From Janthinobacterium sp. LM6 (GTDB lineage: Bacteria > Pseudomonadota > Gammaproteobacteria > Burkholderiales > Burkholderiaceae_D), in assembly GCF_002002885.1 (NCBI RefSeq), contig NZ_CP019510.1:1674001-1738000 (forward strand): 64,000 nucleotides of DNA. Reading direction: 5' to 3'. Positions within the stretch are counted from its first letter, which is position 1. Every line of letters begins with the position of its first letter. The translations under genes were made by a program, and so were the position numbers. A model generated the notes under the pieces. That model ran no database searches. It had not been told where the DNA came from and saw only the letters and a program-made list of their open reading frames with translations. Positions 1 through 64,000 of the stretch are shown one piece after another.

Positions 1-114
1 CTGGTTTTCCAGGGCATCCAAGTCATTCCAGTCGCTCAAACGTGCGGCCACGACCATTTTATTGGTCATTCCTGCAATATTTTCATACATCGAGAGAACG
101 TCGTTGGAGGTCAT
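1..114 (-). CDS. FliT-like flagellar protein, partial (N-terminal 38 residues)
   Basis: The visible N-terminus begins MTSNDVLSMYENIAGMTNKM and continues with a short helical stretch. This resembles FliT-type proteins, small cytoplasmic chaperones of the flagellar cap protein FliD that also modulate flagellar gene expression. The rest of the gene lies before the window, so neither the full length nor the fliD/fliS context can be checked. The start is the ATG whose complement lies at 112-114. The call rests on N-terminal resemblance only and could be another small helical protein. Confidence 0.45.
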   Translation of the reverse strand, partial: MTSNDVLSMYENIAGMTNKMVVAARLSDWNDLDALENQ

Positions 115-292
115 GAGCACACCCGTAACTAGTGAATGGATTACCGCTTGTCCAGATTAGCGGCAGATTCAGCGGGAACTTGAGGGTGTTTTTGAAAAAA
201 AAGTGAAAATAATTTGGATAGTTTGGGCGGGCCGCCGGAATCGCCCGCAAACCCGCATGGATAAAGGGTCGGCGATTCCGGCGGTGGGGGAT
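115..292. other. Intergenic region upstream of the fliT-like gene
   Basis: This 178-nt stretch separates the start of the fliT-like gene from the 3' end of the HDOD gene; both are on the minus strand. It contains an A-rich patch near 193-212 and a GC-rich stretch near 225-256 with weak self-complementarity that could be the HDOD gene's terminator. No coding region is convincing here. Confidence 0.4.
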
Positions 293-1120
293 TTATTTGA
301 CGAGTTCTTCCAATCCCGCGCTCAGTTCGGCTGGCGGCGGCATCTTGTCGACCAGCACGGAGGGCGGCAAACCCAGTGCTTCGGCCACGTTGCCGGGGTA
401 GCAGGCGATGATTTCTTCATTGCTCAGTGCATTTTCATCGATGCGGGCGCGCCAGGCGGCCAGGTGGATGATGGCGGCCAGGCGGTTCAGCGGCGCCTTG
501 GCCAGCGGGTCGGGAAAGGCGGCGATGGCGTCGGCAAAGGCAGGAGGAAACTTCCAGCGGCGCGCCAGTTCGGCGCCCACCTGCGCATAGTCGTAGCCCA
601 GCGAGACCCGCTCCGCGTCGAGCCGGCGCGCATCGAGCGGCGGGGCGATCTTGTCGAGCTGCATGGCTTGCTCGGGCATGGCGGCATGGATCACCAGTTG
701 TCCGATCGCATGCATCATGCCGATGGTGAACGCCAGATCCTGGTTGTCGCCCGTCTGCCTGGCGATCCAGCGGGCCGACACGGCGCTGTGCAGGCTGTAG
801 CGCCAGAATTGCGGCAGGTTCAGGCCGGGCACGGCCTTGAAGCCGCTGACCAGGCCCGAGCTGATGACGAGGGTGCGCACGGTAACAAAACCGAGCATCA
901 GCACGGCGTCTTCCACCGTGCCGATGCTGCGCGAGACGTGGTAATAGGCCGAATTGGCCAGCCGCAGCAGCTTGGCGCTTAAGGCCGGGTCTGCTCCCAG
1001 CTGCCGCGCGATGTCTTCGGTGGCGATGGCGGGGTTGTCGAAACTGCGCACCAGTTCATCGACAATCTTCGGGGCGGCAGGCAGGGCGTGGGGTTGCTGG
1101 AACAGCGCTTCCAGTTGCAT
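293..1120 (-). CDS. HDOD domain-containing protein
   Basis: The 275-residue protein begins MQLEALFQQPHALPAAPKIV and carries an HDOD domain over roughly residues 15-210. The pattern is typical: the PALSAKLLRLANSAYY segment, the VEDAVLMLGF segment, and a helical core with DLAFTIGMMHAIGQLVI. HDOD proteins are cytoplasmic signalling proteins that usually lack the catalytic HD pair; several act in c-di-GMP, motility or stress regulation. No second signalling domain is attached. The open frame extends far upstream, antisense to the M13 peptidase gene, but the ATG at 1120 starts the recognisable domain and fits divergent transcription from that gene. The flagellar neighbour suggests, without proving, a motility link. 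Confidence 0.85.
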   Translation of the reverse strand: MQLEALFQQPHALPAAPKIVDELVRSFDNPAIATEDIARQLGADPALSAKLLRLANSAYYHVSRSIGTVEDAVLMLGFVTVRTLVISSGLVSGFKAVPGLNLPQFWRYSLHSAVSARWIARQTGDNQDLAFTIGMMHAIGQLVIHAAMPEQAMQLDKIAPPLDARRLDAERVSLGYDYAQVGAELARRWKFPPAFADAIAAFPDPLAKAPLNRLAAIIHLAAWRARIDENALSNEEIIACYPGNVAEALGLPPSVLVDKMPPPAELSAGLEELVK

Positions 1121-1258
1121 GGCAATCTCCTTGGCGTACACGCGGCACGGGGTCGTGAAACTATAGGCCGATTTTTTGTCCGCATGCAAAAAAGTTCCGG
1201 GATGCTTTTTGCATGGGAAACAGGCTATGATTTTGACTATTCCATCGAAAGGATCGCC

Positions 1259-3319
1259 ATGCACGGTTTGCGTTTTTCCTGGTCCCGGACGCCAGTCCAG
1301 GCCGCCATCGTCCTCGCCCTGGCCGGCGTTTCGCTGACCGGCTTGCCCGCCCGGGCGCATGGCCAGCAGGCGGCCGCCAGCGCCGTGGCCCCCGCTGCCT
1401 TGCCCGGCGACGACTTCTATGACTACGTGAATGGCGACTGGCTGCGCGGCACGGAGATTCCTGCCGACCGCAGCAGTTGGGGTTCGTTCGCCATCCTCGC
1501 CAATGCCACCAACGAGCGCATCATCGCCCTCGTCGAAGGCCTGGCGGCGGCGCCGCAGGCCGATGCCTCGGCGCGCCAGGTCAGCGATTTTTACCGTTCC
1601 TGGATGGACGAATCGGCTATCGAAGCGAAAGGCTGGGCGCCGATCAAGCCCTTGTTGAGCAAGATCAATGGCATACGCGACCAGGCAGGACTGGCCCGCG
1701 CGCTGGGCGAGAGCTTGCGCGCCGATGTCGACCCGCTCAATGCCACCAATTTTTATACGGAAAACCTGTTCGGTCTGTGGGTGGCGCAAGACTTGAACGA
1801 CACCACGCGCAATATCGCCTACCTGCTGCAGGGCGGACTGGGCTTGCCCGACCGCGCCTTTTACCAGGGCGACAGCATCCGCATGCAGGGCTTGCGCGCC
1901 GGCTACCAGGCGCATATCGCCGCCATGCTCAAGCAGGCCGGCTACGGCGATGCGCCGGCCCGCGCCGCGCGCGTGTTTGCGCTGGAACAGCAAATTGCCG
2001 CCAGCCACGCCAGCCGCGAGGATTCGGCCGATGTCGCCAAGGGCAATAATGCGTGGCGCGCCGCCGACTTCGCCAGCAAGGCGCCGGGCCTGGACTGGCA
2101 AGCCTTCTTCCAGGCGGCCGGCCTGGGCCAGCAGACGGATTTCATCGTCTGGCATCCGTCGGCCATGACGGGCAGCGCCGCGCTGGTGGCGAGCGTGCCG
2201 CTGGCCACGTGGAAGGATTTCCTGGCCTTCCACGCCATCAACCATTTCAGCACCACCTTGCCGAAGGCGGCCGCCGACCAGCGCTTCGCCTTCTATGGCA
2301 GCGCCCTGAGCGGCACGCCGCAGCAGTCGCCGCGTAGCAAGCGGGCGCTGGCCGCGACGAATGCGGCCCTCAGCGACGCCGTCGGCAAGCTGTACGTGGA
2401 GCGCTATTTCCCGCCGGAATCGAAAGCCCGCGTGCAGGACATGGTGGCGAATATCGTCGCCGCCTTCTCGCGCCGCATCGACAAGCTGGACTGGATGGCG
2501 CCGGCCACCAAGGCGCAGGCGCAGGAAAAACTGCAAACCCTGTACGTGGGCGTGGGTTATCCGGAACGCTGGGACAGTTATGCGGGCTTGCGCGTGGTGC
2601 GCGGCGATGCGCTCGGCAATGTGCAGCGGGCGGAGCAGTTTCACTATCGCCAGGAACTGGCCAAGCTGGGCCAGTCGCCCGACCGCAAGGCCTGGGCCAT
2701 GCCGGCGCAGCTGGTCAACGCCGTCAATCTGCCGCTGCAAAATGCGCTGAACTTCCCCGCCGCCATCCTGCAGCCGCCATTCTTTGACCCGCAGGTATCC
2801 GACGCGGCCAATTATGGCGGCATCGGCGCCACCATCGGCCATGAGATCAGCCACAGCTTCGATGACCAGGGCGCGCAGTTCGACGCCCAGGGCAAGCTGC
2901 GCGACTGGTGGACGCCGGCCGACCTGGCGCATTTCCAGTCGGCATCCAAGCAATTGGTGGCGCAGTTCGCGGCCTATAAACCGTTCCCCGACCTGGCCGT
3001 GAATGGCCAGCTGACCCTGAGCGAAAACCTGGCCGACCTGGCCGGCGTGGCGGCCGCGCATGACGCGTTTGCGCTATCGCAACAAGGCAAGCCGGCGCTG
3101 GCGGACGCGGACCGCGATTTCTTCACGGGCTATGGCGTCAGCTGGCGCAGCAAGGCGCGCGAAGCGGCGGCGCGCCAGCAAATCCTCACGGATGGCCATG
3201 CGCCGGCGCAATACCGCGCCGCCACCGTGCGCAACCTCGACGCCTGGTACCCGGCCTTCGACGTCCAGCCTGGCCAGCAGCTGTACCTGGCGCCGGAGCA
3301 GCGCGTGCGCGTCTGGTAA
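1259..3319 (+). CDS. M13 family zinc metallopeptidase (PepO/neprilysin-like)
   Basis: This 686-residue protein starts with an export signal (about residues 1-30, ending near ARAHG) and has an M13_N region followed by the peptidase domain. The HEISHSFDDQG zinc motif gives His528, Glu529 and His532, and ENLADLAG supplies the third zinc ligand Glu589 and Asp593. FPAAILQPPFF is the usual M13 element upstream of the zinc site, and the C-terminus ends in VRVW as in the family. It should be a periplasmic or secreted oligopeptidase. The ATG at 1259 follows AAAGGA and begins the signal peptide. It is divergent from the HDOD gene. Confidence 0.93.
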   Translation: MHGLRFSWSRTPVQAAIVLALAGVSLTGLPARAHGQQAAASAVAPAALPGDDFYDYVNGDWLRGTEIPADRSSWGSFAILANATNERIIALVEGLAAAPQADASARQVSDFYRSWMDESAIEAKGWAPIKPLLSKINGIRDQAGLARALGESLRADVDPLNATNFYTENLFGLWVAQDLNDTTRNIAYLLQGGLGLPDRAFYQGDSIRMQGLRAGYQAHIAAMLKQAGYGDAPARAARVFALEQQIAASHASREDSADVAKGNNAWRAADFASKAPGLDWQAFFQAAGLGQQTDFIVWHPSAMTGSAALVASVPLATWKDFLAFHAINHFSTTLPKAAADQRFAFYGSALSGTPQQSPRSKRALAATNAALSDAVGKLYVERYFPPESKARVQDMVANIVAAFSRRIDKLDWMAPATKAQAQEKLQTLYVGVGYPERWDSYAGLRVVRGDALGNVQRAEQFHYRQELAKLGQSPDRKAWAMPAQLVNAVNLPLQNALNFPAAILQPPFFDPQVSDAANYGGIGATIGHEISHSFDDQGAQFDAQGKLRDWWTPADLAHFQSASKQLVAQFAAYKPFPDLAVNGQLTLSENLADLAGVAAAHDAFALSQQGKPALADADRDFFTGYGVSWRSKAREAAARQQILTDGHAPAQYRAATVRNLDAWYPAFDVQPGQQLYLAPEQRVRVW

Positions 3320-3327
3320 GAGTGCTG

Positions 3328-3359
3328 ACGCTGCCGGCCGGGGAGCTGGCCGGCAGCGT
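3328..3359. terminator. Perfect 12-bp hairpin after the M13 peptidase gene
   Basis: The arms ACGCTGCCGGCC (3328-3339) and GGCCGGCAGCGT (3348-3359) are perfectly complementary around an 8-nt loop. It lies 8 nt after the stop codon and before the methyltransferase gene. There is no U tract, so it may act as an RNA-stabilising hairpin or a weak terminator. Confidence 0.6.
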
Positions 3360-3388
3360 AAAATGCGTGCATCACCGACAGGAGCAGC

Positions 3389-4027
3389 ATGAAGCCGACC
3401 CAGCAAGACCCCATCCACGCCATCACGGGCCGCACCCTGGCCCATTACGACGCCAGCGCCGAGCAGTTTTTCGAAGGCACGCGCGACCACGACGTCAGCC
3501 AGAATATCGGTGCGCTGCTGAGCGCCATCGGCAAGCCGGCGCCCCTGGCCATCCTCGACCTCGGTTGCGGCCCCGGCCGCGACCTGAAGGCGTTCACGGC
3601 CATGGGCCACCATGCCACGGGCGTCGATGGCTGCCCGCGCTTTGTCGAGATGGCGCGCGCCTACAGCGGCTGTACCGTATGGCAGCAGGATTTCGTCGAC
3701 CTCGACCTGCCCGCCGCACACTTCGACGGCGTGTTCGCCAATGCCGTGCTGTTCCACGTGCCCAGCGCCGCCTTGCCCGGCGTGCTGCACGCCTTGCACG
3801 CTTGCCTGAAGCCCGGGGGCGTGCTGTTCAGCTCGAACCCGCGCGGGCAGAACCAGGAGGGCTGGAACGGCGCGCGCTACGGCAGCTATCACGACGAAGA
3901 GACGTGGGCCGCGTATGTGCAGGCGGCCGGCTTTACCCTGGTCGAGCAGTACTACCGCCCGCCGGGCTTGCCGCGCGACCAGCAGCCGTGGCTGGCCACC
4001 GTGTGGCGCAAGGATTTGACGGCCTGA
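3389..4027 (+). CDS. Class I SAM-dependent methyltransferase
   Basis: The 212-residue protein has the Rossmann methyltransferase fold: motif I ILDLGCGPGRDL near residue 54, an acidic GVDGCPRFVEMAR segment, and FDGVFANAVLFHV as the post-motif. A KPGGVLFSSNPRG stretch matches the small-molecule methyltransferase family. The substrate cannot be read from the sequence. The start ATG follows GGAGCAGC at good spacing. It stands alone between the M13 peptidase gene and csbD. Confidence 0.87.
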   Translation: MKPTQQDPIHAITGRTLAHYDASAEQFFEGTRDHDVSQNIGALLSAIGKPAPLAILDLGCGPGRDLKAFTAMGHHATGVDGCPRFVEMARAYSGCTVWQQDFVDLDLPAAHFDGVFANAVLFHVPSAALPGVLHALHACLKPGGVLFSSNPRGQNQEGWNGARYGSYHDEETWAAYVQAAGFTLVEQYYRPPGLPRDQQPWLATVWRKDLTA

Positions 4028-4181
4028 TCGACGATGTTGGCACTGTGTTAGGAACCGTACAGAGCCTTTGATCCCCGCTGCGTACTATGGACACATCGAC
4101 ACGCAACAAGCAGCGTGTGAGCCGCAGTACCGGCCCTTGCGGGCTGGACAACAGATGTACCAACTACAGTGAGGATCCATC

Positions 4182-4367
4182 ATGAACAAAGATCAAGTCG
4201 AAGGTAAACTGAAGGAAGTCGGCGGTAAAATCCAGGAAGCCGCTGGCAAGATCGTCGGCAGCGAAGAACAGCAAGCCAAGGGCCTGGCAAACCAGGTCGA
4301 AGGCAAAGTGCAAAAGAAAGTTGGCGATGTCAAGGATGCAGTCGAAACTGTGACCCGCAAGCCATAA
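4182..4367 (+). CDS. CsbD family stress-associated protein
   Basis: The 61-residue protein is lysine/glutamate-rich and shows the CsbD pattern: MNKDQVEGKLKEVGGKIQEA followed by a second GKVQKKVGDVKDA segment. CsbD-like proteins are small, mostly helical proteins often induced under general stress; their biochemical role is unknown. The full length is normal for the family. GAGG lies 7 nt upstream of the ATG, and a strong bidirectional terminator follows directly. Confidence 0.93.
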   Translation: MNKDQVEGKLKEVGGKIQEAAGKIVGSEEQQAKGLANQVEGKVQKKVGDVKDAVETVTRKP

Positions 4368-4383
4368 TTTCTGCTCCAGCATA

Positions 4384-4423
4384 AAAAAACCGCCGCCTGT
4401 CGCGAGACAGGCGGCGGTTTTTT
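4384..4423. terminator. Bidirectional rho-independent terminator
   Basis: Arms of 18 nt (AAAAAACCGCCGCCTGTC and its complement) surround a GCGA loop, with an A run before and a T run after. It sits between the convergent csbD and S9 peptidase genes and should serve both. Confidence 0.95.
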
Positions 4424-4441
4424 ATTTGATGCAGCGCAAGC

Positions 4442-6652
4442 TTATTGTGCTGGCTTCATCAGGTTCTGCTTGAAGAACAGCTCGATTTTCTTGTACACGT
4501 GGCGCTGGCCCGCGCGCGACGAGATGCCGTGCTTGGCGCCCGGATACGTCATCAGGTCGAACTGCACGCCGCGGTTCACCAGCGCGTCGATCAGGCGCGT
4601 GCTGTTGCTGAACAAGACGTTGTCGTCGGCCATGCCGTGCACCAGCAGCAGCGGCGACTTCAGGCCGTCGAGGTGGGCGAACACGGTGCTGGCCTTGTAG
4701 CCATCGACGTTTTCCTTCGGCATGCCGAGGAATTGCTCCGTGTAGTGGGTGTCGTACAGCGACCAGTCGGTCACGGGCGCCACCGATACGCCCATGGCGA
4801 TCTTGTCGGACGCGGCCGACAGCAGGCGCAGGGTCATGAAGCCGCCGTAGCTCCAGCCGAACACGCCGATGCGTTTCGCATCGACGAAGCTTTGCTTGGC
4901 CAGCCAGTCGATGCCGACCAGCTGGTCCGCCACTTCGGCCGCGCCCAGGTTGTGATAGATGGCGTCCGTGAATGCGCGCTCGCGGCGCGACGAACCGCGG
5001 TTATCGAGGCGGAAGACGACAAAGCCCTGCTGCGCCATGTACTGGTCGAAGTTGTTGCCCCAGCGGCGGGCCACGTGCTGCGAGTGCGGGCCGCCATACG
5101 TCGACAGGTAGACGGGGTAGCGTTTGGCAGCGTCGAAGTTCGACGGCTTGACGATGGAGTAATACAGCGTCTGGCCATCGTTGGCCTTCAGGGTGCCGTA
5201 CTCGGTCGGCAGGTGGTCCGCCTTGTATTTCGCGTATGGGTGGCTGGCGTTGAGCGCGTTTTCTTCCAGCCAGCCCACCATGGCGCCGTCCGGACGGCGG
5301 ATGCTCACTTGCGGCGGCGTGGCCGGGTCGGAATACGTGTCGACGAACACTTCGCCATTGCGCGAGAACGTCGTGTCGTGCCAGCCGTCGGCCTTGGTGA
5401 CGCGTTGCGGCTTGTCGGCCGTGCTGCCGTCGAGGGCCAGGGCGTAGGTCTGCTTGTCGATGACGGCGTCGCGGTTCGACGACACGAACACTTTACCGGT
5501 CTTCTGGTTCACGGCCAGCACGCTGTCGATGCCCCACTCGCCGGAAGTGACCGGGTGCAGCAGCTTGCCGCCCATGTCGTACAGGTACAGGTGGTTGCGG
5601 CCCGTGCGCTCGGACGACCACAGGAAGGTGCCGTTCGACAGGAAGCGCAGGTCGTCATGGATGCTGACCCAGGTTTTCGACGTTTCCGTCAGCAAGGTGC
5701 GCTGCGCTAAAGTAGCTGCATCGACGGCGACCAGGTCCAGGGTCTTCTGGTCGCGCGACTGGCGCTGGTAGACGAGCGACTTGCTGTCCGCGCTCCAGTC
5801 GGCGCGCACCAGGTAGATGTCCGGGTTCGTGCCCAGGTCCACCTGGCGCTGCGCGCCCGTTTCCGGCGAGACGATCAGCAGTTGCACCAGCACGTTCGGG
5901 TCGCCGGCGGCCGGGTAGCGCTGCTCGACGACGTCGGTGCGGTCGGCGAAGATTTCGAAGCGGCGCGCGACGGGCACGGGCGCTTCGTCGTAGCGTTTAT
6001 AGGCGATGGCCGAATCGTCGGGCGCCCAGTAGTAGCCGGTGCGCTGTCCCATTTCTTCCTGCGCCACGAATTCGGCTTCGCCGTTGCGTATCGTACCCTT
6101 GCCATCGGCCGTCAGCTGGCGTTCCTTGTCCGTCTTGAGGTCGATCACATAAATGTTTTGATCGCGCACAAACGATACGTAGCGGCCTTTCGGCGAAATT
6201 TTCGGATCCAGCACATTGCCCTTGGCGACCAGGCGCGCCTTGTCCGGGTGGGCCGCGTCGACCAGATACAGATTGCCGGCCAGCGGCACCAGCAGCTGTT
6301 TGCCGTCCGGCGACCAGCTGTAGCTGAGAATGCCGTTCAGGCTGGCCGTGCGCTCGCGTTCGCGGCGCGCCTGCTCTTCGGGCGAAATCGTTTCATTCGG
6401 CACCAGCGCCTTCGAGTCGACCAGGCGGTGCGTGCTCTTGTCCTTCAGCTTGAATTCCCACAGGTCGAGCTGGAACTGGTTGTCCGCGCGGCCGCGCAGG
6501 AAGGTGACGCGCTCGCCGTCGGGCGAGACCTTCAGGTTGCGCACGCCGGGGCCGGCCAGCGCCGGATCGGCGTGGATGCGTTCCAGGGTCAGCTTTTCAG
6601 CCGATGCGGGAACGCTGGCCATCGCGGCCAGGAAACAAAGAATAAAACGCAT
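4442..6652 (-). CDS. S9 family peptidase, dipeptidyl-peptidase IV type
   Basis: This 736-residue exported enzyme begins MRFILCFLAAMASVPASA, a signal peptide. An N-terminal beta-propeller (about residues 40-470, DPPIV_N) includes EEMGQRTGYYWAPDDS, the Glu-bearing region that binds the substrate N-terminus. The C-terminal alpha/beta hydrolase has the nucleophile motif GWSYGG with Ser at about residue 601, an Asp in HGMADDNV and a His in GAKHGIS. These complete the triad of a prolyl dipeptidyl peptidase (S9B). A longer start at 6688 exists, but the ATG at 6652 gives a clean signal peptide. It is probably periplasmic and has its own promoter. Confidence 0.93.
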   Translation of the reverse strand: MRFILCFLAAMASVPASAEKLTLERIHADPALAGPGVRNLKVSPDGERVTFLRGRADNQFQLDLWEFKLKDKSTHRLVDSKALVPNETISPEEQARRERERTASLNGILSYSWSPDGKQLLVPLAGNLYLVDAAHPDKARLVAKGNVLDPKISPKGRYVSFVRDQNIYVIDLKTDKERQLTADGKGTIRNGEAEFVAQEEMGQRTGYYWAPDDSAIAYKRYDEAPVPVARRFEIFADRTDVVEQRYPAAGDPNVLVQLLIVSPETGAQRQVDLGTNPDIYLVRADWSADSKSLVYQRQSRDQKTLDLVAVDAATLAQRTLLTETSKTWVSIHDDLRFLSNGTFLWSSERTGRNHLYLYDMGGKLLHPVTSGEWGIDSVLAVNQKTGKVFVSSNRDAVIDKQTYALALDGSTADKPQRVTKADGWHDTTFSRNGEVFVDTYSDPATPPQVSIRRPDGAMVGWLEENALNASHPYAKYKADHLPTEYGTLKANDGQTLYYSIVKPSNFDAAKRYPVYLSTYGGPHSQHVARRWGNNFDQYMAQQGFVVFRLDNRGSSRRERAFTDAIYHNLGAAEVADQLVGIDWLAKQSFVDAKRIGVFGWSYGGFMTLRLLSAASDKIAMGVSVAPVTDWSLYDTHYTEQFLGMPKENVDGYKASTVFAHLDGLKSPLLLVHGMADDNVLFSNSTRLIDALVNRGVQFDLMTYPGAKHGISSRAGQRHVYKKIELFFKQNLMKPAQ

Positions 6653-6841
6653 GGATGTCTCGGTAGTTGGAAGGGAAGGGCACTGCATGTTAAGGCGAGC
6701 TTGAGCGTTGCCTAAGCGTAAGACGATACCAGAGCGTGCCTGTTTATGCGATAGCCCATGCCACGGAATATGGCGTTCCTGGCCATATTTCCTTCGTCAA
6801 AAATATCCAAGCGCCGCCCATTCCATGGCGCTTTGCCCCGT

Positions 6842-7681
6842 TCAGGCCAATATCGTGCCTTCGATTACCGTCAGGCACGCGCCGCCTATCCAGGCGTGTC
6901 CATCGCGGAAGATCACGGACACGCGGCCGTCGCGCTGCAGGCACGTGCCCTGGCGGACCGTATAGTCGGCGCCCGCCAGCAGGTGCGCGATGCAGGCGTT
7001 GGCGCTGCCCGTGACGGGGTCTTCCACCAGCGCGCCATGCTCGCTGAGCAGCGCGCGCACTTCGTAATCGGCCGGCCCGCCCGCCGCGTGCGGCCCGTAC
7101 AGCGCCAGGCCGTCTGCGCCGGCGGCGGCCAGCAAGGGCGTCAGCGCGGCGATGTCGGCGCGCACGGCCAGGCAGGCGGCGGCGCTGGCCAGCGGCACGC
7201 ACAGCCAGCGGATGCCCATGTCGGCGATGGTGGCGCCAGCGGCCGGTTCTCCGCCCAGCGCCGTTTGCAGCAGCGGCAGCAGATCCGGGGCGAGCGCGCG
7301 CGTGCTGCAGGGCGGCGCCTGGAAGGCCAGCACGCCGCCGGCGCCCCGTTCTATCTGCACCAGGCCGACGCCGCATTCCTGCACGATGCGCGCGGCCTTG
7401 GGCCGCATGCCCGCATCGAGCAGGGCGTGCGCCGTGCCCAGGGTCGGGTGGCCGGCGAACGGGAATTCCATCTCGGGCGAAAAAATCCGCACGCGGTAAT
7501 CGGCGGCCGGGTCGCGCGGCGCCAGCACGAAGGTGGTTTCCGACAGACCCGTCCAGCGCGCGATGGCCTGCATCTGCGCGGCGTCGAGGCCATTCGCGTC
7601 CAGCACCACGGCCAGCGGATTGCCGAGGAACGGCACGCTGCTGAAGACATCGACTTGCCTGAAGGGGCGTGGTTGCGGCAT
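6842..7681 (-). CDS. PhzF family isomerase/epimerase-like protein
   Basis: The 279-residue protein opens with RQVDVFSSVPFLGNPLAVVL and has SETTFVLAP, placing the family's catalytic Glu at residue 48. A GHPTLGTAHALL segment and DPVTGSANACIAHLL near the C-terminus are PhzF hallmarks. The family is named after phenazine biosynthesis, but most members are stand-alone isomerases of unknown substrate. AAGGAG lies at good spacing before the ATG. It lies 15 nt downstream of the MATE transporter gene on the same strand, so the two are probably co-transcribed. No phenazine genes are nearby. Confidence 0.9.
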   Translation of the reverse strand: MPQPRPFRQVDVFSSVPFLGNPLAVVLDANGLDAAQMQAIARWTGLSETTFVLAPRDPAADYRVRIFSPEMEFPFAGHPTLGTAHALLDAGMRPKAARIVQECGVGLVQIERGAGGVLAFQAPPCSTRALAPDLLPLLQTALGGEPAAGATIADMGIRWLCVPLASAAACLAVRADIAALTPLLAAAGADGLALYGPHAAGGPADYEVRALLSEHGALVEDPVTGSANACIAHLLAGADYTVRQGTCLQRDGRVSVIFRDGHAWIGGACLTVIEGTILA

Positions 7682-7696
7682 GGGGTGCTCCTTGTA

Positions 7697-9088
7697 TCAG
7701 GCTGCGCGCAGGCGCTGCAGCGACAAACGGTTCAAGTACCAGGTCAGCAGCACGGCGGCCACCGTCAGGCCCGTCACCAGGCCGATCCAGAAACCGGCGG
7801 CGGCCATCGGCTCGGCCGGCGACCAGATGAAGCCTTGCGGCGCCAGGCCCAGCACATAGCCGATCGGCAGCGAGAAGCCCCAGAAGGCCAGCAGCTGGAT
7901 CAGCATCGGCTGGCGCGTCACCTTGTAGCCGCGGATGGCGCAGGAAGTGGCTACCTGCGTCGCGTCGGACAGCTGGAACAGGGCGGCGAACAGCAGCAGC
8001 TGCGCGCACAGGGCCTGCACCTGCGGGTCGGACGTGTAGGCTTGCGCGATCTGGTGGCGGAACACGGTGATCAGGGTGGCCGAGACGATGGCCGCCGTCA
8101 GCGACATGGCCACGCCCACCCACGAAATGAAGCGGGCGCGGCGCAGATTGGCTTCGCCCACGGCATGGCCCACGCGCGTGACCAGCGCGATGCCGAACGT
8201 GAGCGGCACCATGAAGACGACGGACGAGAAATTGAGGGCGATCTGGTGCGCCGACACCTGGATCACGCCGAAGCGCGCCACCAGCAGGCTGATGACGCCG
8301 AACGCGCTCACTTCGGCAAAATACGTGACGCCGATGGGCAGGCCCAGGCGCAGCATGGGGCCGATGGACGACAGCTGCGGCCATTCCCAGTGCGTGAACG
8401 GATACGTGGCGCGGTAGGCGGGCGCGATCCTGATCCACGCCAGCATGGCCAGCAGCATCATCCACACGCAGCAGGTGGTGGCCACGGCGCAGCCCACGCC
8501 GCCCATCTTCGGCATGCCCCAGTGGCCGTAGATCAGCAGGTAGTTGACGAAAATATTCAGCGCCAGGGCGGCCAGGGCGATGACCATCACGGGCTTGGTC
8601 TGGTTGATGCTGGTGCTGTAGCCGTACAGCGCGCGGTAGGCGGCGAACGGCGGCAGCGCGCAACTGATGATGTGCACGAACAGCTTGGCCTTGGCGGCAA
8701 CCGCCGGTTCGAGCATCAGGTGGTCGAACACCAGCGCCGCCATGTTCGTCAGCAGGCAAGCCACGAGGCCCACGAGCAGCGCCTTCCACAGCGACTGGCG
8801 CACGATGTGCGGCACCCGGTCGTGGCGCGCGGCGCCGATTTCATGCGCCACCAGCGTATTGATCGCCATCATGATGCCGCTCACGGTGACGAGCACGATG
8901 GACCAGATGGCCGCGCCCAGCGACACGGCGGCCAGCTCCTCGGGATTCGTATGCCCCGTCATCGCCACGTCGGCCGCGCCCATGCCGACGGTGGCCAGTT
9001 GGCCAATCAGGATGGGCCAGGCCAGCTTCCACAGCGAGGAAACTTCATTGCGGACGGCGGGCAGGGTGAACGAGGTCGTGTGTGGCAT
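7697..9088 (-). CDS. MATE family multidrug efflux transporter (NorM-like)
   Basis: The 463-residue protein has about twelve hydrophobic helices. It shows the MATE N-terminal pattern (LAWPILIGQLATVGMGAADV) repeated in the second half (LRLGLPIGVTYFAEVSAFGV). Members export cationic drugs and dyes in exchange for H+ or Na+ across the inner membrane. A TTG at 9097 could extend it by three residues; the ATG at 9088 is preferred, although no clear ribosome-binding site is visible. It is the first gene of a two-gene unit with the PhzF-like gene. Confidence 0.93.
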   Translation of the reverse strand: MPHTTSFTLPAVRNEVSSLWKLAWPILIGQLATVGMGAADVAMTGHTNPEELAAVSLGAAIWSIVLVTVSGIMMAINTLVAHEIGAARHDRVPHIVRQSLWKALLVGLVACLLTNMAALVFDHLMLEPAVAAKAKLFVHIISCALPPFAAYRALYGYSTSINQTKPVMVIALAALALNIFVNYLLIYGHWGMPKMGGVGCAVATTCCVWMMLLAMLAWIRIAPAYRATYPFTHWEWPQLSSIGPMLRLGLPIGVTYFAEVSAFGVISLLVARFGVIQVSAHQIALNFSSVVFMVPLTFGIALVTRVGHAVGEANLRRARFISWVGVAMSLTAAIVSATLITVFRHQIAQAYTSDPQVQALCAQLLLFAALFQLSDATQVATSCAIRGYKVTRQPMLIQLLAFWGFSLPIGYVLGLAPQGFIWSPAEPMAAAGFWIGLVTGLTVAAVLLTWYLNRLSLQRLRAA

Positions 9089-9176
9089 GGGCGGCAAGCT
9101 TGACTAAACACAAGATTCTACCGGCATTCGCCGTGCTTGTCCGACGCGGCGCCCCCGGCGCCCGCCACGGTAATCA

Positions 9177-9185
9177 TTTGTTACA
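9177..9185 (+). promoter_or_regulatory. TTTGTTACA motif, copy 1 (upstream of crystallin gene 1)
   Basis: TTTGTTACA lies 100 nt before the first beta/gamma-crystallin start codon. The same nine bases occur upstream of each of the other three paralogs, so it may be a shared regulator or sigma-factor site. Confidence 0.45.
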
Positions 9186-9219
9186 GCTAAGAAGGCCAGT
9201 CGCGGATAGACTGCGCGCT

Positions 9220-9243
9220 CTATTTGGCAAAATGACCAAATAG
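9220..9243. promoter_or_regulatory. Inverted repeat CTATTTGG-N8-CCAAATAG
   Basis: Perfect 8-bp arms (9220-9227 and 9236-9243) with an 8-nt spacer end 33 nt before the first crystallin ATG. It could be an operator or a leader hairpin. The other three crystallin genes lack an obvious copy. Confidence 0.4.
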
Positions 9244-9276
9244 TCAACCGCAGTACCCTGACTATGGAGTAAGACC

Positions 9277-9942
9277 ATGTTGAAGAAAGCTTTGAACTGC
9301 GCCCTGCTGCTGGGCGCCGCCATGACGGCCGAACTGGCCGGCGCCGGCGAACTGACCCTGTATTCGCGCGACGATTATCACGGCCGCTCGCAGACCGTGC
9401 GCGACGCCGTCGCCGACCTGGAAGAGGTCCGTTTCAACGACACGACGCAAAGCATCCGCGTGCGCTCGGGCCGCTGGGAAGCGTGCGAGGAAGCCGATTT
9501 CCGCGGCGCCTGCTTCCTGCTCGAGGCGGGCGAGTACCCGTCGCTGGACGGCCGCGCCAATAAAATCACCTCGCTGCGCGAAGTGCGCGGCGGCTGGGAT
9601 GGTTATCCGGGCCGCGACCGCGACCGGGGGCGCGACTGGGACGGCCGCCGTGACCGCGACCGCGAGCATGGCCATCTGCCGGGGCGCTCGCTGGGCGGCG
9701 AACTGACTTTCTACACGCGCGACGATTTCGCCGGCCGCAGCTTGACCGTGCGCAATAGTTCGGCCGATTTGCGCGAGCGCGACTTCAACGACACGGTGCA
9801 AAGCGTGCGCGTGCGCTCCGGCTATTGGGAAGTGTGCGAGGACGTGGATTTCCGCGGCCGCTGCCGCACCCTGGAACCCGGTGAATACGCAAGCCTGGAG
9901 CGCCTGAGCAACCGCATCTCGTCGGTGCGCGAAGTGCGCTGA
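9277..9942 (+). CDS. Secreted beta/gamma-crystallin family protein 1 (two domains)
   Basis: The 221-residue protein has a signal peptide ending near AELAGAG and two beta/gamma-crystallin domains, about residues 25-105 and 143-221. Each has a Greek-key segment such as ELTLYSRDDYHGRS followed by NDTTQS or NDTVQS. This fits the (N/D)(N/D)xx(S/T)S calcium-binding signature of microbial crystallins. The linker is rich in Arg-Asp repeats. Such proteins are usually exported calcium-binding folds of unknown physiological role. It is the first of four tandem paralogs; a terminator-like hairpin follows, so each gene probably has its own promoter. Confidence 0.9.
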   Translation: MLKKALNCALLLGAAMTAELAGAGELTLYSRDDYHGRSQTVRDAVADLEEVRFNDTTQSIRVRSGRWEACEEADFRGACFLLEAGEYPSLDGRANKITSLREVRGGWDGYPGRDRDRGRDWDGRRDRDREHGHLPGRSLGGELTFYTRDDFAGRSLTVRNSSADLRERDFNDTVQSVRVRSGYWEVCEDVDFRGRCRTLEPGEYASLERLSNRISSVREVR

Positions 9943-9968
9943 CGCGGGGCAGCGCGTCAGCGAAATGG

Positions 9969-10005
9969 CAATAACCGGCTCCCGCAGCGCTGGTTATTGC
10001 TTTTG
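9969..10005 (+). terminator. Terminator-like hairpin after crystallin gene 1
   Basis: CAATAACC (9969-9976) and GGTTATTG (9992-9999) pair, followed by CTTTTGG. A second inverted repeat, GCTGACGCG (9938-9946) with CGCGTCAGC (9953-9961), overlaps the stop codon. Together they should limit read-through into the next paralog. Confidence 0.6.
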
Positions 10006-10033
10006 GTAACAATTTGTTGTCCTTTTCTCATAC

Positions 10034-10042
10034 TTTGTTACA
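10034..10042 (+). promoter_or_regulatory. TTTGTTACA motif, copy 2 (upstream of crystallin gene 2)
   Basis: TTTGTTACA lies 88 nt before the crystallin 2 ATG. A GGCTACACTG element follows at 10061-10070. A similar GACTACACTG follows the copy upstream of gene 4 at nearly the same distance, so the two may be parts of one promoter. Confidence 0.45.
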
Positions 10043-10121
10043 CCGTTTTTTCTGCGGATGGCTACACTGACATCAGTTGTCATGTCGATCACTTGCCTTT
10101 GCCGCCACCGGAGACCGCCCC

Positions 10122-10982
10122 ATGAATCGCCCGTTCGCTTTTGCCCTGCTGTGCGCCAGTTCGCTGTTTGTCCACCTCGCGGCGCAGGCCGGCGAGATTC
10201 GCCTGTACACCGACGATAATTTCAAGGGCAGGGTGGTAGTCTTGCGCGATACGACCGATGACCTGTCGCGCGTCAATTTCAATGACACCGCGTCGAGCAT
10301 CCAGGTTGAGTCGGGCAGCTGGGAAGTGTGCACGAATTCCGATTTCAAGGGCGATTGCAAGACGCTGGAGCGCGGCGACTACCGCTCGATGCCGGGCATG
10401 AACGACAAGATTTCATCCGTGCGCGAAGTCGGCGGCAGCAGCGGCGGCGGCCGCCGCGCGGCACTGGAATTGTATGCGGACGGCGGCCAGCGCGGCGCGT
10501 CGGCCGGCATCAACGCGGACCGCGATGACCTGGTCGACATCCGCTTCAACGACCGCGCCAGCAGCGCGCGCATCGAATATGGCTACTGGCAGCTGTGCAG
10601 CGATTCGAATTACCGTGGCAGCTGCCGCGTGTTCGGGCCTGGCAGCCACGATGACCTGGGCAGCCTGAGCGGGCGCGTGTCGTCTGCGCGCCTCGTCGAT
10701 CCGCGCGAAGAGAACCGTCCGCAAAATAACGAGGGACTGGTGGTGTTGTACGGCCGCGCGTTCCTGAAGGGGCCCGGGCTGCAGGTGAACCGCGACGTCA
10801 GCGATCTGGTGCGCCTGAACTTCAATGACCAGGCCGCCTCCATCGCCATCCACGAAGGCACCTGGGAAGTGTGCACGGACTCGCAGTTCAACGGCAGTTG
10901 CGAGCGCATGGGGCCGGGCAAGTATGAAACCCTGGGCGCGACGCTGGAAAAGCGCATTTCCTCGCTGCGCCGCCTGTACTGA
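10122..10982 (+). CDS. Secreted beta/gamma-crystallin family protein 2 (three domains)
   Basis: The 286-residue protein has a signal peptide (MNRPFAFALLCASSLFVHLA, cleaved near AQAG) and three crystallin domains, about residues 24-103, 112-195 and 205-286. Their signature motifs are NDTASS, NDRASS and NDQAAS, each two to three residues after an acidic DDL or SDL element. Domain 1 is close to the first domain of its neighbours 3 and 4, suggesting tandem duplication. The ATG at 10122 opens the signal peptide; the frame is open 15 codons further upstream. Function is unknown beyond likely calcium binding outside the cytoplasm. Confidence 0.9.
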   Translation: MNRPFAFALLCASSLFVHLAAQAGEIRLYTDDNFKGRVVVLRDTTDDLSRVNFNDTASSIQVESGSWEVCTNSDFKGDCKTLERGDYRSMPGMNDKISSVREVGGSSGGGRRAALELYADGGQRGASAGINADRDDLVDIRFNDRASSARIEYGYWQLCSDSNYRGSCRVFGPGSHDDLGSLSGRVSSARLVDPREENRPQNNEGLVVLYGRAFLKGPGLQVNRDVSDLVRLNFNDQAASIAIHEGTWEVCTDSQFNGSCERMGPGKYETLGATLEKRISSLRRLY

Positions 10983-11014
10983 GCGCGCGACCGGGCCTTC
11001 GCCGAGGCCTTGTA

Positions 11015-11023
11015 TTTGTTACA
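11015..11023 (+). promoter_or_regulatory. TTTGTTACA motif, copy 3 (upstream of crystallin gene 3)
   Basis: TTTGTTACA lies 70 nt before the crystallin 3 ATG and is followed directly by CTAG. Confidence 0.45.
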
Positions 11024-11084
11024 CTAGCATCCTGGCGCAATCGCCAGGCAAATCATCACCAAAGAATGAAGAATGGAGTTAATC

Positions 11085-12077
11085 ATGACGGGCCCTTTCA
11101 AACACGCGCTGGCATGCGCGGCGACCTTGCTGCTCTCGCTGGGGGCGCATGCGACCGCCCATGCGGGCGATATCACCTTGTTCGAGGATGATAATTTCCG
11201 GGGCCGCGCCGTGAACCTGCGCGAGACGACGGACGATTTGTCGCGCTTTGGCTTCAACGACAAGACGTCGAGCATCCTGGTGCGTTCAGGGACCTGGGAT
11301 GTGTGCAGCGATGCCGGCTTCCGCGGCAATTGCAAGACCCTGGGGCCGGGCGAGTACCGCTCGATGCCGGGCATGAACGACGCCATCAGTTCGGTGCGCG
11401 AATCGGGGCGCGGCGACGGCTACAATCCGGGACGCCCCGGGCGCGATCCGGACCGCGGCCATGGCGGCTATGGCCGTGGCGGCACCCTGGAAGTGTATTC
11501 GGGCGCGGGGCAGAATGGCGGCTCGGCGCGCCTGAACCGCGATACGGACGATTTCGTCAGTATCGGCTTCAACGACCGCACCACGAGCATCGTCATCTAC
11601 AACGGCTACTGGCAGCTGTGCAGCGATTCGAACTACAACGGCGTGTGCCGCATCTTCGGCCCCGGCCGCCACGACGACCTGGGGCGTGGCCTCGACGGGC
11701 GCGTGTCGTCGGCGCGCATGGTCGACGAACGCGAAGCGCGCCGCCAGCAGCAGTACGATAATCAGTACCAGCGGCCGCAGTACGACCAGCCGCAGTATCC
11801 GCAATACCAGCAGCCGCAGTACCAGCAGCGCGGCGCCGTCCTGCTGTTCCCCGAAGCAGGCATGCGCGGCGAGCCGCTGGCGCTGGACCGCAATGCGGAA
11901 GACCTGGTGCGCTACAACTTCAACGACCGCGCCTCGTCCATCGTCGTCAACGAGGGGCAGTGGGAAGTGTGCAGCGATTCGAACTTCCGCGGCCGCTGCG
12001 AAGTGATCGGGCCGGGAGAATACGGGCGCCTGAACGGCATGGAAAACCAGATTTCCTCGCTGCGCCGCGTGCGCTGA
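11085..12077 (+). CDS. Secreted beta/gamma-crystallin family protein 3 (three domains)
   Basis: The 330-residue protein has a signal peptide ending near AHAG and three crystallin domains with NDKTSS, NDRTTS and NDRASS motifs, which match the calcium-binding signature. Linker 1 is Gly/Arg/Pro-rich. Linker 2, about residues 225-250, is a strongly biased Gln/Tyr/Pro run made of QPQY-type repeats, so the protein is flexible between domains 2 and 3. The ATG at 11085 is chosen over the one at 11073 because GGAG lies 7 nt before it. It is the longest of the four tandem paralogs. Confidence 0.9.
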   Translation: MTGPFKHALACAATLLLSLGAHATAHAGDITLFEDDNFRGRAVNLRETTDDLSRFGFNDKTSSILVRSGTWDVCSDAGFRGNCKTLGPGEYRSMPGMNDAISSVRESGRGDGYNPGRPGRDPDRGHGGYGRGGTLEVYSGAGQNGGSARLNRDTDDFVSIGFNDRTTSIVIYNGYWQLCSDSNYNGVCRIFGPGRHDDLGRGLDGRVSSARMVDEREARRQQQYDNQYQRPQYDQPQYPQYQQPQYQQRGAVLLFPEAGMRGEPLALDRNAEDLVRYNFNDRASSIVVNEGQWEVCSDSNFRGRCEVIGPGEYGRLNGMENQISSLRRVR

Positions 12078-12171
12078 TTTCCTTCTGCCGCCATGCAGAC
12101 AGGCCGCCTGCCGGGTTGATCCCGCCAGGCGGTTTTTACATTCCCTGCCGTGCGCTGACATTTGCTTGCCC

Positions 12172-12180
12172 TTTGTTACA
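12172..12180 (+). promoter_or_regulatory. TTTGTTACA motif, copy 4 (upstream of crystallin gene 4)
   Basis: TTTGTTACA lies 65 nt before the crystallin 4 ATG. A GACTACACTG element follows at 12199-12208, echoing the layout upstream of gene 2. Confidence 0.45.
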
Positions 12181-12236
12181 CTCGCCGCCTGCCGCCTGGA
12201 CTACACTGGCGAAAATGTCTCAGTATTGGAGTTGTC

Positions 12237-12926
12237 ATGGTTCGATCTTTCCGGCCCGCGCTGCTGTGCGCCGCCACCTTCCTCGCCCCCTTTGCCGCAT
12301 CGGCGGGCGAAATCACCCTGTTCGAGGATGCCGGCTACCGCGGCCGCCCGGTCACCCTGCGTTCCGATGCGGGAGATTTGTCGCGCATGGGCTTTAACGA
12401 CAAGACCTCCAGCATCATCGTGCGCTCGGGCACCTGGGAAGTGTGCAAGGACGCCAATTACCGGGGCAGCTGCCGCACCCTGGGGCCGGGCCGCTACAGC
12501 AGCATGCCGGGCATGAACGACGCCATCTCTTCGGTGCGCGAAGCGGGCCGCCCGGGCCATGGCGGCGGTGACCACCGTCCCTACCCGCCGCGCCCTCCGC
12601 GTCCGGAGCCGGAGCGTCCTTATCCCGGCCATCCAGGTTATCCCGGCCACGGCGGCGGCCACCGTCCCGACATGAATGGCGCCGTGCTGATGTTCCCTGA
12701 CGCCGGCATGCGCGGACGGCCCGTGCGCCTGGACCGCGAAGTGCATGACTTGAACCGCTATGGCTTCAACGACCGCGCCGAATCGATCGTCGTCAATTAC
12801 GGCCGGTGGGAGTTCTGCGTCGATGCCAATTTCCGTGGCCGCTGCGTGGTGATGGGGCCAGGCAGCTATGGCCGCCTGCATGGAGGCCTGGACCGCCGCA
12901 TTTCCTCGGTGCGCCGCGTGCGCTAG
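12237..12926 (+). CDS. Secreted beta/gamma-crystallin family protein 4 (two domains)
   Basis: The 229-residue protein has a signal peptide (ending near AASAG) and two crystallin domains, about residues 22-103 and 144-229. NDKTSS is in the first and NDRAES in the second; the second departs from the strict signature at its fifth residue. The linker is rich in Pro, His and Gly. Domain 1 is very close in sequence to that of paralog 3, and the C-terminal domain resembles the third domain of paralog 3. This gene therefore looks like paralog 3 without its middle domain. TTGGAG precedes the ATG at good spacing. Confidence 0.9.
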   Translation: MVRSFRPALLCAATFLAPFAASAGEITLFEDAGYRGRPVTLRSDAGDLSRMGFNDKTSSIIVRSGTWEVCKDANYRGSCRTLGPGRYSSMPGMNDAISSVREAGRPGHGGGDHRPYPPRPPRPEPERPYPGHPGYPGHGGGHRPDMNGAVLMFPDAGMRGRPVRLDREVHDLNRYGFNDRAESIVVNYGRWEFCVDANFRGRCVVMGPGSYGRLHGGLDRRISSVRRVR

Positions 12927-13058
12927 GCATTTTCCGCTGCCATTTTCACCGCCCGCGCGCCCCGTGCCCCGCGGGCGGTGTTGTATTGTGCGCACGCGCT
13001 GTCGGCGCCAATTCGTGTACTCTTCCCATAGGCAGTTCAACCATGGGGAGCAAGCACG

Positions 13059-13985
13059 GTGGAATACAAGGACTACTACAAGGAGCTGGGCGTCGAGAAG
13101 ACGGCGACCGAGGCCGAGATCAAGAAGGCGTACCGCAAGCTGGTGCGCAAATACCATCCCGACGTGAGCAAGGAACCGGACGCCGACAAGCGCACCAAGG
13201 CCCTGAACGAGGCCTACGGCGTGCTGGGTGACGCGGAAAAGCGCGCCGCCTACGATGAACTGGGGCGTAGCGCGCAGGGCCATCCCAAGGGAGAGCCGTT
13301 CCGGCCGCCGCCGGACTGGGGTTCGGGCTACGAATCGTCGGGCGCCGACGACAGCGATTTCTTTGCCGACCTGTTCGCCCACGTGGGCGGGCGCCGCCGC
13401 TCCAACAGCACTTTCCAGATGCAGGGCGAGGACAGCCACGCGGCCATCACCATCGACCTGCAGGACAGCTACCAGGGCGCCAAGCGCCACATCGTCATGC
13501 GCGTGCCCGAAGCGGATGCGCAAGGCCACGTGGTAACGCGCGAGCGTACCCTGGAAGTGACGATACCGAAAGGCGTCACGGAAGGACAGCAGCTGCGCAT
13601 GAAAGGGCAGGGCAATCCCGGCAGCGGCGGCGCTCCCGCCGGTGATTTGTACCTGGAGATCCGCTTCCGGCCCGATGCGCGCTACAAGGTGGAAGGGCGC
13701 GACGTGTTCGAGACGGTGCCCGTCACGCCATGGGAAGCGGCGCTGGGCGGCGAGATCGACGTGCCCACGCCATCTGGCACGGTGTCAGTCAGCGTGCCGC
13801 CCAATTCGCAGACGGGGCGCAAGCTGCGCCTGAAAGGGCGCGGCATTCCCGCCGCCCAGCCGGGCGACCTGTATCTGCTGCTTGAAGTGGTGCTGCCGCC
13901 GGCGAACGACGACAAGGCGCGGGAACTGTATGCAACCATGGCGCGCGAGATGGCTTTCAATCCGCGCCAGAAGCTGGGAGGGTAA
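13059..13985 (+). CDS. cbpA: DnaJ-family co-chaperone CbpA
   Basis: The 308-residue protein has an N-terminal J domain (residues 4-70) with the HPD tripeptide in YHPDVSKEPD, a Gly/Ser-rich linker, and two C-terminal substrate-binding beta domains. It lacks the DnaJ zinc-finger repeats, as in CbpA. CbpA stimulates DnaK and can also bind curved DNA. Translation starts at a GTG with GGGGAG 8 nt upstream. It is followed 3 nt later by its modulator gene cbpM, the standard pair. Confidence 0.95.
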   Translation: MEYKDYYKELGVEKTATEAEIKKAYRKLVRKYHPDVSKEPDADKRTKALNEAYGVLGDAEKRAAYDELGRSAQGHPKGEPFRPPPDWGSGYESSGADDSDFFADLFAHVGGRRRSNSTFQMQGEDSHAAITIDLQDSYQGAKRHIVMRVPEADAQGHVVTRERTLEVTIPKGVTEGQQLRMKGQGNPGSGGAPAGDLYLEIRFRPDARYKVEGRDVFETVPVTPWEAALGGEIDVPTPSGTVSVSVPPNSQTGRKLRLKGRGIPAAQPGDLYLLLEVVLPPANDDKARELYATMAREMAFNPRQKLGG

Positions 13986-13988
13986 ATC

Positions 13989-14300
13989 ATGACAAACAAG
14001 GTAATTGGCGAATTGCTCGAAGACCGTGCCCTGAGCCTGGAAGAACTGGCGCGCGCCTGCGCCGTGGAACCGGACTGGGTGGTGCAGCACGTGCAGACGG
14101 GCGTGCTGCTGCAGGACGGCCCGCCGGCGGGGCAGCTGACGGCCTGGCGCTTCACGAGCCTGGACCTGGTGCGCGCGCGCCGCCTGCACGAAATCGAATC
14201 CGTGTTCGACGCGAACGCCGAACTGGCCGCGCTGGTGGTCGACTTGTCGGAAGAAGTGGCGCGTTTGCGCCGCCGCCTGCACGTGCTGGGTGTGGAGTAG
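13989..14300 (+). CDS. cbpM: Chaperone modulator CbpM
   Basis: The 103-residue protein has a MerR-like helical start (LSLEELARACAVEPDWVVQH) and a C-terminal coiled segment with EEVARLRRRLHVLG, as in CbpM. CbpM binds the J domain of CbpA and blocks both its co-chaperone and DNA-binding activities. Position and spacing (3 nt after cbpA) mark translational coupling. The length matches the family. Confidence 0.93.
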   Translation: MTNKVIGELLEDRALSLEELARACAVEPDWVVQHVQTGVLLQDGPPAGQLTAWRFTSLDLVRARRLHEIESVFDANAELAALVVDLSEEVARLRRRLHVLGVE

Positions 14301-14303
14301 TCC

Positions 14304-14531
14304 TTATGCAGGTTCGCCGTGCCGCTGCACGGTGAGCCTGCCGATATAGAATTGCCCATTGACGACGACCCGGTGCGGGATGCCGGCCACGTCGAAGCCG
14401 GGGCCGCCGTCTTCCATCCATTCCTGCGCCAGCGAGTCGAACTGCTGCGGCGTCATGCGCAGCATCTGCGCCGTGATGACGAAGCGCGCGCCAGGTTTTT
14501 GTTTGTTGACGAAGTCGTCGATGCCGGCCAT
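14304..14531 (-). CDS. Conserved hypothetical protein (75 residues)
   Basis: The protein reads MAGIDDFVNKQKPGARFVIT, then a helical MTPQQFDSLAQEWMEDGG stretch, and ends in a small beta segment with VVVNGQFYIGRLTV. I recognise no domain. There is no signal peptide or membrane helix. It is convergent with cbpM, the two stop codons being 3 nt apart. The composition and high-GC codon use match genuine neighbouring genes, so it is likely real. Confidence 0.6.
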   Translation of the reverse strand: MAGIDDFVNKQKPGARFVITAQMLRMTPQQFDSLAQEWMEDGGPGFDVAGIPHRVVVNGQFYIGRLTVQRHGEPA

Positions 14532-14560
14532 GTGAATCTCTTCAAGGTTGTGTCTGAAAT

Positions 14561-14626
14561 TGGGGTCAGACCCCCGGACACGTTGGCACTAAGCTTTGCG
14601 TTGGCGGTGTTGAGGGTCTGACCCCA
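14561..14626. repeat. Inverted repeat of the GGGGTCAGACC type
   Basis: TGGGGTCAGACCC (14561-14573) and GGGTCTGACCCCA (14614-14626) are perfect 13-bp inverted arms around a 40-nt centre. A relative with GGGGTCGGA arms lies at 56361-56387. This type of sequence is, from memory, dispersed in Oxalobacteraceae intergenic regions and may be a REP-like unit. Confidence 0.6.
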
Positions 14627-14674
14627 GCATTTGTTTGGGGTTTGTTGAGGCATGATACCCGCCCGCGCGCGCTT

Positions 14675-15589
14675 CTAGAAGACTTGCGCCAGCAGCGGCA
14701 ACTGCTCCGCAAACCGCTCCGTCAGCCACTTGCCAGCCTGGCCAGGCGGCGTGTCGGCGCGCTGGATCAGGTAGATCGGGTAATTCTCGCCATTGTCGAC
14801 GGCCAGCGGCAGGTGCACCAGGCGGCCCTCGGCCAGGTCTTCCCGCACCATCGCTTCGGGCATGTTGCCCCAGCCCAAGCCCGCGCGCAGCAGCGCGTGC
14901 TTGGAACCGAGGTCGCCCAGGCGCCAGTTGCGCAATCCCAGCACGCCGAAATCCTGGCCCTGCGTCAGGTCGCTGCGGTCGCTGAGCACCAGTTGCACGT
15001 GTTCGCGCGCCACGCTGGAGGCAATCGGCCCTGCCTGCTGCGCCAGCGCGTGGCTGGGGGCGGCCACGGGAATCAGGCGCACGTGGCCGACGGCGAGGCG
15101 CTCGAAGACGCTGGCCGTGGCCGTCATCCAGCCACCGAGGCCGATGTGGCAGCTGCCATCCATCACCAGCTGCGCCACGGCGCCCATGGCTTCGATGCGC
15201 AGGCGCAGGGCGACGGTGGGGAACTGCGCCTGGAACGCTTCCAGGACGCGCACCAGCACGCAGGTGGGAAACATCACGTCCACCACGACCGATACTTCCG
15301 CTTCCAGCCCGCCCGCCAGCGCCTTGGCGCGCGCGCGCATGCCGTCGACCTTCAGGGCCACGGCGCGCGCGTCGGCCAGCAGGGCCTTGCCCGCGTCAGT
15401 CAGGGTGGGTTTGCGCTTGCCGCGGTCGAGCAGCACCACATTCAGCTGTTCCTCCAGGTTGGCGATGGTGTAGCTGATCACCGATTGCGTGCGGTGCAGC
15501 TGGCGCGCCGCGTGGGCGAAGCCGCCCGCGTCGATGACGGCGACAAACACGCGCAACTGGTCGAGCGAAGGCTGGCCCGGTTCTCTCAT
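14675..15589 (-). CDS. LysR family transcriptional regulator
   Basis: The 304-residue protein has an N-terminal winged helix-turn-helix (residues 8-67; LDQLRVFVAVIDAGGFAHAA, then RTQSVISYTIANLEEQLNVV) and a C-terminal type 2 periplasmic-binding-like effector domain. It is divergent from azoR across a 133-nt gap. It probably controls that gene in response to quinone, azo or oxidative stress, as many LysR proteins control a divergent neighbour. The inducer is unknown. Confidence 0.92.
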   Translation of the reverse strand: MREPGQPSLDQLRVFVAVIDAGGFAHAARQLHRTQSVISYTIANLEEQLNVVLLDRGKRKPTLTDAGKALLADARAVALKVDGMRARAKALAGGLEAEVSVVVDVMFPTCVLVRVLEAFQAQFPTVALRLRIEAMGAVAQLVMDGSCHIGLGGWMTATASVFERLAVGHVRLIPVAAPSHALAQQAGPIASSVAREHVQLVLSDRSDLTQGQDFGVLGLRNWRLGDLGSKHALLRAGLGWGNMPEAMVREDLAEGRLVHLPLAVDNGENYPIYLIQRADTPPGQAGKWLTERFAEQLPLLAQVF

Positions 15590-15722
15590 GGTGACTCCAT
15601 ATCTAAAAATTCGATGCTAATCATTTATATTTATACGGTTTCATCGATGGTAGACCCGAACTATGCTGTGTGCAAGGGCCGCGATGCGGCATTCCAGTCT
15701 ACCGTTTTCGAAGGAGCATTTC

Positions 15723-16328
15723 ATGAGCAAAGTCTTGTACATCAATAGCAGCGTGCGCAACAGCGGTTCCCTGTCGCGTCAATTGTCCGGCGAATTCGTC
15801 GACAAACTGGCCGCGCAAGGCGCCAGCGTCGTTGCACGCGACTTGGCGGCGCAGCCCGTGCCGCACCTGACGGAAGAAGTGATGGGCGCCTTCTTCACGC
15901 CAGTTGAACAGCGCAGCGCGCAGGCGGCAGCGGCCGTGCAATTGTCCGATATCCTGGTCGATGAATTGCTGGCGGCCGACGTGCTGGTACTGGCCGCGCC
16001 CATGTACAACTTTTCCGTGCCGTCGACCCTGAAGGCGTGGATCGACCACGTGGCGCGCGCGGGACGCACGTTCCAGTACACGGCGACGGGCCCGGTCGGC
16101 CTGGCCACGGGCAAGAAAGCGGTGATTTTCACGGCCAGCGGCGGCGTCTACAGCGAAGGCCCGGGCGCCGCATATGACTACCTGAGCACCTATCTGCGCA
16201 CGGCGCTGGGCTTCATCGGCATCACGGATATCGAGTTCGTGCAAGCCGAGGGCGTGGCCATGGGCGAGGAAGCCGTCAGCAGCGCGATCGCCAAGGGCCG
16301 TGCCTCGATCGAGGCCCTGGCTGCCTGA
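15723..16328 (+). CDS. azoR: FMN-dependent NADH:quinone/azo reductase
   Basis: The 201-residue flavodoxin-like protein begins MSKVLYINSSVRNSGSLSRQ, the FMN phosphate-binding region. AAPMYNFSVPSTLKAWIDHV is the classic AzoR motif near residues 93-112, and SGGVYSEGPG follows. The enzyme reduces quinones and azo compounds with NADH and protects against electrophile stress in the cytoplasm. AAGGAG lies 7 nt before the ATG. It is divergent from a LysR regulator. Confidence 0.93.
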   Translation: MSKVLYINSSVRNSGSLSRQLSGEFVDKLAAQGASVVARDLAAQPVPHLTEEVMGAFFTPVEQRSAQAAAAVQLSDILVDELLAADVLVLAAPMYNFSVPSTLKAWIDHVARAGRTFQYTATGPVGLATGKKAVIFTASGGVYSEGPGAAYDYLSTYLRTALGFIGITDIEFVQAEGVAMGEEAVSSAIAKGRASIEALAA

Positions 16329-16436
16329 GTTCGCTCTAGTTCCAAAGAGGGATTGCCAATCTGCCATGGTTGACATAAGCTTGCCAGCGGCACGCCCCGT
16401 GCCAGCCTGGCGAGCCGTTCGCCATGAAAGTCCCTC

Positions 16437-16982
16437 ATGCACAAGTTGGCAAGCGCGGTATTGTTCGGATGTTCCTTGTTTTCAGCAGGCATGGCGCTGG
16501 CCCAGACCGCGCCCCCTGCGCCGCCTCACGTGGGGCGCCACGCCTCCACGCCCGAGGATATCCGCGCCATCGAAAAAGTCGTCGCCGACTTCCAGGCGGC
16601 GCTGATCGCCAAGGATGTCAAGCTGCTGTCGTCGCTGCTGCTGCATACGAACATCCTGTTCGCCTCGCCGGCCGACGACGGTTTCATCAAGAAAATGCGC
16701 GACACGACGGACGTCCACTTCGACGGCGTCGGGGCGGCCGGCTATGTTGCATTCGCCAACTTCATCAGGCGCGAACCGCAGCGCACGGAAGAAAAATTCT
16801 ACAACGTCAAGATCACCCAGGACCGCCATGTGGCGTGGGTCAACTTCGACTACGAATTCCTCGTCGGCGACAAATTGTCCAACTATGGCGTGGAAGCGTG
16901 GCAGATGGTCAAGCGCGATGGCGAATGGAAAATCCTCAGCGTCGTCTGGTCCATGCATCCCGCGGCCGAGGCGGGAAAATAG
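16437..16982 (+). CDS. Exported NTF2-like (SnoaL/DUF4440-type) protein
   Basis: The 181-residue protein has a signal peptide (MHKLASAVLFGCSLFSAGMA, cleaved near ALA-Q) and an NTF2-like cone fold from about residue 40: a helix with IRAIEKVVADFQAALIAKDV, then strands with AWVNFDYEFLVGDKLSNYG and EWKILSVVWSMHP. NTF2-like periplasmic proteins often bind small ligands, and some are enzymes. No catalytic residues can be assigned. No strong ribosome-binding site is visible. It is convergent with the YCII-like gene. Confidence 0.75.
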   Translation: MHKLASAVLFGCSLFSAGMALAQTAPPAPPHVGRHASTPEDIRAIEKVVADFQAALIAKDVKLLSSLLLHTNILFASPADDGFIKKMRDTTDVHFDGVGAAGYVAFANFIRREPQRTEEKFYNVKITQDRHVAWVNFDYEFLVGDKLSNYGVEAWQMVKRDGEWKILSVVWSMHPAAEAGK

Positions 16983-16999
16983 GCGCCAGACAGGCCGCG

Positions 17000-17299
17000 T
17001 CAGTCGCGCGGCAGTTCGCGAATTTCCACCGTTCCCCCTGCGTTCAGTACGGGGTTTCCGATTAACAATTTTTTTGCATCGTCTATACTTTCAGCTTGCA
17101 CACGTAGATAGCCTGACAAGTGTGACGTGACCGGCCTCGCCTGGCCGGACTGGTGCACGCAGATACCGGGTCCGATGGAGCTGCCACCGCAGAAGCGGCC
17201 ACTGGCCCTGAGCATGGCGAAGTAGTCTTCCCAGGCTGAGGTGGCGACGTCCACCGGTGTTTCCGTGTCGTCGTGCATGAAGATAATGTAGTCATTCAT
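17000..17299 (-). CDS. YCII-related family protein
   Basis: The 99-residue protein starts MNDYIIFMHDD, the usual YCII opening strand, and contains a DYFAMLRASGRFCGG helix and AESIDDAKKLLIGNPVL, as in ferredoxin-like YCII domains. Members are small cytoplasmic proteins; some act as dehydrochlorinase-like or dimeric enzymes. The start is set by AGGAGAAAAAG directly before the ATG. The frame extends upstream, but without a ribosome-binding site. It is divergent from the 84-residue unknown gene. Confidence 0.8.
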   Translation of the reverse strand: MNDYIIFMHDDTETPVDVATSAWEDYFAMLRASGRFCGGSSIGPGICVHQSGQARPVTSHLSGYLRVQAESIDDAKKLLIGNPVLNAGGTVEIRELPRD

Positions 17300-17435
17300 C
17301 TTTTTCTCCTGTGCCGCGTTATAAAAAGAGAGCTGAATTGAGTATCCTGAGCAATCGCGAGCGCATGGTTTTACCCTCACCGCGTCAGTCCGTAGAGACA
17401 AGCTGTCCGGCCATGTCATTTTTGGAGCGAACATC

Positions 17436-17690
17436 GTGCCGATAAAGTATGTTGATTTTTATGAGGTGAATTACACGGCAGAGCGCTTGCCGGGCTGCAA
17501 GCTATGGGGCGCCTACGTCGCCATCTATGCCCCTTCGCCCAATCCCATGCACCGGATGAATCTGGTTCGCAAGCGCCGGGTGTCTGCCGACCACCAGTTT
17601 ACAACGGAAGCGGACGCCATGGCCGAAGCGGGCGAGGTGGCCGTCAAGCTGGTCGAGCGGCGCCAACGCCGTTACGTCTTCCATCCCTGA
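17436..17690 (+). CDS. Conserved hypothetical protein (84 residues)
   Basis: The protein begins MPIKYVDFYEVNYTAERLPG and ends with a helical AEAGEVAVKLVERRQRRYVF stretch. I recognise no family. There is no signal peptide. It starts at GTG with GGAG 9 nt upstream. It is divergent from the YCII-like gene, sharing a 136-nt region that should hold both promoters. Confidence 0.6.
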   Translation: MPIKYVDFYEVNYTAERLPGCKLWGAYVAIYAPSPNPMHRMNLVRKRRVSADHQFTTEADAMAEAGEVAVKLVERRQRRYVFHP

Positions 17691-17813
17691 ACCGTCGCGT
17701 GGCTTGTTTCGGCGCAAGTTATTGCGAGTGAGCACAGTCCTGGCGTAGCCGGTGCAGGCGCGCCGGCGAAGTTGCCCGTATCATGCGAACTATTGCCACG
17801 CCAGAGGACCGCC

Positions 17814-18677
17814 ATGAAACGCCAGTTGCACCTGCTTGTCATCGATCCGCAAAACGATTTTTGCGACTTGCCCGCCGCCTGGCTGCCGCCAGATACCGCA
17901 CCGGCGCTGGCCGTGCCTGGCGCCCACGCCGACATGCTGCGCGTGGCGCAACTGATCCTCGAAGGGGGCATCGGTCTGACGCAGATCAGCGTGACCCTCG
18001 ACGCCCACCACCGCTACGATATCGCCCACCCCGCCTTCTGGCGCACGGGCGATGGCGGCGCCGTGCCGCCATTTACGCAGATCAGCGCGCAGCAGGTGCG
18101 CGACCGCCTGTTCCTGCCCGCCGCCAGCGGCGCCTTGCCGCGCGCGCTGGCTTACCTCGATGCCTTGCAGCAAGCGGGACGCTATCAATTGATGGTGTGG
18201 CCCGTGCATTGCGAGATCGGCAGCTGGGGCCAGAATATCCATGCGGCCGTGCGCGCCGCCTACAACGCCTGGGAGGTGGATCACCTGCGAGTGGTGGCCA
18301 AGCTGAGCAAGGGTTCCAACCCATGGACCGAGCATTACTCGGCCGTCATGGCGGAAGTGCCTGATCCTCAGGATGCGGCTACCCAGCTGAACCTGGATTT
18401 CCTTGCCACCCTGCTGCCGGCGCAGCAGATTTATGTCACCGGCGAGGCGGGCAGCCATTGCGTGAAAGCCAGCACCGAGCACATCGCCGATTACCTGGAA
18501 GCGCAGCAAGGCAAGCCGGCCCTGTCGCGCCTGGTCTTGCTGACGGACTGCATGAGCCCCGTCACGGGCTTTGCATCACAGCAGCGCGACTTCCTTGCCG
18601 CCATGCATGCACGCGGCGCGCGGCTGGCCACCTCCGCCGACGTCTTGCCCGAATTGCTGGCCAACGCGGCTGCCTGA
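17814..18677 (+). CDS. Isochorismatase-fold cysteine hydrolase, nicotinamidase-like
   Basis: The 287-residue protein has the cysteine hydrolase fold: LLVIDPQNDFC supplies the catalytic Asp (residue 11), a VAKLSKGSN segment supplies the Lys (about residue 163), and GEAGSHCVKAS supplies the nucleophile Cys216. The VTLDAHHRYDIAHP segment resembles the metal-binding strip of nicotinamidases. The next gene, pncB, uses nicotinate, the product of nicotinamidase, so a PncA-like role in NAD salvage is likely. At 287 residues it is longer than typical PncA (about 210). GAGGACC precedes the ATG. Confidence 0.8.
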   Translation: MKRQLHLLVIDPQNDFCDLPAAWLPPDTAPALAVPGAHADMLRVAQLILEGGIGLTQISVTLDAHHRYDIAHPAFWRTGDGGAVPPFTQISAQQVRDRLFLPAASGALPRALAYLDALQQAGRYQLMVWPVHCEIGSWGQNIHAAVRAAYNAWEVDHLRVVAKLSKGSNPWTEHYSAVMAEVPDPQDAATQLNLDFLATLLPAQQIYVTGEAGSHCVKASTEHIADYLEAQQGKPALSRLVLLTDCMSPVTGFASQQRDFLAAMHARGARLATSADVLPELLANAAA

Positions 18678-18754
18678 GCCATTATTAATCGTGCCCTGCT
18701 GAAATGCTTGCGGTGGCGTACTATTCTGGCTTCAGGAAGTTGGAGAAAACACAC

Positions 18755-19945
18755 ATGACCCCGATAGTGCGCAGTTTGCTGGAAACCGATCTGTATAAAT
18801 TTACAATGTGGCAAGCATTGCTGCACGGTCATCCGAATACCCATACCGAATACGAATTTGTCTGCCGCAACGCCACGGCCTTTCCCCTGGCCGAACTGAA
18901 GGGCGAACTGGAGGAACAGCTCGACCATTTATGCTCGATGTCGTTTGCCGACGACGAGCTGGCCTATCTGCGCACCCTGCGCTTCATGAAGAGCGATTTC
19001 GTCGACTTTTTGACGGTGTTCCGCTTCCAGCGCAAATTCATCGACGTCAGCACGGATGGCGACACCCTGCTCGTGCATGCGGCCGGGCCGCAGGTGCACG
19101 TGATGGGCTTCGAGATTTTCGTGCTGTACATCATCAACGAACTGTATTTCCGCCGCTTCGACCTCGATGCGGCCATGCGCGAAGGGCGCCACCGCCTGGG
19201 CTTGAAAGTGGCGGCCGTCAAGGAATTCGGCAAGCTGCCGCGGCGCAAGCATCCGTTCGAGTTTTCCGACTTCGGCGTGCGCCGGCGCTTTTCCGGCGCC
19301 TGGCATGACGAGGTGGTGCAACGGCTGGCGCGCGAGGTGCCCGAATATTTCAAGGGAACGTCGAATGTCTACCTGGCGAAAAAGCTGGGTATCGTGCCGA
19401 TCGGCACCATGGCGCATGAATACATGCAATCGTTCCAGTCCTTCGGCGTGCGCCTGCGCGACTTCCAGAAGGCGGCACTGGAAGACTGGGTACAGGAATA
19501 CCGGGGCGACCTGGGCATCGCCCTGACGGACGTGGTCGGCATGGATGCCTTTTTGGCTGACTTCGACCTGTATTTCGCCAAACTGTTCGACGGCTTGCGC
19601 CACGATTCGGGCGACCCCGTCGAGTGGGGCGAGAAGGCGCTGGCCCACTACGCGGCCCTGCGCATCGACGCCAATACCAAGCGCCTCGTGTTTTCCGACG
19701 GGCTGGACCTGGACAAGGCGTTTGCCCTGTACCAGCACTTTGCCGACCGCATCATGACGGGCTTTGGCATCGGCACCAATCTCACCAACGATGTCGGTTT
19801 GACGCCGCTCAACATCGTCATGAAACTGGTGCGCTGCAATGGCCAGTCCGTGGCGAAACTGTCTGATTCGCCGGGCAAGACCCTGTGCAAGGATGAAACC
19901 TTCCTCGCGTATTTACGGCAGGTGTTTCACCATCCGGCAGTGTAG
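18755..19945 (+). CDS. pncB: Nicotinate phosphoribosyltransferase
   Basis: The 396-residue enzyme converts nicotinate, PRPP and ATP to nicotinate mononucleotide in NAD salvage. It opens with [17 protein letters not shown], typical of PncB. Other family segments are [28 protein letters not shown] with the catalytic His region, GLRHDSGDP and [11 protein letters not shown]. Its length is normal for the family. TTGGAG precedes the ATG. It sits 77 nt downstream of the nicotinamidase-like gene on the same strand, a plausible salvage operon. Confidence 0.95.
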
Positions 19946-19953
19946 GTGCCTGT

Positions 19954-20253
19954 CTAGAAGCCCGTCACTACCGTGTTCATGTGCTCGACCTGGGGCGGGG
20001 CGGCAAAGAATTCACCCACCAGGCCGCGCCATGCCTGGAAGTCGTCGCTGCCGCGGAAATGCACGGTATGGTCTTCCAGGGTCGTCCAGCCCACCACCAG
20101 GCGGTAGGCATCGCCGTTTTCGATCGAGCGCTCCAGGCGCATCGATTCGCAGCCGCGTGCGCGCTGGAACAGGGGGATGGCTTTCGTCACGGCCGCTTCG
20201 AAGGCAGCATGCGTGGCCGATTTGATCTGGATGTGGGCAATTTCAAAAATCAT
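19954..20253 (-). CDS. Antibiotic biosynthesis monooxygenase (ABM) domain protein
   Basis: The 99-residue protein is a single ferredoxin-like ABM domain: MIFEIAHIQIKSATHAAFEA, an RARGCESMRLERSIEN strand pair, and HTVHFRGSDDFQAWRGLVGE near the end. The family includes cofactor-free monooxygenases and quinol-modifying proteins; most bacterial members have unknown substrates. It is convergent with pncB, the ends being 8 nt apart. Confidence 0.85.
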   Translation of the reverse strand: MIFEIAHIQIKSATHAAFEAAVTKAIPLFQRARGCESMRLERSIENGDAYRLVVGWTTLEDHTVHFRGSDDFQAWRGLVGEFFAAPPQVEHMNTVVTGF

Positions 20254-20320
20254 GGCAAGTTCCACTGTGGAATGAAGGAATGCTGATCTTGCCATAATTT
20301 CGCCGCGCAGGGGGAGGACG

Positions 20321-20659
20321 TCAGCCTGCAAGCGCCTGTGCGCTTGCGCACCGGCCGCCCGCGTGGCTGGCCGTGCGCTGGTCGATATCGCAGCCGTGAT
20401 ACGCCTGCACGATGGCGTGCGCCCGTTCCCGTTCCTGCGGGGTGCCGATGGCCACGACGGGGCGGAACATGCCGCGCCATGCGGCCTTGCCCTGTATGGG
20501 GACGGTGGGGACGGCCTCGTCGTCGACCGTGTCGAGCTGCACGGCGTATGCGGGGAACCCATCGTCGAGCAGGGCGCTGCGGGCCTGCTGCGCATCGGCA
20601 AAATGGTCGAAGATACGGATCAGGGCAGATGGGGCAAGGGAATGCGTGGCGGTGCTCAT
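20321..20659 (-). CDS. Hypothetical protein (112 residues)
   Basis: The sequence includes IRIFDHFADAQQARSALLDD and a VVAIGTPQERERAHAIVQAY helix. This pattern resembles short-chain stress proteins with a ferredoxin-like half, in which an aligned strand-helix unit is followed by a modified repeat. No catalytic motif is visible, and the C-terminus after CDIDQRTASH looks disordered. It lies upstream of the ABM gene on the same strand (67-nt gap), so the two may be co-transcribed. Confidence 0.6.
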   Translation of the reverse strand: MSTATHSLAPSALIRIFDHFADAQQARSALLDDGFPAYAVQLDTVDDEAVPTVPIQGKAAWRGMFRPVVAIGTPQERERAHAIVQAYHGCDIDQRTASHAGGRCASAQALAG

Positions 20660-20854
20660 GGTCTGGCTCTCGGAAGGTGTGGTTTGAATTTGACCGGCAA
20701 GCCTGTAAAAAATTCTGCCTCAGCCTGTAAAATCCTCGATCAAGGCGCAAAAGTTTGATAAATATCCAGTATGGCTGCCAAGTCGCGCTAAGATACGCCT
20801 TGCGGTGCATCCTGCAGGCAGGGATGCGGGATCAATCTTTCATAGGAGAACTAA

Positions 20855-21436
20855 ATGGCAGCGAAGAAAATTCTGTTTTTGACCGGCGATTTTGCAGAAG
20901 ATTATGAAACGATGGTGCCCTTCCAGGCCCTGCTGATGCTCGGCCATACCGTGCATGCCGTCTGTCCCGGCAAGAAAAGCGGCGAGACGATCAAGACGGC
21001 CATCCACGATTTCGAGGGCGACCAGACGTATACAGAAAAGCCGGGCCATTTGTTCACCCTGAACGCCAGCTTCGACGAGATCGACCCGGCCCACTATGAC
21101 GCCGTGATGATCGCCGGCGGCCGCGCCCCCGAATATCTGCGCCTGAACGAGAAGGTCATCGCCGCCGTGCGTCATTTCGCCGAGGCGGGCAAGCCTGTCG
21201 CGGCCGTCTGCCACGGCGCGCAATTGCTGGCCGCCGCCGACGTCATCCGCGGCAAGCGCATTTCCGCCTATCCCGCCTGCGCGCCGGAAGTGAAACTGGC
21301 GGGCGGCACGTATGCCGACATCGCCGTCACGGACGCCGTCACGGATGGCCAGTTCGTCACGGCGCCCGCCTGGCCCGCGCATCCGGCCTGGCTGGCGCAG
21401 TTCGTCAAGCTGCTCGGTACCGAGATCCGTTTGTAA
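20855..21436 (+). CDS. DJ-1/PfpI family protein
   Basis: The 193-residue protein has the DJ-1/PfpI glutamine amidotransferase-like fold: [20 protein letters not shown] contains the conserved acidic residue, and [20 protein letters not shown] holds the nucleophile-elbow Cys followed by His. Members act as chaperones, glyoxalases, deglycases or proteases; sequence alone cannot decide. AGGAG lies 7 nt before the ATG. It is a single gene with its own upstream region. Confidence 0.9.
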
Positions 21437-21500
21437 CCTTCACCAGCCCGGCAGGCCGCAGCGCTTGTCGGGCGCATCACTTTTCAGATTCGAGTTCTTC

Positions 21501-22733
21501 ATGCATGCGCCGCGCAGTCAATCTTCCCGCAAACAACTTCCAGCCTCGCGCTGGCGCCAGCGCCGCCTGGCGCAAGCCGCATCGGGCCTGAGCGCCGCGC
21601 AGGAACGCCAGCTCGCTACCCTGCACGAGATTTCCACCTTGCTGGCGGGCCAGCATGCCATCGATGCGCTGTGCCGTGGCTTTCTGCGCCACGTGATGCA
21701 GTTCGCGCAAGCGGAAGGCGGCACCGTGCGCATCCTCGATCCGCAGCACGATACCGTGCATATCATCGTGCACGAGGGCATTTCCGATGCCATGGTGGAA
21801 GAGGAGCACTGCATCCGCAACAACGATTGCCTGTGCGGCGCGGCGGTGGCGCAGGGCGTGATCCAGATCCGCGATTTCCGCCAGGTCGATGCGCTGCAGC
21901 GCTACCGTTGCCAGGAGGAAGGCTTTATCGCCATCGCCGTCTTCCCCATCCTCGCGCGCGAGCAGGTGGTGGGCAGTTTTTCGCTGCACTTTGCGCAGCC
22001 GCAAGCCGTGCAGGCGCAGCAGCAGGGCTGGCTGGAAACCCTGGGCCAGAGCCTGGGCATCGCCATTGAAAACCAGCGCCTGATTGCGCGCGAAAAGGAA
22101 TTTGCCGTGGCGCGCGAACGCAGCCTGTTGGCCGAAGGCTTGCATGACAGCATCGCGCAAAGCCTCAATTTCATCAGCCTGCAAGTGCAGATGCTCGACG
22201 ATTCCGTGCGCCGGGGGCAGCTTGACGAAGCGGCCGAAGTGTTGCCGCTGATGCGCATGGGCGTCGAGCAAAGCTACCAGGACGTGCGCGAATTGCTGGT
22301 CAATTTCCGCACGCGCTGGCATGGCAGCGACCTCGAAAGCAAGCTCACGGAAGTGCTGGCCAAGTTCGAGCTGCAGACGGGCGTCACGGGGACCCTGGCC
22401 ATGAGCGGCAATGGCGCGCCGCTGGCGCCGGAACAGCAGTTGCAGATCCTGTTCATCGTGCAGGAAGCGCTGTCGAATATCCGCAAGCACGCGCAAGCGG
22501 GCAGCGTGACGCTGCGCGTGGAAAACGGGCGCGATTTTGCGCTGCAGGTGCGCGACGATGGCGAAGGCTTTGCCGCCAACCTGCGCGACAAGAAAACGGA
22601 ATTGCAGATCGGCTTGCGTATCATGCAGGAACGGGCCGAGCGGCTCGGTGCGCAATTTGCCATCGACAGCCGGCCCGGCGCCGGCACGACGATCTCGCTG
22701 GCCTTGCCGGCAGCCCGGCGCCAGGCCGCGTAA
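21501..22733 (+). CDS. Soluble GAF-domain sensor histidine kinase (NarX/NreB-like)
   Basis: The 410-residue protein has no membrane helices. A GAF domain spans about residues 50-195, a HisKA_3 dimerisation helix contains LAEGLHDSIAQSLNF with phospho-acceptor His215, and a HATPase domain ends the protein (NIRKHAQAG N-box, DDGEGF and GAGTTISLAL G-boxes). The GAF domain holds a Cys cluster, C104, C110 and C112 in HCIRNNDCLCG, that could sense redox or bind a metal or Fe-S centre. This is inference. The stop codon is 3 nt before the response regulator gene, so the two are translationally coupled. No clear ribosome-binding site precedes the ATG. Confidence 0.9.
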   Translation: MHAPRSQSSRKQLPASRWRQRRLAQAASGLSAAQERQLATLHEISTLLAGQHAIDALCRGFLRHVMQFAQAEGGTVRILDPQHDTVHIIVHEGISDAMVEEEHCIRNNDCLCGAAVAQGVIQIRDFRQVDALQRYRCQEEGFIAIAVFPILAREQVVGSFSLHFAQPQAVQAQQQGWLETLGQSLGIAIENQRLIAREKEFAVARERSLLAEGLHDSIAQSLNFISLQVQMLDDSVRRGQLDEAAEVLPLMRMGVEQSYQDVRELLVNFRTRWHGSDLESKLTEVLAKFELQTGVTGTLAMSGNGAPLAPEQQLQILFIVQEALSNIRKHAQAGSVTLRVENGRDFALQVRDDGEGFAANLRDKKTELQIGLRIMQERAERLGAQFAIDSRPGAGTTISLALPAARRQAA

Positions 22734-22736
22734 CAA

Positions 22737-23414
22737 ATGACTTATCCCTATCAGGCAACAAACATAGTGAACGCACCAATCAAAATCCTGCTGGTCGATG
22801 ACCACACCTTGCTGCGCAGCGGCGTCAAGCTGCTGTTGCAGCGCAATCCTCAATTCCAGGTGGTGGGCGAGGCTTCGAACGGGCTGGACGGCGTGCGCCT
22901 GACGGCCGAACTGCGGCCCGACGTGGTGCTGATGGATTTGAACATGCCCGGTGTGTCTGGCGTCGAGGCGCTGCAGCTGATCTTGCAGGACCTGCCGCAG
23001 ATGGTCGTGCTGATGCTGACCGTGTCGGAAAATGCGGCCGACCTGGGCGCGGCCCTGCGCGCTGGCGCACGCGGCTACTTGCTCAAAAATATCGAAGCCG
23101 AGCAGCTGGGCCAGGCCATTTGCCGCGCCGCCGCCGGCGAATCCGTGATTGCCGACGCCATGACGGCCAAGCTCGTGTCGCAGTTCCGCGCGGGGCAGAA
23201 TGCGCCCCAGGCCGACTATGACAAACTGACGCCGCGCGAACGGGAAGCCATGGCCTGCCTGGCGCAAGGACTGAGCAACAAGGAAATCGCGCGCCAGCTG
23301 GACGTGGCCGAAAGCACGGTGAAAATCCACGTGCAAAACATCCTCAAAAAGCTTAAGCTCAGCAGCCGCGTGCAGATCGCCGTCTACGCCGTCGAGCGCG
23401 AATTGAGTAAATAA
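22737..23414 (+). CDS. NarL/FixJ-type response regulator
   Basis: The 225-residue protein has a receiver domain (ILLVDDHTLLRSGVKLLLQ; phospho-acceptor Asp in VVLMDLNMPG; Lys in GYLLKNIEAEQL) and a C-terminal LuxR-type helix-turn-helix (TPREREAMACLAQGLSNKEI). It should be phosphorylated by the preceding soluble kinase and regulate transcription. A GTG at 22767 is an alternative start nearer the receiver. The next gene encodes a Crp/Fnr regulator, a likely downstream target or partner. Confidence 0.93.
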   Translation: MTYPYQATNIVNAPIKILLVDDHTLLRSGVKLLLQRNPQFQVVGEASNGLDGVRLTAELRPDVVLMDLNMPGVSGVEALQLILQDLPQMVVLMLTVSENAADLGAALRAGARGYLLKNIEAEQLGQAICRAAAGESVIADAMTAKLVSQFRAGQNAPQADYDKLTPREREAMACLAQGLSNKEIARQLDVAESTVKIHVQNILKKLKLSSRVQIAVYAVERELSK

Positions 23415-23465
23415 AGATCAAACAACGCGCAAATAGTGCGCAAGGAATCCGCGATTGTTTGATCT
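23415..23465. promoter_or_regulatory. Nested inverted repeat between the response regulator and the Crp/Fnr gene
   Basis: AGATCAAACAA (23415-23425) and TTGTTTGATCT (23455-23465) are perfect 11-bp arms. An inner GCGCA-AATAG-TGCGC palindrome lies between them at 23428-23442. It follows the response regulator stop codon directly and lies about 105 nt before the Crp/Fnr gene. It could be a terminator without a T run or a binding site. Confidence 0.5.
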
Positions 23466-23569
23466 GCATGGCGTTCCGGCCTAGACAACCCTAGTTCCTT
23501 TGACGTATGGCCTTGACCGTGCCTGCGCATTACACTCTTAGTCATTCGCTAATCTAATAAGAGAGTGTC

Positions 23570-24265
23570 ATGCATAAGGTCAACGTCGATGGCTTGCTAT
23601 CGAGCCAGGCTCTGTTTCGCCATATTTCCCCTTCCCAATTAGAGCAATTGCGCCAGGATGTCGTGCGCGTCGAAGTGGAAAAAGGCAAAGTACTGTTCCG
23701 CAAGGGCGAAGTGGCGGAAGGCGCCTATGTGGTGGTCTTCGGCCTCGTCAAGCTGAGCGTGTTTTCCATGGAAGGTACCGACAAGGTACTGGAACTGATC
23801 CGTCCGGGCCAGAGTTTCGGCGAAGCCATGATTTTCCTCGATGAACCGTATCCGTTCTGCGCCGAAGCGCTCGAGCACTGTTTGCTGCTGCGCATTCCGC
23901 CGCACGCGCTGCTGCGCCTGCTGGACCAGTCGCCGCGCATCGCGCGCCAGATGATGAACAGCCTGTCGCATCACCTGATGGGTTTTATCCGCAACGTGGA
24001 GCGCTGCTCCGTGCAGAACGCCACCCAGCGCGTGGTCGAGTATCTGCTGCAAGCTTCGGATCAGCAGCGTTCGAACGAGGTCAAGCTGGACCTGAAGAAA
24101 AGTCTGTTGGCATCGTTCCTGAACCTGGCGCCCGCCACCCTGTCGCGCGTGCTGCACCAGTTGACGGACTTGCATTTGATTAAAGTCAGCGGTTCGCTGA
24201 TCCAGATCCAGCCGGATGCCTTGAAGACCTACCGCCACGGTTCCACGGCGGCCATGCTGAACTAA
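23570..24265 (+). CDS. Crp/Fnr family transcriptional regulator
   Basis: The 231-residue protein has a cyclic-nucleotide-binding-type beta roll (FRKGEVAEGAYVVVFGLVKL, then RPGQSFGEAMIFLDEPYP) and a C-terminal Crp helix-turn-helix (LKKSLLASFLNLAPATLSRV). It lacks the N-terminal Cys cluster of FNR, so it is not an Fe-S oxygen sensor of that type; it looks closer to Dnr/NO-responsive members. Its location after a NarX/NarL-like pair suggests a respiratory or redox circuit. Its 3' end adjoins a large stem-loop repeat. Confidence 0.9.
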   Translation: MHKVNVDGLLSSQALFRHISPSQLEQLRQDVVRVEVEKGKVLFRKGEVAEGAYVVVFGLVKLSVFSMEGTDKVLELIRPGQSFGEAMIFLDEPYPFCAEALEHCLLLRIPPHALLRLLDQSPRIARQMMNSLSHHLMGFIRNVERCSVQNATQRVVEYLLQASDQQRSNEVKLDLKKSLLASFLNLAPATLSRVLHQLTDLHLIKVSGSLIQIQPDALKTYRHGSTAAMLN

Positions 24266-24267
24266 GA

Positions 24268-24379
24268 CCTAACATCACCTACTGCGCGTCGCGATTTGCG
24301 GCATCCGATGCTCACTGCGCATCCGCACAGCTGCGCTTCTCAGCCGCAACTCACTGCCGCTCGCTACGGTTCTGTTAGG
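24268..24379. repeat. Stem-loop repeat element, copy 1
   Basis: This 112-nt element shares a 26-nt identical block (24277-24302) and a 25-nt identical block (24347-24371) with the copy at 62743-62846. Its ends pair as CCTAACA (24268-24274) with TGTTAGG (24373-24379). It lies between the convergent Crp/Fnr and MFS genes and overlaps the MFS stop codon, so it could act as a shared terminator. Confidence 0.75.
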
Positions 24380-25574
24380 CGCTCTCAGCTTTTTCAGCAG
24401 GCAAGGTCAGCCGCCAGAACAGCAGGGCGAGCAAGCTGACCGCCGCGCCCAGCGCGCATACCCCATGCCAGCCCGCCAGCGCATACACGCTGGTGGCGGC
24501 AATTGCTCCTACTCCGCTTCCCACCGCATAAAACAGCATGTAGCACGCCACCAGGCGGCTGTGCGCATCGCTGTCCTGTTTGAAAATCAGGCTCTGGTTC
24601 GTCACATGGATGGCCTGGCCCGCCAGGTCCAGCGCGATGATGCCGACGATCAAGGGCCACAGGGCCGCGCCCGCAAAGCCGAGCGGCAGCCACGCGGCCA
24701 GCAGCAGCAACAGGGCCGCGCCCGTCGTCCACTGCGCGCGGCCATTATCGGCCAGCGCCCCGGCGCGCGCCGCGCCCAGCGCCCCCACCACGCCCACCAG
24801 GCCAAACGCGCCGATGGCCGCATGGCCATAGCCTTGCGCCGTCAGGGGCAGCACGAGGGCGCTCCAGAAAATATTGAACACGGCAAACATCAGCAGGGCC
24901 AGCGTACCCCGTACGCGCAGCACCTTGTTGTGCATCAACATCTCCAGCATCGAGGTGAGCAGGGCGCCGTAGGCCAGCCGTTGATTGGATGGCTGCGCCG
25001 GCGGCAGCTTGCGCCACAGCAGCAACAGCAGGGCGCAGGCGATGGCCGCGGAAACAAAGTACACGGCGCGCCAGTCGGCCACATCGGCCACCACGCCGGA
25101 CAGGGTGCGCGCCAGCAGCAAGCCGATCACCACGCCGCCCTGCGCCATGCCGACGACCCTGCCCCGCTCATGGCTGGCCGCCGCGCTGGCCGTATAGGCG
25201 ATCAAGCCCTGCGTCATGGCCGTGCCCAGCAAGCCGACCAGCAACATGCCGCCCAGCAAGGCAGCCGTGGAACGGGCGCAGCCCAGCGCCGCCAGGGAGA
25301 TGGCCAACAAGCCCAGCTGGAACAGGGTCAGCCGGCGCCGGTTCAGCATGTCGCCCAGGGGCACCAGCAGCAGCAGGGCCAGCGCGCAGCCGAGTTGCGT
25401 GGCCGTGATGACCATGCCGCTGGCTGCTTCTGTCATGCCGAATTCCTGCGCCAGGGTGGCGAGCAAGGGCTGGGCGTAATACACATTGGCCACGCTGAGG
25501 CCGGCCGCCGTGGCAAACAGCCAGACGAGAGAAGGGGGAAGTGTGCTGGTGAGGGGAGTCGTTGTATCGCGCAT
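24375..25574 (-). CDS. MFS transporter (arabinose-efflux/YnfM-like)
   Basis: The 399-residue protein has twelve predicted helices in two six-helix halves. GLSVANVYYAQPLLATLAQE in helix 1 and the GDMLNRRRL loop between helices 2 and 3 are typical of MFS drug or sugar efflux pumps. The substrate is unknown. The ATG at 25574 is preferred to a TTG 24 nt upstream. It is divergent from the HxlR regulator, which is therefore a candidate controller. Confidence 0.9.
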   Translation of the reverse strand: MRDTTTPLTSTLPPSLVWLFATAAGLSVANVYYAQPLLATLAQEFGMTEAASGMVITATQLGCALALLLLVPLGDMLNRRRLTLFQLGLLAISLAALGCARSTAALLGGMLLVGLLGTAMTQGLIAYTASAAASHERGRVVGMAQGGVVIGLLLARTLSGVVADVADWRAVYFVSAAIACALLLLLWRKLPPAQPSNQRLAYGALLTSMLEMLMHNKVLRVRGTLALLMFAVFNIFWSALVLPLTAQGYGHAAIGAFGLVGVVGALGAARAGALADNGRAQWTTGAALLLLLAAWLPLGFAGAALWPLIVGIIALDLAGQAIHVTNQSLIFKQDSDAHSRLVACYMLFYAVGSGVGAIAATSVYALAGWHGVCALGAAVSLLALLFWRLTLPAEKAESA

Positions 25575-25665
25575 GGGCTTGTATGTAAGTGGTTTCAAAT
25601 TAAAACCAGTTGGAGTCTACGCCGGGAAGTTTTAAAATGCAACCACTCAATCCTGGAGAATGCCC

Positions 25666-26121
25666 GTGGCCAAGCGCAAGAGCCTGAAAACCGACCCCTG
25701 TCCCGTGGCGCGCGCGCTCGACGCGATCGGCGAGCGCTGGTCGCTTCTGATCGTGCGCGACGCCTTCGACGGCATGCGCCGGTTCGGCGAGTTCCAGAAA
25801 AGCCTGGGCGTGGCGAAGAACATCCTGGCCGACCGCCTGCACACCCTGGTGGAAGAGGGCATCTTTACGGTCGCCCCCGCCTCGGACGGCACGGCCTACC
25901 AGGAATACGTGCTGACGCCCAAGGGGCTGGCCCTGTTTCCCGTCGTCGTCGGCTTGCGCCAGTGGAGCGAGGCGCAATTGTTTGAACAAGGCGAGGCGCA
26001 TTCGACCTTGCTGCAGCGCGCTTCAGGCTTGCCCGTGCGCAGGATGGACGTGCTGGCCGAAGATGGCCGCGTACTGCAGGCGGGCGATACGGTGGTGCAC
26101 AAGGTGGAGTCCAGGACATGA
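25666..26121 (+). CDS. HxlR family transcriptional regulator
   Basis: The 151-residue protein holds an HxlR winged helix-turn-helix: DPCPVARALDAIGERWSLLI, RRFGEFQKSLGVAKNILADR and TAYQEYVLTPKGLALFPVV. HxlR proteins respond to electrophiles, quinones or metabolites and often control a neighbouring oxidoreductase. GTG at 25666 is preferred because GGAG ends 7 nt before it; the ATG at 25660 would leave only 1 nt of spacing. It overlaps the downstream dehydrogenase gene by 4 nt and is divergent from the MFS gene. Confidence 0.9.
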   Translation: MAKRKSLKTDPCPVARALDAIGERWSLLIVRDAFDGMRRFGEFQKSLGVAKNILADRLHTLVEEGIFTVAPASDGTAYQEYVLTPKGLALFPVVVGLRQWSEAQLFEQGEAHSTLLQRASGLPVRRMDVLAEDGRVLQAGDTVVHKVESRT

Positions 26122-27326
26122 AGCGCGTGGCCGTCATCGGCGGCGGTATCACGGGCGTCACCACGGCGTATGCGCTGGCGAAGCGCGGCGTGGACGTGAC
26201 CCTGATCGAGCGCCACCGCTATGCCGCCATGGAAACGTCGTATGCGAACGGCGGGCAATTGTCGGCCTCGCACGCGGAAGTGTGGAACCACAAGGCAACG
26301 ATTTTCAACGCCCTGAAATCGATGGCGCGACGCGACGCGCCCTTGCTGCTCCATCCATGGCCCAGCTGGCACAAGCTGAGCTGGTTTGCGCAATTCCTTG
26401 CCGCCATGCCCGCCTACGAGCGCAACACCATCGCCACGGCGCGCCTGGCCATCGCCGCGCGCGCACACTTGTTTGCCTGGGCAGAAGAAGAGAATATTGA
26501 TTTCGATCATCGCCGCGCCGGCATCCTGCATGTGTACCGTGACAAAGCCGGCTTCGAGCGGGCGGCCGGCGTGTCGCGCCTGCTGGCGCAGGGCGGACTG
26601 GAGCGGCGCGCCGTCACGCTGCAAGAAATGCGCACCATCGAGCCGGCCCTGCAAGGCGACTTTTACGGCGGCTACTACACGGACAGCGATTCCACGGGCG
26701 ACATCCACAAATTCACCAGCGGCCTGGCCGACGCCTGCGCCCGCCTGGGCGTGGCCTGCCGCTATGGTGCACAAGTCACCGCGCTGGCGCGCGAGCATGG
26801 CAAGGTACGCATCAGCGAGGGCGAGGACAGCACCCTGTTCGACGCCGTCGTCATCTGCGCGGGCACGGCCAGCCGCGCCATGGCGGCAATGCTGGGCGAC
26901 CACGTGAATGTGTATCCCGTGAAAGGCTATTCGATTACCGTGCAGCTCGACGATGCAGCCAGCCGCGCGGCGGCGCCGAAGGTCAGCCTGCTTGACGATG
27001 CGACCAAGCTGGTCAGCAGCCGCCTGGGCGAAGACCGGCTCAGAGTGGCGGGCACGGCGGAATTCAACGGCTTCAATGACGACATCCGCGCCGACCGCAT
27101 CCGCCCGCTGGTGCGCTGGGTGGAGCAGTGTTTTCCGGGCATCAATACACGCAAGGTGATCCCGTGGGCGGGCTTGCGCCCCATGCTGCCCGACATGCTG
27201 CCGAAAGTGGGGCCGGGCAAGGCGCCGGGCGTGTATTACAACACGGGCCACGGCCACCTGGGCTGGACCCTGGCGGCCGCCACGGCGGAGATGGTGGCCA
27301 TGATGGTGGACAAGGCGGCTGCTTAG
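26118..27326 (+). CDS. FAD-dependent D-amino acid dehydrogenase (DadA-like)
   Basis: The 402-residue flavoprotein begins KRVAVIGGGITGVTTAYALA, the dinucleotide-binding fold, and has SYANGGQLSASHAEVWN, the DadA-type active-site loop. The C-terminus carries GLRPMLPDMLPKVG and NTGHGHLGWTLAAATAE, which bind FAD. DadA oxidises D-amino acids to 2-oxo acids and passes electrons to the respiratory chain at the inner membrane. Its start overlaps the HxlR stop (ATGA). The TAG stop lies inside the 8-bp target duplication of the downstream insertion sequence, which leaves the protein intact. Confidence 0.88.
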   Translation: MKRVAVIGGGITGVTTAYALAKRGVDVTLIERHRYAAMETSYANGGQLSASHAEVWNHKATIFNALKSMARRDAPLLLHPWPSWHKLSWFAQFLAAMPAYERNTIATARLAIAARAHLFAWAEEENIDFDHRRAGILHVYRDKAGFERAAGVSRLLAQGGLERRAVTLQEMRTIEPALQGDFYGGYYTDSDSTGDIHKFTSGLADACARLGVACRYGAQVTALAREHGKVRISEGEDSTLFDAVVICAGTASRAMAAMLGDHVNVYPVKGYSITVQLDDAASRAAAPKVSLLDDATKLVSSRLGEDRLRVAGTAEFNGFNDDIRADRIRPLVRWVEQCFPGINTRKVIPWAGLRPMLPDMLPKVGPGKAPGVYYNTGHGHLGWTLAAATAEMVAMMVDKAAA

Positions 27327-27331
27327 TTCTT
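27324..27331. repeat. Target-site duplication TAGTTCTT (left)
   Basis: TAGTTCTT directly abuts the left end of the IS1595-family element and is repeated exactly at 28392-28399. Its first three bases are the stop codon of the dadA-like gene. Confidence 0.9.
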
Positions 27332-28391
27332 GGCTATGTCACCGTCAAATGTGGGAATGCTCCGAGTGTTGCCTTCAATAATGTTTCCGGCGAACGGATA
27401 CGCCCGGCGTCGAGTATCCAGCGCCAGCCCAGGTAATTCGGCAGGTAGCGCGTCGCCACGCCGTGAAAGGGGCGTAGCCATTCCCGCAGGCGGCTGTGAT
27501 AGGCATTGACGTGCTGCACATGCACGGCGCCCTGCACCCGGATGCCTGCGCGCAAATTGACGGCCTGGTGGCTGATCCCCGCTTCACGGGCAAAGGCGCG
27601 ATAGGCGGCATGGCCATCGGTGAGCAACAGGATATCTTTGTCGATCATGGGCAACAGATAATGGCGCACCTGCGCCTTCGTCAGCGCTCCTTTTCCCGTG
27701 ACGAAATCGAGGGTCTGCCCCGTGCGGTCGCGCGCCACCAGGATGCAGACTTGCTCATCGGAAATGCCACGTTTGCGGGCATGACCGCCCCGGCGGCGCG
27801 CCGGACGGGTCAGATGCCGCGATCCCTTTTCCGATTCGAGCACATACAGTTCGTCCGCTTCAGCGATGCCATGCAGGCAATGCGGCCGGTCCGTTTTTGC
27901 CAACGATAAAAACCGGTGGCGCCAGCGAAAGGTGGTGTTGCGGTGCACGCCCAGCTGTAACGCCGCCTTGCGCAGGGAATCGGATGCCAGCAGGCAATCG
28001 GCGTAATCGAGCCACAGTGATTTATGGCGCAAGCGCGCCAGCGGCGTGCCGGTGAGCGCATTGAAGGTGCGGCCGCACGGCACGCAACGGTAGCGCTGCA
28101 GTCCGTGCGCATGGCCATGCCGGTGAGCATGATTGCTCTTGCAGGCAGGACAGTGCAAGCGCTGCCGGCCCACGTTTTCGACGAGTACCGCGGCAGCGTC
28201 CTGCGGTGCGCTTCCTTGCAGCAGAGCGATACCCGCCCGGCGCTGGCGACGGTTCAGTGCGGCGAACTGGGCGATGAAGGTTTTCCATTGGCCGGTCTGC
28301 ATGGAGGGCTCCCGTTTGTCTGCGATGTACACTCAGACAGCAGGGATACAGGATGATTCCCGGACTTCCCCTACTTAGCGGGGACAGAGCC
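27332..28391 (-). mobile_element. IS1595-family insertion sequence, intact (1060 bp)
   Basis: The element is bounded by imperfect terminal inverted repeats, GGCTATGTCACCGTCAAAT at the left and GGCTCTGTCCCCGCTAAGT (complement) at the right, and flanked by a perfect 8-bp duplication TAGTTCTT, the size usual for IS1595. It holds one intact transposase gene. It lies exactly between the 3' ends of two convergent genes and disrupts neither. The perfect duplication suggests a fairly recent insertion. Confidence 0.92.
27334..28302 (-). CDS. IS1595-family transposase (ISXO2-like)
   Basis: The 322-residue transposase has an N-terminal zinc ribbon (CPACKSNHAHRHG ... CVPCGRTFN) and a helix-turn-helix region around KAALQLGVHRNTTFRWRHRF. 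The ISXO2-like catalytic domain has an Asp in IAEADELYV, an Asp in LLLTDGHAAY and an Asn in VNAYHSRLREW, the DDN pattern of some IS1595 subgroups. There is no frameshift or early stop, so the element could still be active. GGGAG precedes the ATG; a GTG ten codons upstream is an alternative. Confidence 0.92.
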   Translation of the reverse strand: MQTGQWKTFIAQFAALNRRQRRAGIALLQGSAPQDAAAVLVENVGRQRLHCPACKSNHAHRHGHAHGLQRYRCVPCGRTFNALTGTPLARLRHKSLWLDYADCLLASDSLRKAALQLGVHRNTTFRWRHRFLSLAKTDRPHCLHGIAEADELYVLESEKGSRHLTRPARRRGGHARKRGISDEQVCILVARDRTGQTLDFVTGKGALTKAQVRHYLLPMIDKDILLLTDGHAAYRAFAREAGISHQAVNLRAGIRVQGAVHVQHVNAYHSRLREWLRPFHGVATRYLPNYLGWRWILDAGRIRSPETLLKATLGAFPHLTVT

Positions 28392-29470
28392 TAGTTCTTC
28401 GGCAATAGATCGCTGAGCGCGGCGCGGCCCTTGACGGTGAGGAAGGGGCCGACCTTGCTGTACGGCAGTAAGAAATCGTTTTCGCAGCCGCTGCCGTTCG
28501 AGTCTTCCCAGAACGACACCCCTTCCGGCTTCAGGGACAGGTGGAAGCGGCCGCGGCCGTCGTAATCCGTGCCCTTGCATTCGGCATCGATTTTCACGTC
28601 CTTGAACAGGGCCTGGCGCAGGCGGTCAGGCAATTCGGCCTTGTCGTCGCCATCGCTGGCGCTGGCGCCAAACCAGTTCCACACGTCCGTTTCCTGGCCC
28701 GTCTTCACGTCCCAGGTGCGGAACTTGATGGAGATGCCGCTGGCGCCATAGCCTGCCGCCCAGCGGTAGAACTTGATCGTCACCCAGCGCGGCGACCAGT
28801 AGGTCGGCTCCGCATACACTTCGTCTTCCGTCGTGAAACCGTTGCGGCCCAGGTACTCGCGGCGCGTGGCATAGAAGTCGGCCAGGTCTTTTTTGTTTTT
28901 TGCCAGCACGGCGCGCAGCTGCGCATTGATTTTTGTCACGCCATCGCCGGGCGCGATCAATTCCACGGTGATGGTGTCGCCCACTTGCAGGTTGCGGTAT
29001 TGCTTGCCTTCGAAGGCGATCGGTTTGCTCGTCTTGGTATTGGGAAAATCTTCCAGCGCCAGGTTGTAGGCATCGCTGGCGCAGGACGGATGCTCGCGGT
29101 CGCCCGCCGCTTCCAGCAGGGTCAGGGCCAGGGGCAGGGTCTTGCCGCTTTTCGGATCCGCCCAGGTGCCGGTGACTTTGCCATCTTGCGGCGCATTCAA
29201 GGACCAGGTGCCCGTCGTGTCGCCCTTGGCGTCGAGTTCCTGCCACAGCGTCTTGCCGTTCGGCTTGGTCAGCATGATCGGCGTCTTGTAGCGCGTGTAG
29301 TAATAGTTGCCGCTGCGGTCCGCGCCTTGCGTGGGGCTGGGCTGGTTGAAGCAAGCCACGATATTGGCCTTGCCCACGGTGCCCTGCCACACCCCTTGCA
29401 CGGGCGGCTCGGCCGCCATGGCGGCGTGCAGGGCGGGCAGGGTCAGGCAAGCAAACAGAAAGCGGCGCAT
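28391..29470 (-). CDS. Exported protein of unknown function (359 residues)
   Basis: The protein has a signal peptide (MRRFLFACLTLPALHAAMA, cleaved near AMA-A). An N-terminal beta-rich region of about 120 residues (VQGVWQGTVGKANIVACFN, then GTWADPKSGKTLPLALTLLE) resembles secreted domains that bracket a stress or hydrolase unit. The C-terminal half contains YNLALEDFP and WVTIKFYRWAAGYGASG, which I do not recognise. It is probably periplasmic. GAGGAAAAACCG precedes the ATG. The stop codon is now TAG and borrows its G from the terminal base of the adjoining insertion sequence; before insertion the codon would have been TAA. Confidence 0.75.
   Translation of the reverse strand: MRRFLFACLTLPALHAAMAAEPPVQGVWQGTVGKANIVACFNQPSPTQGADRSGNYYYTRYKTPIMLTKPNGKTLWQELDAKGDTTGTWSLNAPQDGKVTGTWADPKSGKTLPLALTLLEAAGDREHPSCASDAYNLALEDFPNTKTSKPIAFEGKQYRNLQVGDTITVELIAPGDGVTKINAQLRAVLAKNKKDLADFYATRREYLGRNGFTTEDEVYAEPTYWSPRWVTIKFYRWAAGYGASGISIKFRTWDVKTGQETDVWNWFGASASDGDDKAELPDRLRQALFKDVKIDAECKGTDYDGRGRFHLSLKPEGVSFWEDSNGSGCENDFLLPYSKVGPFLTVKGRAALSDLLPKN
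28392..28399. repeat. Target-site duplication TAGTTCTT (right)
   Basis: This is the exact copy of 27324-27331. Its first two bases, with the terminal C of the insertion sequence, form the complement of the stop codon of the downstream minus-strand gene. Confidence 0.9.
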
Positions 29471-29537
29471 CGGTTTTTCCTCTCGTGGGCGAAGGCCGAT
29501 TTTACATGGCCCCGCCCACGAGATGCCACACCTCAAC

Positions 29538-30572
29538 TTATTTGGCCGGACGCTCCTGCGCCACCACGGCCATCGCCGCGCCCAGGTAGTGCAGCATGGC
29601 GGCGTCGACGAAGCTGCCTTCCATCAGACGCGGTTCCTGCTGGTGCGCCTGGCGGAATTTCAGCTGCGTGGCCGGGTTCGTGCCCGCATACGAGCGGAAC
29701 AGATCCAGCCACTGCCGCGCCAGTTGCAGCACGGCCGGGTCGGTGGGCGGCGTGCGCGCATCCATGGCGGCGCGCACGGCGGCGATCAGGGCCGGCCACT
29801 CGCCCGAGCGCCTGCCGTAGTTGGCGAGTAAATACGCGTATTCCTGCTCATCGAGGAAAGGCCGGTACAGCGCAATGCGCGAAGCGTTGAAGGCGGCGAT
29901 GATGAATTGCATCACGTCCGCATCGACGCTGGTCGTCGCCTGCATCGATGGTTCCTGTTCGTGCATGCTGTTCAGGCGCGCGAACAGGCCCGGGTGGGCG
30001 CCCGTGTCGCGCACCAGCTTGACCATCCATTCCGTGGCCAGAGCTTGTGCCTGCGCATCGCCGGGGCCGGCGCCCGCCTCCCTGGCGGCGCGCACGCGCG
30101 TCACCAGTGCCTTCCATTCCTGTTCCACGGCGCTATCTGTCAGCAGCGGCAGCTGTTGCAGTTCTTCGGGACTAAAGTATTTGTCGTACATGGTCATTAA
30201 CTCCATTGTGGTAAGCCACTCGGCCAGTTCCGGCGCCTGCCCCTGCGCCAGTTGCGCCTGCAGGGTGCGCAGGCGTTCGCGCAAGGTGGAAGCTTGCGCG
30301 ATCTGGCGTTCCAGCATGGCGATCTGCTGCGCCACGATGGAATGCAAAGGCAGCTCCGGGCCGGCGAGGGCGTTGGCGATATCGGCCAGCGACAGCCCGA
30401 ACTTGCGCAGCGCCATGATCCGGTGCAGCCGGTCCATGTCGCCGTGCTGGTACAGGCGGTAGCCAGTTTGCGTGCGCGCCGAGGGCGAGAGCAGACCGAT
30501 GCTGTCGTAGTGGTGCAGGGTGCGGATGCTCAAGCCTGTCATCTTGGCCAGTTCACCGATTTTCAACAGCAT
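29538..30572 (-). CDS. MerR family regulator with TipAS-like C-terminal region
   Basis: The 344-residue protein has an N-terminal MerR DNA-binding domain (KIGELAKMTGLSIRTLHHYD, then GYRLYQHGDMDRLHRIMALR), a coiled dimerisation helix to about residue 120, and a long C-terminal region with the MYDKYFSPEELQQL motif of TipAS antibiotic-recognition domains. The C-terminus holds a second similar helical unit, so the effector part may be doubled. TipAS proteins bind thiopeptides and other hydrophobic drugs. A perfect palindrome just upstream is its likely operator. Confidence 0.88.
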   Translation of the reverse strand: MLLKIGELAKMTGLSIRTLHHYDSIGLLSPSARTQTGYRLYQHGDMDRLHRIMALRKFGLSLADIANALAGPELPLHSIVAQQIAMLERQIAQASTLRERLRTLQAQLAQGQAPELAEWLTTMELMTMYDKYFSPEELQQLPLLTDSAVEQEWKALVTRVRAAREAGAGPGDAQAQALATEWMVKLVRDTGAHPGLFARLNSMHEQEPSMQATTSVDADVMQFIIAAFNASRIALYRPFLDEQEYAYLLANYGRRSGEWPALIAAVRAAMDARTPPTDPAVLQLARQWLDLFRSYAGTNPATQLKFRQAHQQEPRLMEGSFVDAAMLHYLGAAMAVVAQERPAK

Positions 30573-30610
30573 GGGGTACTCCTTTCCGGGTGCGTGCAAG
30601 CAGAATCGCA

Positions 30611-30627
30611 CCTGACGTAACGTCAGG
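30611..30627 (-). promoter_or_regulatory. MerR-type operator, CCTGACGTAACGTCAGG
   Basis: This 17-bp palindrome is flanked on the minus strand by TTGACC (complement of 30627-30632) as a -35-like hexamer. This matches the MerR arrangement in which the operator fills a long -35/-10 spacer. It lies 39 nt upstream of the MerR-TipAS ATG, implying autoregulation. Confidence 0.75.
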
Positions 30628-30659
30628 GTCAAGCGGAATTTTCAACTGAATTAACTGAA

Positions 30660-31574
30660 TCAACTGATCGTCAGCCGCTGCCGCAGTTCCTGCAGCAGGG
30701 TGCCTGTTTTCGGCGTCAGCTGGCGCGCCAGCGGCCACGCCAGGTACAGGGGCAAGCCTTGCGTGGCCAGTGCCGGCAGCACCGCCACGATGGCGCCCGT
30801 GGCCAGGTGCTCGTGCACCAGCCAGGTGGCCAGCTGCGCCACGCCCAGGCCGGCCAGTACGGCGGCCGTGCGCGCTTCCGCGTCGCCCACCGTCATGCGG
30901 GGAGATGCCAGGCGGTGCTCGACCTGCCCGCCCGTGGCGACGTCAGGGAAGACCCACGGCATGGGCGAACCGTCGCCGCGCCCGTAGGCGATGCAGTCGT
31001 GGCCATCCAGATCCGCGATGGACGCGGGCGTGCCGCGCCGCGCCAGGTAGCCGGGCGCCGCGCACAGGATCAGCTGTTCGTCGCCCAGGTGCATCTGGCC
31101 CAGCGCGGCCGGCCAGTGCGAGGGCGCGCCGATGCGCACGGCGATGTCGATGCGCTCCTCGAACAGGTCGACGAAGCGGTCGCTGAAGGCGATCGACGGC
31201 TGCAAGCGCGGATACTGCACGCACAGCTCCAGCAGGGCCGGCATCACGCGCAGGCGCCCGTACGAGGCGGGCAAGCCGATGCGCACCTGGCCCGCCAGTT
31301 CCGTCGCGTGTTCGGCCAGCACGTCTTCCGCGTCCATCAGTTCCTGCAGCACGCGCTTGCAAGTGGCGTAGTAGGCGCGGCCCGCGTCGCTCAGTTTCAG
31401 CCGGCGCGTGCTGCGCTCGAACAGCAGCACGCCCAGCCGTTCCTCCAGCCGCGCCACGCTCTTGCTGACGGCCGAGCTGCTCAGGTGCAGGCGCTCGGCC
31501 GCCTTGGTAAAACTGCCCGCGTCGGCCGTGGCGAGAAATGGCGTGAGGCCCTTTAGATGTTCCGATGAAAACAT
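30660..31574 (-). CDS. LysR family transcriptional regulator
   Basis: The 304-residue protein has the LysR winged helix-turn-helix (LTPFLATADAGSFTKAAERL, then SSSAVSKSVARLEERLGVLL) and an effector-binding domain with IAVRIGAPSHWPAALGQMHL. It belongs to the CrgA/AaeR-like group that often controls a divergently transcribed reductase. It is divergent from the PRISE-type reductase gene, and three TCGCGGAT sites lie in the 97-nt gap, a likely regulatory region for both genes. Confidence 0.92.
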   Translation of the reverse strand: MFSSEHLKGLTPFLATADAGSFTKAAERLHLSSSAVSKSVARLEERLGVLLFERSTRRLKLSDAGRAYYATCKRVLQELMDAEDVLAEHATELAGQVRIGLPASYGRLRVMPALLELCVQYPRLQPSIAFSDRFVDLFEERIDIAVRIGAPSHWPAALGQMHLGDEQLILCAAPGYLARRGTPASIADLDGHDCIAYGRGDGSPMPWVFPDVATGGQVEHRLASPRMTVGDAEARTAAVLAGLGVAQLATWLVHEHLATGAIVAVLPALATQGLPLYLAWPLARQLTPKTGTLLQELRQRLTIS

Positions 31575-31575
31575 G

Positions 31576-31639
31576 ATCCGCGAATTTTATTCATGAATAG
31601 GATGAAATAGTATCGCGGATAAGAATTGGTGTCGCGGAT
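31576..31639. promoter_or_regulatory. Three TCGCGGAT motifs between divergent LysR and reductase genes
   Basis: TCGCGGAT occurs at 31613-31620 and 31632-31639 in the same orientation, 19 bp apart, and inverted (ATCCGCGA) at 31576-31583. ATTCATGAAT, a 10-bp palindrome, lies between. The layout fits a LysR recognition and activation site pair. Confidence 0.6.
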
Positions 31640-31671
31640 ATGATGTTTTTTTCTTTCGGAGGTTTTCTCTC

Positions 31672-32739
31672 ATGCAAAAACACGCCCTCATCATCGGCGC
31701 CAGCGGCGTCATCGGCAACAATCTGGCCACGCACTTGCTGGCGCAGGGCTGGCGGGTGACGGGCGTCTCGCGCGGACGCACGCCTGTCCCCGCAGGCTGC
31801 ACTTCCCTGCAATTGGATGCGACGGATGGCGCGGCCGTCAGCGCCGCCCTGGCGGGCCTGGACGCCAGCCACGTCTTTTTCACGGCCTGGGCACGCCAGG
31901 CAAACGAGCAGGAAAACATCCGCGTCAACGGCGCCATGGTGGCCAATGTGCTGGCCGCGCTGGGGCCAAACGGCCGCTTGCGCCACGCGGCCCTGGTGAC
32001 GGGCCTCAAGCATTACCTGGGACCGTTCGACGCGTATGGCAAGGGCAGCGTTCCCGTCACGCCATTTCGCGAAGAGCAGGGCCGGCAGGCGGTCGAGAAT
32101 TTTTACTATGCTCAGGAAGACCGGCTGTTTGAGGCGGCCGCGCAGTACGGATTTACGTGGAGCGTGCACCGCCCGCACACCATCATCGGCTACGCGCTGG
32201 GCAATGCCATGAACATGGGCCTGACCCTGGCCGTATATGCGAATTTGTGCAAGGCCGGCGGCCAGCCCTTCGTGTTTCCCGGTTCGCCCGCGCAATGGCA
32301 CGGCTTGTCCGATATGACGGACGCGGGCCAGATCGCGCGCCACCTGGCGTGGGCGGCCGACAGCCCTTGCGCGCGCAACGAAGATTTTAATATCGTCAAT
32401 GGCGACGTATTCCGCTGGAAGTGGCTGTGGCCGCGCCTGGCCGCCTATTTCGGCGTCGAAGCGGCTGGTCTGCCCGAGGTGATGGCGCCGCTGGCCGAGC
32501 GCATGCAGGATGCCCCCGCCCAGTGGCGCGCCATTGCGCAGCAGCATGATCTGGTCGAGCTGGATGTCGGCCGCCTCGCTTCCTGGTGGCATACGGATGC
32601 CGACCTGGGCCGGCCGATGGAAGTGATGACGGACATGGGCAAGAGCCGCAAGGCGGGCTTCCCCGATTACCAGGATACGCAAGACGCCTTCTTCAACCTG
32701 TTCGAGAAGTTGAAGGCGGAGCGCATCATTCCGCGCTGA
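31672..32739 (+). CDS. PRISE-family (progesterone 5-beta-reductase/iridoid synthase-like) SDR reductase
   Basis: The 355-residue protein is an extended short-chain dehydrogenase: HALIIGASGVIGNNLATHLL is the NAD(P)-binding glycine motif, and VTGLKHYLGPFDAYG carries the Lys that characterises PRISE enzymes. VENFYYAQEDRLFEAA holds the conserved Tyr region, and WSVHRPHTIIGYALGNAMNM follows. PRISE enzymes reduce activated C=C bonds in enones; the bacterial substrate is unknown. The ATG follows GGAGG. The 3' end overlaps the convergent lipoprotein gene by 14 nt. Confidence 0.88.
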   Translation: MQKHALIIGASGVIGNNLATHLLAQGWRVTGVSRGRTPVPAGCTSLQLDATDGAAVSAALAGLDASHVFFTAWARQANEQENIRVNGAMVANVLAALGPNGRLRHAALVTGLKHYLGPFDAYGKGSVPVTPFREEQGRQAVENFYYAQEDRLFEAAAQYGFTWSVHRPHTIIGYALGNAMNMGLTLAVYANLCKAGGQPFVFPGSPAQWHGLSDMTDAGQIARHLAWAADSPCARNEDFNIVNGDVFRWKWLWPRLAAYFGVEAAGLPEVMAPLAERMQDAPAQWRAIAQQHDLVELDVGRLASWWHTDADLGRPMEVMTDMGKSRKAGFPDYQDTQDAFFNLFEKLKAERIIPR

Positions 32740-33745
32740 CGGACTCCGCGGCAGCCGGTGGCGGGGCTGCCGCCGCCGCTGCCGCCGCATTGGCCGCATT
32801 GGCCGCATTTGCCTTATGCTGCTGCGCCCGCTGCCATTCGAGGCCCGGGCGGTCGACGCGAAATTGCAGCAGCCGTCCCTGCACCACTTCCGTCACGTAT
32901 GCCGTGCGGCCATCGGGACCGCCGAAGGTGATGTTACTCGGCTTGGCGCCGGGCACGCTGATCTCGCGCAAGATGCGTCCCTGCGGCGACAATTTGACCA
33001 CGCTGCCCTTGCCGTAGCGCGTCACGTACAGGTTGCCGTCGACGTCCACGCGCATGCCGTCCATGCCGAAATCGTCGAACTTGATCAGCAAGCGCTTGCC
33101 GCTCAGGCTGCCGTCCGCGGCGATGTCATACATCCAGATATTGCGCTGCACGCTTTCATTCACGTACAAGATCTTGCCGTCGGGGCTGACCTCGATGCCG
33201 TTGGCCGTGCCCATGGTGTCGAGTGCCAGGGTCACGGTGCCGTCCTGCGCGATGCGCCACACGCGGCCCGTGTTTTCCTTCCAGTTCGGGTCGCTCGCAT
33301 ACAGCACGTCATCGGCCGTGATGGCGATGTCGTTCGGCTGCGTCATGCGCGGCTCGCGCGCGTGGATGGTCAGCGCGCGCGTGGCCGGATCGACCAGGTA
33401 GATCGTGTGTTCCATGTAGTCGGCCAAATACATCTGCCCGCGGCTGCCGAAGCGGATGCCGTTGGCGATGCTGGTGCCGGGCAGGGTCAGGTAGACCTCG
33501 CTCATGCCGCCGGGGCTGACCTTGCCGATGGTTTGCTGGCGCGCAAAGTTGACGGCATAGATATTGCCGTCCGCATCGACGGCCGGGCCTTCGACGCCCT
33601 TGGTGAACGAGTGCGCGGGCGTCAGGGTGGTGGCGAGGAACAGCGTCTCGTGCGCGGGCGGGCTGGCGCAGGCGGACAGATTGGCCAGCGCGGCGGCCAG
33701 CACGGCGGCGCGCAGCGACGCCAGGGCGTTTCGGGAATCGGGCAT
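32726..33745 (-). CDS. SMP-30/gluconolactonase-like six-bladed propeller lipoprotein
   Basis: The 339-residue protein has a lipoprotein signal (AALANLSACAS, Cys as lipid site) and a beta-propeller with the SMP-30/LRE pattern: KGVEGPAVDADGNIYAV, GTANGIEVSPDGKILYVNE, FDDFGMDGMRVDVDGNLYVT and a GGPDGRTAYVTE blade near the end. The Glu, Asn and Asp ligands of the central metal appear conserved, so a lactone or sugar-acid hydrolase role is possible. The C-terminus is a low-complexity Ala/Asn/Pro tail encoded by short GC-rich repeats near 32757-32815. It overlaps the convergent reductase gene by 14 nt. Confidence 0.87.
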   Translation of the reverse strand: MPDSRNALASLRAAVLAAALANLSACASPPAHETLFLATTLTPAHSFTKGVEGPAVDADGNIYAVNFARQQTIGKVSPGGMSEVYLTLPGTSIANGIRFGSRGQMYLADYMEHTIYLVDPATRALTIHAREPRMTQPNDIAITADDVLYASDPNWKENTGRVWRIAQDGTVTLALDTMGTANGIEVSPDGKILYVNESVQRNIWMYDIAADGSLSGKRLLIKFDDFGMDGMRVDVDGNLYVTRYGKGSVVKLSPQGRILREISVPGAKPSNITFGGPDGRTAYVTEVVQGRLLQFRVDRPGLEWQRAQQHKANAANAANAAAAAAAAPPPAAAESVSAE

Positions 33746-33820
33746 CAAGGTTCTCTGTAGGGCAAAGGTGGCGTATGTTACCCGACGCGCGCCAGGCGGG
33801 GCGCCATGCTACACCTCACC

Positions 33821-34063
33821 TCAGGCGGCCACGACGACGAGGTCGGGGAAGTCGTCCTGCCAGCCTTCCCACTCGTCTTGCAGATGGGCGTGCATGCCGG
33901 CCCGGTCTTGCGCCAGATCAAACGCGTCCGCGCTGGCCAGCAGAAAATGGGCGATGGCGCGCAGGGTGGCCGGATCGGCCTGTATCGTCACGTCGGAGCA
34001 GGGCAGGGGCCGTTCTGCGGCCGCGTCTTGCAGATAGCAGTGCAGCGATAAATGTGGGGTCAT
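33821..34063 (-). CDS. Small acidic protein (80 residues), possibly Imm32-like
   Basis: The protein has a CSDVTIQADPATLRAIAHFL segment followed by an acidic tail with EWEGWQDDFPDLVV. This pattern reminds me of small immunity-type proteins (Imm32), but I could not confirm it. There is no signal peptide. It lies 5 nt downstream of the 249-residue unknown gene on the same strand, so the two are probably co-transcribed. Confidence 0.5.
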   Translation of the reverse strand: MTPHLSLHCYLQDAAAERPLPCSDVTIQADPATLRAIAHFLLASADAFDLAQDRAGMHAHLQDEWEGWQDDFPDLVVVAA

Positions 34064-34068
34064 GAGGT

Positions 34069-34818
34069 TCAGTTGTTGATGTAGGCGCCCAGCATGGCGT
34101 GTGCGTTCAGTGCGGCGCGGGCCGCTTCCAGTTCCCCAGGCTGCAGGTGCCAGAAGATCCAGCCGGCATGCTCTTCGCAGCGGCCATACGCCTGCATCGC
34201 AGCGCGCAGTGCTTGCCGGCGCTCGGGCGGCAGCGCATCCAGTCTGGCTTGCGTGAAACCATTGATGGGATATACATCGCGCAGGTGCGCATCTTGCAAC
34301 CCGCGCCGCTTGATGGCTGCCCAGTTATTGGCGGGGCAAGGCGTGCCAAAGGTCATCGGATGGGCCTCATCGAGCTGCCGGTAGCCGAGTGCGTAGCCGG
34401 TACCATAGCCCTGCGTTTCAGCGTAGCAGTACACATATTCGCAATGCTCAAACAGGCCGGGTATGGCCCGCGCACCGTCGAACAGCGGCGCCAGCGCAAG
34501 CTTGCTGGCGCGTATGGACAGAACCAGCTCCGAGCCCGATGAATACATGGCCTGCGCGTCGCAGTTGACGGCCTCGTAAGCTTCTTCGGGCGGTACGAGA
34601 CGCGGCGAAAGCAGTCCGATGCTGTTGGTCTCTGGCGCGAACAGCATCTTCTCGTAATTTCGCTGTGAGAACTTGACGATTTTGCCGCGCTTGTTGCCGT
34701 AGCGCTCGACGGGTTCGCCGATGTGCGCGAACCAGGCAAACAGCTGCGCGCTGGCCGCAGCGGCAATGAAGGGGGTATTTTTCTTGAATTCGCCTACGAG
34801 GAAGTGATATTGGTCCAT
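34069..34818 (-). CDS. Hypothetical protein (249 residues)
   Basis: The protein opens MDQYHFLVGEFKKNTPFIAA and continues with FAWFAHIGEPVERYGNKRG and a YCYAETQGYGTGYALGYRQL segment, then ends in a helical APE-rich region. I recognise no family. There is no signal peptide, membrane helix or catalytic motif. GC content is a little lower than its neighbours. It is the first gene of a two-gene unit with the 80-residue acidic protein. Confidence 0.6.
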   Translation of the reverse strand: MDQYHFLVGEFKKNTPFIAAAASAQLFAWFAHIGEPVERYGNKRGKIVKFSQRNYEKMLFAPETNSIGLLSPRLVPPEEAYEAVNCDAQAMYSSGSELVLSIRASKLALAPLFDGARAIPGLFEHCEYVYCYAETQGYGTGYALGYRQLDEAHPMTFGTPCPANNWAAIKRRGLQDAHLRDVYPINGFTQARLDALPPERRQALRAAMQAYGRCEEHAGWIFWHLQPGELEAARAALNAHAMLGAYINN

Positions 34819-35069
34819 ATGTCGTTATTAGGGATGGGCAACGCGCATGATGCCATGCGCGGGCACCTGGCGCCAGCGCGCGCACCGCAGCGATGGCGCC
34901 GGATGGGGGCGATAGAAAAAGATGCACGGCAGGACGGCGCAACGGCCTGCTTGAGGCGTATGATGGAAATACGGATGTGGTTGCCGCAAGGCAGTGCGAC
35001 CGGCACGCGCCAGCACGTCCTGCAGGTTTTTTTTCGTGGTTTTGGCAGCAGTAACAACGAGGAGACATC

Positions 35070-35312
35070 ATGGACAAACCCGAATTCATCCTGGCCGCCA
35101 AGGCCATGGAAACCCTTGAGATGTATCAAACGTTCTACGGCCATTCACAGGAATACCAGGCGCACCAGCAGGAAGTGCTGAAGCTGCTGCGCCACAAGGG
35201 CGCCTCTCTGCTGGTGTCGGACCATGGCCCGGCGAAGTTTTTATTGGCGTTCGCCGATGCGCTGGAAGTGGCGGGCTTGCCGGGCGAGTATGTGCCGTTG
35301 AGCCGAAGGTAG
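35070..35312 (+). CDS. Conserved hypothetical protein (80 residues)
   Basis: The protein has a helical MDKPEFILAAKAMETLEMYQ start and a LLVSDHGPAKFLLAFADALE middle. It looks like a small soluble helical protein of unknown role. GAGGAG lies 7 nt before the ATG, a strong start. It sits alone between two minus-strand units, after a 251-nt stretch (34819-35069) without other genes. Confidence 0.65.
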   Translation: MDKPEFILAAKAMETLEMYQTFYGHSQEYQAHQQEVLKLLRHKGASLLVSDHGPAKFLLAFADALEVAGLPGEYVPLSRR

Positions 35313-35359
35313 GGGACGCGGGAGCCTGGCTGTTTAATGGCTGCCAGGCTGCATGGGCG

Positions 35360-35728
35360 CTAGCAAATCGAGCCACCTATGCTTTTGCCACTGCGCAGGT
35401 TAAAGCCGAAGTAGCACCTGTAGCCGTCATGATCCCGGACACAGGAAACATTTTCCTTATCGCGCTGCCGAAAGCCTTTCTCCAAACTGCAGCGCTCTTT
35501 CGAGTCTGGCCCCATCGAATCAAACATGTCCTTGGCAACGGCCCCCGTGACCATGAAAGAAATCTTGCGGTCATGCGGTGTGGGAGGCTGTTGCTCGCCC
35601 AAGGTATTCGAATAAATCAGATAAGACCCCTTGAACTGTTTGTCTGCGCCCCAGTCGCTGTTGCCACCTGCATAGGCCGGTGAAAACAGGGTGAGGGCGC
35701 TCAGCGCCATAGGCCATAGTGTTTTCAT
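35360..35728 (-). CDS. Small exported protein, candidate immunity protein of the adjoining peptidase
   Basis: The 122-residue protein has a signal peptide (MKTLWPMALSALTLFSPAYA) and a beta-rich mature part with four Cys residues (CSLEKGF, SCVRD, RCYFGF and the C-terminal Cys), consistent with disulfides in the periplasm. It starts 1 nt after the stop of the peptidase gene. A murein peptidase without an export signal, followed at once by a small exported protein, matches type VI effector-immunity pairs. This role is inferred from layout only; the family is not recognised. Confidence 0.65.
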   Translation of the reverse strand: MKTLWPMALSALTLFSPAYAGGNSDWGADKQFKGSYLIYSNTLGEQQPPTPHDRKISFMVTGAVAKDMFDSMGPDSKERCSLEKGFRQRDKENVSCVRDHDGYRCYFGFNLRSGKSIGGSIC

Positions 35729-35729
35729 A

Positions 35730-36194
35730 TCAGGCTCTCAGTTCCAGATGAAAGTGATGGTCGTGATTTTTGAATGGCGTCACGAATGGAATGTGGGTAT
35801 CGTTAAACAGCACCCTGCGCACGCTGGCATGGGCACGAAAAAGTGCGATGAGCTTTGCCGTCGCGGCTTGATCGTAGTCTCTGTCATACCAATAAACAGG
35901 GAGTTGAAGGCCGTCCTTGCGCAGCGGGCGAATGTCCACTTCCAAGCCGGATTTGTGGGTTGAGTGCTGGCCATAGGCGGTTCCGTTAGCCAGACTGATG
36001 TTGCCAATGCCAAATTGCCGGTCATCGACCGCTTGCCATTCGCGCTCCACATACAGGAGTGCCATCATCATGTTCGGATGCGCATATTGACCCGCGCCCC
36101 TGCCAGGGGTGCCATAGACGTAATAGCCTGCACCTTCCGGAGCCTGCGGCAGGATGAAAAATCCACGCTTGTCCCTGGGCTGTACTTCAAGCAT
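35730..36194 (-). CDS. LAS-type murein peptidase (M74/M15-like), candidate effector
   Basis: The 154-residue protein contains QHSTHKSGLEVDIRPLRKDG (His and Asp zinc ligands) and a C-terminal NHDHHFHLEL (His-x-His), the LAS metallopeptidase signature of penicillin-insensitive murein endopeptidase MepA and M15 enzymes. VLFNDTHIPFVTPF matches MepA between these motifs. It has no signal peptide and is shorter than MepA (about 270 residues). The ATG at 36194 is chosen because GCGGAG lies at good spacing. It lies 1 nt upstream of a small exported protein, suggesting delivery by a secretion system. Confidence 0.8.
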   Translation of the reverse strand: MLEVQPRDKRGFFILPQAPEGAGYYVYGTPGRGAGQYAHPNMMMALLYVEREWQAVDDRQFGIGNISLANGTAYGQHSTHKSGLEVDIRPLRKDGLQLPVYWYDRDYDQAATAKLIALFRAHASVRRVLFNDTHIPFVTPFKNHDHHFHLELRA

Positions 36195-36433
36195 GCTCAA
36201 CTCCGCTATACGCAACGCTGGGGGAACTGGTATTGTTTCGCATTCCGCTTCATATAGGATTGCGCTTCCGCAAACAATTGCGGGCTGGAACAGGAGTCAA
36301 CGCCGCCATGGCGGAAAGAACACCTTGCCCGGCCAGTGTTGCGGTAACTTTTTTATATCTTTGTGACGATGTGTGAGTATGTTGCTGCCTATTTGGTGCA
36401 CACTTTGCCGGATATCAAACCGGGAGTTAATCC

Positions 36434-38035
36434 ATGACCAGGTCACGCAGCTTGCCGCCACGCCTGTTGGGTGCCGGTTTCCGGGGATTCTCTTTGTTGC
36501 CGCTGGCTATCTTCTTTGTCGTGCTGGTGTGCTTGTCGCTCCTGGCGATCCAGTTATGGATGACCTTGCGCGCACGGGAAGTGCAGCTCAATGAAGCGGC
36601 CCGTGAAAGCGCCAATCTGGCGCAATCCGTTGCGCAGCATGCCTATGACACCATCAAGGAAGCCGATACGGTGCTGGTCGGACTGGTGGAGCGGGTGGAG
36701 ACAGATGGTGTCTCCGACCTTGAGCTGGAGCGTATCCATAAATTGCTGGTCACCCGTGTCGGCGAGCTGCCGCAGCTGCACGGCATCTTCATTTATGCCA
36801 AGGATGGCAGCTGGCTGGTGAACTCCCAGAAAACGCTGTTGAGCAATCTGAATAATTCTGATCGGGATTATTTCAACTACCATCGAACGCATGAGGACCG
36901 CGGGCCCTATGTCGGCCCTCCCGTGCGCAGCAAATCGACCGGGGACTGGATCGTCACGGTATCGCGGCGTATCAATATGCCGGACGGCAGTTTCGGCGGC
37001 GTGGCGCTGGCGACCATCGATATGCATTATTTCAGGCAGTTTTATGAGCGCTTTTCGATAGGGAAAAAAGGCGCCATTTTCATTGCGAATGGAAAAGGCA
37101 TTCTTTTATTGCGAAGGCCGTTCGATGAAAGCATGCTGGGGCGCGATCTTTCGCAGTTTCCTTTATTTCATGATTATTTGTCCAAGAGCCCCGTTGGCAC
37201 GGCCGTGATCAAGTCGCGGGTCGATGGCGTAACGCGTATCAACAGCTACCGAAGAATCGAGGAATACCCGCTGGTGGTCTCTGCCGCCTTGTCGCAGGAA
37301 GAAGTGCTCGCCGAGTGGCGTCTCGACATGATTTTGCAGAACGCGGTGGGTGGCGTATTGGTACTGCTGATTGCCTTCATCGGTTACCGCGTGGTGCGGC
37401 AAATCGATTTGCGGGTCAAGAGCGAGGCGGGTTTGCTGGAGGCGCGTAACGAGCTGGAGTTGATCAATGAAACCCTGGCCCGCCTTGCCAACCAGGATGG
37501 GCTGACGGGACTGGCGAACCGGCGCCACTTTGACCAGTCGCTGCTTGCCGAATTCAGCCGTGCGCAGCGTGAAGGCAGCGCCATGGGACTGGTGTTGATC
37601 GATGTCGATTTCTTTAAGCAATACAACGATATCTATGGCCATGTGGCCGGCGACGAGTGCCTGAGAAAAATTGGCAAGGTGGTGGCCTACAGCATGCGCC
37701 GGCCGGGAGACCTTGCTGCGCGTTATGGCGGCGAGGAAATGGTCGTTTTATTGCCCGGCACGGATATGGCTGGCGCCTTGGCGGTGGCGGAAGGCGTGCG
37801 CGATGCCGTGCAATCGCTGGGAATCGAGCATCGGGGCAATCCTCCTGGCGTGGTGACGGCCAGCGTCGGCGTGGCGGCATTTATGCCGACGCATCTGGAA
37901 AACCAGGCAGTCGAGCTGCTTGAGTTCGCTGACAAGGCCCTGTACAAGGCCAAGGCAGCCGGCAGAAACCGGGTCTGCTTTGAATCTTCCTTTGAAAGTG
38001 CGGTGCAGGCTGTGACTGTTTTGGCGTTTCGATAG
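36434..38035 (+). CDS. Membrane-bound diguanylate cyclase with periplasmic Cache-like sensor
   Basis: The 533-residue protein has a membrane helix near residues 20-43, a periplasmic dCache/PDC-like sensor to about residue 295 (FIYAKDGSWLVNSQKTLLSN, DRDYFNYHRTHEDRGPYVGP), a second membrane helix near 300-320, a short coil, and a GGDEF domain. The active site is GGEEM at residues 432-436, and the RPGD inhibitory site lies five residues before it (423-426). It should make c-di-GMP from GTP with product feedback. No EAL domain is present. The ATG follows GGGAG. Confidence 0.93.
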   Translation: MTRSRSLPPRLLGAGFRGFSLLPLAIFFVVLVCLSLLAIQLWMTLRAREVQLNEAARESANLAQSVAQHAYDTIKEADTVLVGLVERVETDGVSDLELERIHKLLVTRVGELPQLHGIFIYAKDGSWLVNSQKTLLSNLNNSDRDYFNYHRTHEDRGPYVGPPVRSKSTGDWIVTVSRRINMPDGSFGGVALATIDMHYFRQFYERFSIGKKGAIFIANGKGILLLRRPFDESMLGRDLSQFPLFHDYLSKSPVGTAVIKSRVDGVTRINSYRRIEEYPLVVSAALSQEEVLAEWRLDMILQNAVGGVLVLLIAFIGYRVVRQIDLRVKSEAGLLEARNELELINETLARLANQDGLTGLANRRHFDQSLLAEFSRAQREGSAMGLVLIDVDFFKQYNDIYGHVAGDECLRKIGKVVAYSMRRPGDLAARYGGEEMVVLLPGTDMAGALAVAEGVRDAVQSLGIEHRGNPPGVVTASVGVAAFMPTHLENQAVELLEFADKALYKAKAAGRNRVCFESSFESAVQAVTVLAFR

Positions 38036-38168
38036 CAATTTTGAAGGGGCGGGGCCGGCGTGGGCTGTGCGCTGCGTCCTCGGTGGCGCGTGCGCCAGCC
38101 GCGTCCATGTACAATCGGCAACATCCGGATCGACGTATCCGCCCCTTCATTGCGGAGTACGCCTGAGC

Positions 38169-39008
38169 GTGCCACAAACATTGCAAACCTGGCTGCTGGC
38201 CTGGCGGGAAGCCTTCACGTGCATCGGCCTGGGATTGCGCGATGCGCGTCATGCGGGGCTGTGGTGGCGCTCCGCGCTGTGGTGCATGGCGGTCGTGGCG
38301 TTGTGGCTGGGGCTGTATAGCTGCTTCGGCCGTTTTTTTGTCGAGCTGAGCGCCATGCTGGCGCTGGTGTCCGTCACCGGCTTGCTGGGCCTGGGCGTGA
38401 TGGATGGCGTCGGGACATTGGCCAACGGGCCTGCCACGCTTTCTCAGATGGGCAATATCGCCGGCAGTCTGGGCAGCGCTGCCCAAGCCCTGTTGTCGAT
38501 CGGCCAGATCGCCCTGGCCTTGCTGGCGCTGGCCACCTTGTTCTATGTCATGGTCTTTATTGTCTGCGCCATCGGCACGGCGCGCTTGCCGCTGCGCTGG
38601 TTCTTGCTGGAGCGCGCCAAGGCGGTGGCGGCGCGCCGCTATGCCGGCTGGCAAGCGCCGGCAAGCCTGGCGCTGTCCGCCGCACGCCCGGCCTGGTGGC
38701 GCCGCCTGTTGCTGCTGCTTTCCCTGCTGATCCCCGTGTGGGCCATGTGCGTGCTGATTGCTTGTCTGCTGGCCTGGAACGTGCAAGCGATCTATGGCGC
38801 GGCGGCAAAGGATGTGCTCGACGAGCAACAGCAAGCGGTGTTGCGCCGCGCACAGCGCCCGGCGATCTTTGCCCTGGGTCTGCTGCTGTGTTTGCTGATG
38901 CTGATACCGGTGCTCAATTTACTGGTGCCAGTCTTGCTGTGCAGCAGCGTTTGCCATTTGCAGCGCCGCGGCTGGCGCGCAACGGGATCAGCAACCAACG
39001 TGGAGTGA
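38169..39008 (+). CDS. EI24/CysZ-like multi-pass membrane protein
   Basis: The 279-residue protein has about six hydrophobic helices and begins VPQTLQTWLLAWREAFTCIG. Residues 37-65 and 120-150 form helices (LWCMAVVALWLGLYSCF, ALALLALATLFYVMVF), and a further pair closes the C-terminus (LLLLLSLLIPVWAMCVLIAC; FALGLLLCLLMLIPVLNLLV). This layout matches EI24/CysZ-type proteins of betaproteobacteria, whose function is not settled. A GTG at 38169 is the likely start, with GGAG 11 nt upstream. The next gene begins 13 nt later, probably in one transcript. Confidence 0.7.
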   Translation: MPQTLQTWLLAWREAFTCIGLGLRDARHAGLWWRSALWCMAVVALWLGLYSCFGRFFVELSAMLALVSVTGLLGLGVMDGVGTLANGPATLSQMGNIAGSLGSAAQALLSIGQIALALLALATLFYVMVFIVCAIGTARLPLRWFLLERAKAVAARRYAGWQAPASLALSAARPAWWRRLLLLLSLLIPVWAMCVLIACLLAWNVQAIYGAAAKDVLDEQQQAVLRRAQRPAIFALGLLLCLLMLIPVLNLLVPVLLCSSVCHLQRRGWRATGSATNVE

Positions 39009-39021
39009 ACAAGGAGTAAAC

Positions 39022-39474
39022 ATGAGTGAACACGCAAGACGCGGCACCCTGGAACGCGCCATTCAAATCGCCGCCACCACCCATGCCGGCCAGACGGACA
39101 AGGGCGGCGCGCCCTACATACTGCACCCCTTGCGCGTGATGCTGCGCGTCGCCCCCGGCGCCCAGCAGATCGTCGCCGTGCTGCATGACGTGGTGGAAGA
39201 CAGCGACGGAAAAATCACCTTCGACGACCTGGCGCACGAAGGATTCTCGCAAGAAGTCATCGACGGCGTGCGCGCCGTGACCAAGGTCGAGGGCGAGTCG
39301 TACGAGGATTTCATCGTCCGCGCAGCCCTGAATCCGGTCGGCAAGGCCGTCAAGCTGGCGGATCTGGCGGAAAACAGCGACTTGTCGAGGATAGGGGCGC
39401 CGACGCCGAAGGACCTGGAGAGGATAGAGAAGTATCGGCGGGCGATCGCGTATTTGCGGAGGGATGTTTCTTAA
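39022..39474 (+). CDS. HD-domain hydrolase (MESH1/SpoT-hydrolase-like, small)
   Basis: The 150-residue protein contains the HD-type metal site: a His in AATTHAGQTDKGGAPYILHP, His-Asp in IVAVLHDVVEDS, and a downstream Asp in VKLADLAENSD. This matches the small SpoT-hydrolase-like group (MESH1/MazG-adjacent) that cleaves ppGpp or similar nucleotides. The synthetase part of RelA/SpoT is absent. It follows the EI24-like gene by 13 nt, so the two are probably cotranscribed. Confidence 0.87.
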   Translation: MSEHARRGTLERAIQIAATTHAGQTDKGGAPYILHPLRVMLRVAPGAQQIVAVLHDVVEDSDGKITFDDLAHEGFSQEVIDGVRAVTKVEGESYEDFIVRAALNPVGKAVKLADLAENSDLSRIGAPTPKDLERIEKYRRAIAYLRRDVS

Positions 39475-39752
39475 TTTTAAGGTGGGCGGTGTACCTTCGC
39501 GCTGGCTTAACGTCATCGCATCAACTGGCGGCAACTCCCCAATACAATCTCAGCAACGTACGGATGTTTGATCCTTCGCAATGCACAGAAAATGCATAAC
39601 GGCACAAAATCCTGGTGTGCGCGTGTTTCTTTGCGAACGTGCGGGGATTGCCGCTGTGATTTCGGTTTCGATTTTTCGACGGGGCTGAAGTATTGGGGGC
39701 GCGGCGGGCAGTGTCGCGTGTGGGTAGCCGCGCGGCGGTGGCCCTTTGATGG
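39475..39752. other. Intergenic region between convergent HD hydrolase and membrane-protein genes
   Basis: This 278-nt stretch holds no convincing gene. A plus-strand frame beginning near 39568 runs on through the minus-strand membrane-protein gene and is Arg/Cys/Trp-rich, so it looks spurious. No strong terminator hairpin was seen. Confidence 0.4.
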
Positions 39753-40169
39753 TCACCGGGTACGCCTAAAAGCCTTGCGGATGGCTTGCTCGACGGGGCG
39801 GTCTATCAGCGCCAGGACGATGACCACGACAGCGGTAACAATCAGTCCCTCCAGTAAATCAGGACCCGGAAAAAGTTGCTGATTGGCGATGCCGTCAGGC
39901 ACTGTTGCACGCTTCCACAGAAGGAGCACCAGGGCCGCGCCAGCGGCGAGCAGCATCGCCGGTCGACGATGGTGCAAGCGGGCGATTTGCCCCATCAGCA
40001 GCGCGATACCCCACGCAAAGGGATAGAAGCCGTGGTCGAACAGGATCATGCGCTCATCGTAGTAGGCGCCCGTGTACCAGGCAAAACGGGAGAGGCCGAA
40101 AAGACCATAGGCGACGAGGGCCACGGCTAGCACGAGGAAACTGGAGGAAAGAAGGCGGGCAATTTTCAT
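39753..40169 (-). CDS. Small membrane protein of unknown function (138 residues)
   Basis: The protein has about four hydrophobic helices, including SFLVLAVALVAYGLFGLSRF at the N-terminus, YPFAWGIALLMGQIARL, AMLLAAGAALVLLLW and EGLIVTAVVVIVLALI. I do not recognise the family. Its ATG overlaps the stop codon of a 46-residue ORF (ATGA), so the two are translationally coupled. The open frame runs further upstream but without a start that suits the small ORF. Confidence 0.7.
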   Translation of the reverse strand: MKIARLLSSSFLVLAVALVAYGLFGLSRFAWYTGAYYDERMILFDHGFYPFAWGIALLMGQIARLHHRRPAMLLAAGAALVLLLWKRATVPDGIANQQLFPGPDLLEGLIVTAVVVIVLALIDRPVEQAIRKAFRRTR

Positions 40170-40306
40170 GGTTTGGGTTTCTCTGCCAATCCCTCGATAT
40201 TGGGCCCGATCAGGTAGCGCTTCTGCTTGGTTACTTGGATAGTCTTGCCTTTGCTGACTATAACTCGCTGGCCGTGTCTGTAGTGCGGTTTTTTCGCCGC
40301 CGCCAT
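40166..40306 (-). CDS. Small basic protein (46 residues), coupled to the membrane-protein gene
   Basis: The ORF begins MAAAKKPHYRHGQRVIVSKG and ends IEGLAEKPKP. It is rich in Lys and Arg with a central strand pattern (VIVSKGKTIQVTKQKRYLI) and looks like a tiny SH3-like or ribosome-style barrel. The TGA stop overlaps the ATG of the membrane-protein gene by four bases. AAAGGTG lies about 11 nt before the start. The coupling and the compact, codon-sensible frame make it likely real; the function is unknown. Confidence 0.6.
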   Translation of the reverse strand: MAAAKKPHYRHGQRVIVSKGKTIQVTKQKRYLIGPNIEGLAEKPKP

Positions 40307-40715
40307 GGCTGCTCGGGTCACCTTTGCGTATGATTTCAGCGGGCATAAAGGTGCAAGTTTCTAGACTTGGTAAAGGTGGCATATTTATTAATTTTATTCG
40401 CGTCAATCTGATGCTTGGCCATGGCTGGTTTTAAGTCTTTGGGAGCGAGGGGCAGTTCCGCCATTCGGAAATGACCTGCGCATTGAATGTCACGTAAATA
40501 AATTTGCCATCTAGGCTGAACGCATATATCCTAATAGTGCGCTTAATTGCGTGCGTGTGCGTGCTACGTTGCCAGGAAGCTGTCCCCCGGTTAAAAAGCC
40601 AAAAAGGACATTATTTGTTCCTTTCGCATTCTCCAAATCCTTGTTGTTAGGCTTGATCATTGTTGCCTGAGGCAGCACGGCTCACTACGCCGTGGCATTA
40701 TCTTTGGAGAAGTGC
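40307..40715. other. Intergenic region upstream of the 612-residue unknown gene
   Basis: This 409-nt stretch is AT-richer than its surroundings and holds no convincing gene. It includes the first of two imperfect direct repeats (40445-40482) that flank the downstream gene. The promoter of that gene should also lie here. Confidence 0.5.
40445..40482. repeat. Direct repeat, left copy, flanking the 612-residue gene
   Basis: It shares GCGAGGGGCAGTTCC and then a diverged continuation (CCATT.GGA... to CTG.GCA) with 42626-42663. The copies are about 2.2 kb apart in the same orientation. Confidence 0.6.
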
Positions 40716-42554
40716 ATGAATACCGAAAATCTGTTGCGTGCAATGCGTAAGGTTTATCTTCTTACCCCGAAGCCTGGCCTGTCGGCATCTGAGGACGAAA
40801 TGTTCTGGTCCATGTGCCTTAACGGACTGCATGAGGAAGATATCAGAAAGTCCGTAACTTCCCTCCGTCAAGATCGGGAGATGCGTGGCGTTGCCGTTTC
40901 AAAATCGAAAAGCCTCAAAGTCACCGACCTGCAAAAGGCGCTTGCCGTCACGCTTGGTGCACGGTCCTACGATCACTGGTGCAAAACCGAACAGCCCCGA
41001 ATTCTTGGCTTTCTTGCCGAAAATGGCATGAATCAACCCGCTGACCTGATCAAGTGGCCTTGTCTGCCGGGATTTACGAAAACCCTGACCGCACATCGCC
41101 TGGCCGACCGTTTTTTTAACTCGGGCTTGCCGCTTCCAAAACGCTTGTTCACTGGTGTCGGATCGCTGTTGTTTGCGGCATCTGGTTATGGCCGCCTGGA
41201 TATCCATGAACTGGCAGGCAAGAATATGTACGCGGATGAGGAACGACTCGAATATTGCGAGCTTTATGCAAATGAAGTGGTATTGCGTGCTAACGATATG
41301 CGAACTCAATGGCCGAATGCCCCTGAATTCGTTGATTTGACAGGGCGGATGCTGCTGCTGAATGCGGTATCTGAATTTGTCGGCGGTATGTACAACTTGC
41401 TTGGCGATAACCTGATGGCGCCAATGCTGGAAGCCACAGTTTTTACCGCTTATAACGTAAGCGAGAAAGAAGCAGCATTTGACCGCAAGCTATTCCAGAT
41501 TTTTCGGGCAGAAATAGAACGCAGCGAAGATGGCTGGGTCGATGTTATTCCTCTACCTGGAAACGACAACATCATATTCCTGAGGGGAGCCGATGGTAAA
41601 TTTGACTGGGTCATCAGGAATCAAAGGGATACACCGTTCATTGAGAATTTTCTTTTCCCCGTATTTAACTCGAATGAACTGCCATCTGCATTGCTAAATT
41701 CGAAATTGGCGGCCCATCTTTACTTCAGGCAGGGAGAGTGGCAGGATCGTCTCATGCACGATGCTGAACAGCGTCATTACGCCGAAGGCGGTTCGGTTGC
41801 GACTTGGCCCGGGTACGACAAATTGCTTGCGCGTGAGTTGATGGCAGAAAGAGGATATATTCCCTCGCGCCAGCTGGATGCTCAGCAAACAAAGGGATTT
41901 TTACCGCACCGTATCAGGAACCGGTGCCTGATGATCTCGCCTCTGATCACAGTCGACGAGTTCTGGAAATTCTATGAGAACAGCGAATGGCGCCAGATCC
42001 GTTCGGAGAGGTTGAGAAAGATAAAACTTACCATTGAAGAGGATTTGGCAGCAGTTAATCTCCATGATCATGGCAATCTTCCAGTCAGTGTTACATGGTT
42101 TGATGCGATTGCTTATTGCCGTTATGTCGAGGATAAAACAGGACTTCCGGTGCGTTTGCTTGAGATTGATGAATGGCAACAGATTTGTCCGAATCCTGCA
42201 CGGGATTTGGAAAAGGACGGTTGGGGTGATCTGACATGGGGGCTGACCGGTGGAGATGGCTTAACTGGAGGGGGGTATTTCGAGGCGTGCCCCGAGGGCG
42301 GTTCGCTACGCTTTGGCAAGGAGCTGGCCTGGTCGTTGAATCGCGAAGGTCTGCAATTTTTGTCCGTGGTTGACTTTGGCGAGTGGCTTGCTGATTACGG
42401 TTTGGGACATGCCCCAGCTGCAAATGCTGCCACTGGGAGAGCCCTGATGACAGGTCCACTCGAGCGTGACAAGTGTCCGGCACATCTCACGATGCGCTAC
42501 AAAGGCTTAAAAGTTGGCTTCCGCATCTGTTACGTCGCCCAACTTGACGCTTAA
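40716..42554 (+). CDS. Unknown protein (612 residues) with a possible divergent FGE-sulfatase-like C-terminal region
   Basis: The N-terminal ~80 residues include a helical SLKVTDLQKALAVTLGARSY unit like those found at the start of some plasmid- and mobile-element-borne proteins. The middle is unrecognised. From about residue 430, LMISPLITVDEFWKFYENSE, NLPVSVTWFDAIAYCRYVED, LPVRLLEIDEWQQI and a final GLKVGFRICYV resemble the order of elements in formylglycine-generating-enzyme/sulfatase-modifying folds; Cys residues of true FGE are not aligned. GGAG precedes the ATG. GC content is lower than the flanking core genes, suggesting acquisition. Confidence 0.65.
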   Translation: MNTENLLRAMRKVYLLTPKPGLSASEDEMFWSMCLNGLHEEDIRKSVTSLRQDREMRGVAVSKSKSLKVTDLQKALAVTLGARSYDHWCKTEQPRILGFLAENGMNQPADLIKWPCLPGFTKTLTAHRLADRFFNSGLPLPKRLFTGVGSLLFAASGYGRLDIHELAGKNMYADEERLEYCELYANEVVLRANDMRTQWPNAPEFVDLTGRMLLLNAVSEFVGGMYNLLGDNLMAPMLEATVFTAYNVSEKEAAFDRKLFQIFRAEIERSEDGWVDVIPLPGNDNIIFLRGADGKFDWVIRNQRDTPFIENFLFPVFNSNELPSALLNSKLAAHLYFRQGEWQDRLMHDAEQRHYAEGGSVATWPGYDKLLARELMAERGYIPSRQLDAQQTKGFLPHRIRNRCLMISPLITVDEFWKFYENSEWRQIRSERLRKIKLTIEEDLAAVNLHDHGNLPVSVTWFDAIAYCRYVEDKTGLPVRLLEIDEWQQICPNPARDLEKDGWGDLTWGLTGGDGLTGGGYFEACPEGGSLRFGKELAWSLNREGLQFLSVVDFGEWLADYGLGHAPAANAATGRALMTGPLERDKCPAHLTMRYKGLKVGFRICYVAQLDA

Positions 42555-42625
42555 CCTCACTTCGGATGGCGCATATGAAACAACGCCAGAAGGAAGAGAT
42601 TTTTTGCGTCCGTAATTGGAGGGGG

Positions 42626-42663
42626 GCGAGGGGCAGTTCCTCCATTTGGATACGGCCTGAGCA
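42626..42663. repeat. Direct repeat, right copy, flanking the 612-residue gene
   Basis: It matches 40445-40482 exactly over GCGAGGGGCAGTTCC and partly thereafter, in the same orientation. Confidence 0.6.
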
Positions 42664-42723
42664 GTGAGTGTTGTCGTTAGGGAAGCCGCCTGCGGCGCAA
42701 AACCTGGCCAGAAGAATCGGAGG

Positions 42724-42747
42724 GGGTTGCGCTTGCAAGCGCAACCC
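42724..42747. repeat. 24-bp perfect palindrome
   Basis: The half-site GGGTTGCGCTTG is followed directly by its complement CAAGCGCAACCC. A second inverted pair (GGTTTTGCGG with CCGCAAAACC) follows within 50 nt. The site lies between the 612-residue gene and the displaced ssrA terminator; it may form a cruciform or be a binding site for a dimeric protein. Confidence 0.7.
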
Positions 42748-42841
42748 GGTTTTGCGGCGCCGAGCTGCGCTCGCCGAAGGCCCCGCAAAACCCCCGCGCC
42801 GTACCGGACGCGGATTCGATGCTCGCGTTCTGCATGCATGG

Positions 42842-42893
42842 AATAAATAAAAAGGGCCTCCCCGCTAAAACGGGGAGGCCCTTTTTATTTATT
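42842..42893. terminator. Strong bidirectional terminator, probably the original ssrA terminator
   Basis: The stem AAAAAGGGCCTCCCCG with its complement around CTAAAA, flanked by A and T runs, is a canonical rho-independent terminator on both strands. It directly abuts the distal copy of the ssrA 3' end at 42891-42921, so before the island inserted it would have followed ssrA. Confidence 0.85.
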
Positions 42894-42921
42894 CAGTGGT
42901 GGAGATGGCAGAAATCGAACC
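42891..42921. repeat. Distal att site: partial copy of the ssrA 3' end
   Basis: This 31-bp sequence matches 47285-47315 with three differences, all transitions within the GGAGATGGCAGAAATCG part. It is the outer boundary of the ssrA-integrated island. The decay of the distal copy suggests an old insertion. Confidence 0.85.
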
Positions 42922-43175
42922 TACCGTAAAGCTATAGTTATAGCGAACTTTCAAGCATGTACTGTCAAATTGCCGCCAATTAGATTTAGTTGTGACGGAA
43001 TAGCTGCAGGCTAGATGGGAAAGCCAAAATTCTCTGCAGTGCGATGATGTCAGAGCCTCGCCAGGGGCGACTGAGCTCTACATCGCTGTCTTTGCTAACC
43101 AGCAAAGGATATTATCCTGCATAAGTACTGAAAGAAATATTGTTTTTTTAAGTAATATATTTAAAGGATTGAAAC

Positions 43176-43886
43176 ATGCATGTAAAGTCACAGGACGACC
43201 TCATGGGCGATGTCATCAAGGTTTTTGGCGAGATTGAACCTTCTTTGCCAGCGGTCTTTAACGGGTTAGGAAAGGGGCCAGTCACGCAGCAGACCATGCG
43301 CTTCTATACTGCTTTTGAAGATATGATCACTCGGTCAAATAGTCCAATAAGCTGTAAGTCCGGCTGTACCTACTGTTGTCATTATCATGTAATGGTCTCA
43401 GCCACTGAGACATTTGCGATTGCCGAGGCTATAGAAAAGCTGCCACAGGCCAGGCGTGATGTTGTCATAGGTCGTGTTCACAATGTCGCAGCACGTACAC
43501 GAGAGATGACGTCTGAAGTCTACACGACCACAAATGTGGAATGTGCGATGCTGCTAGACGGAAAATGTTCGATTTATGCCGCGCGACCTATAGCTTGTCG
43601 CGGCCATCACTCAACCGACGTTAGCGCATGTAAAGAGACGTTTGATGATGTACATTCGACGACGCTTGGGATGAAGGACTATCATCGCGAGGTGGTGTAC
43701 AGAGCTTTTGACAATGCACAGCTGGCTGCAAACCTCCGAGCTAACGTTGACGCGACGAAATACGAGTTGCATGCTGCGCTGTCGACGGCCCTGAATAAAT
43801 CGTCTTCTTTTAAGCGTTGGAAAAGCGGAAAGTCGGCATTTCCCGAAGTCGCTGATAAGGTAACGCTAGCCGAAATGGGAGGCTGA
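43176..43886 (+). CDS. YkgJ family cysteine cluster protein
   Basis: The 236-residue protein has the YkgJ signature: ISCKSGCTYCCHYHVMVS supplies the CxxGCxxCC cluster near residue 60, ECAMLLDGKCSIYAARPIAC supplies further Cys ligands, and CRGHHSTDVSAC follows. These Cys residues bind zinc or an Fe-S centre; the biological role of the family is unknown. It is the first gene inside the island at its distal end, AT-richer than the core genome, and preceded by an AT-rich leader. Confidence 0.88.
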   Translation: MHVKSQDDLMGDVIKVFGEIEPSLPAVFNGLGKGPVTQQTMRFYTAFEDMITRSNSPISCKSGCTYCCHYHVMVSATETFAIAEAIEKLPQARRDVVIGRVHNVAARTREMTSEVYTTTNVECAMLLDGKCSIYAARPIACRGHHSTDVSACKETFDDVHSTTLGMKDYHREVVYRAFDNAQLAANLRANVDATKYELHAALSTALNKSSSFKRWKSGKSAFPEVADKVTLAEMGG

Positions 43887-43959
43887 GTGTAATTTCCTGC
43901 AGCATGATGGGGTGCGGCTGCTTGGCAGCCGCCGTGCAAGAAAATCGTTAGCTCATACT

Positions 43960-44285
43960 TTATGAGTCTGAGTCAGAAATAATGCCGAAGATGTTTTCTG
44001 CTTTGGCGCCAGCGTCTAAGTTGGCGTTAGGCATCCAACGCCCATATACCCTGGCAATCATTGTCCAGTCAGCATGCCCCATCTGTTTTGCCACCCACAT
44101 AGGGTGTTCACCGGCCGAGAGCATCATGCTTGCGTAGGTGTGCCGCGTCTGATAAGGGTCGCGATACCGCACGCTAGCGTTTTGCAGAATGCCGGTCCAT
44201 AGTGTCTTGCGAATCGGCTGGTCACCCTCCCAACGCCGCACCAGACGCGGATTTTGAAAGACTTCTTCGCCCTTCGCCCAGGTGA
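43960..44285 (-). pseudogene. Tyrosine integrase, 3' fragment (about 105 residues)
   Basis: The translated fragment includes DPYQTRHTYASMMLSAGEHP with the R-H-x-x motif, VAKQMGHADWTMIARVYGRW with the late His and the nucleophile Tyr, and a PNPRL-like block before these. It is the catalytic C-terminus of a phage/island tyrosine recombinase. The N-terminal two thirds are missing: the frame runs into a phage portal fragment on the opposite strand near 44285. The enzyme cannot work, so the island can no longer excise by itself. The 3' end is intact with its own stop. Confidence 0.88.
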
Positions 44286-44529
44286 ATACCTTTTGCTCGT
44301 GCAGCGCGACGACCAGCTGGCCGCGCACCGCGTGCCGCCCCAGCTCATGGGCATCCTGCCGAACAATGCCGGCGGCTTCGGCGCCGTGGAAGCTGCCGCG
44401 CGCGTCTTCGCCCGTAACGAGCTGGTGCCGCTGCAGGCGCAGTTCGAAGCGATCAACGAGTGGGCCGGCGTGGAAGTGGTGCGCTTCGTCCCGTATGACC
44501 TGGCCACGGGCGGGGAGGGCGCGGCATGA
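44286..44529 (+). pseudogene. Phage portal protein, 3' fragment (about 80 residues)
   Basis: The fragment reads LLLVQRDDQLAAHRVPPQLM, then GILPNNAGGFGAVEAAARVF and ARNELVPLQAQFEAINEW, which is the C-terminus of PBSX/P2-type phage portal proteins. The portal ring forms the DNA entry vertex of a phage head. The first three quarters are absent, and the fragment begins at the junction with the opposed integrase fragment. The stop overlaps the next ORF's ATG (ATGA), as in the original phage. Confidence 0.85.
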
Positions 44530-44741
44530 GCGATCACATCGACAACACGGGCAAGATCATCTTCGCCGAGGTGGCGCGTGGCCTGGCTGCCGTGCGCGGC
44601 CGGCCTGCCCTGGTGGCGCATGGCTGCTGCCACTACTGCGACGAGCCACTGGCGCCCGCGCTGCTGTTCTGCAATGCGGACTGCCGCGACGACTACGACA
44701 AGGAGCTGGCGGCCAAGGCGCGCGCTGGCCGCGCAGGATGA
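44526..44741 (+). CDS. Phage-type small zinc-finger protein (71 residues)
   Basis: The protein has a treble-clef-like cluster, CCHYCDEPLAPALLFCNADC, followed by an acidic/basic helix. Short proteins of this type occur in phage structural regions, but the function is unknown. Its ATG overlaps the portal fragment's stop. A terminator follows at 44815, suggesting the end of the old phage transcript. Confidence 0.7.
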   Translation: MSDHIDNTGKIIFAEVARGLAAVRGRPALVAHGCCHYCDEPLAPALLFCNADCRDDYDKELAAKARAGRAG

Positions 44742-45132
44742 CCGCTACACCGTGATAGCCGGCAGGGCGGGGCCGCGACAGCGCAGCCGCGCCAGAACGC
44801 CACAGCCACCGCACAAGCCGCCCACGGGGCGGCTTTTTCATGTCCCGGCAAATGACGTTGCTCTTGGAGCAAGAAAAAGGCCCATTTCGGCCCGGCGCGC
44901 GCAGTTGTCCCCCCTCCACACCTGCTCGCTATATAGGGCTCTTTTGACTCAAATGTGCGCCATGGCCGAAGGCGCATGAGGACTGGGGCGGCAGGGCGAA
45001 GAAGGGGCGTGCGATTTGACGCATTTTGACGTACTTTGAAGTGGTTCTTGCATCGAGTTATACCGGTAGCGGATTGCTATTTAATGATTTATTGGCAATC
45101 CTCTTGTGAGTATTTTTAGTTAGATAGAATTT
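44742..45132. other. Gene-free stretch within the island
   Basis: This 391-nt stretch holds a terminator at 44815-44838 and then AT-rich sequence leading to the 3' end of the sce7725-like gene. No convincing ORF was seen. Confidence 0.5.
44815..44838 (+). terminator. Rho-independent terminator after the phage remnant
   Basis: AAGCCGCCC (44815-44823) and GGGCGGCTT (44827-44835) form a perfect stem with a 3-nt loop followed by a T run. Confidence 0.85.
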
Positions 45133-46092
45133 TTATATTCCGGCCAGTAGTAGGTCATGAATGCGAGCAATGTGATGTAATACTTGGCGTTCTTTATTCT
45201 TTCCTAGCCCCGGAAAGTGATCACTTGCATGATCATTGAGATATTCCTGAATTGCCGGATTATGCCCTATTTCAATTGGGTGTTTGAGGTAAGTATTTTT
45301 AAATTTTTCCAATGCTTCCAAATACTTTCCTTCAACCGTACCCAAGTCTCGGTCGGTCTCGTCGGAAATGAAATGGTAAACCCATATTTCGTCCTTTTTG
45401 AGATCTCGATATGTAATATGCATTGCTACAGCACCAGGGCGGCCACCACCTACATTGAAAGGTTCGCCGATGACTGTGTAATCGCCAAAGCCTACTCCAT
45501 GCTCTCTGAAGGTCTTATGACTGTCTGAAAATAGCTCTGTGCTGCCATAATCTGCGTTTCGAAGCTGCTTGTTGAAGCCGTCAACGACATGAACCAGTTT
45601 AGTAGGGGGCAGTATTTTTAGATGGGAATCCGAGATTTTTTTCTGCAGTACGATATGGTAAGCAATATTTTTTATTGCCATTAGGGAAATATTGTCTGCT
45701 TGTGGTAGGGCGCAATTGCGATAAAGCAATGCTATTCCACGTCCCTCATACTTTGCCGCGTATTTTTCAACAGCGCTGAGTTTGGGAGATCTAGCTCCGC
45801 TATGCAGTAAAACACCTGGAATTAGCGAGCTATACTTTTCAAAGCACGTCTTTAACGTCTCTCTCCAGTCATCCGGAACCTTATCCTTAAAGTCACCCTG
45901 AGTAGGGTTTGCAATGACTATTGCGGTCTTATTTTCCTTACCTATGATCTCAAGGCAACGAATAAGATCACCTGAGTTACTATTTACTGGTTCTATAATT
46001 GGAACCACTAGCTCTGGGTCCAGATATTTGCTGTTTGCGCTACGCAACGCAAGTAATTCATGTCTACGGCCATAAACATACGGAAAATACAT
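45133..46092 (-). CDS. sce7725-like (beta protein family) component
   Basis: The 319-residue protein begins MYFPYVYGRRHELLALRSAN, followed by PELVVPIIEPVNSNSGDLIR. This opening is typical of the beta protein family (sce7725-type); I know it by this and by its partner. The middle contains FGDYTVIGEPFNVGGGRPGA, and the C-terminus ends in HHIARIHDLLL. There is no signal peptide or membrane helix. AGGAG lies 8 nt before the ATG. It follows the nuclease-like partner gene by 71 nt on the same strand. GC is far below the core genome. Its biochemical function is not known to me. Confidence 0.8.
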   Translation of the reverse strand: MYFPYVYGRRHELLALRSANSKYLDPELVVPIIEPVNSNSGDLIRCLEIIGKENKTAIVIANPTQGDFKDKVPDDWRETLKTCFEKYSSLIPGVLLHSGARSPKLSAVEKYAAKYEGRGIALLYRNCALPQADNISLMAIKNIAYHIVLQKKISDSHLKILPPTKLVHVVDGFNKQLRNADYGSTELFSDSHKTFREHGVGFGDYTVIGEPFNVGGGRPGAVAMHITYRDLKKDEIWVYHFISDETDRDLGTVEGKYLEALEKFKNTYLKHPIEIGHNPAIQEYLNDHASDHFPGLGKNKERQVLHHIARIHDLLLAGI

Positions 46093-46163
46093 GACGGCAA
46101 CTCCTAAAGGAAGAGAGAACAAACCATATATACATACGGCCGAACCTCCTCATTGAGAGTCTG

Positions 46164-47033
46164 TTACGTCCCCAACGGACAGGAAAGTAAATCAGTCAGC
46201 GTTCCCCGTTGACGGTTTGAGAGAGGGGTCGCATAGCCGAGCGCTCGCAAAGAAGGCGGCAATAACGAAATAAAGTCTACCGTACTTTTATCTGTAGTGC
46301 GAGCGCGAAGTGCTTTCACAAAGACTCGATGGGCTTCTTCTGGAGATAAATTAAGAAAAAGTTTTTCACAATAGGCGGCAATGACACCGTTTGGTAATGT
46401 TGGCGATTCGCCGAACAATTCCTTTGTGGCGCTTAAGTACTCGGCTCGCCTCAAACACCTGAACACCGCACGTGGCTCGACATTTTCGATGTTTGAACGT
46501 GCCTCTCTAAGAGGGGAGAGTGCGTGTTTAGGACTTAAAACAATTAGACCAACCTTCGGATCAAGCTCTCGCTCGTAGCGTTCAACATGATTTGGATGGG
46601 TGACGACGTACACCTTATCAAAGACTCGTAAATAGTCCGCAGTTTGGCTTTTGAGACGTTTGCTACTATCGAATTCAGTTTTAATTTCATACGCAGTACT
46701 GGTGCCATTCGCAATAGCAACATCAACGATTGAACTTCCCACGCCAAGTTCTACTTGAAAACTCGCTGTGCGAGGGCTGTGTCGCTTGAATACTAGGCGA
46801 GTCGCCAGCTCATTTTTGTACACATACTCATTGCGATACCCTGCTGCCAAGATTTCCCAGCCATCTTCAAAGGCCGATGCAAGGGTTGCTGGCCTAAGGG
46901 GATTTTTAGAAATTAAGGCATGCTTTGCAAGAATATCTAATACTGGATGAGGGTTCCCAGTTCGTGCCAAATTCGCGAAGACTGGCCGCGTGAATACTTT
47001 TGCTAGCATGCGAAGGTCTTGCGTTGTTGTCAT
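46164..47033 (-). CDS. sce7726-like protein with a PD-(D/E)XK nuclease core
   Basis: The 289-residue protein contains SIVDVAIANGTSTAYEIKTE, giving Asp104, then Glu116-x-Lys118 of a PD-(D/E)XK nuclease fold, with an upstream Glu at about residue 75 in YKNELATRL. The following DKVYVVTHPNHVERYERELD and KVGLIVLSPK strands fit the same fold. This is the sce7726 pattern, which typically adjoins sce7725. It probably cuts or binds nucleic acid. The ATG at 47033 lacks a clear ribosome-binding site; the frame is open further upstream. It is the first gene of the unit, low in GC, in an ssrA-integrated island. Confidence 0.82.
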   Translation of the reverse strand: MTTTQDLRMLAKVFTRPVFANLARTGNPHPVLDILAKHALISKNPLRPATLASAFEDGWEILAAGYRNEYVYKNELATRLVFKRHSPRTASFQVELGVGSSIVDVAIANGTSTAYEIKTEFDSSKRLKSQTADYLRVFDKVYVVTHPNHVERYERELDPKVGLIVLSPKHALSPLREARSNIENVEPRAVFRCLRRAEYLSATKELFGESPTLPNGVIAAYCEKLFLNLSPEEAHRVFVKALRARTTDKSTVDFISLLPPSLRALGYATPLSNRQRGTLTDLLSCPLGT

Positions 47034-47189
47034 TTGGTGAGTATTGATGTGTCGTTTATGGCGCAGTAGCAGCACATTTTCACCCTGTAGACAGGGGATT
47101 GAATGTTGAAATTCTAGCAAATATAAGGTTGCTTTGCGATAAATAAATGATCGGAAGCATTAGTCAGACGATGGTGTTCTTCAACAAAA

Positions 47190-47257
47190 AAGGCTGTCAT
47201 TTTGTTGTCATTCCTAGGCTAAAACAGCCCAAAAACAACCCAAATAATGACAGCCTT
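47190..47257. terminator. Hairpin immediately inside the island, downstream of ssrA
   Basis: AAGGCTGTCATT (47190-47201) pairs with AATGACAGCCTT (47246-47257) around a 44-nt centre. On the minus strand, T runs follow the stem (complement of 47185-47189), so it may now terminate ssrA transcription in place of the displaced terminator. It could also be a leader structure of the low-GC pair. Confidence 0.6.
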
Positions 47258-47284
47258 CTTCTTGCTAACTACTTGATTCTAAAC

Positions 47285-47315
47285 AATTCAGTGGTGGAGA
47301 CGGCGGGAATCGAAC
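47285..47315. repeat. Proximal att site: ssrA 3' end
   Basis: This is the intact 3' end of tmRNA (acceptor stem and T-loop region) plus the six bases beyond it. It is repeated with three changes at 42891-42921. It restores a full ssrA gene after integration. Confidence 0.88.
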
Positions 47316-47652
47316 CCGCGTCCGCAAGCACTCCACAGACAGTTCTACATACTTAGCACTATCATTTAATTTAACTCAGCCAGCACGGATGTGCACGTTA
47401 TGGGCAAGCGAGTTACCTATTATTTAGTCGGACGCTAAGTAACCCAGCATACGACGAGTCCCTGTAAATGACTCTAGAGCTTTTGACGGCCCACCCCAGG
47501 GACGAGGTGTTCTAGAGCTAACAGCGATTAAGCTGCCAGTGCGTACGAGTTATCGTTTGCAGTTAAGTTTTTTCAGGTTGTATTTACGAGGTAGCCCGCC
47601 CTCGGTATGCCCTGCGCTGCTTTGCAACCCACGTCGAAACCAGGTCGTCCCC
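47291..47652 (-). ncRNA. ssrA: Transfer-messenger RNA (tmRNA)
   Basis: The 362-nt gene starts GGGGACGACCTGG and ends with TTCGATTCCCGCC...ACCA; its ends pair as a 7-bp acceptor stem. The tag-coding segment lies at 47528-47560. With SmpB it rescues stalled ribosomes and tags nascent proteins for degradation. Its 3' end is the integration site of the adjoining island. The original terminator is now about 4.4 kb away, at 42842-42893. Confidence 0.96.
47528..47560 (-). other. tmRNA tag open reading frame
   Basis: The resume codon GCA begins the tag ANDNSYALAA, followed by TAA. The final LAA is the proteolysis degron. ANDNSYALAA fits betaproteobacterial tags. Confidence 0.95.
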
Positions 47653-47735
47653 ACAGAACCTTCATTGTAGCGCAATCTGACCACTCTTGCATGGCGCATT
47701 CGCTTGCTGGTGTGCCAGATCAAGCGCAGGCCGAT

Positions 47736-48440
47736 TTATGCCGCCAATTGCCGGGCCTGCGCCGCCTTCACCACCGCGCTGACCAGCTCGAGCAGCGCAT
47801 GCGGGGTATCCAGCAGGTGGTCGGCGTTCCAGTGCTGCGGTTCGACGGGGCCGCAGTAGCCCCAGGCGCAGGCCACCGTGCGCATGCCGGCGGCGCGGCC
47901 GGCCTGGATGTCGCGCAGGTCGTCGCCCACGTACCAGCAGTCTTGCGGCGCCAGGTCCAGGCGGCGCGCCGCTTCCAGCAGGGGGGCGGGGTGCGGCTTC
48001 GGATGCGCCATGGTGTCGCCCGAGACCACGCAGCCGGCGGCACCGAGGCCGATCTGGCCGACCAGCGGGTCGGTGAAGCGGGCGGCCTTGTTGGTGACCA
48101 CGCCCCAGGCCAGGCCCAGCGCTTGCAGGCCTTCCAGCAGGGCGGGGATGCCGTCGAACAGGCGGCTTTCCACGGCCAGGGCCGCTTCGTAATTGTTCAG
48201 GAATCCGTCTTTCAGGGCTTCGTAGCCGCTTTCGCCGGGGCCGATGCCGTAGGACGCGACTATCATGCCGCGCGCGCCGGCCGAGGCCGTGGGGCGCAGG
48301 ACGTCATACGGGGTCGGCGCCAGGCCGGCGCGCGCGCGCAGCAGGTTGATGGCCGCCGCTAGGTCGGGCGCGGTGTCGGCCAGGGTGCCGTCGAGGTCGA
48401 ACAGGATGGCGCGCGGGGCTGGCAGATGGTCAGTGATCAT
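47736..48440 (-). CDS. gph: Phosphoglycolate phosphatase (HAD superfamily)
   Basis: The 234-residue protein has the HAD motifs: ILFDLDGTLADTAPD (motif I with the nucleophile Asp), VVTNKAARF (motif II region), a Lys in MAHPKPHPAPLLEAA, and YVGDDLRDIQAGRAAG (motif IV). It dephosphorylates 2-phosphoglycolate formed in DNA repair and oxygen metabolism. The ATG at 48440 is preferred to a TTG nine bases upstream. It is downstream of ubiG on the same strand, with a 68-nt gap, a common Burkholderiales arrangement. Confidence 0.93.
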   Translation of the reverse strand: MITDHLPAPRAILFDLDGTLADTAPDLAAAINLLRARAGLAPTPYDVLRPTASAGARGMIVASYGIGPGESGYEALKDGFLNNYEAALAVESRLFDGIPALLEGLQALGLAWGVVTNKAARFTDPLVGQIGLGAAGCVVSGDTMAHPKPHPAPLLEAARRLDLAPQDCWYVGDDLRDIQAGRAAGMRTVACAWGYCGPVEPQHWNADHLLDTPHALLELVSAVVKAAQARQLAA

Positions 48441-48508
48441 GGCGGACAAAGTGTGTCAAGTAGGAATGAAAAATGGCGGCCGCAGCCGCCTTGTATTGTG
48501 CGTGATGG

Positions 48509-49204
48509 TTACAGCGGCCGGGTGCAGGCCACCAGATAATTGACGCTGGTATCGCTATTAAGTGAGTAAATCTTGGTCAGCGGATTGTAGCCCATGCCGC
48601 GCATGCTGTTGACGTCCAGGCCGGCGCTGCGCACGTATTGCGACAGTTCGGACGGGGTGATGAATTTGTCATAGTCATGCGTGCCTTTCGGCAGCAGGCG
48701 CAGCAGGTATTCGGCACCCAGGATGGCGAACAGGTACGCTTTCGGGTTGCGGTTCAGGGTCGACAGGAACACGTGGCCGCCCGGTTTCACCAGCGCGGCG
48801 CAAGCCTTGACGATGGCGGCGGGGTCCGGCACGTGCTCGAGCATTTCCATGCAGGTCACGACGTCGTACTGGCCTGCCTCTTCCTCGGCCATGGCTTCGG
48901 CGGCGATCAGCTTGTAGCGTACCTTGGCGCCCGATTCCAGGCTGTGCAGGTCGGCCACTTTCAGGGCCTTGTCGGACAGGTCGATGCCCGTCACGTCGGC
49001 GCCCTTGCGGGCCATCGATTCGGCCAGGATGCCGCCGCCGCAGCCGATGTCGATCACGCGCTTGCCGGCCAGCGGCACTTTCGCGTTGATCCATTCCAGG
49101 CGCAGGGGGTTAATTTCGTGCAGGGGACGAAACTCGGAAGTGGGGTCCCACCAGCGGTGGGCCAGCTCACTGAATTTTTGGATTTCGAGAGGGTCGGCGT
49201 TCAT
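48509..49204 (-). CDS. ubiG: Ubiquinone biosynthesis O-methyltransferase UbiG
   Basis: The 231-residue enzyme begins with [19 protein letters not shown] and has the SAM motif [20 protein letters not shown]. The [15 protein letters not shown] and [14 protein letters not shown] segments match UbiG. It catalyses both O-methylation steps of ubiquinone synthesis. It is in one unit with gph. A terminator upstream separates it from the OmpA-family gene. Confidence 0.95.
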
Positions 49205-49250
49205 AGGTCGAATAATAGCGGCAATTTTACAATCGGGCAGCCACGGACGA

Positions 49251-49278
49251 AAAAAAACCCCGCCGTGGCGGGGTTTTT
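49251..49278. terminator. Terminator between the OmpA-family gene and ubiG
   Basis: CCCCGCC and GGCGGGG pair tightly, with an A run before and a T run after on either strand. It should end the OmpA-family transcript. Confidence 0.9.
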
Positions 49279-49331
49279 CATGCTGTTCTTGACTTGCGCG
49301 ATGACTTGCGGCAAGTCCAGGGGGGCAGCTA

Positions 49332-50042
49332 TTACTTGTTGCGGGTACCAACAACTTCGATTTCCACGCGACGGTTTTTCGCACGGCCTTCGGCAGTTTT
49401 GTTATCAGCAACAGGTTGTTTCTCGCCTTTGCCTTCGGTGTACACGCGGTTGCTTTCAACGCCTTTGGTGACCAGGTAGGCTTTGACAGCATCAGCACGA
49501 CGTACCGACAATTTTTGGTTGTAAGCATCGGTGCCGACGGAGTCGGTGTGACCCACAGCGATGATGACTTCCAGGTTGATGCCGCCCAGTTGTGCGGACA
49601 GCTCGTCCAGCTTGGCTTTGCCTTCTGGCTTCAGCGTAGCTTTGTCGAAATCGAAGAATGCATCAGCAGCGAAGCTGACTTTTTCCGAGGTAGGAGCAAC
49701 AACGACTGGTACTGGTACGACAACGACTGGTGCCGGTGCTGGTACGACTGGTGCTGGAGGAGCCACGCATTTGCCGTCTTGCAGGGTTTCTGGCTCTACG
49801 CACAGTGGCACGTCGCAACCTGGCACTGCGTCAGCAGGTGTCCAGTAGCCGGTACGCCAGCACAGGCCGAATGGGTCACGCACGATTACGCCGCGGGCAT
49901 CTTGCACGTAAGCGCTTTTTGGGCTTGGTGCTTTGATGTCAGTGGTAACTGGCGCGAATGGTGGGGAGGTTGGGGTTTGGGCCGAAGCCGAGCCAGCAAT
50001 CACTGCGGATGCAGCGAAAAACAGCGTTACAAATTTATTCAT
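49332..50042 (-). CDS. OmpA family outer-membrane/peptidoglycan-binding protein
   Basis: The 236-residue protein has a signal peptide ([20 protein letters not shown], cleaved near ASA-Q), a linker with [20 protein letters not shown] typical of betaproteobacterial OmpA-like proteins, a Pro/Val-rich hinge, and a C-terminal OmpA domain ([40 protein letters not shown]). The domain binds peptidoglycan through the Asp and Arg of TDSVG...RR. There is no obvious beta-barrel, so it may be a periplasmic or lipid-independent envelope protein. Its coding region is lower in GC than its neighbours, consistent with high expression. Confidence 0.92.
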
Positions 50043-50698
50043 TCTTTTTTCCTTTCGGGGGGTGATATCCGCAGAACAACACTGCGCTACTGGTGCTACG
50101 TGCCAAGATTTTATCATGTAGACCATATGCGCTCGTTTCAGATTGCGAAACTAGCAATTAACTTCCCAGTCATTTTGCCACACGCATCAGGGGCGCACGA
50201 CCGTGGTTAAATCAAAGCTTGCCCGATTTTAGACCGCGCGTTGTTTTTGCGCAACGAAAATGCCCATTTGTAACGCGTCTGTAACAATTGATCGTTTTTT
50301 TTGCCTCTTTTAAGGGCAGGTGTCTTGAACTGATATTGCCATTGTGCATTATCGACAGGTCAGGCTGCACGGCTCCGGTGCAAACTGCCAATCTTGTTGG
50401 TATGGCCAATTTGTACAGGTAGCCGGGCGCGCATGCTAAAATCGTGCGCTTGACTGTTAAGAGTGTCGGGCAAATGCCCACGGCGGCACTGCATGGCCAG
50501 CACGTACCACTGCGGTACACGTACTGGCCGTGCCGCCAGCCCGCCGATTTGTTCCGGCACTCTGCGACATGGAAGCCGGGCCGCGCCAGCAGCGCGCGGC
50601 GCGGCGTCCACGACGACAGCCACCCAGGATATGCAGTATTGCGTCATACATTGCGTAACAGATAAGTTAACCACAGCCTGAGATCAGTCGAACCGCCA
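50043..50698. other. Long intergenic region between the OmpA-family gene and gyrA
   Basis: This 656-nt region separates two divergent, probably highly expressed genes, so it should hold both promoters. It includes a large hairpin at 50482-50537 and no convincing gene; short Arg/His/Pro-rich frames in the hairpin region look spurious. Confidence 0.6.
50482..50537. repeat. Large hairpin in the gyrA leader region
   Basis: GGCGGCAC (50482-50489) pairs with GTGCCGCC (50530-50537), GGCCAG (50495-50500) with CTGGCC (50524-50529), and GTACC (50504-50508) with GGTAC (50514-50518), forming a stacked stem of about 56 nt. It lies about 160 nt before the gyrA start, where it could be a leader structure or a REP-type unit. 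Confidence 0.65.
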
Positions 50699-53383
50699 AT
50701 GGATCAATTCGCAAAAGAAACAATTCCTATTTCCCTCGAAGAAGAGATGCGCAAGAGCTACCTCGATTACGCCATGAGCGTGATCGTCGGTCGCGCCTTG
50801 CCCGATGCGCGCGATGGCTTGAAGCCAGTGCACCGCCGCGTCTTGTTCGCGATGCATGAAATGAACAACGTGTGGAACCGCCCTTACGTCAAGTGCGCCC
50901 GCGTGGTCGGCGAAACCATGGGTAAATACCATCCCCACGGCGATGCCTCGATCTACGACACGCTGGTGCGCATGGCGCAGGATTTCTCGCTGCGCTACAT
51001 GCTCGTCGATGGCCAGGGCAACTTCGGTTCCGTCGACGGCGACGGCGCCGCGGCGATGCGTTACACCGAGTGCCGCCTGGACAAGATCGCCAGCGAACTG
51101 CTGGCCGATATCGACAAGGACACCGTCGACTTCCAGCCCAACTACGATGGCAAGGAAAAGGAACCGACGGTCTTGCCGACGCGTATCCCGAACCTGCTGA
51201 TCAATGGCTCGTCCGGTATCGCGGTCGGCATGGCGACGAACATTCCGCCACACAACATCACCGAAGTCATCGACGGCGCGCTGCACGTGCTGCGCAACCC
51301 CGAGTGCACGATCGATGAGTTGATCGAGCTGATCCCGGCGCCGGACTTCCCGACGGCCGGCATCATCTATGGCGTGTCCGGCGTGCGCGACGGCTACCGC
51401 ACGGGCCGCGGCCGCGTGGTGATGCGCGCCAAGACCCACTTCGAAGAATACGGCAAGGATGGCGGCCGCATCGCCATCATCGTCGACGAGCTGCCATTCC
51501 AGGTCAACAAGAAATCCTTGCTGGAACGCATCGCTGAAAACGTGCGCGACAAGAAGCTCGACGGCATTTCCGACATCCGCGACGAATCCGACAAGTCGGG
51601 CATGCGCGTGGTGATCGAGCTGAAACGGGGCGAAGTGCCGGAAGTGGTGCTGAACAACCTGTACAAGCAGACCCAGTTGCAAGACACCTTCGGCATGAAC
51701 ATGGTGGCCCTGGTCGATGGCCAGCCGAAGCTGCTGAACCTCAAGCAGATGCTGCAATGCTTCCTGTCGCACCGCCGCGAAGTGGTGACGCGCCGCACCG
51801 TGTTCGAACTGCGCAAGGCGCGCGAACGCGGTCACGTATTGGAAGGCCTGGCTGTCGCGCTGGCCAACATCGATGACTTCATCGCCATCATCAAGGCCGC
51901 GCCGACGCCGCCGATTGCCAAGGTCGAACTGATGGCCAAGGCCTGGGATTCGTCCGTCGTGCGCGAAATGCTGGCCCGCACGGGCGACGGCTCGACGCCA
52001 GGCGGCATCGACGCCTACCGTCCGGAAAACCTGCCGAAGCACTATGGCATGCAGACGGATGGCCTGTACAAGCTGTCGGACGACCAGGCGCAGGAAATTC
52101 TGCAAATGCGCCTGCAGCGCCTGACCGGCCTGGAACAGGACAAGATCGTCAACGAGTACAAGGACGTGATGGAACATATCGCCGACTTGCTCGACATCCT
52201 GGCCAAGCCGGAACGCGTCACCATCATCATCACCGACGAAATGACGGCGGCGAAGAACGAATACGGCGCCGGCAACAAGGACGTGCGCCGCTCGCAGATC
52301 GAATTGAACGCGACCGACCTGGAAACGGAAGATCTGATCACGCCGCAGGACATGGTCGTGACTCTGTCGCACACCGGCTACATGAAGGCCCAGCCGATCA
52401 CCGAATACCGCGCGCAGAAGCGCGGCGGCCGCGGCAAGCAGGCCATGGCGACGAAAGAGGAAGACTGGATCGACCAGCTGTTCATCGCCAATACGCACGA
52501 CTACATCCTGTGCTTCTCGGATCGTGGCCGCATGTACTGGCTGAAGGTGTGGGAAGTGCCGCAAGGCTCGCGCAATTCGCGCGGCAAGCCGATCGTCAAC
52601 ATGTTCCCGCTGCAGGACAACGAAAAGATCACCGTGATCCTGCCGCTGTCGGGCGAGAACCGCACGTTCCCGGAAGACCATTACGTGTTCATGTCGACCA
52701 GCCTCGGCACCGTCAAGAAGACGCCGCTGAAGGATTTCAGCAATCCACGCAAGGCCGGCATCATCGCGGTCGACCTGGACGACGGCGACTTCCTGATCGG
52801 CGCGGCGCTGACCGACGGCCAGCACGACGTGATGCTGTTCTCCGATTCGGGCAAGGCAGTGCGCTTCGACGAAAACGACGTGCGTCCGATGGGCCGTACG
52901 GCGCGCGGCGTGCGCGGCATGAACCTGGAAGAAGGCCAGCACGTGATCGCCCTGCTGGTGGCCGAGAACGAGCAGCAGTCGGTGCTGACGGCCACGGAAA
53001 ACGGCTACGGCAAGCGTACGCCGATCACCGAGTACACGCGCCATGGCCGTGGCACGAAAGGCATGATCGCCATCCAGACCAGCGAGCGCAACGGTAAAGT
53101 GGTTGCCGCGACCCTGGTCGATACCAGCGATGAAATCATGCTGATCACCACCGGTGGCGTATTGATCCGCACCCGCGTGTCGGAAATCCGCGAGATGGGC
53201 CGCGCGACGCAGGGCGTGACCCTGATCGCCGTGGAAGACGGCACCAAGCTGTCCGGCCTGCAGCGCGTGGTGGAGACGGATATCGACGAAGTCGAACTGA
53301 CGACGGAGGCGGGCCAGGAGGCTGCGGCCGCGCCGGCAGCGGCTGAACCGGCCGATCCTGTCGACCCGGCGCAGCCGGAGTAA
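50699..53383 (+). CDS. gyrA: DNA gyrase subunit A
   Basis: The 894-residue subunit has the N-terminal breakage-reunion domain (catalytic Tyr122 in [10 protein letters not shown]) and a C-terminal beta-pinwheel with the GyrA box QKRGGRGKQ. It introduces negative supercoils with GyrB. Numbering matches E. coli GyrA, and position 83, usually Ser or Thr in the quinolone pocket, is Ala (GDASIYD, codon 50945-50947); Asp87 is present. The C-terminus ends with an Ala/Pro-rich acidic tail. A terminator-like hairpin follows. It stands at the head of the conserved serC-pheA-hisC-tyrA-aroA-cmk-rpsA run. Confidence 0.97.
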
Positions 53384-53387
53384 GATG

Positions 53388-53413
53388 ATTGGGGCTCTTT
53401 CGGGAGCCCCAAT
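53388..53413 (+). terminator. Terminator-like hairpin after gyrA
   Basis: ATTGGGGCTC and GAGCCCCAAT form a perfect 10-bp stem around TTTCGG, 4 nt after the stop codon. There is no T run on the plus strand. Confidence 0.7.
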
Positions 53414-53490
53414 TGCTGTTGGCGTGCCAGTTGCGGCGCCAGCCTGCGTACCCCCAGATAGTTCCCCGCTTTTGTAAAGTCCCGCATGCC

Positions 53491-54075
53491 ATGAGAAAAA
53501 TCGTCGCCACCTTCTTCGCCGCGTTTTCGCTGGCCTTCCTTGCGACCCTGCCGGCCCTGGCCCAGAACGCGCAGGCCACGCCCGCCCGCCAGGCGGCGCC
53601 CAGCCCCGCCATGAAAGTGGCCGTGCGGCGCATGCTCGACGCGATGCAGTTCCCGCAGCTCACGCGCAGCATCTTCGACCAGATGCTGCAATCGGTGCCG
53701 GCCATGATCCGCCAGTCGGCGCAGCAGCAAATCAACAGCAACCCGAAGCTGGACGAGCAGCGCAAGGCGCGCGCGCTGGCCAGCGCCGAGGAAGAAATCC
53801 CCCTGGCCATCGGCACCCTGACGCAGGTGCTGGCCGACCCGACCCTGATCGACGAGCTGGCCGCCGAAATGGTGCCCCTGTACGCGCGCTTTTACACGGT
53901 GCCCGAAGTCGAGCAGCTGACGGCCTTCTACAAGACGCCGCTGGGCCGCAAGATGCTGGCCACCATGCCGCAGCTGTCGGCCGAATCGATGGCCATCAGC
54001 CAGCGCGTGCTGATCCCGCGCGTGAATGCCGTGCTTGACCAGGTCATGCGGGCGGCCACGCAGTCGCCCCAATAA
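53491..54075 (+). CDS. DUF2059 domain-containing exported protein
   Basis: The 194-residue protein has a signal peptide (MRKIVATFFAAFSLAFLATL, cleaved near ALA-Q) and a DUF2059 domain with YARFYTVPEVEQLTAFYKTP and LGRKMLATMPQLSAESM. The family is found in many proteobacteria, is mostly helical and has no assigned function. It occupies the space between gyrA and serC in many Burkholderiales genomes. Confidence 0.9.
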   Translation: MRKIVATFFAAFSLAFLATLPALAQNAQATPARQAAPSPAMKVAVRRMLDAMQFPQLTRSIFDQMLQSVPAMIRQSAQQQINSNPKLDEQRKARALASAEEEIPLAIGTLTQVLADPTLIDELAAEMVPLYARFYTVPEVEQLTAFYKTPLGRKMLATMPQLSAESMAISQRVLIPRVNAVLDQVMRAATQSPQ

Positions 54076-54102
54076 GATTCCCATTTTGCCAAGGACCATA
54101 TC

Positions 54103-55194
54103 GTGACCCATATCTACAATTTTTCCGCCGGCCCCGCCGTCCTGCCCAAGGAAGTGCTGGCGCAAGCGGCTGCCGAGATGCAGGACTGGCATGGCAGCGG
54201 CATGTCGGTGATGGAAATGAGCCACCGGGGTCCCGAATTCATTTCCATCTACAAGCAGGCAGTGGCCGACCTGCGCGAGCTGCTGGCCGTGCCCGACAAC
54301 TACAAGATCCTGTTCCTGCAGGGCGGTGGCCTGGGCGAGAACGCCATCATTCCCATGAACCTGGTGGGCCTGGCTGCGCAGCAGCCGGCCACCGTGGACT
54401 TCGTGCACACGGGCTCGTGGTCCGGCAAGTCGATCCAGGAAGCGGCCAAGTACGCCAACGTGAACGTGGCCGCGTCGTCCAAGGCCGCCCGTTTCACGGG
54501 CGTGCCGCCGGTCGCCGAATGGCAGCTGACGCCAGGCGCCGCCTACCTGCACATCTGCACCAATGAAACCATCGACGGCGTGGAATTCCAGCAGGCGCCG
54601 AACGTGCCGTCCGGGACCACCATCGTGGCCGACATGTCGTCGCACATTTTGTCGCGCGTTATTGATGTATCGCAATATGGCGTCATCTTCGGCGGCGCGC
54701 AGAAAAATATCGGCCCGGCCGGCCTGACCCTGGTCATCGTGCGCGAAGACTTGCTGGGCAAGGCGCTGCCGATCTGCCCGTCGGCCTTCGACTGGAGCAT
54801 CGTGGCCGAACATGAGTCGATGTACAACACGCCGCCCACCTACGGCATCTATATCGCCGGCCTGGTTTTCCAGTGGCTCAAACGCCAGGGTGGCGTTGCA
54901 GCCATGGAACAGCGTAATATTGAGAAGGCGGCGCTGCTGTACGCGGCGCTCGATGCGGACGACTTTTACCAGAACCGGGTCGACCCCGCATACCGCTCGC
55001 GCATGACCATCCCGTTTTATCTGCGCGATGAAAGCTTGAACGACGCATTCCTGGCCGGCGCGAAACAGCGCGGCCTGCTGCAACTGAAGGGCCACAAGTC
55101 CGTCGGCGGCATGCGTGCATCGATCTATAACGCGATGCCGATCGAGGGCGTGCAAGCCCTGGTCACCTATCTGAACGAGTTTGCCGGACGCTGA
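54103..55194 (+). CDS. serC: Phosphoserine aminotransferase
   Basis: The 363-residue PLP enzyme converts 3-phosphohydroxypyruvate and glutamate to phosphoserine, and in many bacteria also acts in pyridoxine synthesis. The opening [20 protein letters not shown], the [18 protein letters not shown] loop, and the PLP-Lys in [12 protein letters not shown] match the family. It starts at GTG with AAGGACC upstream. It is the first gene of the serine/aromatic/histidine run. Confidence 0.96.
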
Positions 55195-55276
55195 GTCGCT
55201 TAACCGACCGCGCCGGCCCGCCGCCGGCGCAGGCCGCGCGGCCATGATTGAAGTACAGCTGACGAAACAAACAACC

Positions 55277-56347
55277 ATGACCGATAAATTGAAACCGCTG
55301 CGCGAACAGATCGATGCGATCGACGCGCAAATCCTCGAACTGCTGAACCGCCGCGCACAAATCGCCCAGCAAGTGGGCCACGTGAAGGCCGAGACGCAGG
55401 CGCCCGTGTTCCGCCCCGAGCGCGAGGCGCAGGTGCTGCGCGGCGTGGCCGAACGCAATCCCGGCCCCATGGGCGACCGCGAAGTGCAGACCATCTTCCG
55501 CGAAATCATGTCGTCCTGCCGCTCGCTGGAAAAGCGCGTGACCGTGGCGTACCTTGGCCCGGCCGGCACTTTCAGCGAACAGGCCGTGTACCAGCAGTTC
55601 GGCAGCGCCGTGGAAGGCTTGCCATGCGCGTCCATCGATGAAGTATTCCGCTCCGCCGAGGCGGGAACGGCGGATTTCGGCGTGGTGCCGATCGAAAATT
55701 CCTCGGAAGGCGCCGTCAACCGCACCCTGGACATGATGCTGCAGACGAGCCTTATCATCAGCGGCGAGGTGGCGATCGCCGTGCACCACAGCCTGATGAC
55801 GAAGAGCGGCAACATGGATGGCGTCACCGCCATCTGCGCCCACTCGCAGGCGCTGGCGCAGTGCCAGGTGTGGCTGAACCAGAATTACCCGCACATCGCG
55901 CGCCATGCCGTGGCATCGAATGCCGAGGCTGCCCGCATGGCCGGCGAAGACGGCACGGTGGCAGCCATCGCCAGCGAACTGGCGGGCGCGCAGTACAAGC
56001 TGGGCGTGGTCAAGGGCCATATCCAGGACGACCCGCACAACCGCACGCGCTTTGCCGTCGTGGGCACCTTGCAGACGGCGCCGTCGGGCAAGGACCAGAC
56101 GTCGCTGGTGCTGGCCGTGCCGAACAAGGCGGGCGCCGTGTACCAGTTGCTGGCGCCCCTGGCGAAACACGGCGTGTCGATGACGCGCTTCGAGTCGCGC
56201 CCGGCGCGCATGGGCAGCTGGGAGTATTATTTCTATGTCGACGTGGAGGGCCACGTGCACGACGCAGCCGTCGCCCAGGCGCTGGCCGAGCTGCAAAGCA
56301 ATGCGGCGTTTTTCAAGGTGCTGGGGTCGTATCCGGTCAGTTTGTAA
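55277..56347 (+). CDS. pheA: Bifunctional chorismate mutase / prephenate dehydratase
   Basis: The 356-residue protein has an N-terminal chorismate mutase helical domain (LKPLREQIDAIDAQILELLN), a prephenate dehydratase domain from about residue 90 (RVTVAYLGPAGTFSEQAVYQ) and a C-terminal ACT domain with SMTRFESRPARMGSWEYYFY that binds phenylalanine for feedback. It converts chorismate to phenylpyruvate. An upstream ATG at 55244 is possible but less like family members. Confidence 0.96.
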   Translation: MTDKLKPLREQIDAIDAQILELLNRRAQIAQQVGHVKAETQAPVFRPEREAQVLRGVAERNPGPMGDREVQTIFREIMSSCRSLEKRVTVAYLGPAGTFSEQAVYQQFGSAVEGLPCASIDEVFRSAEAGTADFGVVPIENSSEGAVNRTLDMMLQTSLIISGEVAIAVHHSLMTKSGNMDGVTAICAHSQALAQCQVWLNQNYPHIARHAVASNAEAARMAGEDGTVAAIASELAGAQYKLGVVKGHIQDDPHNRTRFAVVGTLQTAPSGKDQTSLVLAVPNKAGAVYQLLAPLAKHGVSMTRFESRPARMGSWEYYFYVDVEGHVHDAAVAQALAELQSNAAFFKVLGSYPVSL

Positions 56348-56360
56348 CCCGGTAAAGGCC

Positions 56361-56387
56361 GGGGTCGGACCCTCAGGCTCCGACCCC
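56361..56387. repeat. Inverted repeat of the GGGGTCGGACC type
   Basis: GGGGTCGGA (56361-56369) and TCCGACCCC (56379-56387) are perfect arms around 9 nt. It lies between pheA and hisC and resembles the element at 14561-14626. It could be a dispersed intergenic repeat acting as an internal hairpin. Confidence 0.65.
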
Positions 56388-56438
56388 AGTCCTTGCTTTT
56401 GGGTTTCACCAATCATTCACCAACTTTTAAAGAACACC

Positions 56439-57545
56439 ATGTCTAAAAATATCGGTCCAGAATACGTCCGCGCCATCGCCCCTTACCAGAGCGGCAAACC
56501 GATCGCGGAAGTCGCGCGCGAATTCGGCCTCGACGAGGCAGCCATCGTCAAGCTGGCGTCGAATGAAAACCCGTACGGCATGCCGGAATCGGCCAAGCAG
56601 GCGATGATCGCCGCCATCGATGACCTGGGCCGCTACCCGGACGCCAACGGCTTCGACTTGAAAGCCGTGCTGTCCAAGCGCTATGACGTGCCGGCCGACT
56701 GGATCACCCTGGGCAACGGCAGCAACGACATCCTGGAAATTGCCGCGCACGCGTTTGTGCAGCATGGCGAATCCGTCGTGTATTCGCAGTATTCGTTCGC
56801 CGTGTACGCGCTGGCCACGCAAGGCCTGGGCGCACGCCACCTCGTCGTGCCCGCGCAAGCCTATGGCCATGACCTGGACGCCATGGCGGCGGCGATTGCC
56901 GACGACACGCGTTTGATTTTCATCGCCAACCCGAACAACCCGACCGGCACCTTCCTGACGGCGGCGCAGCTCGAAGCCTTCCTGCAGAAAGTGCCGGCGC
57001 ATGTCGTCGTCGTGCTGGACGAGGCCTACAACGAATTCCTGTCGGCCGACGAGCAGTACGAGTCGACGGCGTGGGTGCGCCAGTATCCGAACCTGGTGGT
57101 CTCGCGCACCCTGTCGAAGGCGTATGGCCTGGCCGGCCTGCGCATCGGCTTCGCCATCGCCCAGCCGGTGCTGACGGACCTGATGAACCGCATCCGCCAG
57201 CCATTCAACGTCAACTCGCTGGCGCAGGCGGCCGCGATTGCCGCCCTGAACGACAAGGCCTTCCTCGAGCAAAGTGCGCGCAACAACGCGGCCGGCTACC
57301 AGCAGTTCACGGAAGCGTTTGCGCAACTGGGCCTGGAATACGTGCCGTCGCACGGCAATTTCGTGCTGGTGAAGGTGGGCGACGACGACGGCGCCGGCGC
57401 CAGAGTCAACCTGGCGCTGCTCAAGCAGGGTGTGATCGTGCGCCCCGTCGGCAGCTATGGCTTGCCGCAATGGCTGCGCATTTCCATCGGCCTGCCGCAG
57501 GAAAACGCCATCTTCATCGCCGCGCTGACGAAAGCGCTGGCCTGA
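56439..57545 (+). CDS. hisC: Histidinol-phosphate aminotransferase
   Basis: The 368-residue PLP enzyme has ASNENPYGMPESAKQAM, the NPNNPTGT motif, and the PLP-Lys in SRTLSKAYGLAGLRIG. It transaminates imidazole-acetol phosphate in histidine synthesis and can also act on aromatic 2-oxo acids, which fits its location between pheA and tyrA. Confidence 0.95.
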   Translation: MSKNIGPEYVRAIAPYQSGKPIAEVAREFGLDEAAIVKLASNENPYGMPESAKQAMIAAIDDLGRYPDANGFDLKAVLSKRYDVPADWITLGNGSNDILEIAAHAFVQHGESVVYSQYSFAVYALATQGLGARHLVVPAQAYGHDLDAMAAAIADDTRLIFIANPNNPTGTFLTAAQLEAFLQKVPAHVVVVLDEAYNEFLSADEQYESTAWVRQYPNLVVSRTLSKAYGLAGLRIGFAIAQPVLTDLMNRIRQPFNVNSLAQAAAIAALNDKAFLEQSARNNAAGYQQFTEAFAQLGLEYVPSHGNFVLVKVGDDDGAGARVNLALLKQGVIVRPVGSYGLPQWLRISIGLPQENAIFIAALTKALA

Positions 57546-57549
57546 CGCC

Positions 57550-58455
57550 ATGACGACGCCTGCACTGAAGAAGGTCGTCATTTTTGGCGTAGGCCTGATC
57601 GGCGGATCGTTCGCGCGCGCCTTGAAACACGCGGGCGCGGTCGGTACGGTAGTCGGCATGGGCCGCTCGCCGGCCTCGATGGTGCGCGCGCTCGAACTGG
57701 GTATCATCGACGAGATCGGCGGCGATATGGCTGAGGCCTTGCTTGGCGCCGACCTGGTGCTGCTGGCCGCGCCCGTGGCGCAGACGGGGCCCATCCTGGC
57801 ATCCATCGCGCCGCACCTGCAACCCGGCACCATCGTCACCGATGGGGGCAGCACGAAGAGCGACGTGGTGGCGGCCGCGCGCGCGGCGCTCGGCGGCAAG
57901 GTGGCGCAATTCGTGCCCGGCCACCCGATCGCGGGGCGCGAGACGAATGGTCCCGACGCCGCCATCATTGATCTGTATCAAGGCAAGAAAGTGGTGCTCA
58001 CGCCGCTGGCGGAAAACGCCGCGGACGACGTCGAGCGCGTGGCGGCCGCCTGGCGAGCCTGCGGCGCCATCCTGCACACGTTGACGCCCGAAGAACATGA
58101 CAAGGTGTTTGCCGCCGTCAGCCATCTGCCGCATTTGCTGGCCTTTGCGCTGGTCGACGACATCGCCAACAAACCGCACGCGGGCCTGCTGTTTCAATAC
58201 GCGGCCAGCGGCTTTCGCGACTTTACGCGCATTGCCGGCTCATCGCCGGAAATGTGGCGCGACATCAGCCTGGCCAACCAGCCGGCGCTGCTGCACGAAC
58301 TGGACGCCTACCTGGCGCAGTTGACGGCCTTGCGCGCCCACCTGGCCGCGAACGACGGCGCCGCCATCGAGGGCGTGTACGCGAACGCCCAGCACGCGCG
58401 GCAGCAATGGATCGAGGCGATCGAGACGGCGGAAGTTCCCGCGCCCGCACAATAA
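57550..58455 (+). CDS. tyrA: Prephenate dehydrogenase
   Basis: The 301-residue enzyme oxidises prephenate (or arogenate) in tyrosine synthesis. It has the dinucleotide-binding motif VVIFGVGLIGGSFARALKHA, the VPGHPIAGRETNGP substrate segment and FAAVSHLPHLLAFALV. It starts 4 nt after the hisC stop and is translationally coupled. Confidence 0.95.
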   Translation: MTTPALKKVVIFGVGLIGGSFARALKHAGAVGTVVGMGRSPASMVRALELGIIDEIGGDMAEALLGADLVLLAAPVAQTGPILASIAPHLQPGTIVTDGGSTKSDVVAAARAALGGKVAQFVPGHPIAGRETNGPDAAIIDLYQGKKVVLTPLAENAADDVERVAAAWRACGAILHTLTPEEHDKVFAAVSHLPHLLAFALVDDIANKPHAGLLFQYAASGFRDFTRIAGSSPEMWRDISLANQPALLHELDAYLAQLTALRAHLAANDGAAIEGVYANAQHARQQWIEAIETAEVPAPAQ

Positions 58456-58470
58456 TTGAAGGATTCCAGC

Positions 58471-59826
58471 ATGACCCAGACCAAGCACTACCCCCACCAT
58501 ATCGACTTGAAACCGGTGATGCACGCCGAGGGCACGGTGCGCTTGCCCGGCTCGAAAAGCATTTCCAACCGCGTGCTGCTGCTGGCCGCGCTGGCCAAGG
58601 GCACGACGAAGATCGTCGACTTGCTCGCCTCCGACGATACCTTCGTCATGCTGACGGCCCTGACGTCGCTGGGCGTCAAATGGACGCAGGACGAGTTGCA
58701 GGGCGACCCGGCCACCGCGCACCAGATCCACCACGTGGAAGGCTGCGGCGGCGTGTTCCCGCACCACGAGGCTGACCTCTTCATGGGCAATGCCGGCACG
58801 GCGATCCGCCCGCTGACGGCGGCGCTGGCCGTCATCGGCGGCGACTACACGCTGCACGGCGTGTCGCGCATGCACGAGCGCCCGATCGGCGACCTGGTCG
58901 ACGCGCTGAACGCCGTCGGCACGCAGATCGAATACACGGGCGAGCAGGGCTTCCCGCCGCTGCGCATCCGCCGCGGCCACATCCACGCGCAGCGCATCGC
59001 CGTGCGCGGCAACGTGTCGAGCCAGTTCCTGACGGCCCTCTTGATGGTGGCGCCGCTGATGGCGCGCGACCATGCCGTCACCATCGATGTCACGGGCGAG
59101 CTGATTTCGAAGCCATACATCGAGATCACCCTGAACCTGATGCGCCGTTTCGGCGTGACGGTCGAACATGACGGCTGGCAGTCGTTTACCGTGCAGCCGG
59201 GCCAGCAATATCAAAGCCCGGGCACCATCCACGTGGAAGGCGACGCTTCGTCGGCCTCGTATTTCCTGGCGGCTGGCGCCATCGGCGGCGGTCCCGTGCG
59301 CGTGGAAGGCGTGGGACGCGACAGCATCCAGGGCGACGTGCGGTTTGTCGAAGCCTTGCAGCAGATGGGCGCGACCATCACCATGGGCGAGAACTGGATC
59401 GAAGCCCGTTCGAACGGCATCCTGAAAGCCGTCGACATGGACTTTAACCACATCCCCGACGCGGCCATGACGATCGCCGTGGCAGCCCTGTACGCAGACG
59501 GCACTTCGACCTTGCGCAATATCGCCAGCTGGCGCGTAAAAGAGACGGACCGCCTGGCCGCCATGGCAACGGAGTTGCGCAAGCTGGGCGCGGAAGTGGA
59601 AGAGGGCGCGGATTACCTGCGCGTGACGCCGCCGGCGCAGATTCTTGCCGCCACCATCGACACGTATGACGACCACCGCATGGCCATGTGCTTTTCGCTG
59701 GCCTCGCTGGACGGCGCCGCCCGCCGCGGCAACGAGATGCGCATCAACGACCCGAAATGCGTGGCCAAGACCTTCCCCGAGTATTTCGCCGCGTTTGCGG
59801 GGATTGCCAAAGACACCCTGATTTAA
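58471..59826 (+). CDS. aroA: 3-phosphoshikimate 1-carboxyvinyltransferase (EPSP synthase)
   Basis: The 451-residue enzyme joins shikimate-3-phosphate and PEP. It has [20 protein letters not shown], the [17 protein letters not shown] loop typical of class I (glyphosate-sensitive) enzymes, and [24 protein letters not shown] precedes the ATG at 58471; an upstream TTG is less likely. It is part of the aromatic run. Confidence 0.96.
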
Positions 59827-59841
59827 TTGATTGCTCATACT

Positions 59842-60510
59842 ATGCCGACCTCCCACATCCCAGTCATCGCCATCGACGGCCCCACCGCTTCCGGCAAGGG
59901 GACGGTGGCGCACCGCGTGGCCGACAAGCTGGGCTTTCATTACCTGGACTCGGGCGCGCTGTACCGCCTAACGGCCTTGAGTGCGCTGCGCCGCGGCACG
60001 GACTTGCGGGACGAGCACGCGCTGGCCAAGCTGGCCGAACACTTGCCCTGTCATTTTGCGGGCGGCGAGATCCTGCTGGCGCATGAAAATGTCACCGAGC
60101 AGATCCGTGCCGAAGAAGTGGGGAATACGGCGTCGAAAATTGCTGTTTTGCCAACTGTTCGCCATGCCTTGGTCGGTTTGCAGCTGGGCTTTCGCAAGAC
60201 GCCGGGCCTGGTGGCCGACGGGCGCGACATGGGCACGGTGATCTTCCCGCACGCCCCATTGAAGGTGTTCCTGACCGCCAGCGTCGAGGCGCGCGCGCAA
60301 CGGCGCTACAAGCAATTGATAGACAAGGGTTTTTCTGCTAATATGGAAGACCTTCTGATGGATTTGCAGGCGCGGGACGAACGTGATACTCACCGTGCGA
60401 TTGCGCCGCTGGTCCCCGCGGAAGGGGCGCATGTCCTCGATACGTCGGCCATGACGGCAGATGATGCCGTTGAAACCGTGTTGAAATGGTATGCAGCTGC
60501 AGCAAAATAG
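59842..60510 (+). CDS. cmk: Cytidylate kinase
   Basis: The 222-residue kinase has the P-loop [20 protein letters not shown] and [20 protein letters not shown], with the [19 protein letters not shown] lid region. It phosphorylates CMP and dCMP. The start at 59842 is chosen over 59827, whose extra residues do not match the family. It precedes rpsA as in most bacteria. Confidence 0.96.
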
Positions 60511-60628
60511 CGTGTTGTTGTGCTATGTGGTGCCCGTTGACGGCTCCTGGCCTGTCCGGGTGTGTCAAAAACCTAACCCAGTTTAAGTCGCATCGTGCGA
60601 TCTCTGCTGGATAACCTGTGTGAACCCT

Positions 60629-62341
60629 ATGTCTACTGTTACAACTAACGAATCTACCGGTATGGAAAGTTTTGCTGCGCTCTTCGAGGAATCGTTGTCG
60701 CGTCAAGATATGCGCTCCGGCGAAGTTATTTCCGCTGAAGTCGTGCGCCTCGACCACAATTTCGTGATCGTCAACGCCGGCCTCAAATCCGAAGCATTCA
60801 TCCCTGTCGAAGAATTCAAGAACGACCACGGCGAACTGGAAGTCAAAGTTGGTGACTTCGTTTCCGTGGCGATCGAATCGCTGGAAAACGGTTTCGGCGA
60901 TACCATCCTGTCGCGCGACAAAGCCAAGCGTCTGGCTTCGTGGCTGGCTCTGGAAAAAGCGATGGAATCGGGCGAAATCGTCGTCGGTACCGTCAATGGT
61001 AAAGTCAAAGGCGGTCTGACCGTGTTGACCAACGGCATCCGCGCATTCCTGCCGGGCTCGCTGGTTGATACCCGTCCTGTCAAAGACACCACCCCATTCG
61101 AAGGCAAAACCCTCGAATTCAAAGTGATCAAGCTGGATCGCAAGCGTAACAACGTGGTTCTGTCCCGCCGCGCCGTCATCGAAGCTTCGATGGGCGAAGA
61201 GCGTCAGAAACTGATGGAAACGCTGAAAGAAGGCACGGTCGTGACCGGCGTCGTCAAAAATATCACCGACTACGGCGCGTTCGTGGATCTGGGCGGTATC
61301 GATGGCCTGCTGCACATCACCGACCTGGCATGGCGCCGTGTACGTCACCCGTCGGAAGTTCTGACGGTTGGCCAGGAAATCACCGCCAAAGTCCTGAAAT
61401 ACGATCAAGAGAAAAACCGTGTTTCGCTGGGCGTGAAACAACTGGGCGACGATCCTTGGACCGGTCTGTCCCGTCGTTACCCACAAAGCACCCGTCTGTT
61501 CGGTAAAGTAACGAACCTGACCGACTACGGCGCGTTCGTTGAAGTGGAACAGGGTATCGAAGGTCTGGTACACGTTTCCGAAATGGACTGGACGAACAAA
61601 AACGTTGCTCCTAACAAAGTTGTCCAGCTGGGCGACGAAGTAGAAGTGATGGTTCTGGAAATCGACGAAGAGCGTCGTCGTATTTCGCTGGGCATGAAAC
61701 AGTGCAAAGCCAATCCATGGGATGACTTCGGTGTTACCCATAAGAAAGGTGACAAAGTCCGCGGCGCGATCAAATCGATCACCGACTTCGGCGTGTTCAT
61801 CGGCCTGGCCGGCAACATCGACGGTCTGGTGCACCTGTCCGACCTGTCCTGGACCGAAACCGGCGAAGAAGCCGTGCGTCGCTTCAAGAAAGGTGACGAA
61901 CTGGAAGCCATCGTTCTGGCCATCGACGTTGAGCGCGAGCGCGTTTCCCTGGGCGTCAAGCAACTGGAAGGTGACCCATTCAACAACTTCGCAGCCATGA
62001 ACGACAAAGGCTCGCTGGTAACCGGCACCGTTAAATCGGTTGAGCCTAAAGGCGCCGTGATCCAACTGTCCGAAGAAGTTGAAGGCTACCTGCGCGCTTC
62101 CGAAATCTCGCGCGACCGCGTTGAAGATGCTGGTACGCACCTGAAAGTCGGCGACACCGTCGAAGCAATGGTGTTGAACATCGACCGCAAAGCCCGTGGT
62201 ATCCAACTGTCGATCAAAGCGAAAGACAACGTTGAAACCCAGGAAGCCATGCAGAAGATGGCAGCTACCGACAACAACGCAGCTTCGGGCACCACCAGCC
62301 TGGGCGCCTTGTTGAAAGCTAAGTTCGATAACAAGAACTAA
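60629..62341 (+). CDS. rpsA: 30S ribosomal protein S1
   Basis: The 570-residue protein consists of six S1 RNA-binding domains; repeated blocks such as [20 protein letters not shown] and [20 protein letters not shown] mark the domains. It recruits mRNA to the ribosome and works in trans-translation with tmRNA. A GTG start at 60620 would add three residues. The gene has lower GC and strongly biased codons, typical of high expression. Confidence 0.97.
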
Positions 62342-62358
62342 GACTGCGGATACGGCAG

Positions 62359-62664
62359 ATGACAAAGTCCGAGCTGATCAACCGCCTTGCTGAGCGTTAT
62401 TCTCAGCTGGTGGCGAAAGATGCGGAGTATGCCGTCAAGACCATTCTCGATGCGATGACCAACGCCCTGGCGACCGGTCAGCGTATCGAGATCCGCGGTT
62501 TTGGCAGTTTTGCCCTGAACAGCAGGCCCCCGCGCATCGGCCGCAACCCGAAGTCCGGCGACAAGGTGATGGTTCCCGAAAAACGGGTACCCCACTTCAA
62601 GCCGGGCAAACAGTTGCGCGAGCGGGTGGACGCGATGGTCGGGCAACCGATTATCGAGGATTAA
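62359..62664 (+). CDS. ihfB: Integration host factor subunit beta
   Basis: The 101-residue DNA-bending protein has the HU/IHF fold with the [20 protein letters not shown] arm, including the Pro that intercalates DNA. It forms a heterodimer with IhfA. It follows rpsA by 17 nt, the usual order. Confidence 0.96.
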
Positions 62665-62691
62665 TCGTCTGCTGGAAGGCGGAAAATAAAG

Positions 62692-62720
62692 AGCGGCGTC
62701 CTTGGATGCCGCTTTTTTTT
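62692..62720 (+). terminator. Rho-independent terminator after ihfB
   Basis: AGCGGC (62692-62697) pairs with GCCGCT (62708-62713), followed by an eight-T run. Confidence 0.9.
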
Positions 62721-62742
62721 GTTAATATGCCGTAGAGCACTA

Positions 62743-62846
62743 ATCAAACCTACTGCGCGTCGCGATTTGCGGCCTGCGATGCTCACCGTACTCAAGCACG
62801 GTTGCGCTTCTCGGCCACAACTCACTGCCGCTCGCTACGGTTTGAT
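62743..62846. repeat. Stem-loop repeat element, copy 2
   Basis: This copy shares two identical blocks of 26 and 25 nt (62748-62773 and 62818-62842) with the element at 24268-24379. Its ends pair as ATCAAACC (62743-62750) with GGTTTGAT (62839-62846), and ACCGT/ACGGT (62785-62789, 62798-62802) forms a central hairpin. It lies between the ihfB terminator and lapA. Confidence 0.75.
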
Positions 62847-62906
62847 CAGCACTCTACGTTTGTGCCATGTGGCACGGGCATTTTTTTGTTCTTTCTGGAC
62901 CTATCG

Positions 62907-63209
62907 ATGAAAATCATCTCCACCATCGTTGGCTGTGTTCTCTTCGTCCTGTTCTTCAGTTTTGCGCTGAAGAATGCGCAGGTTGTCGACCTGCATGTTT
63001 TCCTCAATTATGAAATTCGCGGCCCCCTGGTCCTGATGCTGCTGGGCTTTTTTGTCGCCGGCGCCAGCCTGGGTGTACTTGCCCTGACGCCGACCGTGTT
63101 CCGTCACCGCCGCGAAGCGAGCAAGCAAAAAACCACCATTGCCGCGCTGCAGACCGTTGGCGTGGCCAGCAATGTCCAGCCGCAACCGGACAGCGTGAGC
63201 GCGCAGTAA
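62907..63209 (+). CDS. lapA: LapA (lipopolysaccharide assembly protein A)-like protein
   Basis: The 100-residue inner-membrane protein has two helices (ISTIVGCVLFVLFFSFALKN and PLVLMLLGFFVAGASLGVLA) and a cytoplasmic tail. This matches LapA/DUF1049, which works with LapB in regulating LPS synthesis through LpxC turnover. It is followed by lapB, 46 nt downstream. Confidence 0.9.
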   Translation: MKIISTIVGCVLFVLFFSFALKNAQVVDLHVFLNYEIRGPLVLMLLGFFVAGASLGVLALTPTVFRHRREASKQKTTIAALQTVGVASNVQPQPDSVSAQ

Positions 63210-63255
63210 GCGGCGCCATCGCTCCTATCTCTCTTACTCGAATAAAAACAATCGC

Positions 63256-64000
63256 ATGGATTTTGAACTCTGGTGGCTCTTGGGTATCCCGGTGTTTTTC
63301 GCGCTGGGCTGGATTGCCGCGCGTGTTGACATTCATCAACTGGTATCCGAATCGCGCAGCCTGCCGCGCAATTACTTCAAGGGCTTGAATTTCCTGCTCA
63401 ATGAGCAGCATGACAAGGCCATCGATGCCTTCATCGAAGTCGTCAAGCTGGACCCGGAATCGGCCGATATGCACTTTGCCCTGGGTAACCTGTTCCGCCG
63501 CCGCGGCGAGACGGAGCGCGCCATCCGCGTGCACCAGAACTTGCTGGCGCGCCCGGACTTGCCGCTGGAGCAGCAGGGCCATGCCGCCTATGAACTGGGC
63601 ATGGATTACCTGAAGGCAGGCCTGCTGGACCGCGCCGAGGAAACCTTCAACAGCCTGGTCGACACGCAATATGCGGCCCAGGCACGCCGCGCGCTGCTGG
63701 AAATCTATCAGCGCGAAAAGGAATGGCCGCGCGCCATCGAGGCGGCCGTGGGCTTGCAGGAATCGGGCGCCGGCGCGCGCCAGAAGGAAATCGCCCAGTT
63801 CTATTGCGAACTGGCGCATGACGCGCTGGTGCACATGAAGCCGGACGAAGCCATGCCGCTGCTGGAAAAGGCCCTGCAGACGGACCGCAAGAGCGTGCGC
63901 GCCACCATCCTGACGGGCGACGTGCTGCTGGCGCGCGGCGACGTGGAAGGCGCGCTGACCACCTGGCGCCGCGTGGAGCAGCAAAGCGTGCCGCACGTGG
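63256..64000 (+). CDS. lapB: LapB (YciM), partial (N-terminal 248 residues)
   Basis: The visible part has an N-terminal membrane anchor (DFELWWLLGIPVFFALGWIA) and tetratricopeptide repeats, such as NYFKGLNFLLNEQHDKAIDA, SADMHFALGNLFRRRGETER and EQQGHAAYELGMDYLKAGLL. LapB adapts FtsH to LpxC and so balances LPS synthesis. The C-terminal rubredoxin-like metal-binding part lies beyond the window. Confidence 0.93.
   Translation, partial: MDFELWWLLGIPVFFALGWIAARVDIHQLVSESRSLPRNYFKGLNFLLNEQHDKAIDAFIEVVKLDPESADMHFALGNLFRRRGETERAIRVHQNLLARPDLPLEQQGHAAYELGMDYLKAGLLDRAEETFNSLVDTQYAAQARRALLEIYQREKEWPRAIEAAVGLQESGAGARQKEIAQFYCELAHDALVHMKPDEAMPLLEKALQTDRKSVRATILTGDVLLARGDVEGALTTWRRVEQQSVPHV

What the first reader, a model, noticed from the sequence alone, without database searches (positions are those of the whole stretch)
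45133..47033. Low-GC sce7726/sce7725-like two-gene unit with a nuclease core in an ssrA-integrated island
Seen: two adjacent minus-strand genes with GC far below the core genome. The first has a PD-(D/E)XK-like core (Asp104, Glu116-x-Lys118); the second opens like the beta protein/sce7725 family. They lie alone in a genomic island. Known, from memory: sce7725 and sce7726 are named families that tend to occur side by side, without an agreed function. Inference: a nuclease-like protein with a conserved partner in a degraded island suggests a defence or conflict system that was kept while the phage genes decayed.
Basis: partly seen in the sequence, partly recalled or inferred. Interest (0 to 1): 0.85.

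Follow-up and report, generated by a model that had tools for sequence, protein, structure and literature searches.

The report
Likely prophage-borne phage-defence gene pair
Two neighbouring genes in a nearly deleted prophage encode a predicted DNA-cutting enzyme and a barrel-shaped partner protein; they resemble parts of known virus-defence systems but lack the toxin gene that usually accompanies them, so they probably form a simpler, untested way for a resident virus to block other viruses.

Summary
Two minus-strand genes (46164-47033, 45133-46092) are sce7726 and sce7725 family members at 47% and 43% GC, in a window of 61% GC. AlphaFold2 and alignments support a PD-(D/E)XK core with the named residues (D104, E116, K118) and a divergent TIM barrel.

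First, sce7726 is the cII family of phage P4's gop-beta-cII defence system, and sce7725 is a remote homologue of beta, a family that also supplies PD-lambda-2's third part. Second, sce7726-sce7725 is usually followed by a RES-domain (NAD+-degrading toxin) gene: 71 of 79 assessable loci among the 80 closest genome matches. Third, the window lies in a supported clade without RES; both genes are under purifying selection there. A relative in an E. coli satellite-like element occurs in 420 of 5,426 complete genomes.

The island is a P2-like prophage remnant at ssrA. The pair fills a variable cargo slot beside the portal gene, the side of a known defence hotspot in E. coli P2-like phages. I read it as a two-gene, nuclease-based phage-exclusion module. 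That activity is inferred, not shown.

The parts
46164..47033 (-). sce7726 family gene (cII-like), 289 aa; N-terminal helices, PD-(D/E)XK core about 69-176 (E69, D104, E116, K118, Q130, Y134), helical C-terminal domain
   Evidence: NF033832 E=5.7e-52; PADLOC cll E=1.2e-17 over residues 103-179 only; AF2 pLDDT 94.2; Foldseek 3dnx, then weakly NucS/EndoMS, Can2, SduA
45133..46092 (-). sce7725 family gene (remote Beta homologue), 319 aa, divergent TIM barrel; N62, D204, H225, H240, S243, K300, H306, H307 invariant in 48 sequences
   Evidence: NF033831 E=6.4e-72; AF2 pLDDT 94.8; Foldseek TIM barrels; hhalign to Beta family E=1.9e-6
45050..47185 (.). Cargo slot: stretch that does not align with the ssrA prophages of two same-genus genomes, which carry about 2.8 kb of other DNA there
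   Evidence: blastn of window against G123 and G267 prophages
44526..44741 (+). DksA-like zinc-finger gene of the P2-like prophage
   Evidence: phrog_54 E=1.6e-8; 86-87% identical in G123/G267 prophages
44254..44529 (+). C-terminal remnant of the P2-like portal gene (gpQ type); homologous from about 44304
   Evidence: phrog_68 E=2.1e-24, profile positions 272-340 of 344; 89-95% identical to the ends of portals in G267/G123
43960..44328 (-). C-terminal remnant of the prophage tyrosine integrase, abutting the portal remnant: internal deletion scar near 44303
   Evidence: phrog_1 E=9.5e-16; 86-88% identical to integrase ends of G123/G267 prophages
43176..43886 (+). CxxCxxCC-domain protein gene inside the island, not found in the two related prophages
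   Evidence: PF03692 E=8.9e-6, above cut-off; no tblastn match at E 1e-4
47286..47316 (.). attL-like repeat: 3' end of ssrA
   Evidence: identical 25-mer at both ends of the G123 and G267 prophages
42891..42921 (.). attR-like repeat, 90% of 31 nt
   Evidence: left flank and ssrA meet at one att copy in G1041 and G1045
47292..47652 (-). ssrA (tmRNA), insertion target, kept whole
   Evidence: ARAGORN

Best explanation
The pair is cargo of a P2-like prophage and acts as a two-gene phage-exclusion module. sce7726 is a metal-dependent PD-(D/E)XK nuclease and the likely effector. sce7725, a TIM-barrel protein of the extended Beta kind, holds it in check or responds to a signal from an incoming phage. 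When a rival phage infects, the nuclease is released or directed and damages DNA, stopping that phage. In most relatives a third gene, a RES-domain protein, adds NAD+ depletion; in P4 a small membrane toxin (Gop) takes that place; the window's clade does without either. Shown here by computation: both folds, invariant nuclease residues, homology to cII and beta, absence of RES in the clade, purifying selection without RES, and the prophage cargo position. Inferred: nuclease activity, the regulator role of sce7725, and phage exclusion.
For: PD-(D/E)XK fold and invariant residues. P4 cII is a family member (E=6.2e-16). sce7725 to Beta E=1.9e-6 over nearly the full length, with two unrelated comparisons at E=0.65 and 0.77. 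gop-beta-cII protects against lambda and P1 (Rousset 2022, passages and section 8). [quoted passage not shown] The RES-less clade is supported (SH-aLRT 100, 13 rows, no RES in 12 assessable). dN/dS is 0.07-0.15 for both genes in the three pairs of three closely related RES-less genomes; window against the contig copy L129 has pS 0.85, pN 0.18 over 171 codons of sce7725. Position beside the portal gene fits the gpA-gpQ hotspot. Related pairs sit beside integrase, primase or terminase genes in viral contigs and an E. coli element.
Against: No phage or enzyme assay of this pair turned up in the papers searched. In gop-beta-cII and the RES operons a separate toxin gene is present, so the two-gene form may lack its effector. 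sce7726 homologues also occur without an annotated sce7725 in phages and plasmids, so the family may have a DNA-processing role unrelated to defence. The best fold match of sce7726 (3dnx) has no known function, and Foldseek E-values to nucleases are weak (0.11-0.70). Defence genes near relatives were found on 10 hand-picked proteins without a control. Massilia eurypsychrophila has a broken sce7726. No promoter-like site was found on the minus strand in 44900-47300. The gpA side of the hotspot is not preserved in the window, so only the gpQ side was checked.
Confidence: 0.5

Rival explanations
1. The pair is the sensor/antitoxin half of a three-part toxin system whose effector gene (RES or Gop type) was lost. 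It no longer kills and survives because it neutralises toxins of related elements (anti-addiction) or interferes with rival systems.
For: 71 of 79 assessable genome loci keep RES. RES-less rows are not one clade (the tree needs 5 label changes, starred branches force 3); L104 sits inside the RES group. sce7725 diverges faster than sce7726 in 5 of 5 hand-chosen RES-less pairs (median ratio 1.36) against 5 of 18 RES-bearing pairs (median 0.92), Mann-Whitney p=0.010; not all pairs are strict sisters, and one further RES-bearing pair dropped out for a short sce7726. R7 and K301 of sce7725 are changed in the window clade.
Against: Both proteins keep their invariant residues and low dN/dS without RES. 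The clade spans Oxalobacteraceae, Lysobacteraceae, Halomonadaceae, an acidobacterial MAG and E. coli elements, so it looks old.
Confidence: 0.2
2. The pair serves the mobile element itself, for example DNA processing, anti-restriction or control of lysogeny, and is not a defence system.
For: sce7726-like sequences without sce7725 are found in many Bacillus, Enterococcus and Listeria phages: 225 phage records match sce7726 but only 3 match sce7725. The pair sits next to integrase in several elements.
Against: RES-bearing pairs also sit on plasmids and in an ICE-like region. The two related ssrA prophages have other DNA in the slot, so the pair is not a core phage gene.
Confidence: 0.18
3. A separate effector works in trans: an unlinked host gene replaces RES, with sce7726/sce7725 acting as its trigger.
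For: The genome has one other RES gene, of another subfamily, at G000:C1:4020662.
Against: The Pfam RES search found only that one; a protein search with an operon-type RES found none, though without a positive control in the same call. The clade lives in distant hosts, so one shared unlinked effector is unlikely.
Confidence: 0.07

Closest known systems
gop-beta-cII of satellite phage P4 (Rousset 2022; PADLOC gop, beta, cll)
   Same: cII is annotated as an sce7726 family protein and aligns to the sce7726 profile; beta is a remote homologue of sce7725; phage/satellite cargo locus
   Different: No gop gene here; sce7725 misses the PADLOC beta model; tandem order sce7726-sce7725 instead of beta and cII convergent
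PD-lambda-2 (HigB-HigA/peptidase-C; Vassallo 2022)
   Same: Its C part belongs to the Beta family (P4 beta matches PD-Lambda-2_C models)
   Different: No HigB or HigA part here; no nuclease gene in PD-lambda-2 in the passages read
sce7726-sce7725-RES operons (annotated as family names only in the papers found)
   Same: Same two families in the same order
   Different: RES gene absent; sce7725 differs at positions that are invariant in the RES-bearing rows examined (R7, K301)
RES-Xre toxin-antitoxin modules (Skjerning 2019, seen only as a citation and in other papers' words)
   Same: Shares the RES domain with the third gene of the relatives
   Different: Window pair has neither RES nor Xre

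Membership tests
sce7726 family (NF033832) | Score above the curated cut-off of 70 bits | tested here: met
   176.3 bits
sce7725 family (NF033831) | Score above the curated cut-off of 60 bits | tested here: met
   242.9 bits
PD-(D/E)XK nuclease superfamily | alpha-beta-beta-beta-alpha-beta core with D, ExK and helix Q (motif layout recalled) | tested here: met
   AF2 elements H69-84, E91-98, E101-108, E112-118, H127-135, E140-145 carry D104, E116, K118, Q130; Foldseek to NucS/EndoMS, Can2 and SduA is weak
PD-(D/E)XK nuclease superfamily | Metal-dependent DNA or RNA cleavage | not testable with these tools
   needs purified protein
gop-beta-cII | gop toxin gene adjacent | tested here: not met
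   No further gene recognised in slot 45050-47185; no gop match among the six island-region proteins scanned
gop-beta-cII | Beta protein by the PADLOC model | tested here: not met
   0 PADLOC families for sce7725; only remote profile homology
gop-beta-cII | cII protein | tested here: met
   PADLOC cll E=1.2e-17, partial; hhalign E=6.2e-16
PD-lambda-2 | HigB-like and HigA-peptidase genes | tested here: not met
   no such match among the six proteins scanned
sce7726-sce7725-RES operon | RES-domain gene after sce7725 | tested here: not met
   tblastn of the RES set against the window at E 0.05: none
P2-like prophage cargo at the gpA-gpQ hotspot | Lies beside the portal gene in a variable slot | tested here: met
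P2-like prophage cargo at the gpA-gpQ hotspot | gpA (replication gene) on the other side | not tested
   ssrA lies on that side in the window and in G123/G267; gpA was not looked for
Anti-phage defence system | Measured protection from phage | not testable with these tools
   needs plaque assays

The most novel reading that the evidence does not exclude
sce7725/Beta barrels and sce7726/cII nucleases form one modular immunity core that has been joined to different toxins (a RES NAD+-degrading protein, the Gop membrane protein; Beta alone with HigBA) and that, in one prophage- and satellite-borne branch including this window and about 8% of complete E. coli genomes, works with no separate toxin, the nuclease itself being the effector.
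Probability: 0.35. Interest if true: 0.75.

Novelty: new variant of a known kind. Interest (0 to 1): 0.62.

Why it matters
It links two unnamed families to validated defence systems. It points to a three-gene operon with a predicted NAD+-degrading toxin, spread over many phyla, for which I found only annotations in print. It also identifies a toxin-less branch common enough in E. coli (420 of 5,426 complete genomes) to test directly. Comparing the three-gene and two-gene forms would show what the beta-like barrel does, which the P4 and PD-lambda-2 passages read leave open.

Tried and rejected
Pfam gave no family above cut-off for either window protein. Sequence searches of the PDB gave nothing usable: the low E-value of the sce7726 profile falls on the long protein CagY over its helical C-terminal part and looks compositional. 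A trans-acting RES effector was looked for. RES remnants near the window pair and in other RES-less loci were looked for; the only match was a 39-residue one in L018, E=0.024, far from its pair. I first took an L167 slot protein for an abortive-infection protein from memory; Pfam and PADLOC did not support it, so I dropped it. Enrichment of defence genes around the pair was not measured: one search used 10 hand-picked proteins (8 matched PADLOC, 2 did not) without a control. No antitoxin activity is claimed for sce7725, because PD-lambda-2C was reported as not needed for neutralisation.

Results against a simple story: RES-less pairs are not one clade. L115/L154, L155, L156, L158, L024 and L104 also lack RES, and the placement of long branches is unsure. 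Residues R7 and K301 mark the window's clade rather than RES absence in general: the RES-less L104 and L115 keep both, and L024 keeps R7. The association of RES-less pairs with viral contigs (8 of 11 distinct against 8 of 79 genome loci, Fisher p=2e-5) used counts that I entered by hand after collapsing look-alike contigs by eye (L132-L143 as one; L144-L152 and L159 as one). It leaves out L160-L164 (cut, broken or lacking sce7726; no RES found in them) and L041 (contig end), includes L129 whose sce7726 side is off the contig, and the genome loci were found with one pattern and kept by closeness to the window.

Full report
Observation. sce7725 is 45133-46092 (-), 319 aa; sce7726 is 46164-47033 (-), 289 aa. 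NCBIfam names both far above cut-off. GC is 42.6% and 47.1% against 61.4% for the window. The named residues D104, E116 and K118 are correct.

Structure. AlphaFold2 gave confident models of sce7726 (45-row alignment, pLDDT 94.2) and sce7725 (48 rows, pLDDT 94.8). sce7726 has helix 69-84, strands 91-98, 101-108 and 112-118, helix 127-135 and strand 140-145: the PD-(D/E)XK layout, with D104 in the second strand, E116-x-K118 in the third and Q130 in the helix (motif layout recalled). Foldseek ranks 3dnx (unknown function, E=0.004) first; NucS/EndoMS, Can2 and Shedu SduA follow among weak matches (E 0.11-0.70). D104, E116, K118 and Q130 are identical in 45 of 45 aligned rows and in P4 cII (19-row alignment). 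sce7725 is a divergent TIM barrel (best match N-acetylneuraminate lyase, E=9.7e-4, TM 0.40). N62, D204, H225, H240, S243, K300, H306 and H307 are invariant in 48 of 48 rows, which suggests a ligand or active site; its chemistry is unknown.

Known relatives. PADLOC calls sce7726 'cll' over residues 103-179. In the P4 record cII is annotated as an sce7726 family protein beside beta and gop, and cII aligns to the sce7726 profile at E=6.2e-16. sce7725 matches no PADLOC family, and no PADLOC family matched more than 1 of the 48 aligned sce7725 rows. Its profile does align to a Beta-family profile (8 sequences) at E=1.9e-6, probability 89.6, columns 2-307 of 317, while two unrelated comparisons gave 0.65 and 0.77. 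P4 beta also matches PD-Lambda-2_C (E=8e-14). Rousset et al. 2022 (PMC9122126; passages and section 8 read) report that gop-beta-cII protects against lambda and P1 and that gop is toxic without beta. Vassallo et al. 2022 (PMC9519451; passages read) report that PD-lambda-2C is required for defence but not for neutralisation. So the membership claim 'it is gop-beta-cII' fails (no gop, no beta by model), while the claim 'it works like part of it' stands.

The usual third gene. In an ICE-like region of Salmonella, a Moraxella plasmid and Shinella, Rhizobium and NT-25 plasmids the order is sce7726-sce7725-RES. Of 80 sce7725 loci kept from 429 in genome contigs (found with one peptide pattern, the best 80 by similarity to the window), sce7726 was detected in 79 and RES in 71; one locus without RES (L041) ends 172 bases after sce7725, so 71 of 79 are assessable positives. 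RES proteins match PF08808 in 22 of 22, and an N-terminal HEPN_RES_NTD1 domain in 16 of 22. E. coli has a close three-gene copy in 18 of 5,426 genomes; the 15 listed rows name all three genes. Genome samples: sce7725 in 9 of 294 family, 4 of 369 class and 4 of 398 phylum genomes, own genome included each time. RES follows in 2 of the 9 family loci, in 1 of 3 new class loci (one other lacks it, one has a truncated sce7725) and in 3 of 3 new phylum loci. In print I found the trio only as annotation: an IME in P. aeruginosa PA_HN002 lists RES, sce7725 and sce7726 proteins, and a Delftia island lists RES and sce7726 (passages). A search for sce7725/sce7726 found 5 papers; passages of all five were read. 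None proposes a function; one reports that an sce7725 protein group correlated with aminoglycoside resistance in E. coli. Of two searches pairing RES domain with phage-defence terms, one search found 114 papers and listed 25, one search listed 3 of 3; none of the titles or abstract beginnings seen describes this operon, and passages of three of these papers were read.

The window's branch. The window pair has no RES or RES remnant near it. The genome has one RES gene by the Pfam model, of another kind, elsewhere, and none by an operon-type query (no positive control). On an 81-row sce7725 tree its 10-row clade (SH-aLRT 99) has no RES in 9 of 9 assessable rows. With viral contigs added, the clade has 13 rows (SH-aLRT 100), no RES in 12 assessable. 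Members come from Oxalobacteraceae, Lysobacteraceae, Halomonadaceae, an acidobacterial MAG, viral contigs and an E. coli element. Both genes are under purifying selection there: the three pairs of three close genomes (L034, L035, L040) give dN/dS 0.07-0.12 (sce7726) and 0.09-0.15 (sce7725). The window's sce7725 against the 71%-identical part held in viral contig L129 gives pS 0.85 and pN 0.18 over 171 codons. sce7725 diverges faster than sce7726 in 5 of 5 hand-chosen RES-less pairs (median ratio 1.36) but in 5 of 18 RES-bearing pairs (median 0.92; p=0.010). Position 7 of sce7725 is R in 37 of 37 rows of the second block (36 with RES, plus L104 without) and Y or F in 10 of 11 of the first; position 301 is K in 37 of 37 and another residue in 10 of 11. 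The exception both times is L115, a RES-less row outside the clade. These are candidate RES-contact positions, but they mark the clade, not RES absence as such.

The island. Window 44298-45664 aligns at 78% with viral contig L129, through the sce7725 end, a DksA-like gene and the end of a portal gene; L129 continues with intact portal, terminase and scaffold genes (that this order is P2-like is recalled). Same-genus genomes G123 and G267 carry a 36-37 kb insertion at ssrA with portal, terminase and scaffold genes and the same 25-nt att at both ends. G1041 and G1045 show a single att copy where the flanks meet, an empty site. Window 44304-45049 and 47186-48000 align with the prophages or their flank, so the stretch between, 45050-47185, is a cargo slot that holds the pair and no other recognised gene; the other two prophages hold about 2.8 kb of different DNA. 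In the window the integrase end abuts the portal end near 44303, the scar of a large internal deletion. Rousset et al. place a defence hotspot of E. coli P2-like phages between gpA and gpQ; only the gpQ side could be checked here.

Other carriers. A RES-less pair lies between an ogr/Delta gene and the integrase of a roughly 10 kb element at a tRNA-Arg gene in E. coli S9 (L165). 438 of 5,426 complete genomes match that 3.3 kb stretch and 420 hold at least 80% of it; of 10 rows listed across the ranking, 9 name both genes and 1 (37% covered) only the integrase. Eleven IMG/VR contigs carry the pair at the same positions (L132-L142). Of 10 hand-picked proteins near pairs, 8 matched PADLOC families (ThsB-like, Drt2, type I methyltransferase, UG5-nitrilase RT, RmrA, PD-T4-10_B, PDC-S25, PDC-S21); there is no control, so this is a hint only.

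Mechanism. I commit to a two-gene exclusion module with the nuclease as effector and the barrel protein as control or sensor (0.5). The main rival is a toxin system that lost its toxin (0.2). All steps after fold, homology, position and selection are inference.

Noticed in passing
window 40343-42623: A low-GC stretch with a 620-aa ORF (40692-42554, weak FGE-sulfatase match below cut-off) is absent from G123, where the flanks lie a few bases apart; 50-nt direct repeats (82%) lie at 40441-40490 and 42622-42671, so it looks like a separate insertion next to attR.
   Followed up: partly
window 43176-43886: CxxCxxCC-domain gene between integrase remnant and attR, not found in the two related prophages: possible second cargo.
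   Followed up: no
L127 1093-3305: A gop-beta-cII system by PADLOC models (weak gop match, strong beta and cll matches) in another genome of the same family.
   Followed up: partly
L023 6258-12347: RES-less pair followed directly by a UG5 reverse transcriptase-nitrilase gene and a 377-aa protein without PADLOC match.
   Followed up: partly
L033 4881-6487: sce7726 gene convergent with a 354-aa P4-beta-like gene on a Pseudomonas putida plasmid, as in P4; Persicobacter, Sinorhizobium and Agrobacterium plasmids also have matches to both close together.
   Followed up: no
L166 4784-10869: In E. coli 300444 the RES operon lies near caspase-like, TIR and nucleotide-cyclase genes.
   Followed up: no
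L018 10219-11132: sce7726 of Massilia eurypsychrophila is split into two ORFs, a broken copy; in E. coli THO-015 an IS1 interrupts sce7725.
   Followed up: no
L005 8922-9989 and other RES genes of alignment A5: RES proteins of these operons carry an N-terminal domain that Pfam names HEPN_RES_NTD1 in 16 of 22, suggesting swaps with HEPN effectors.
   Followed up: no
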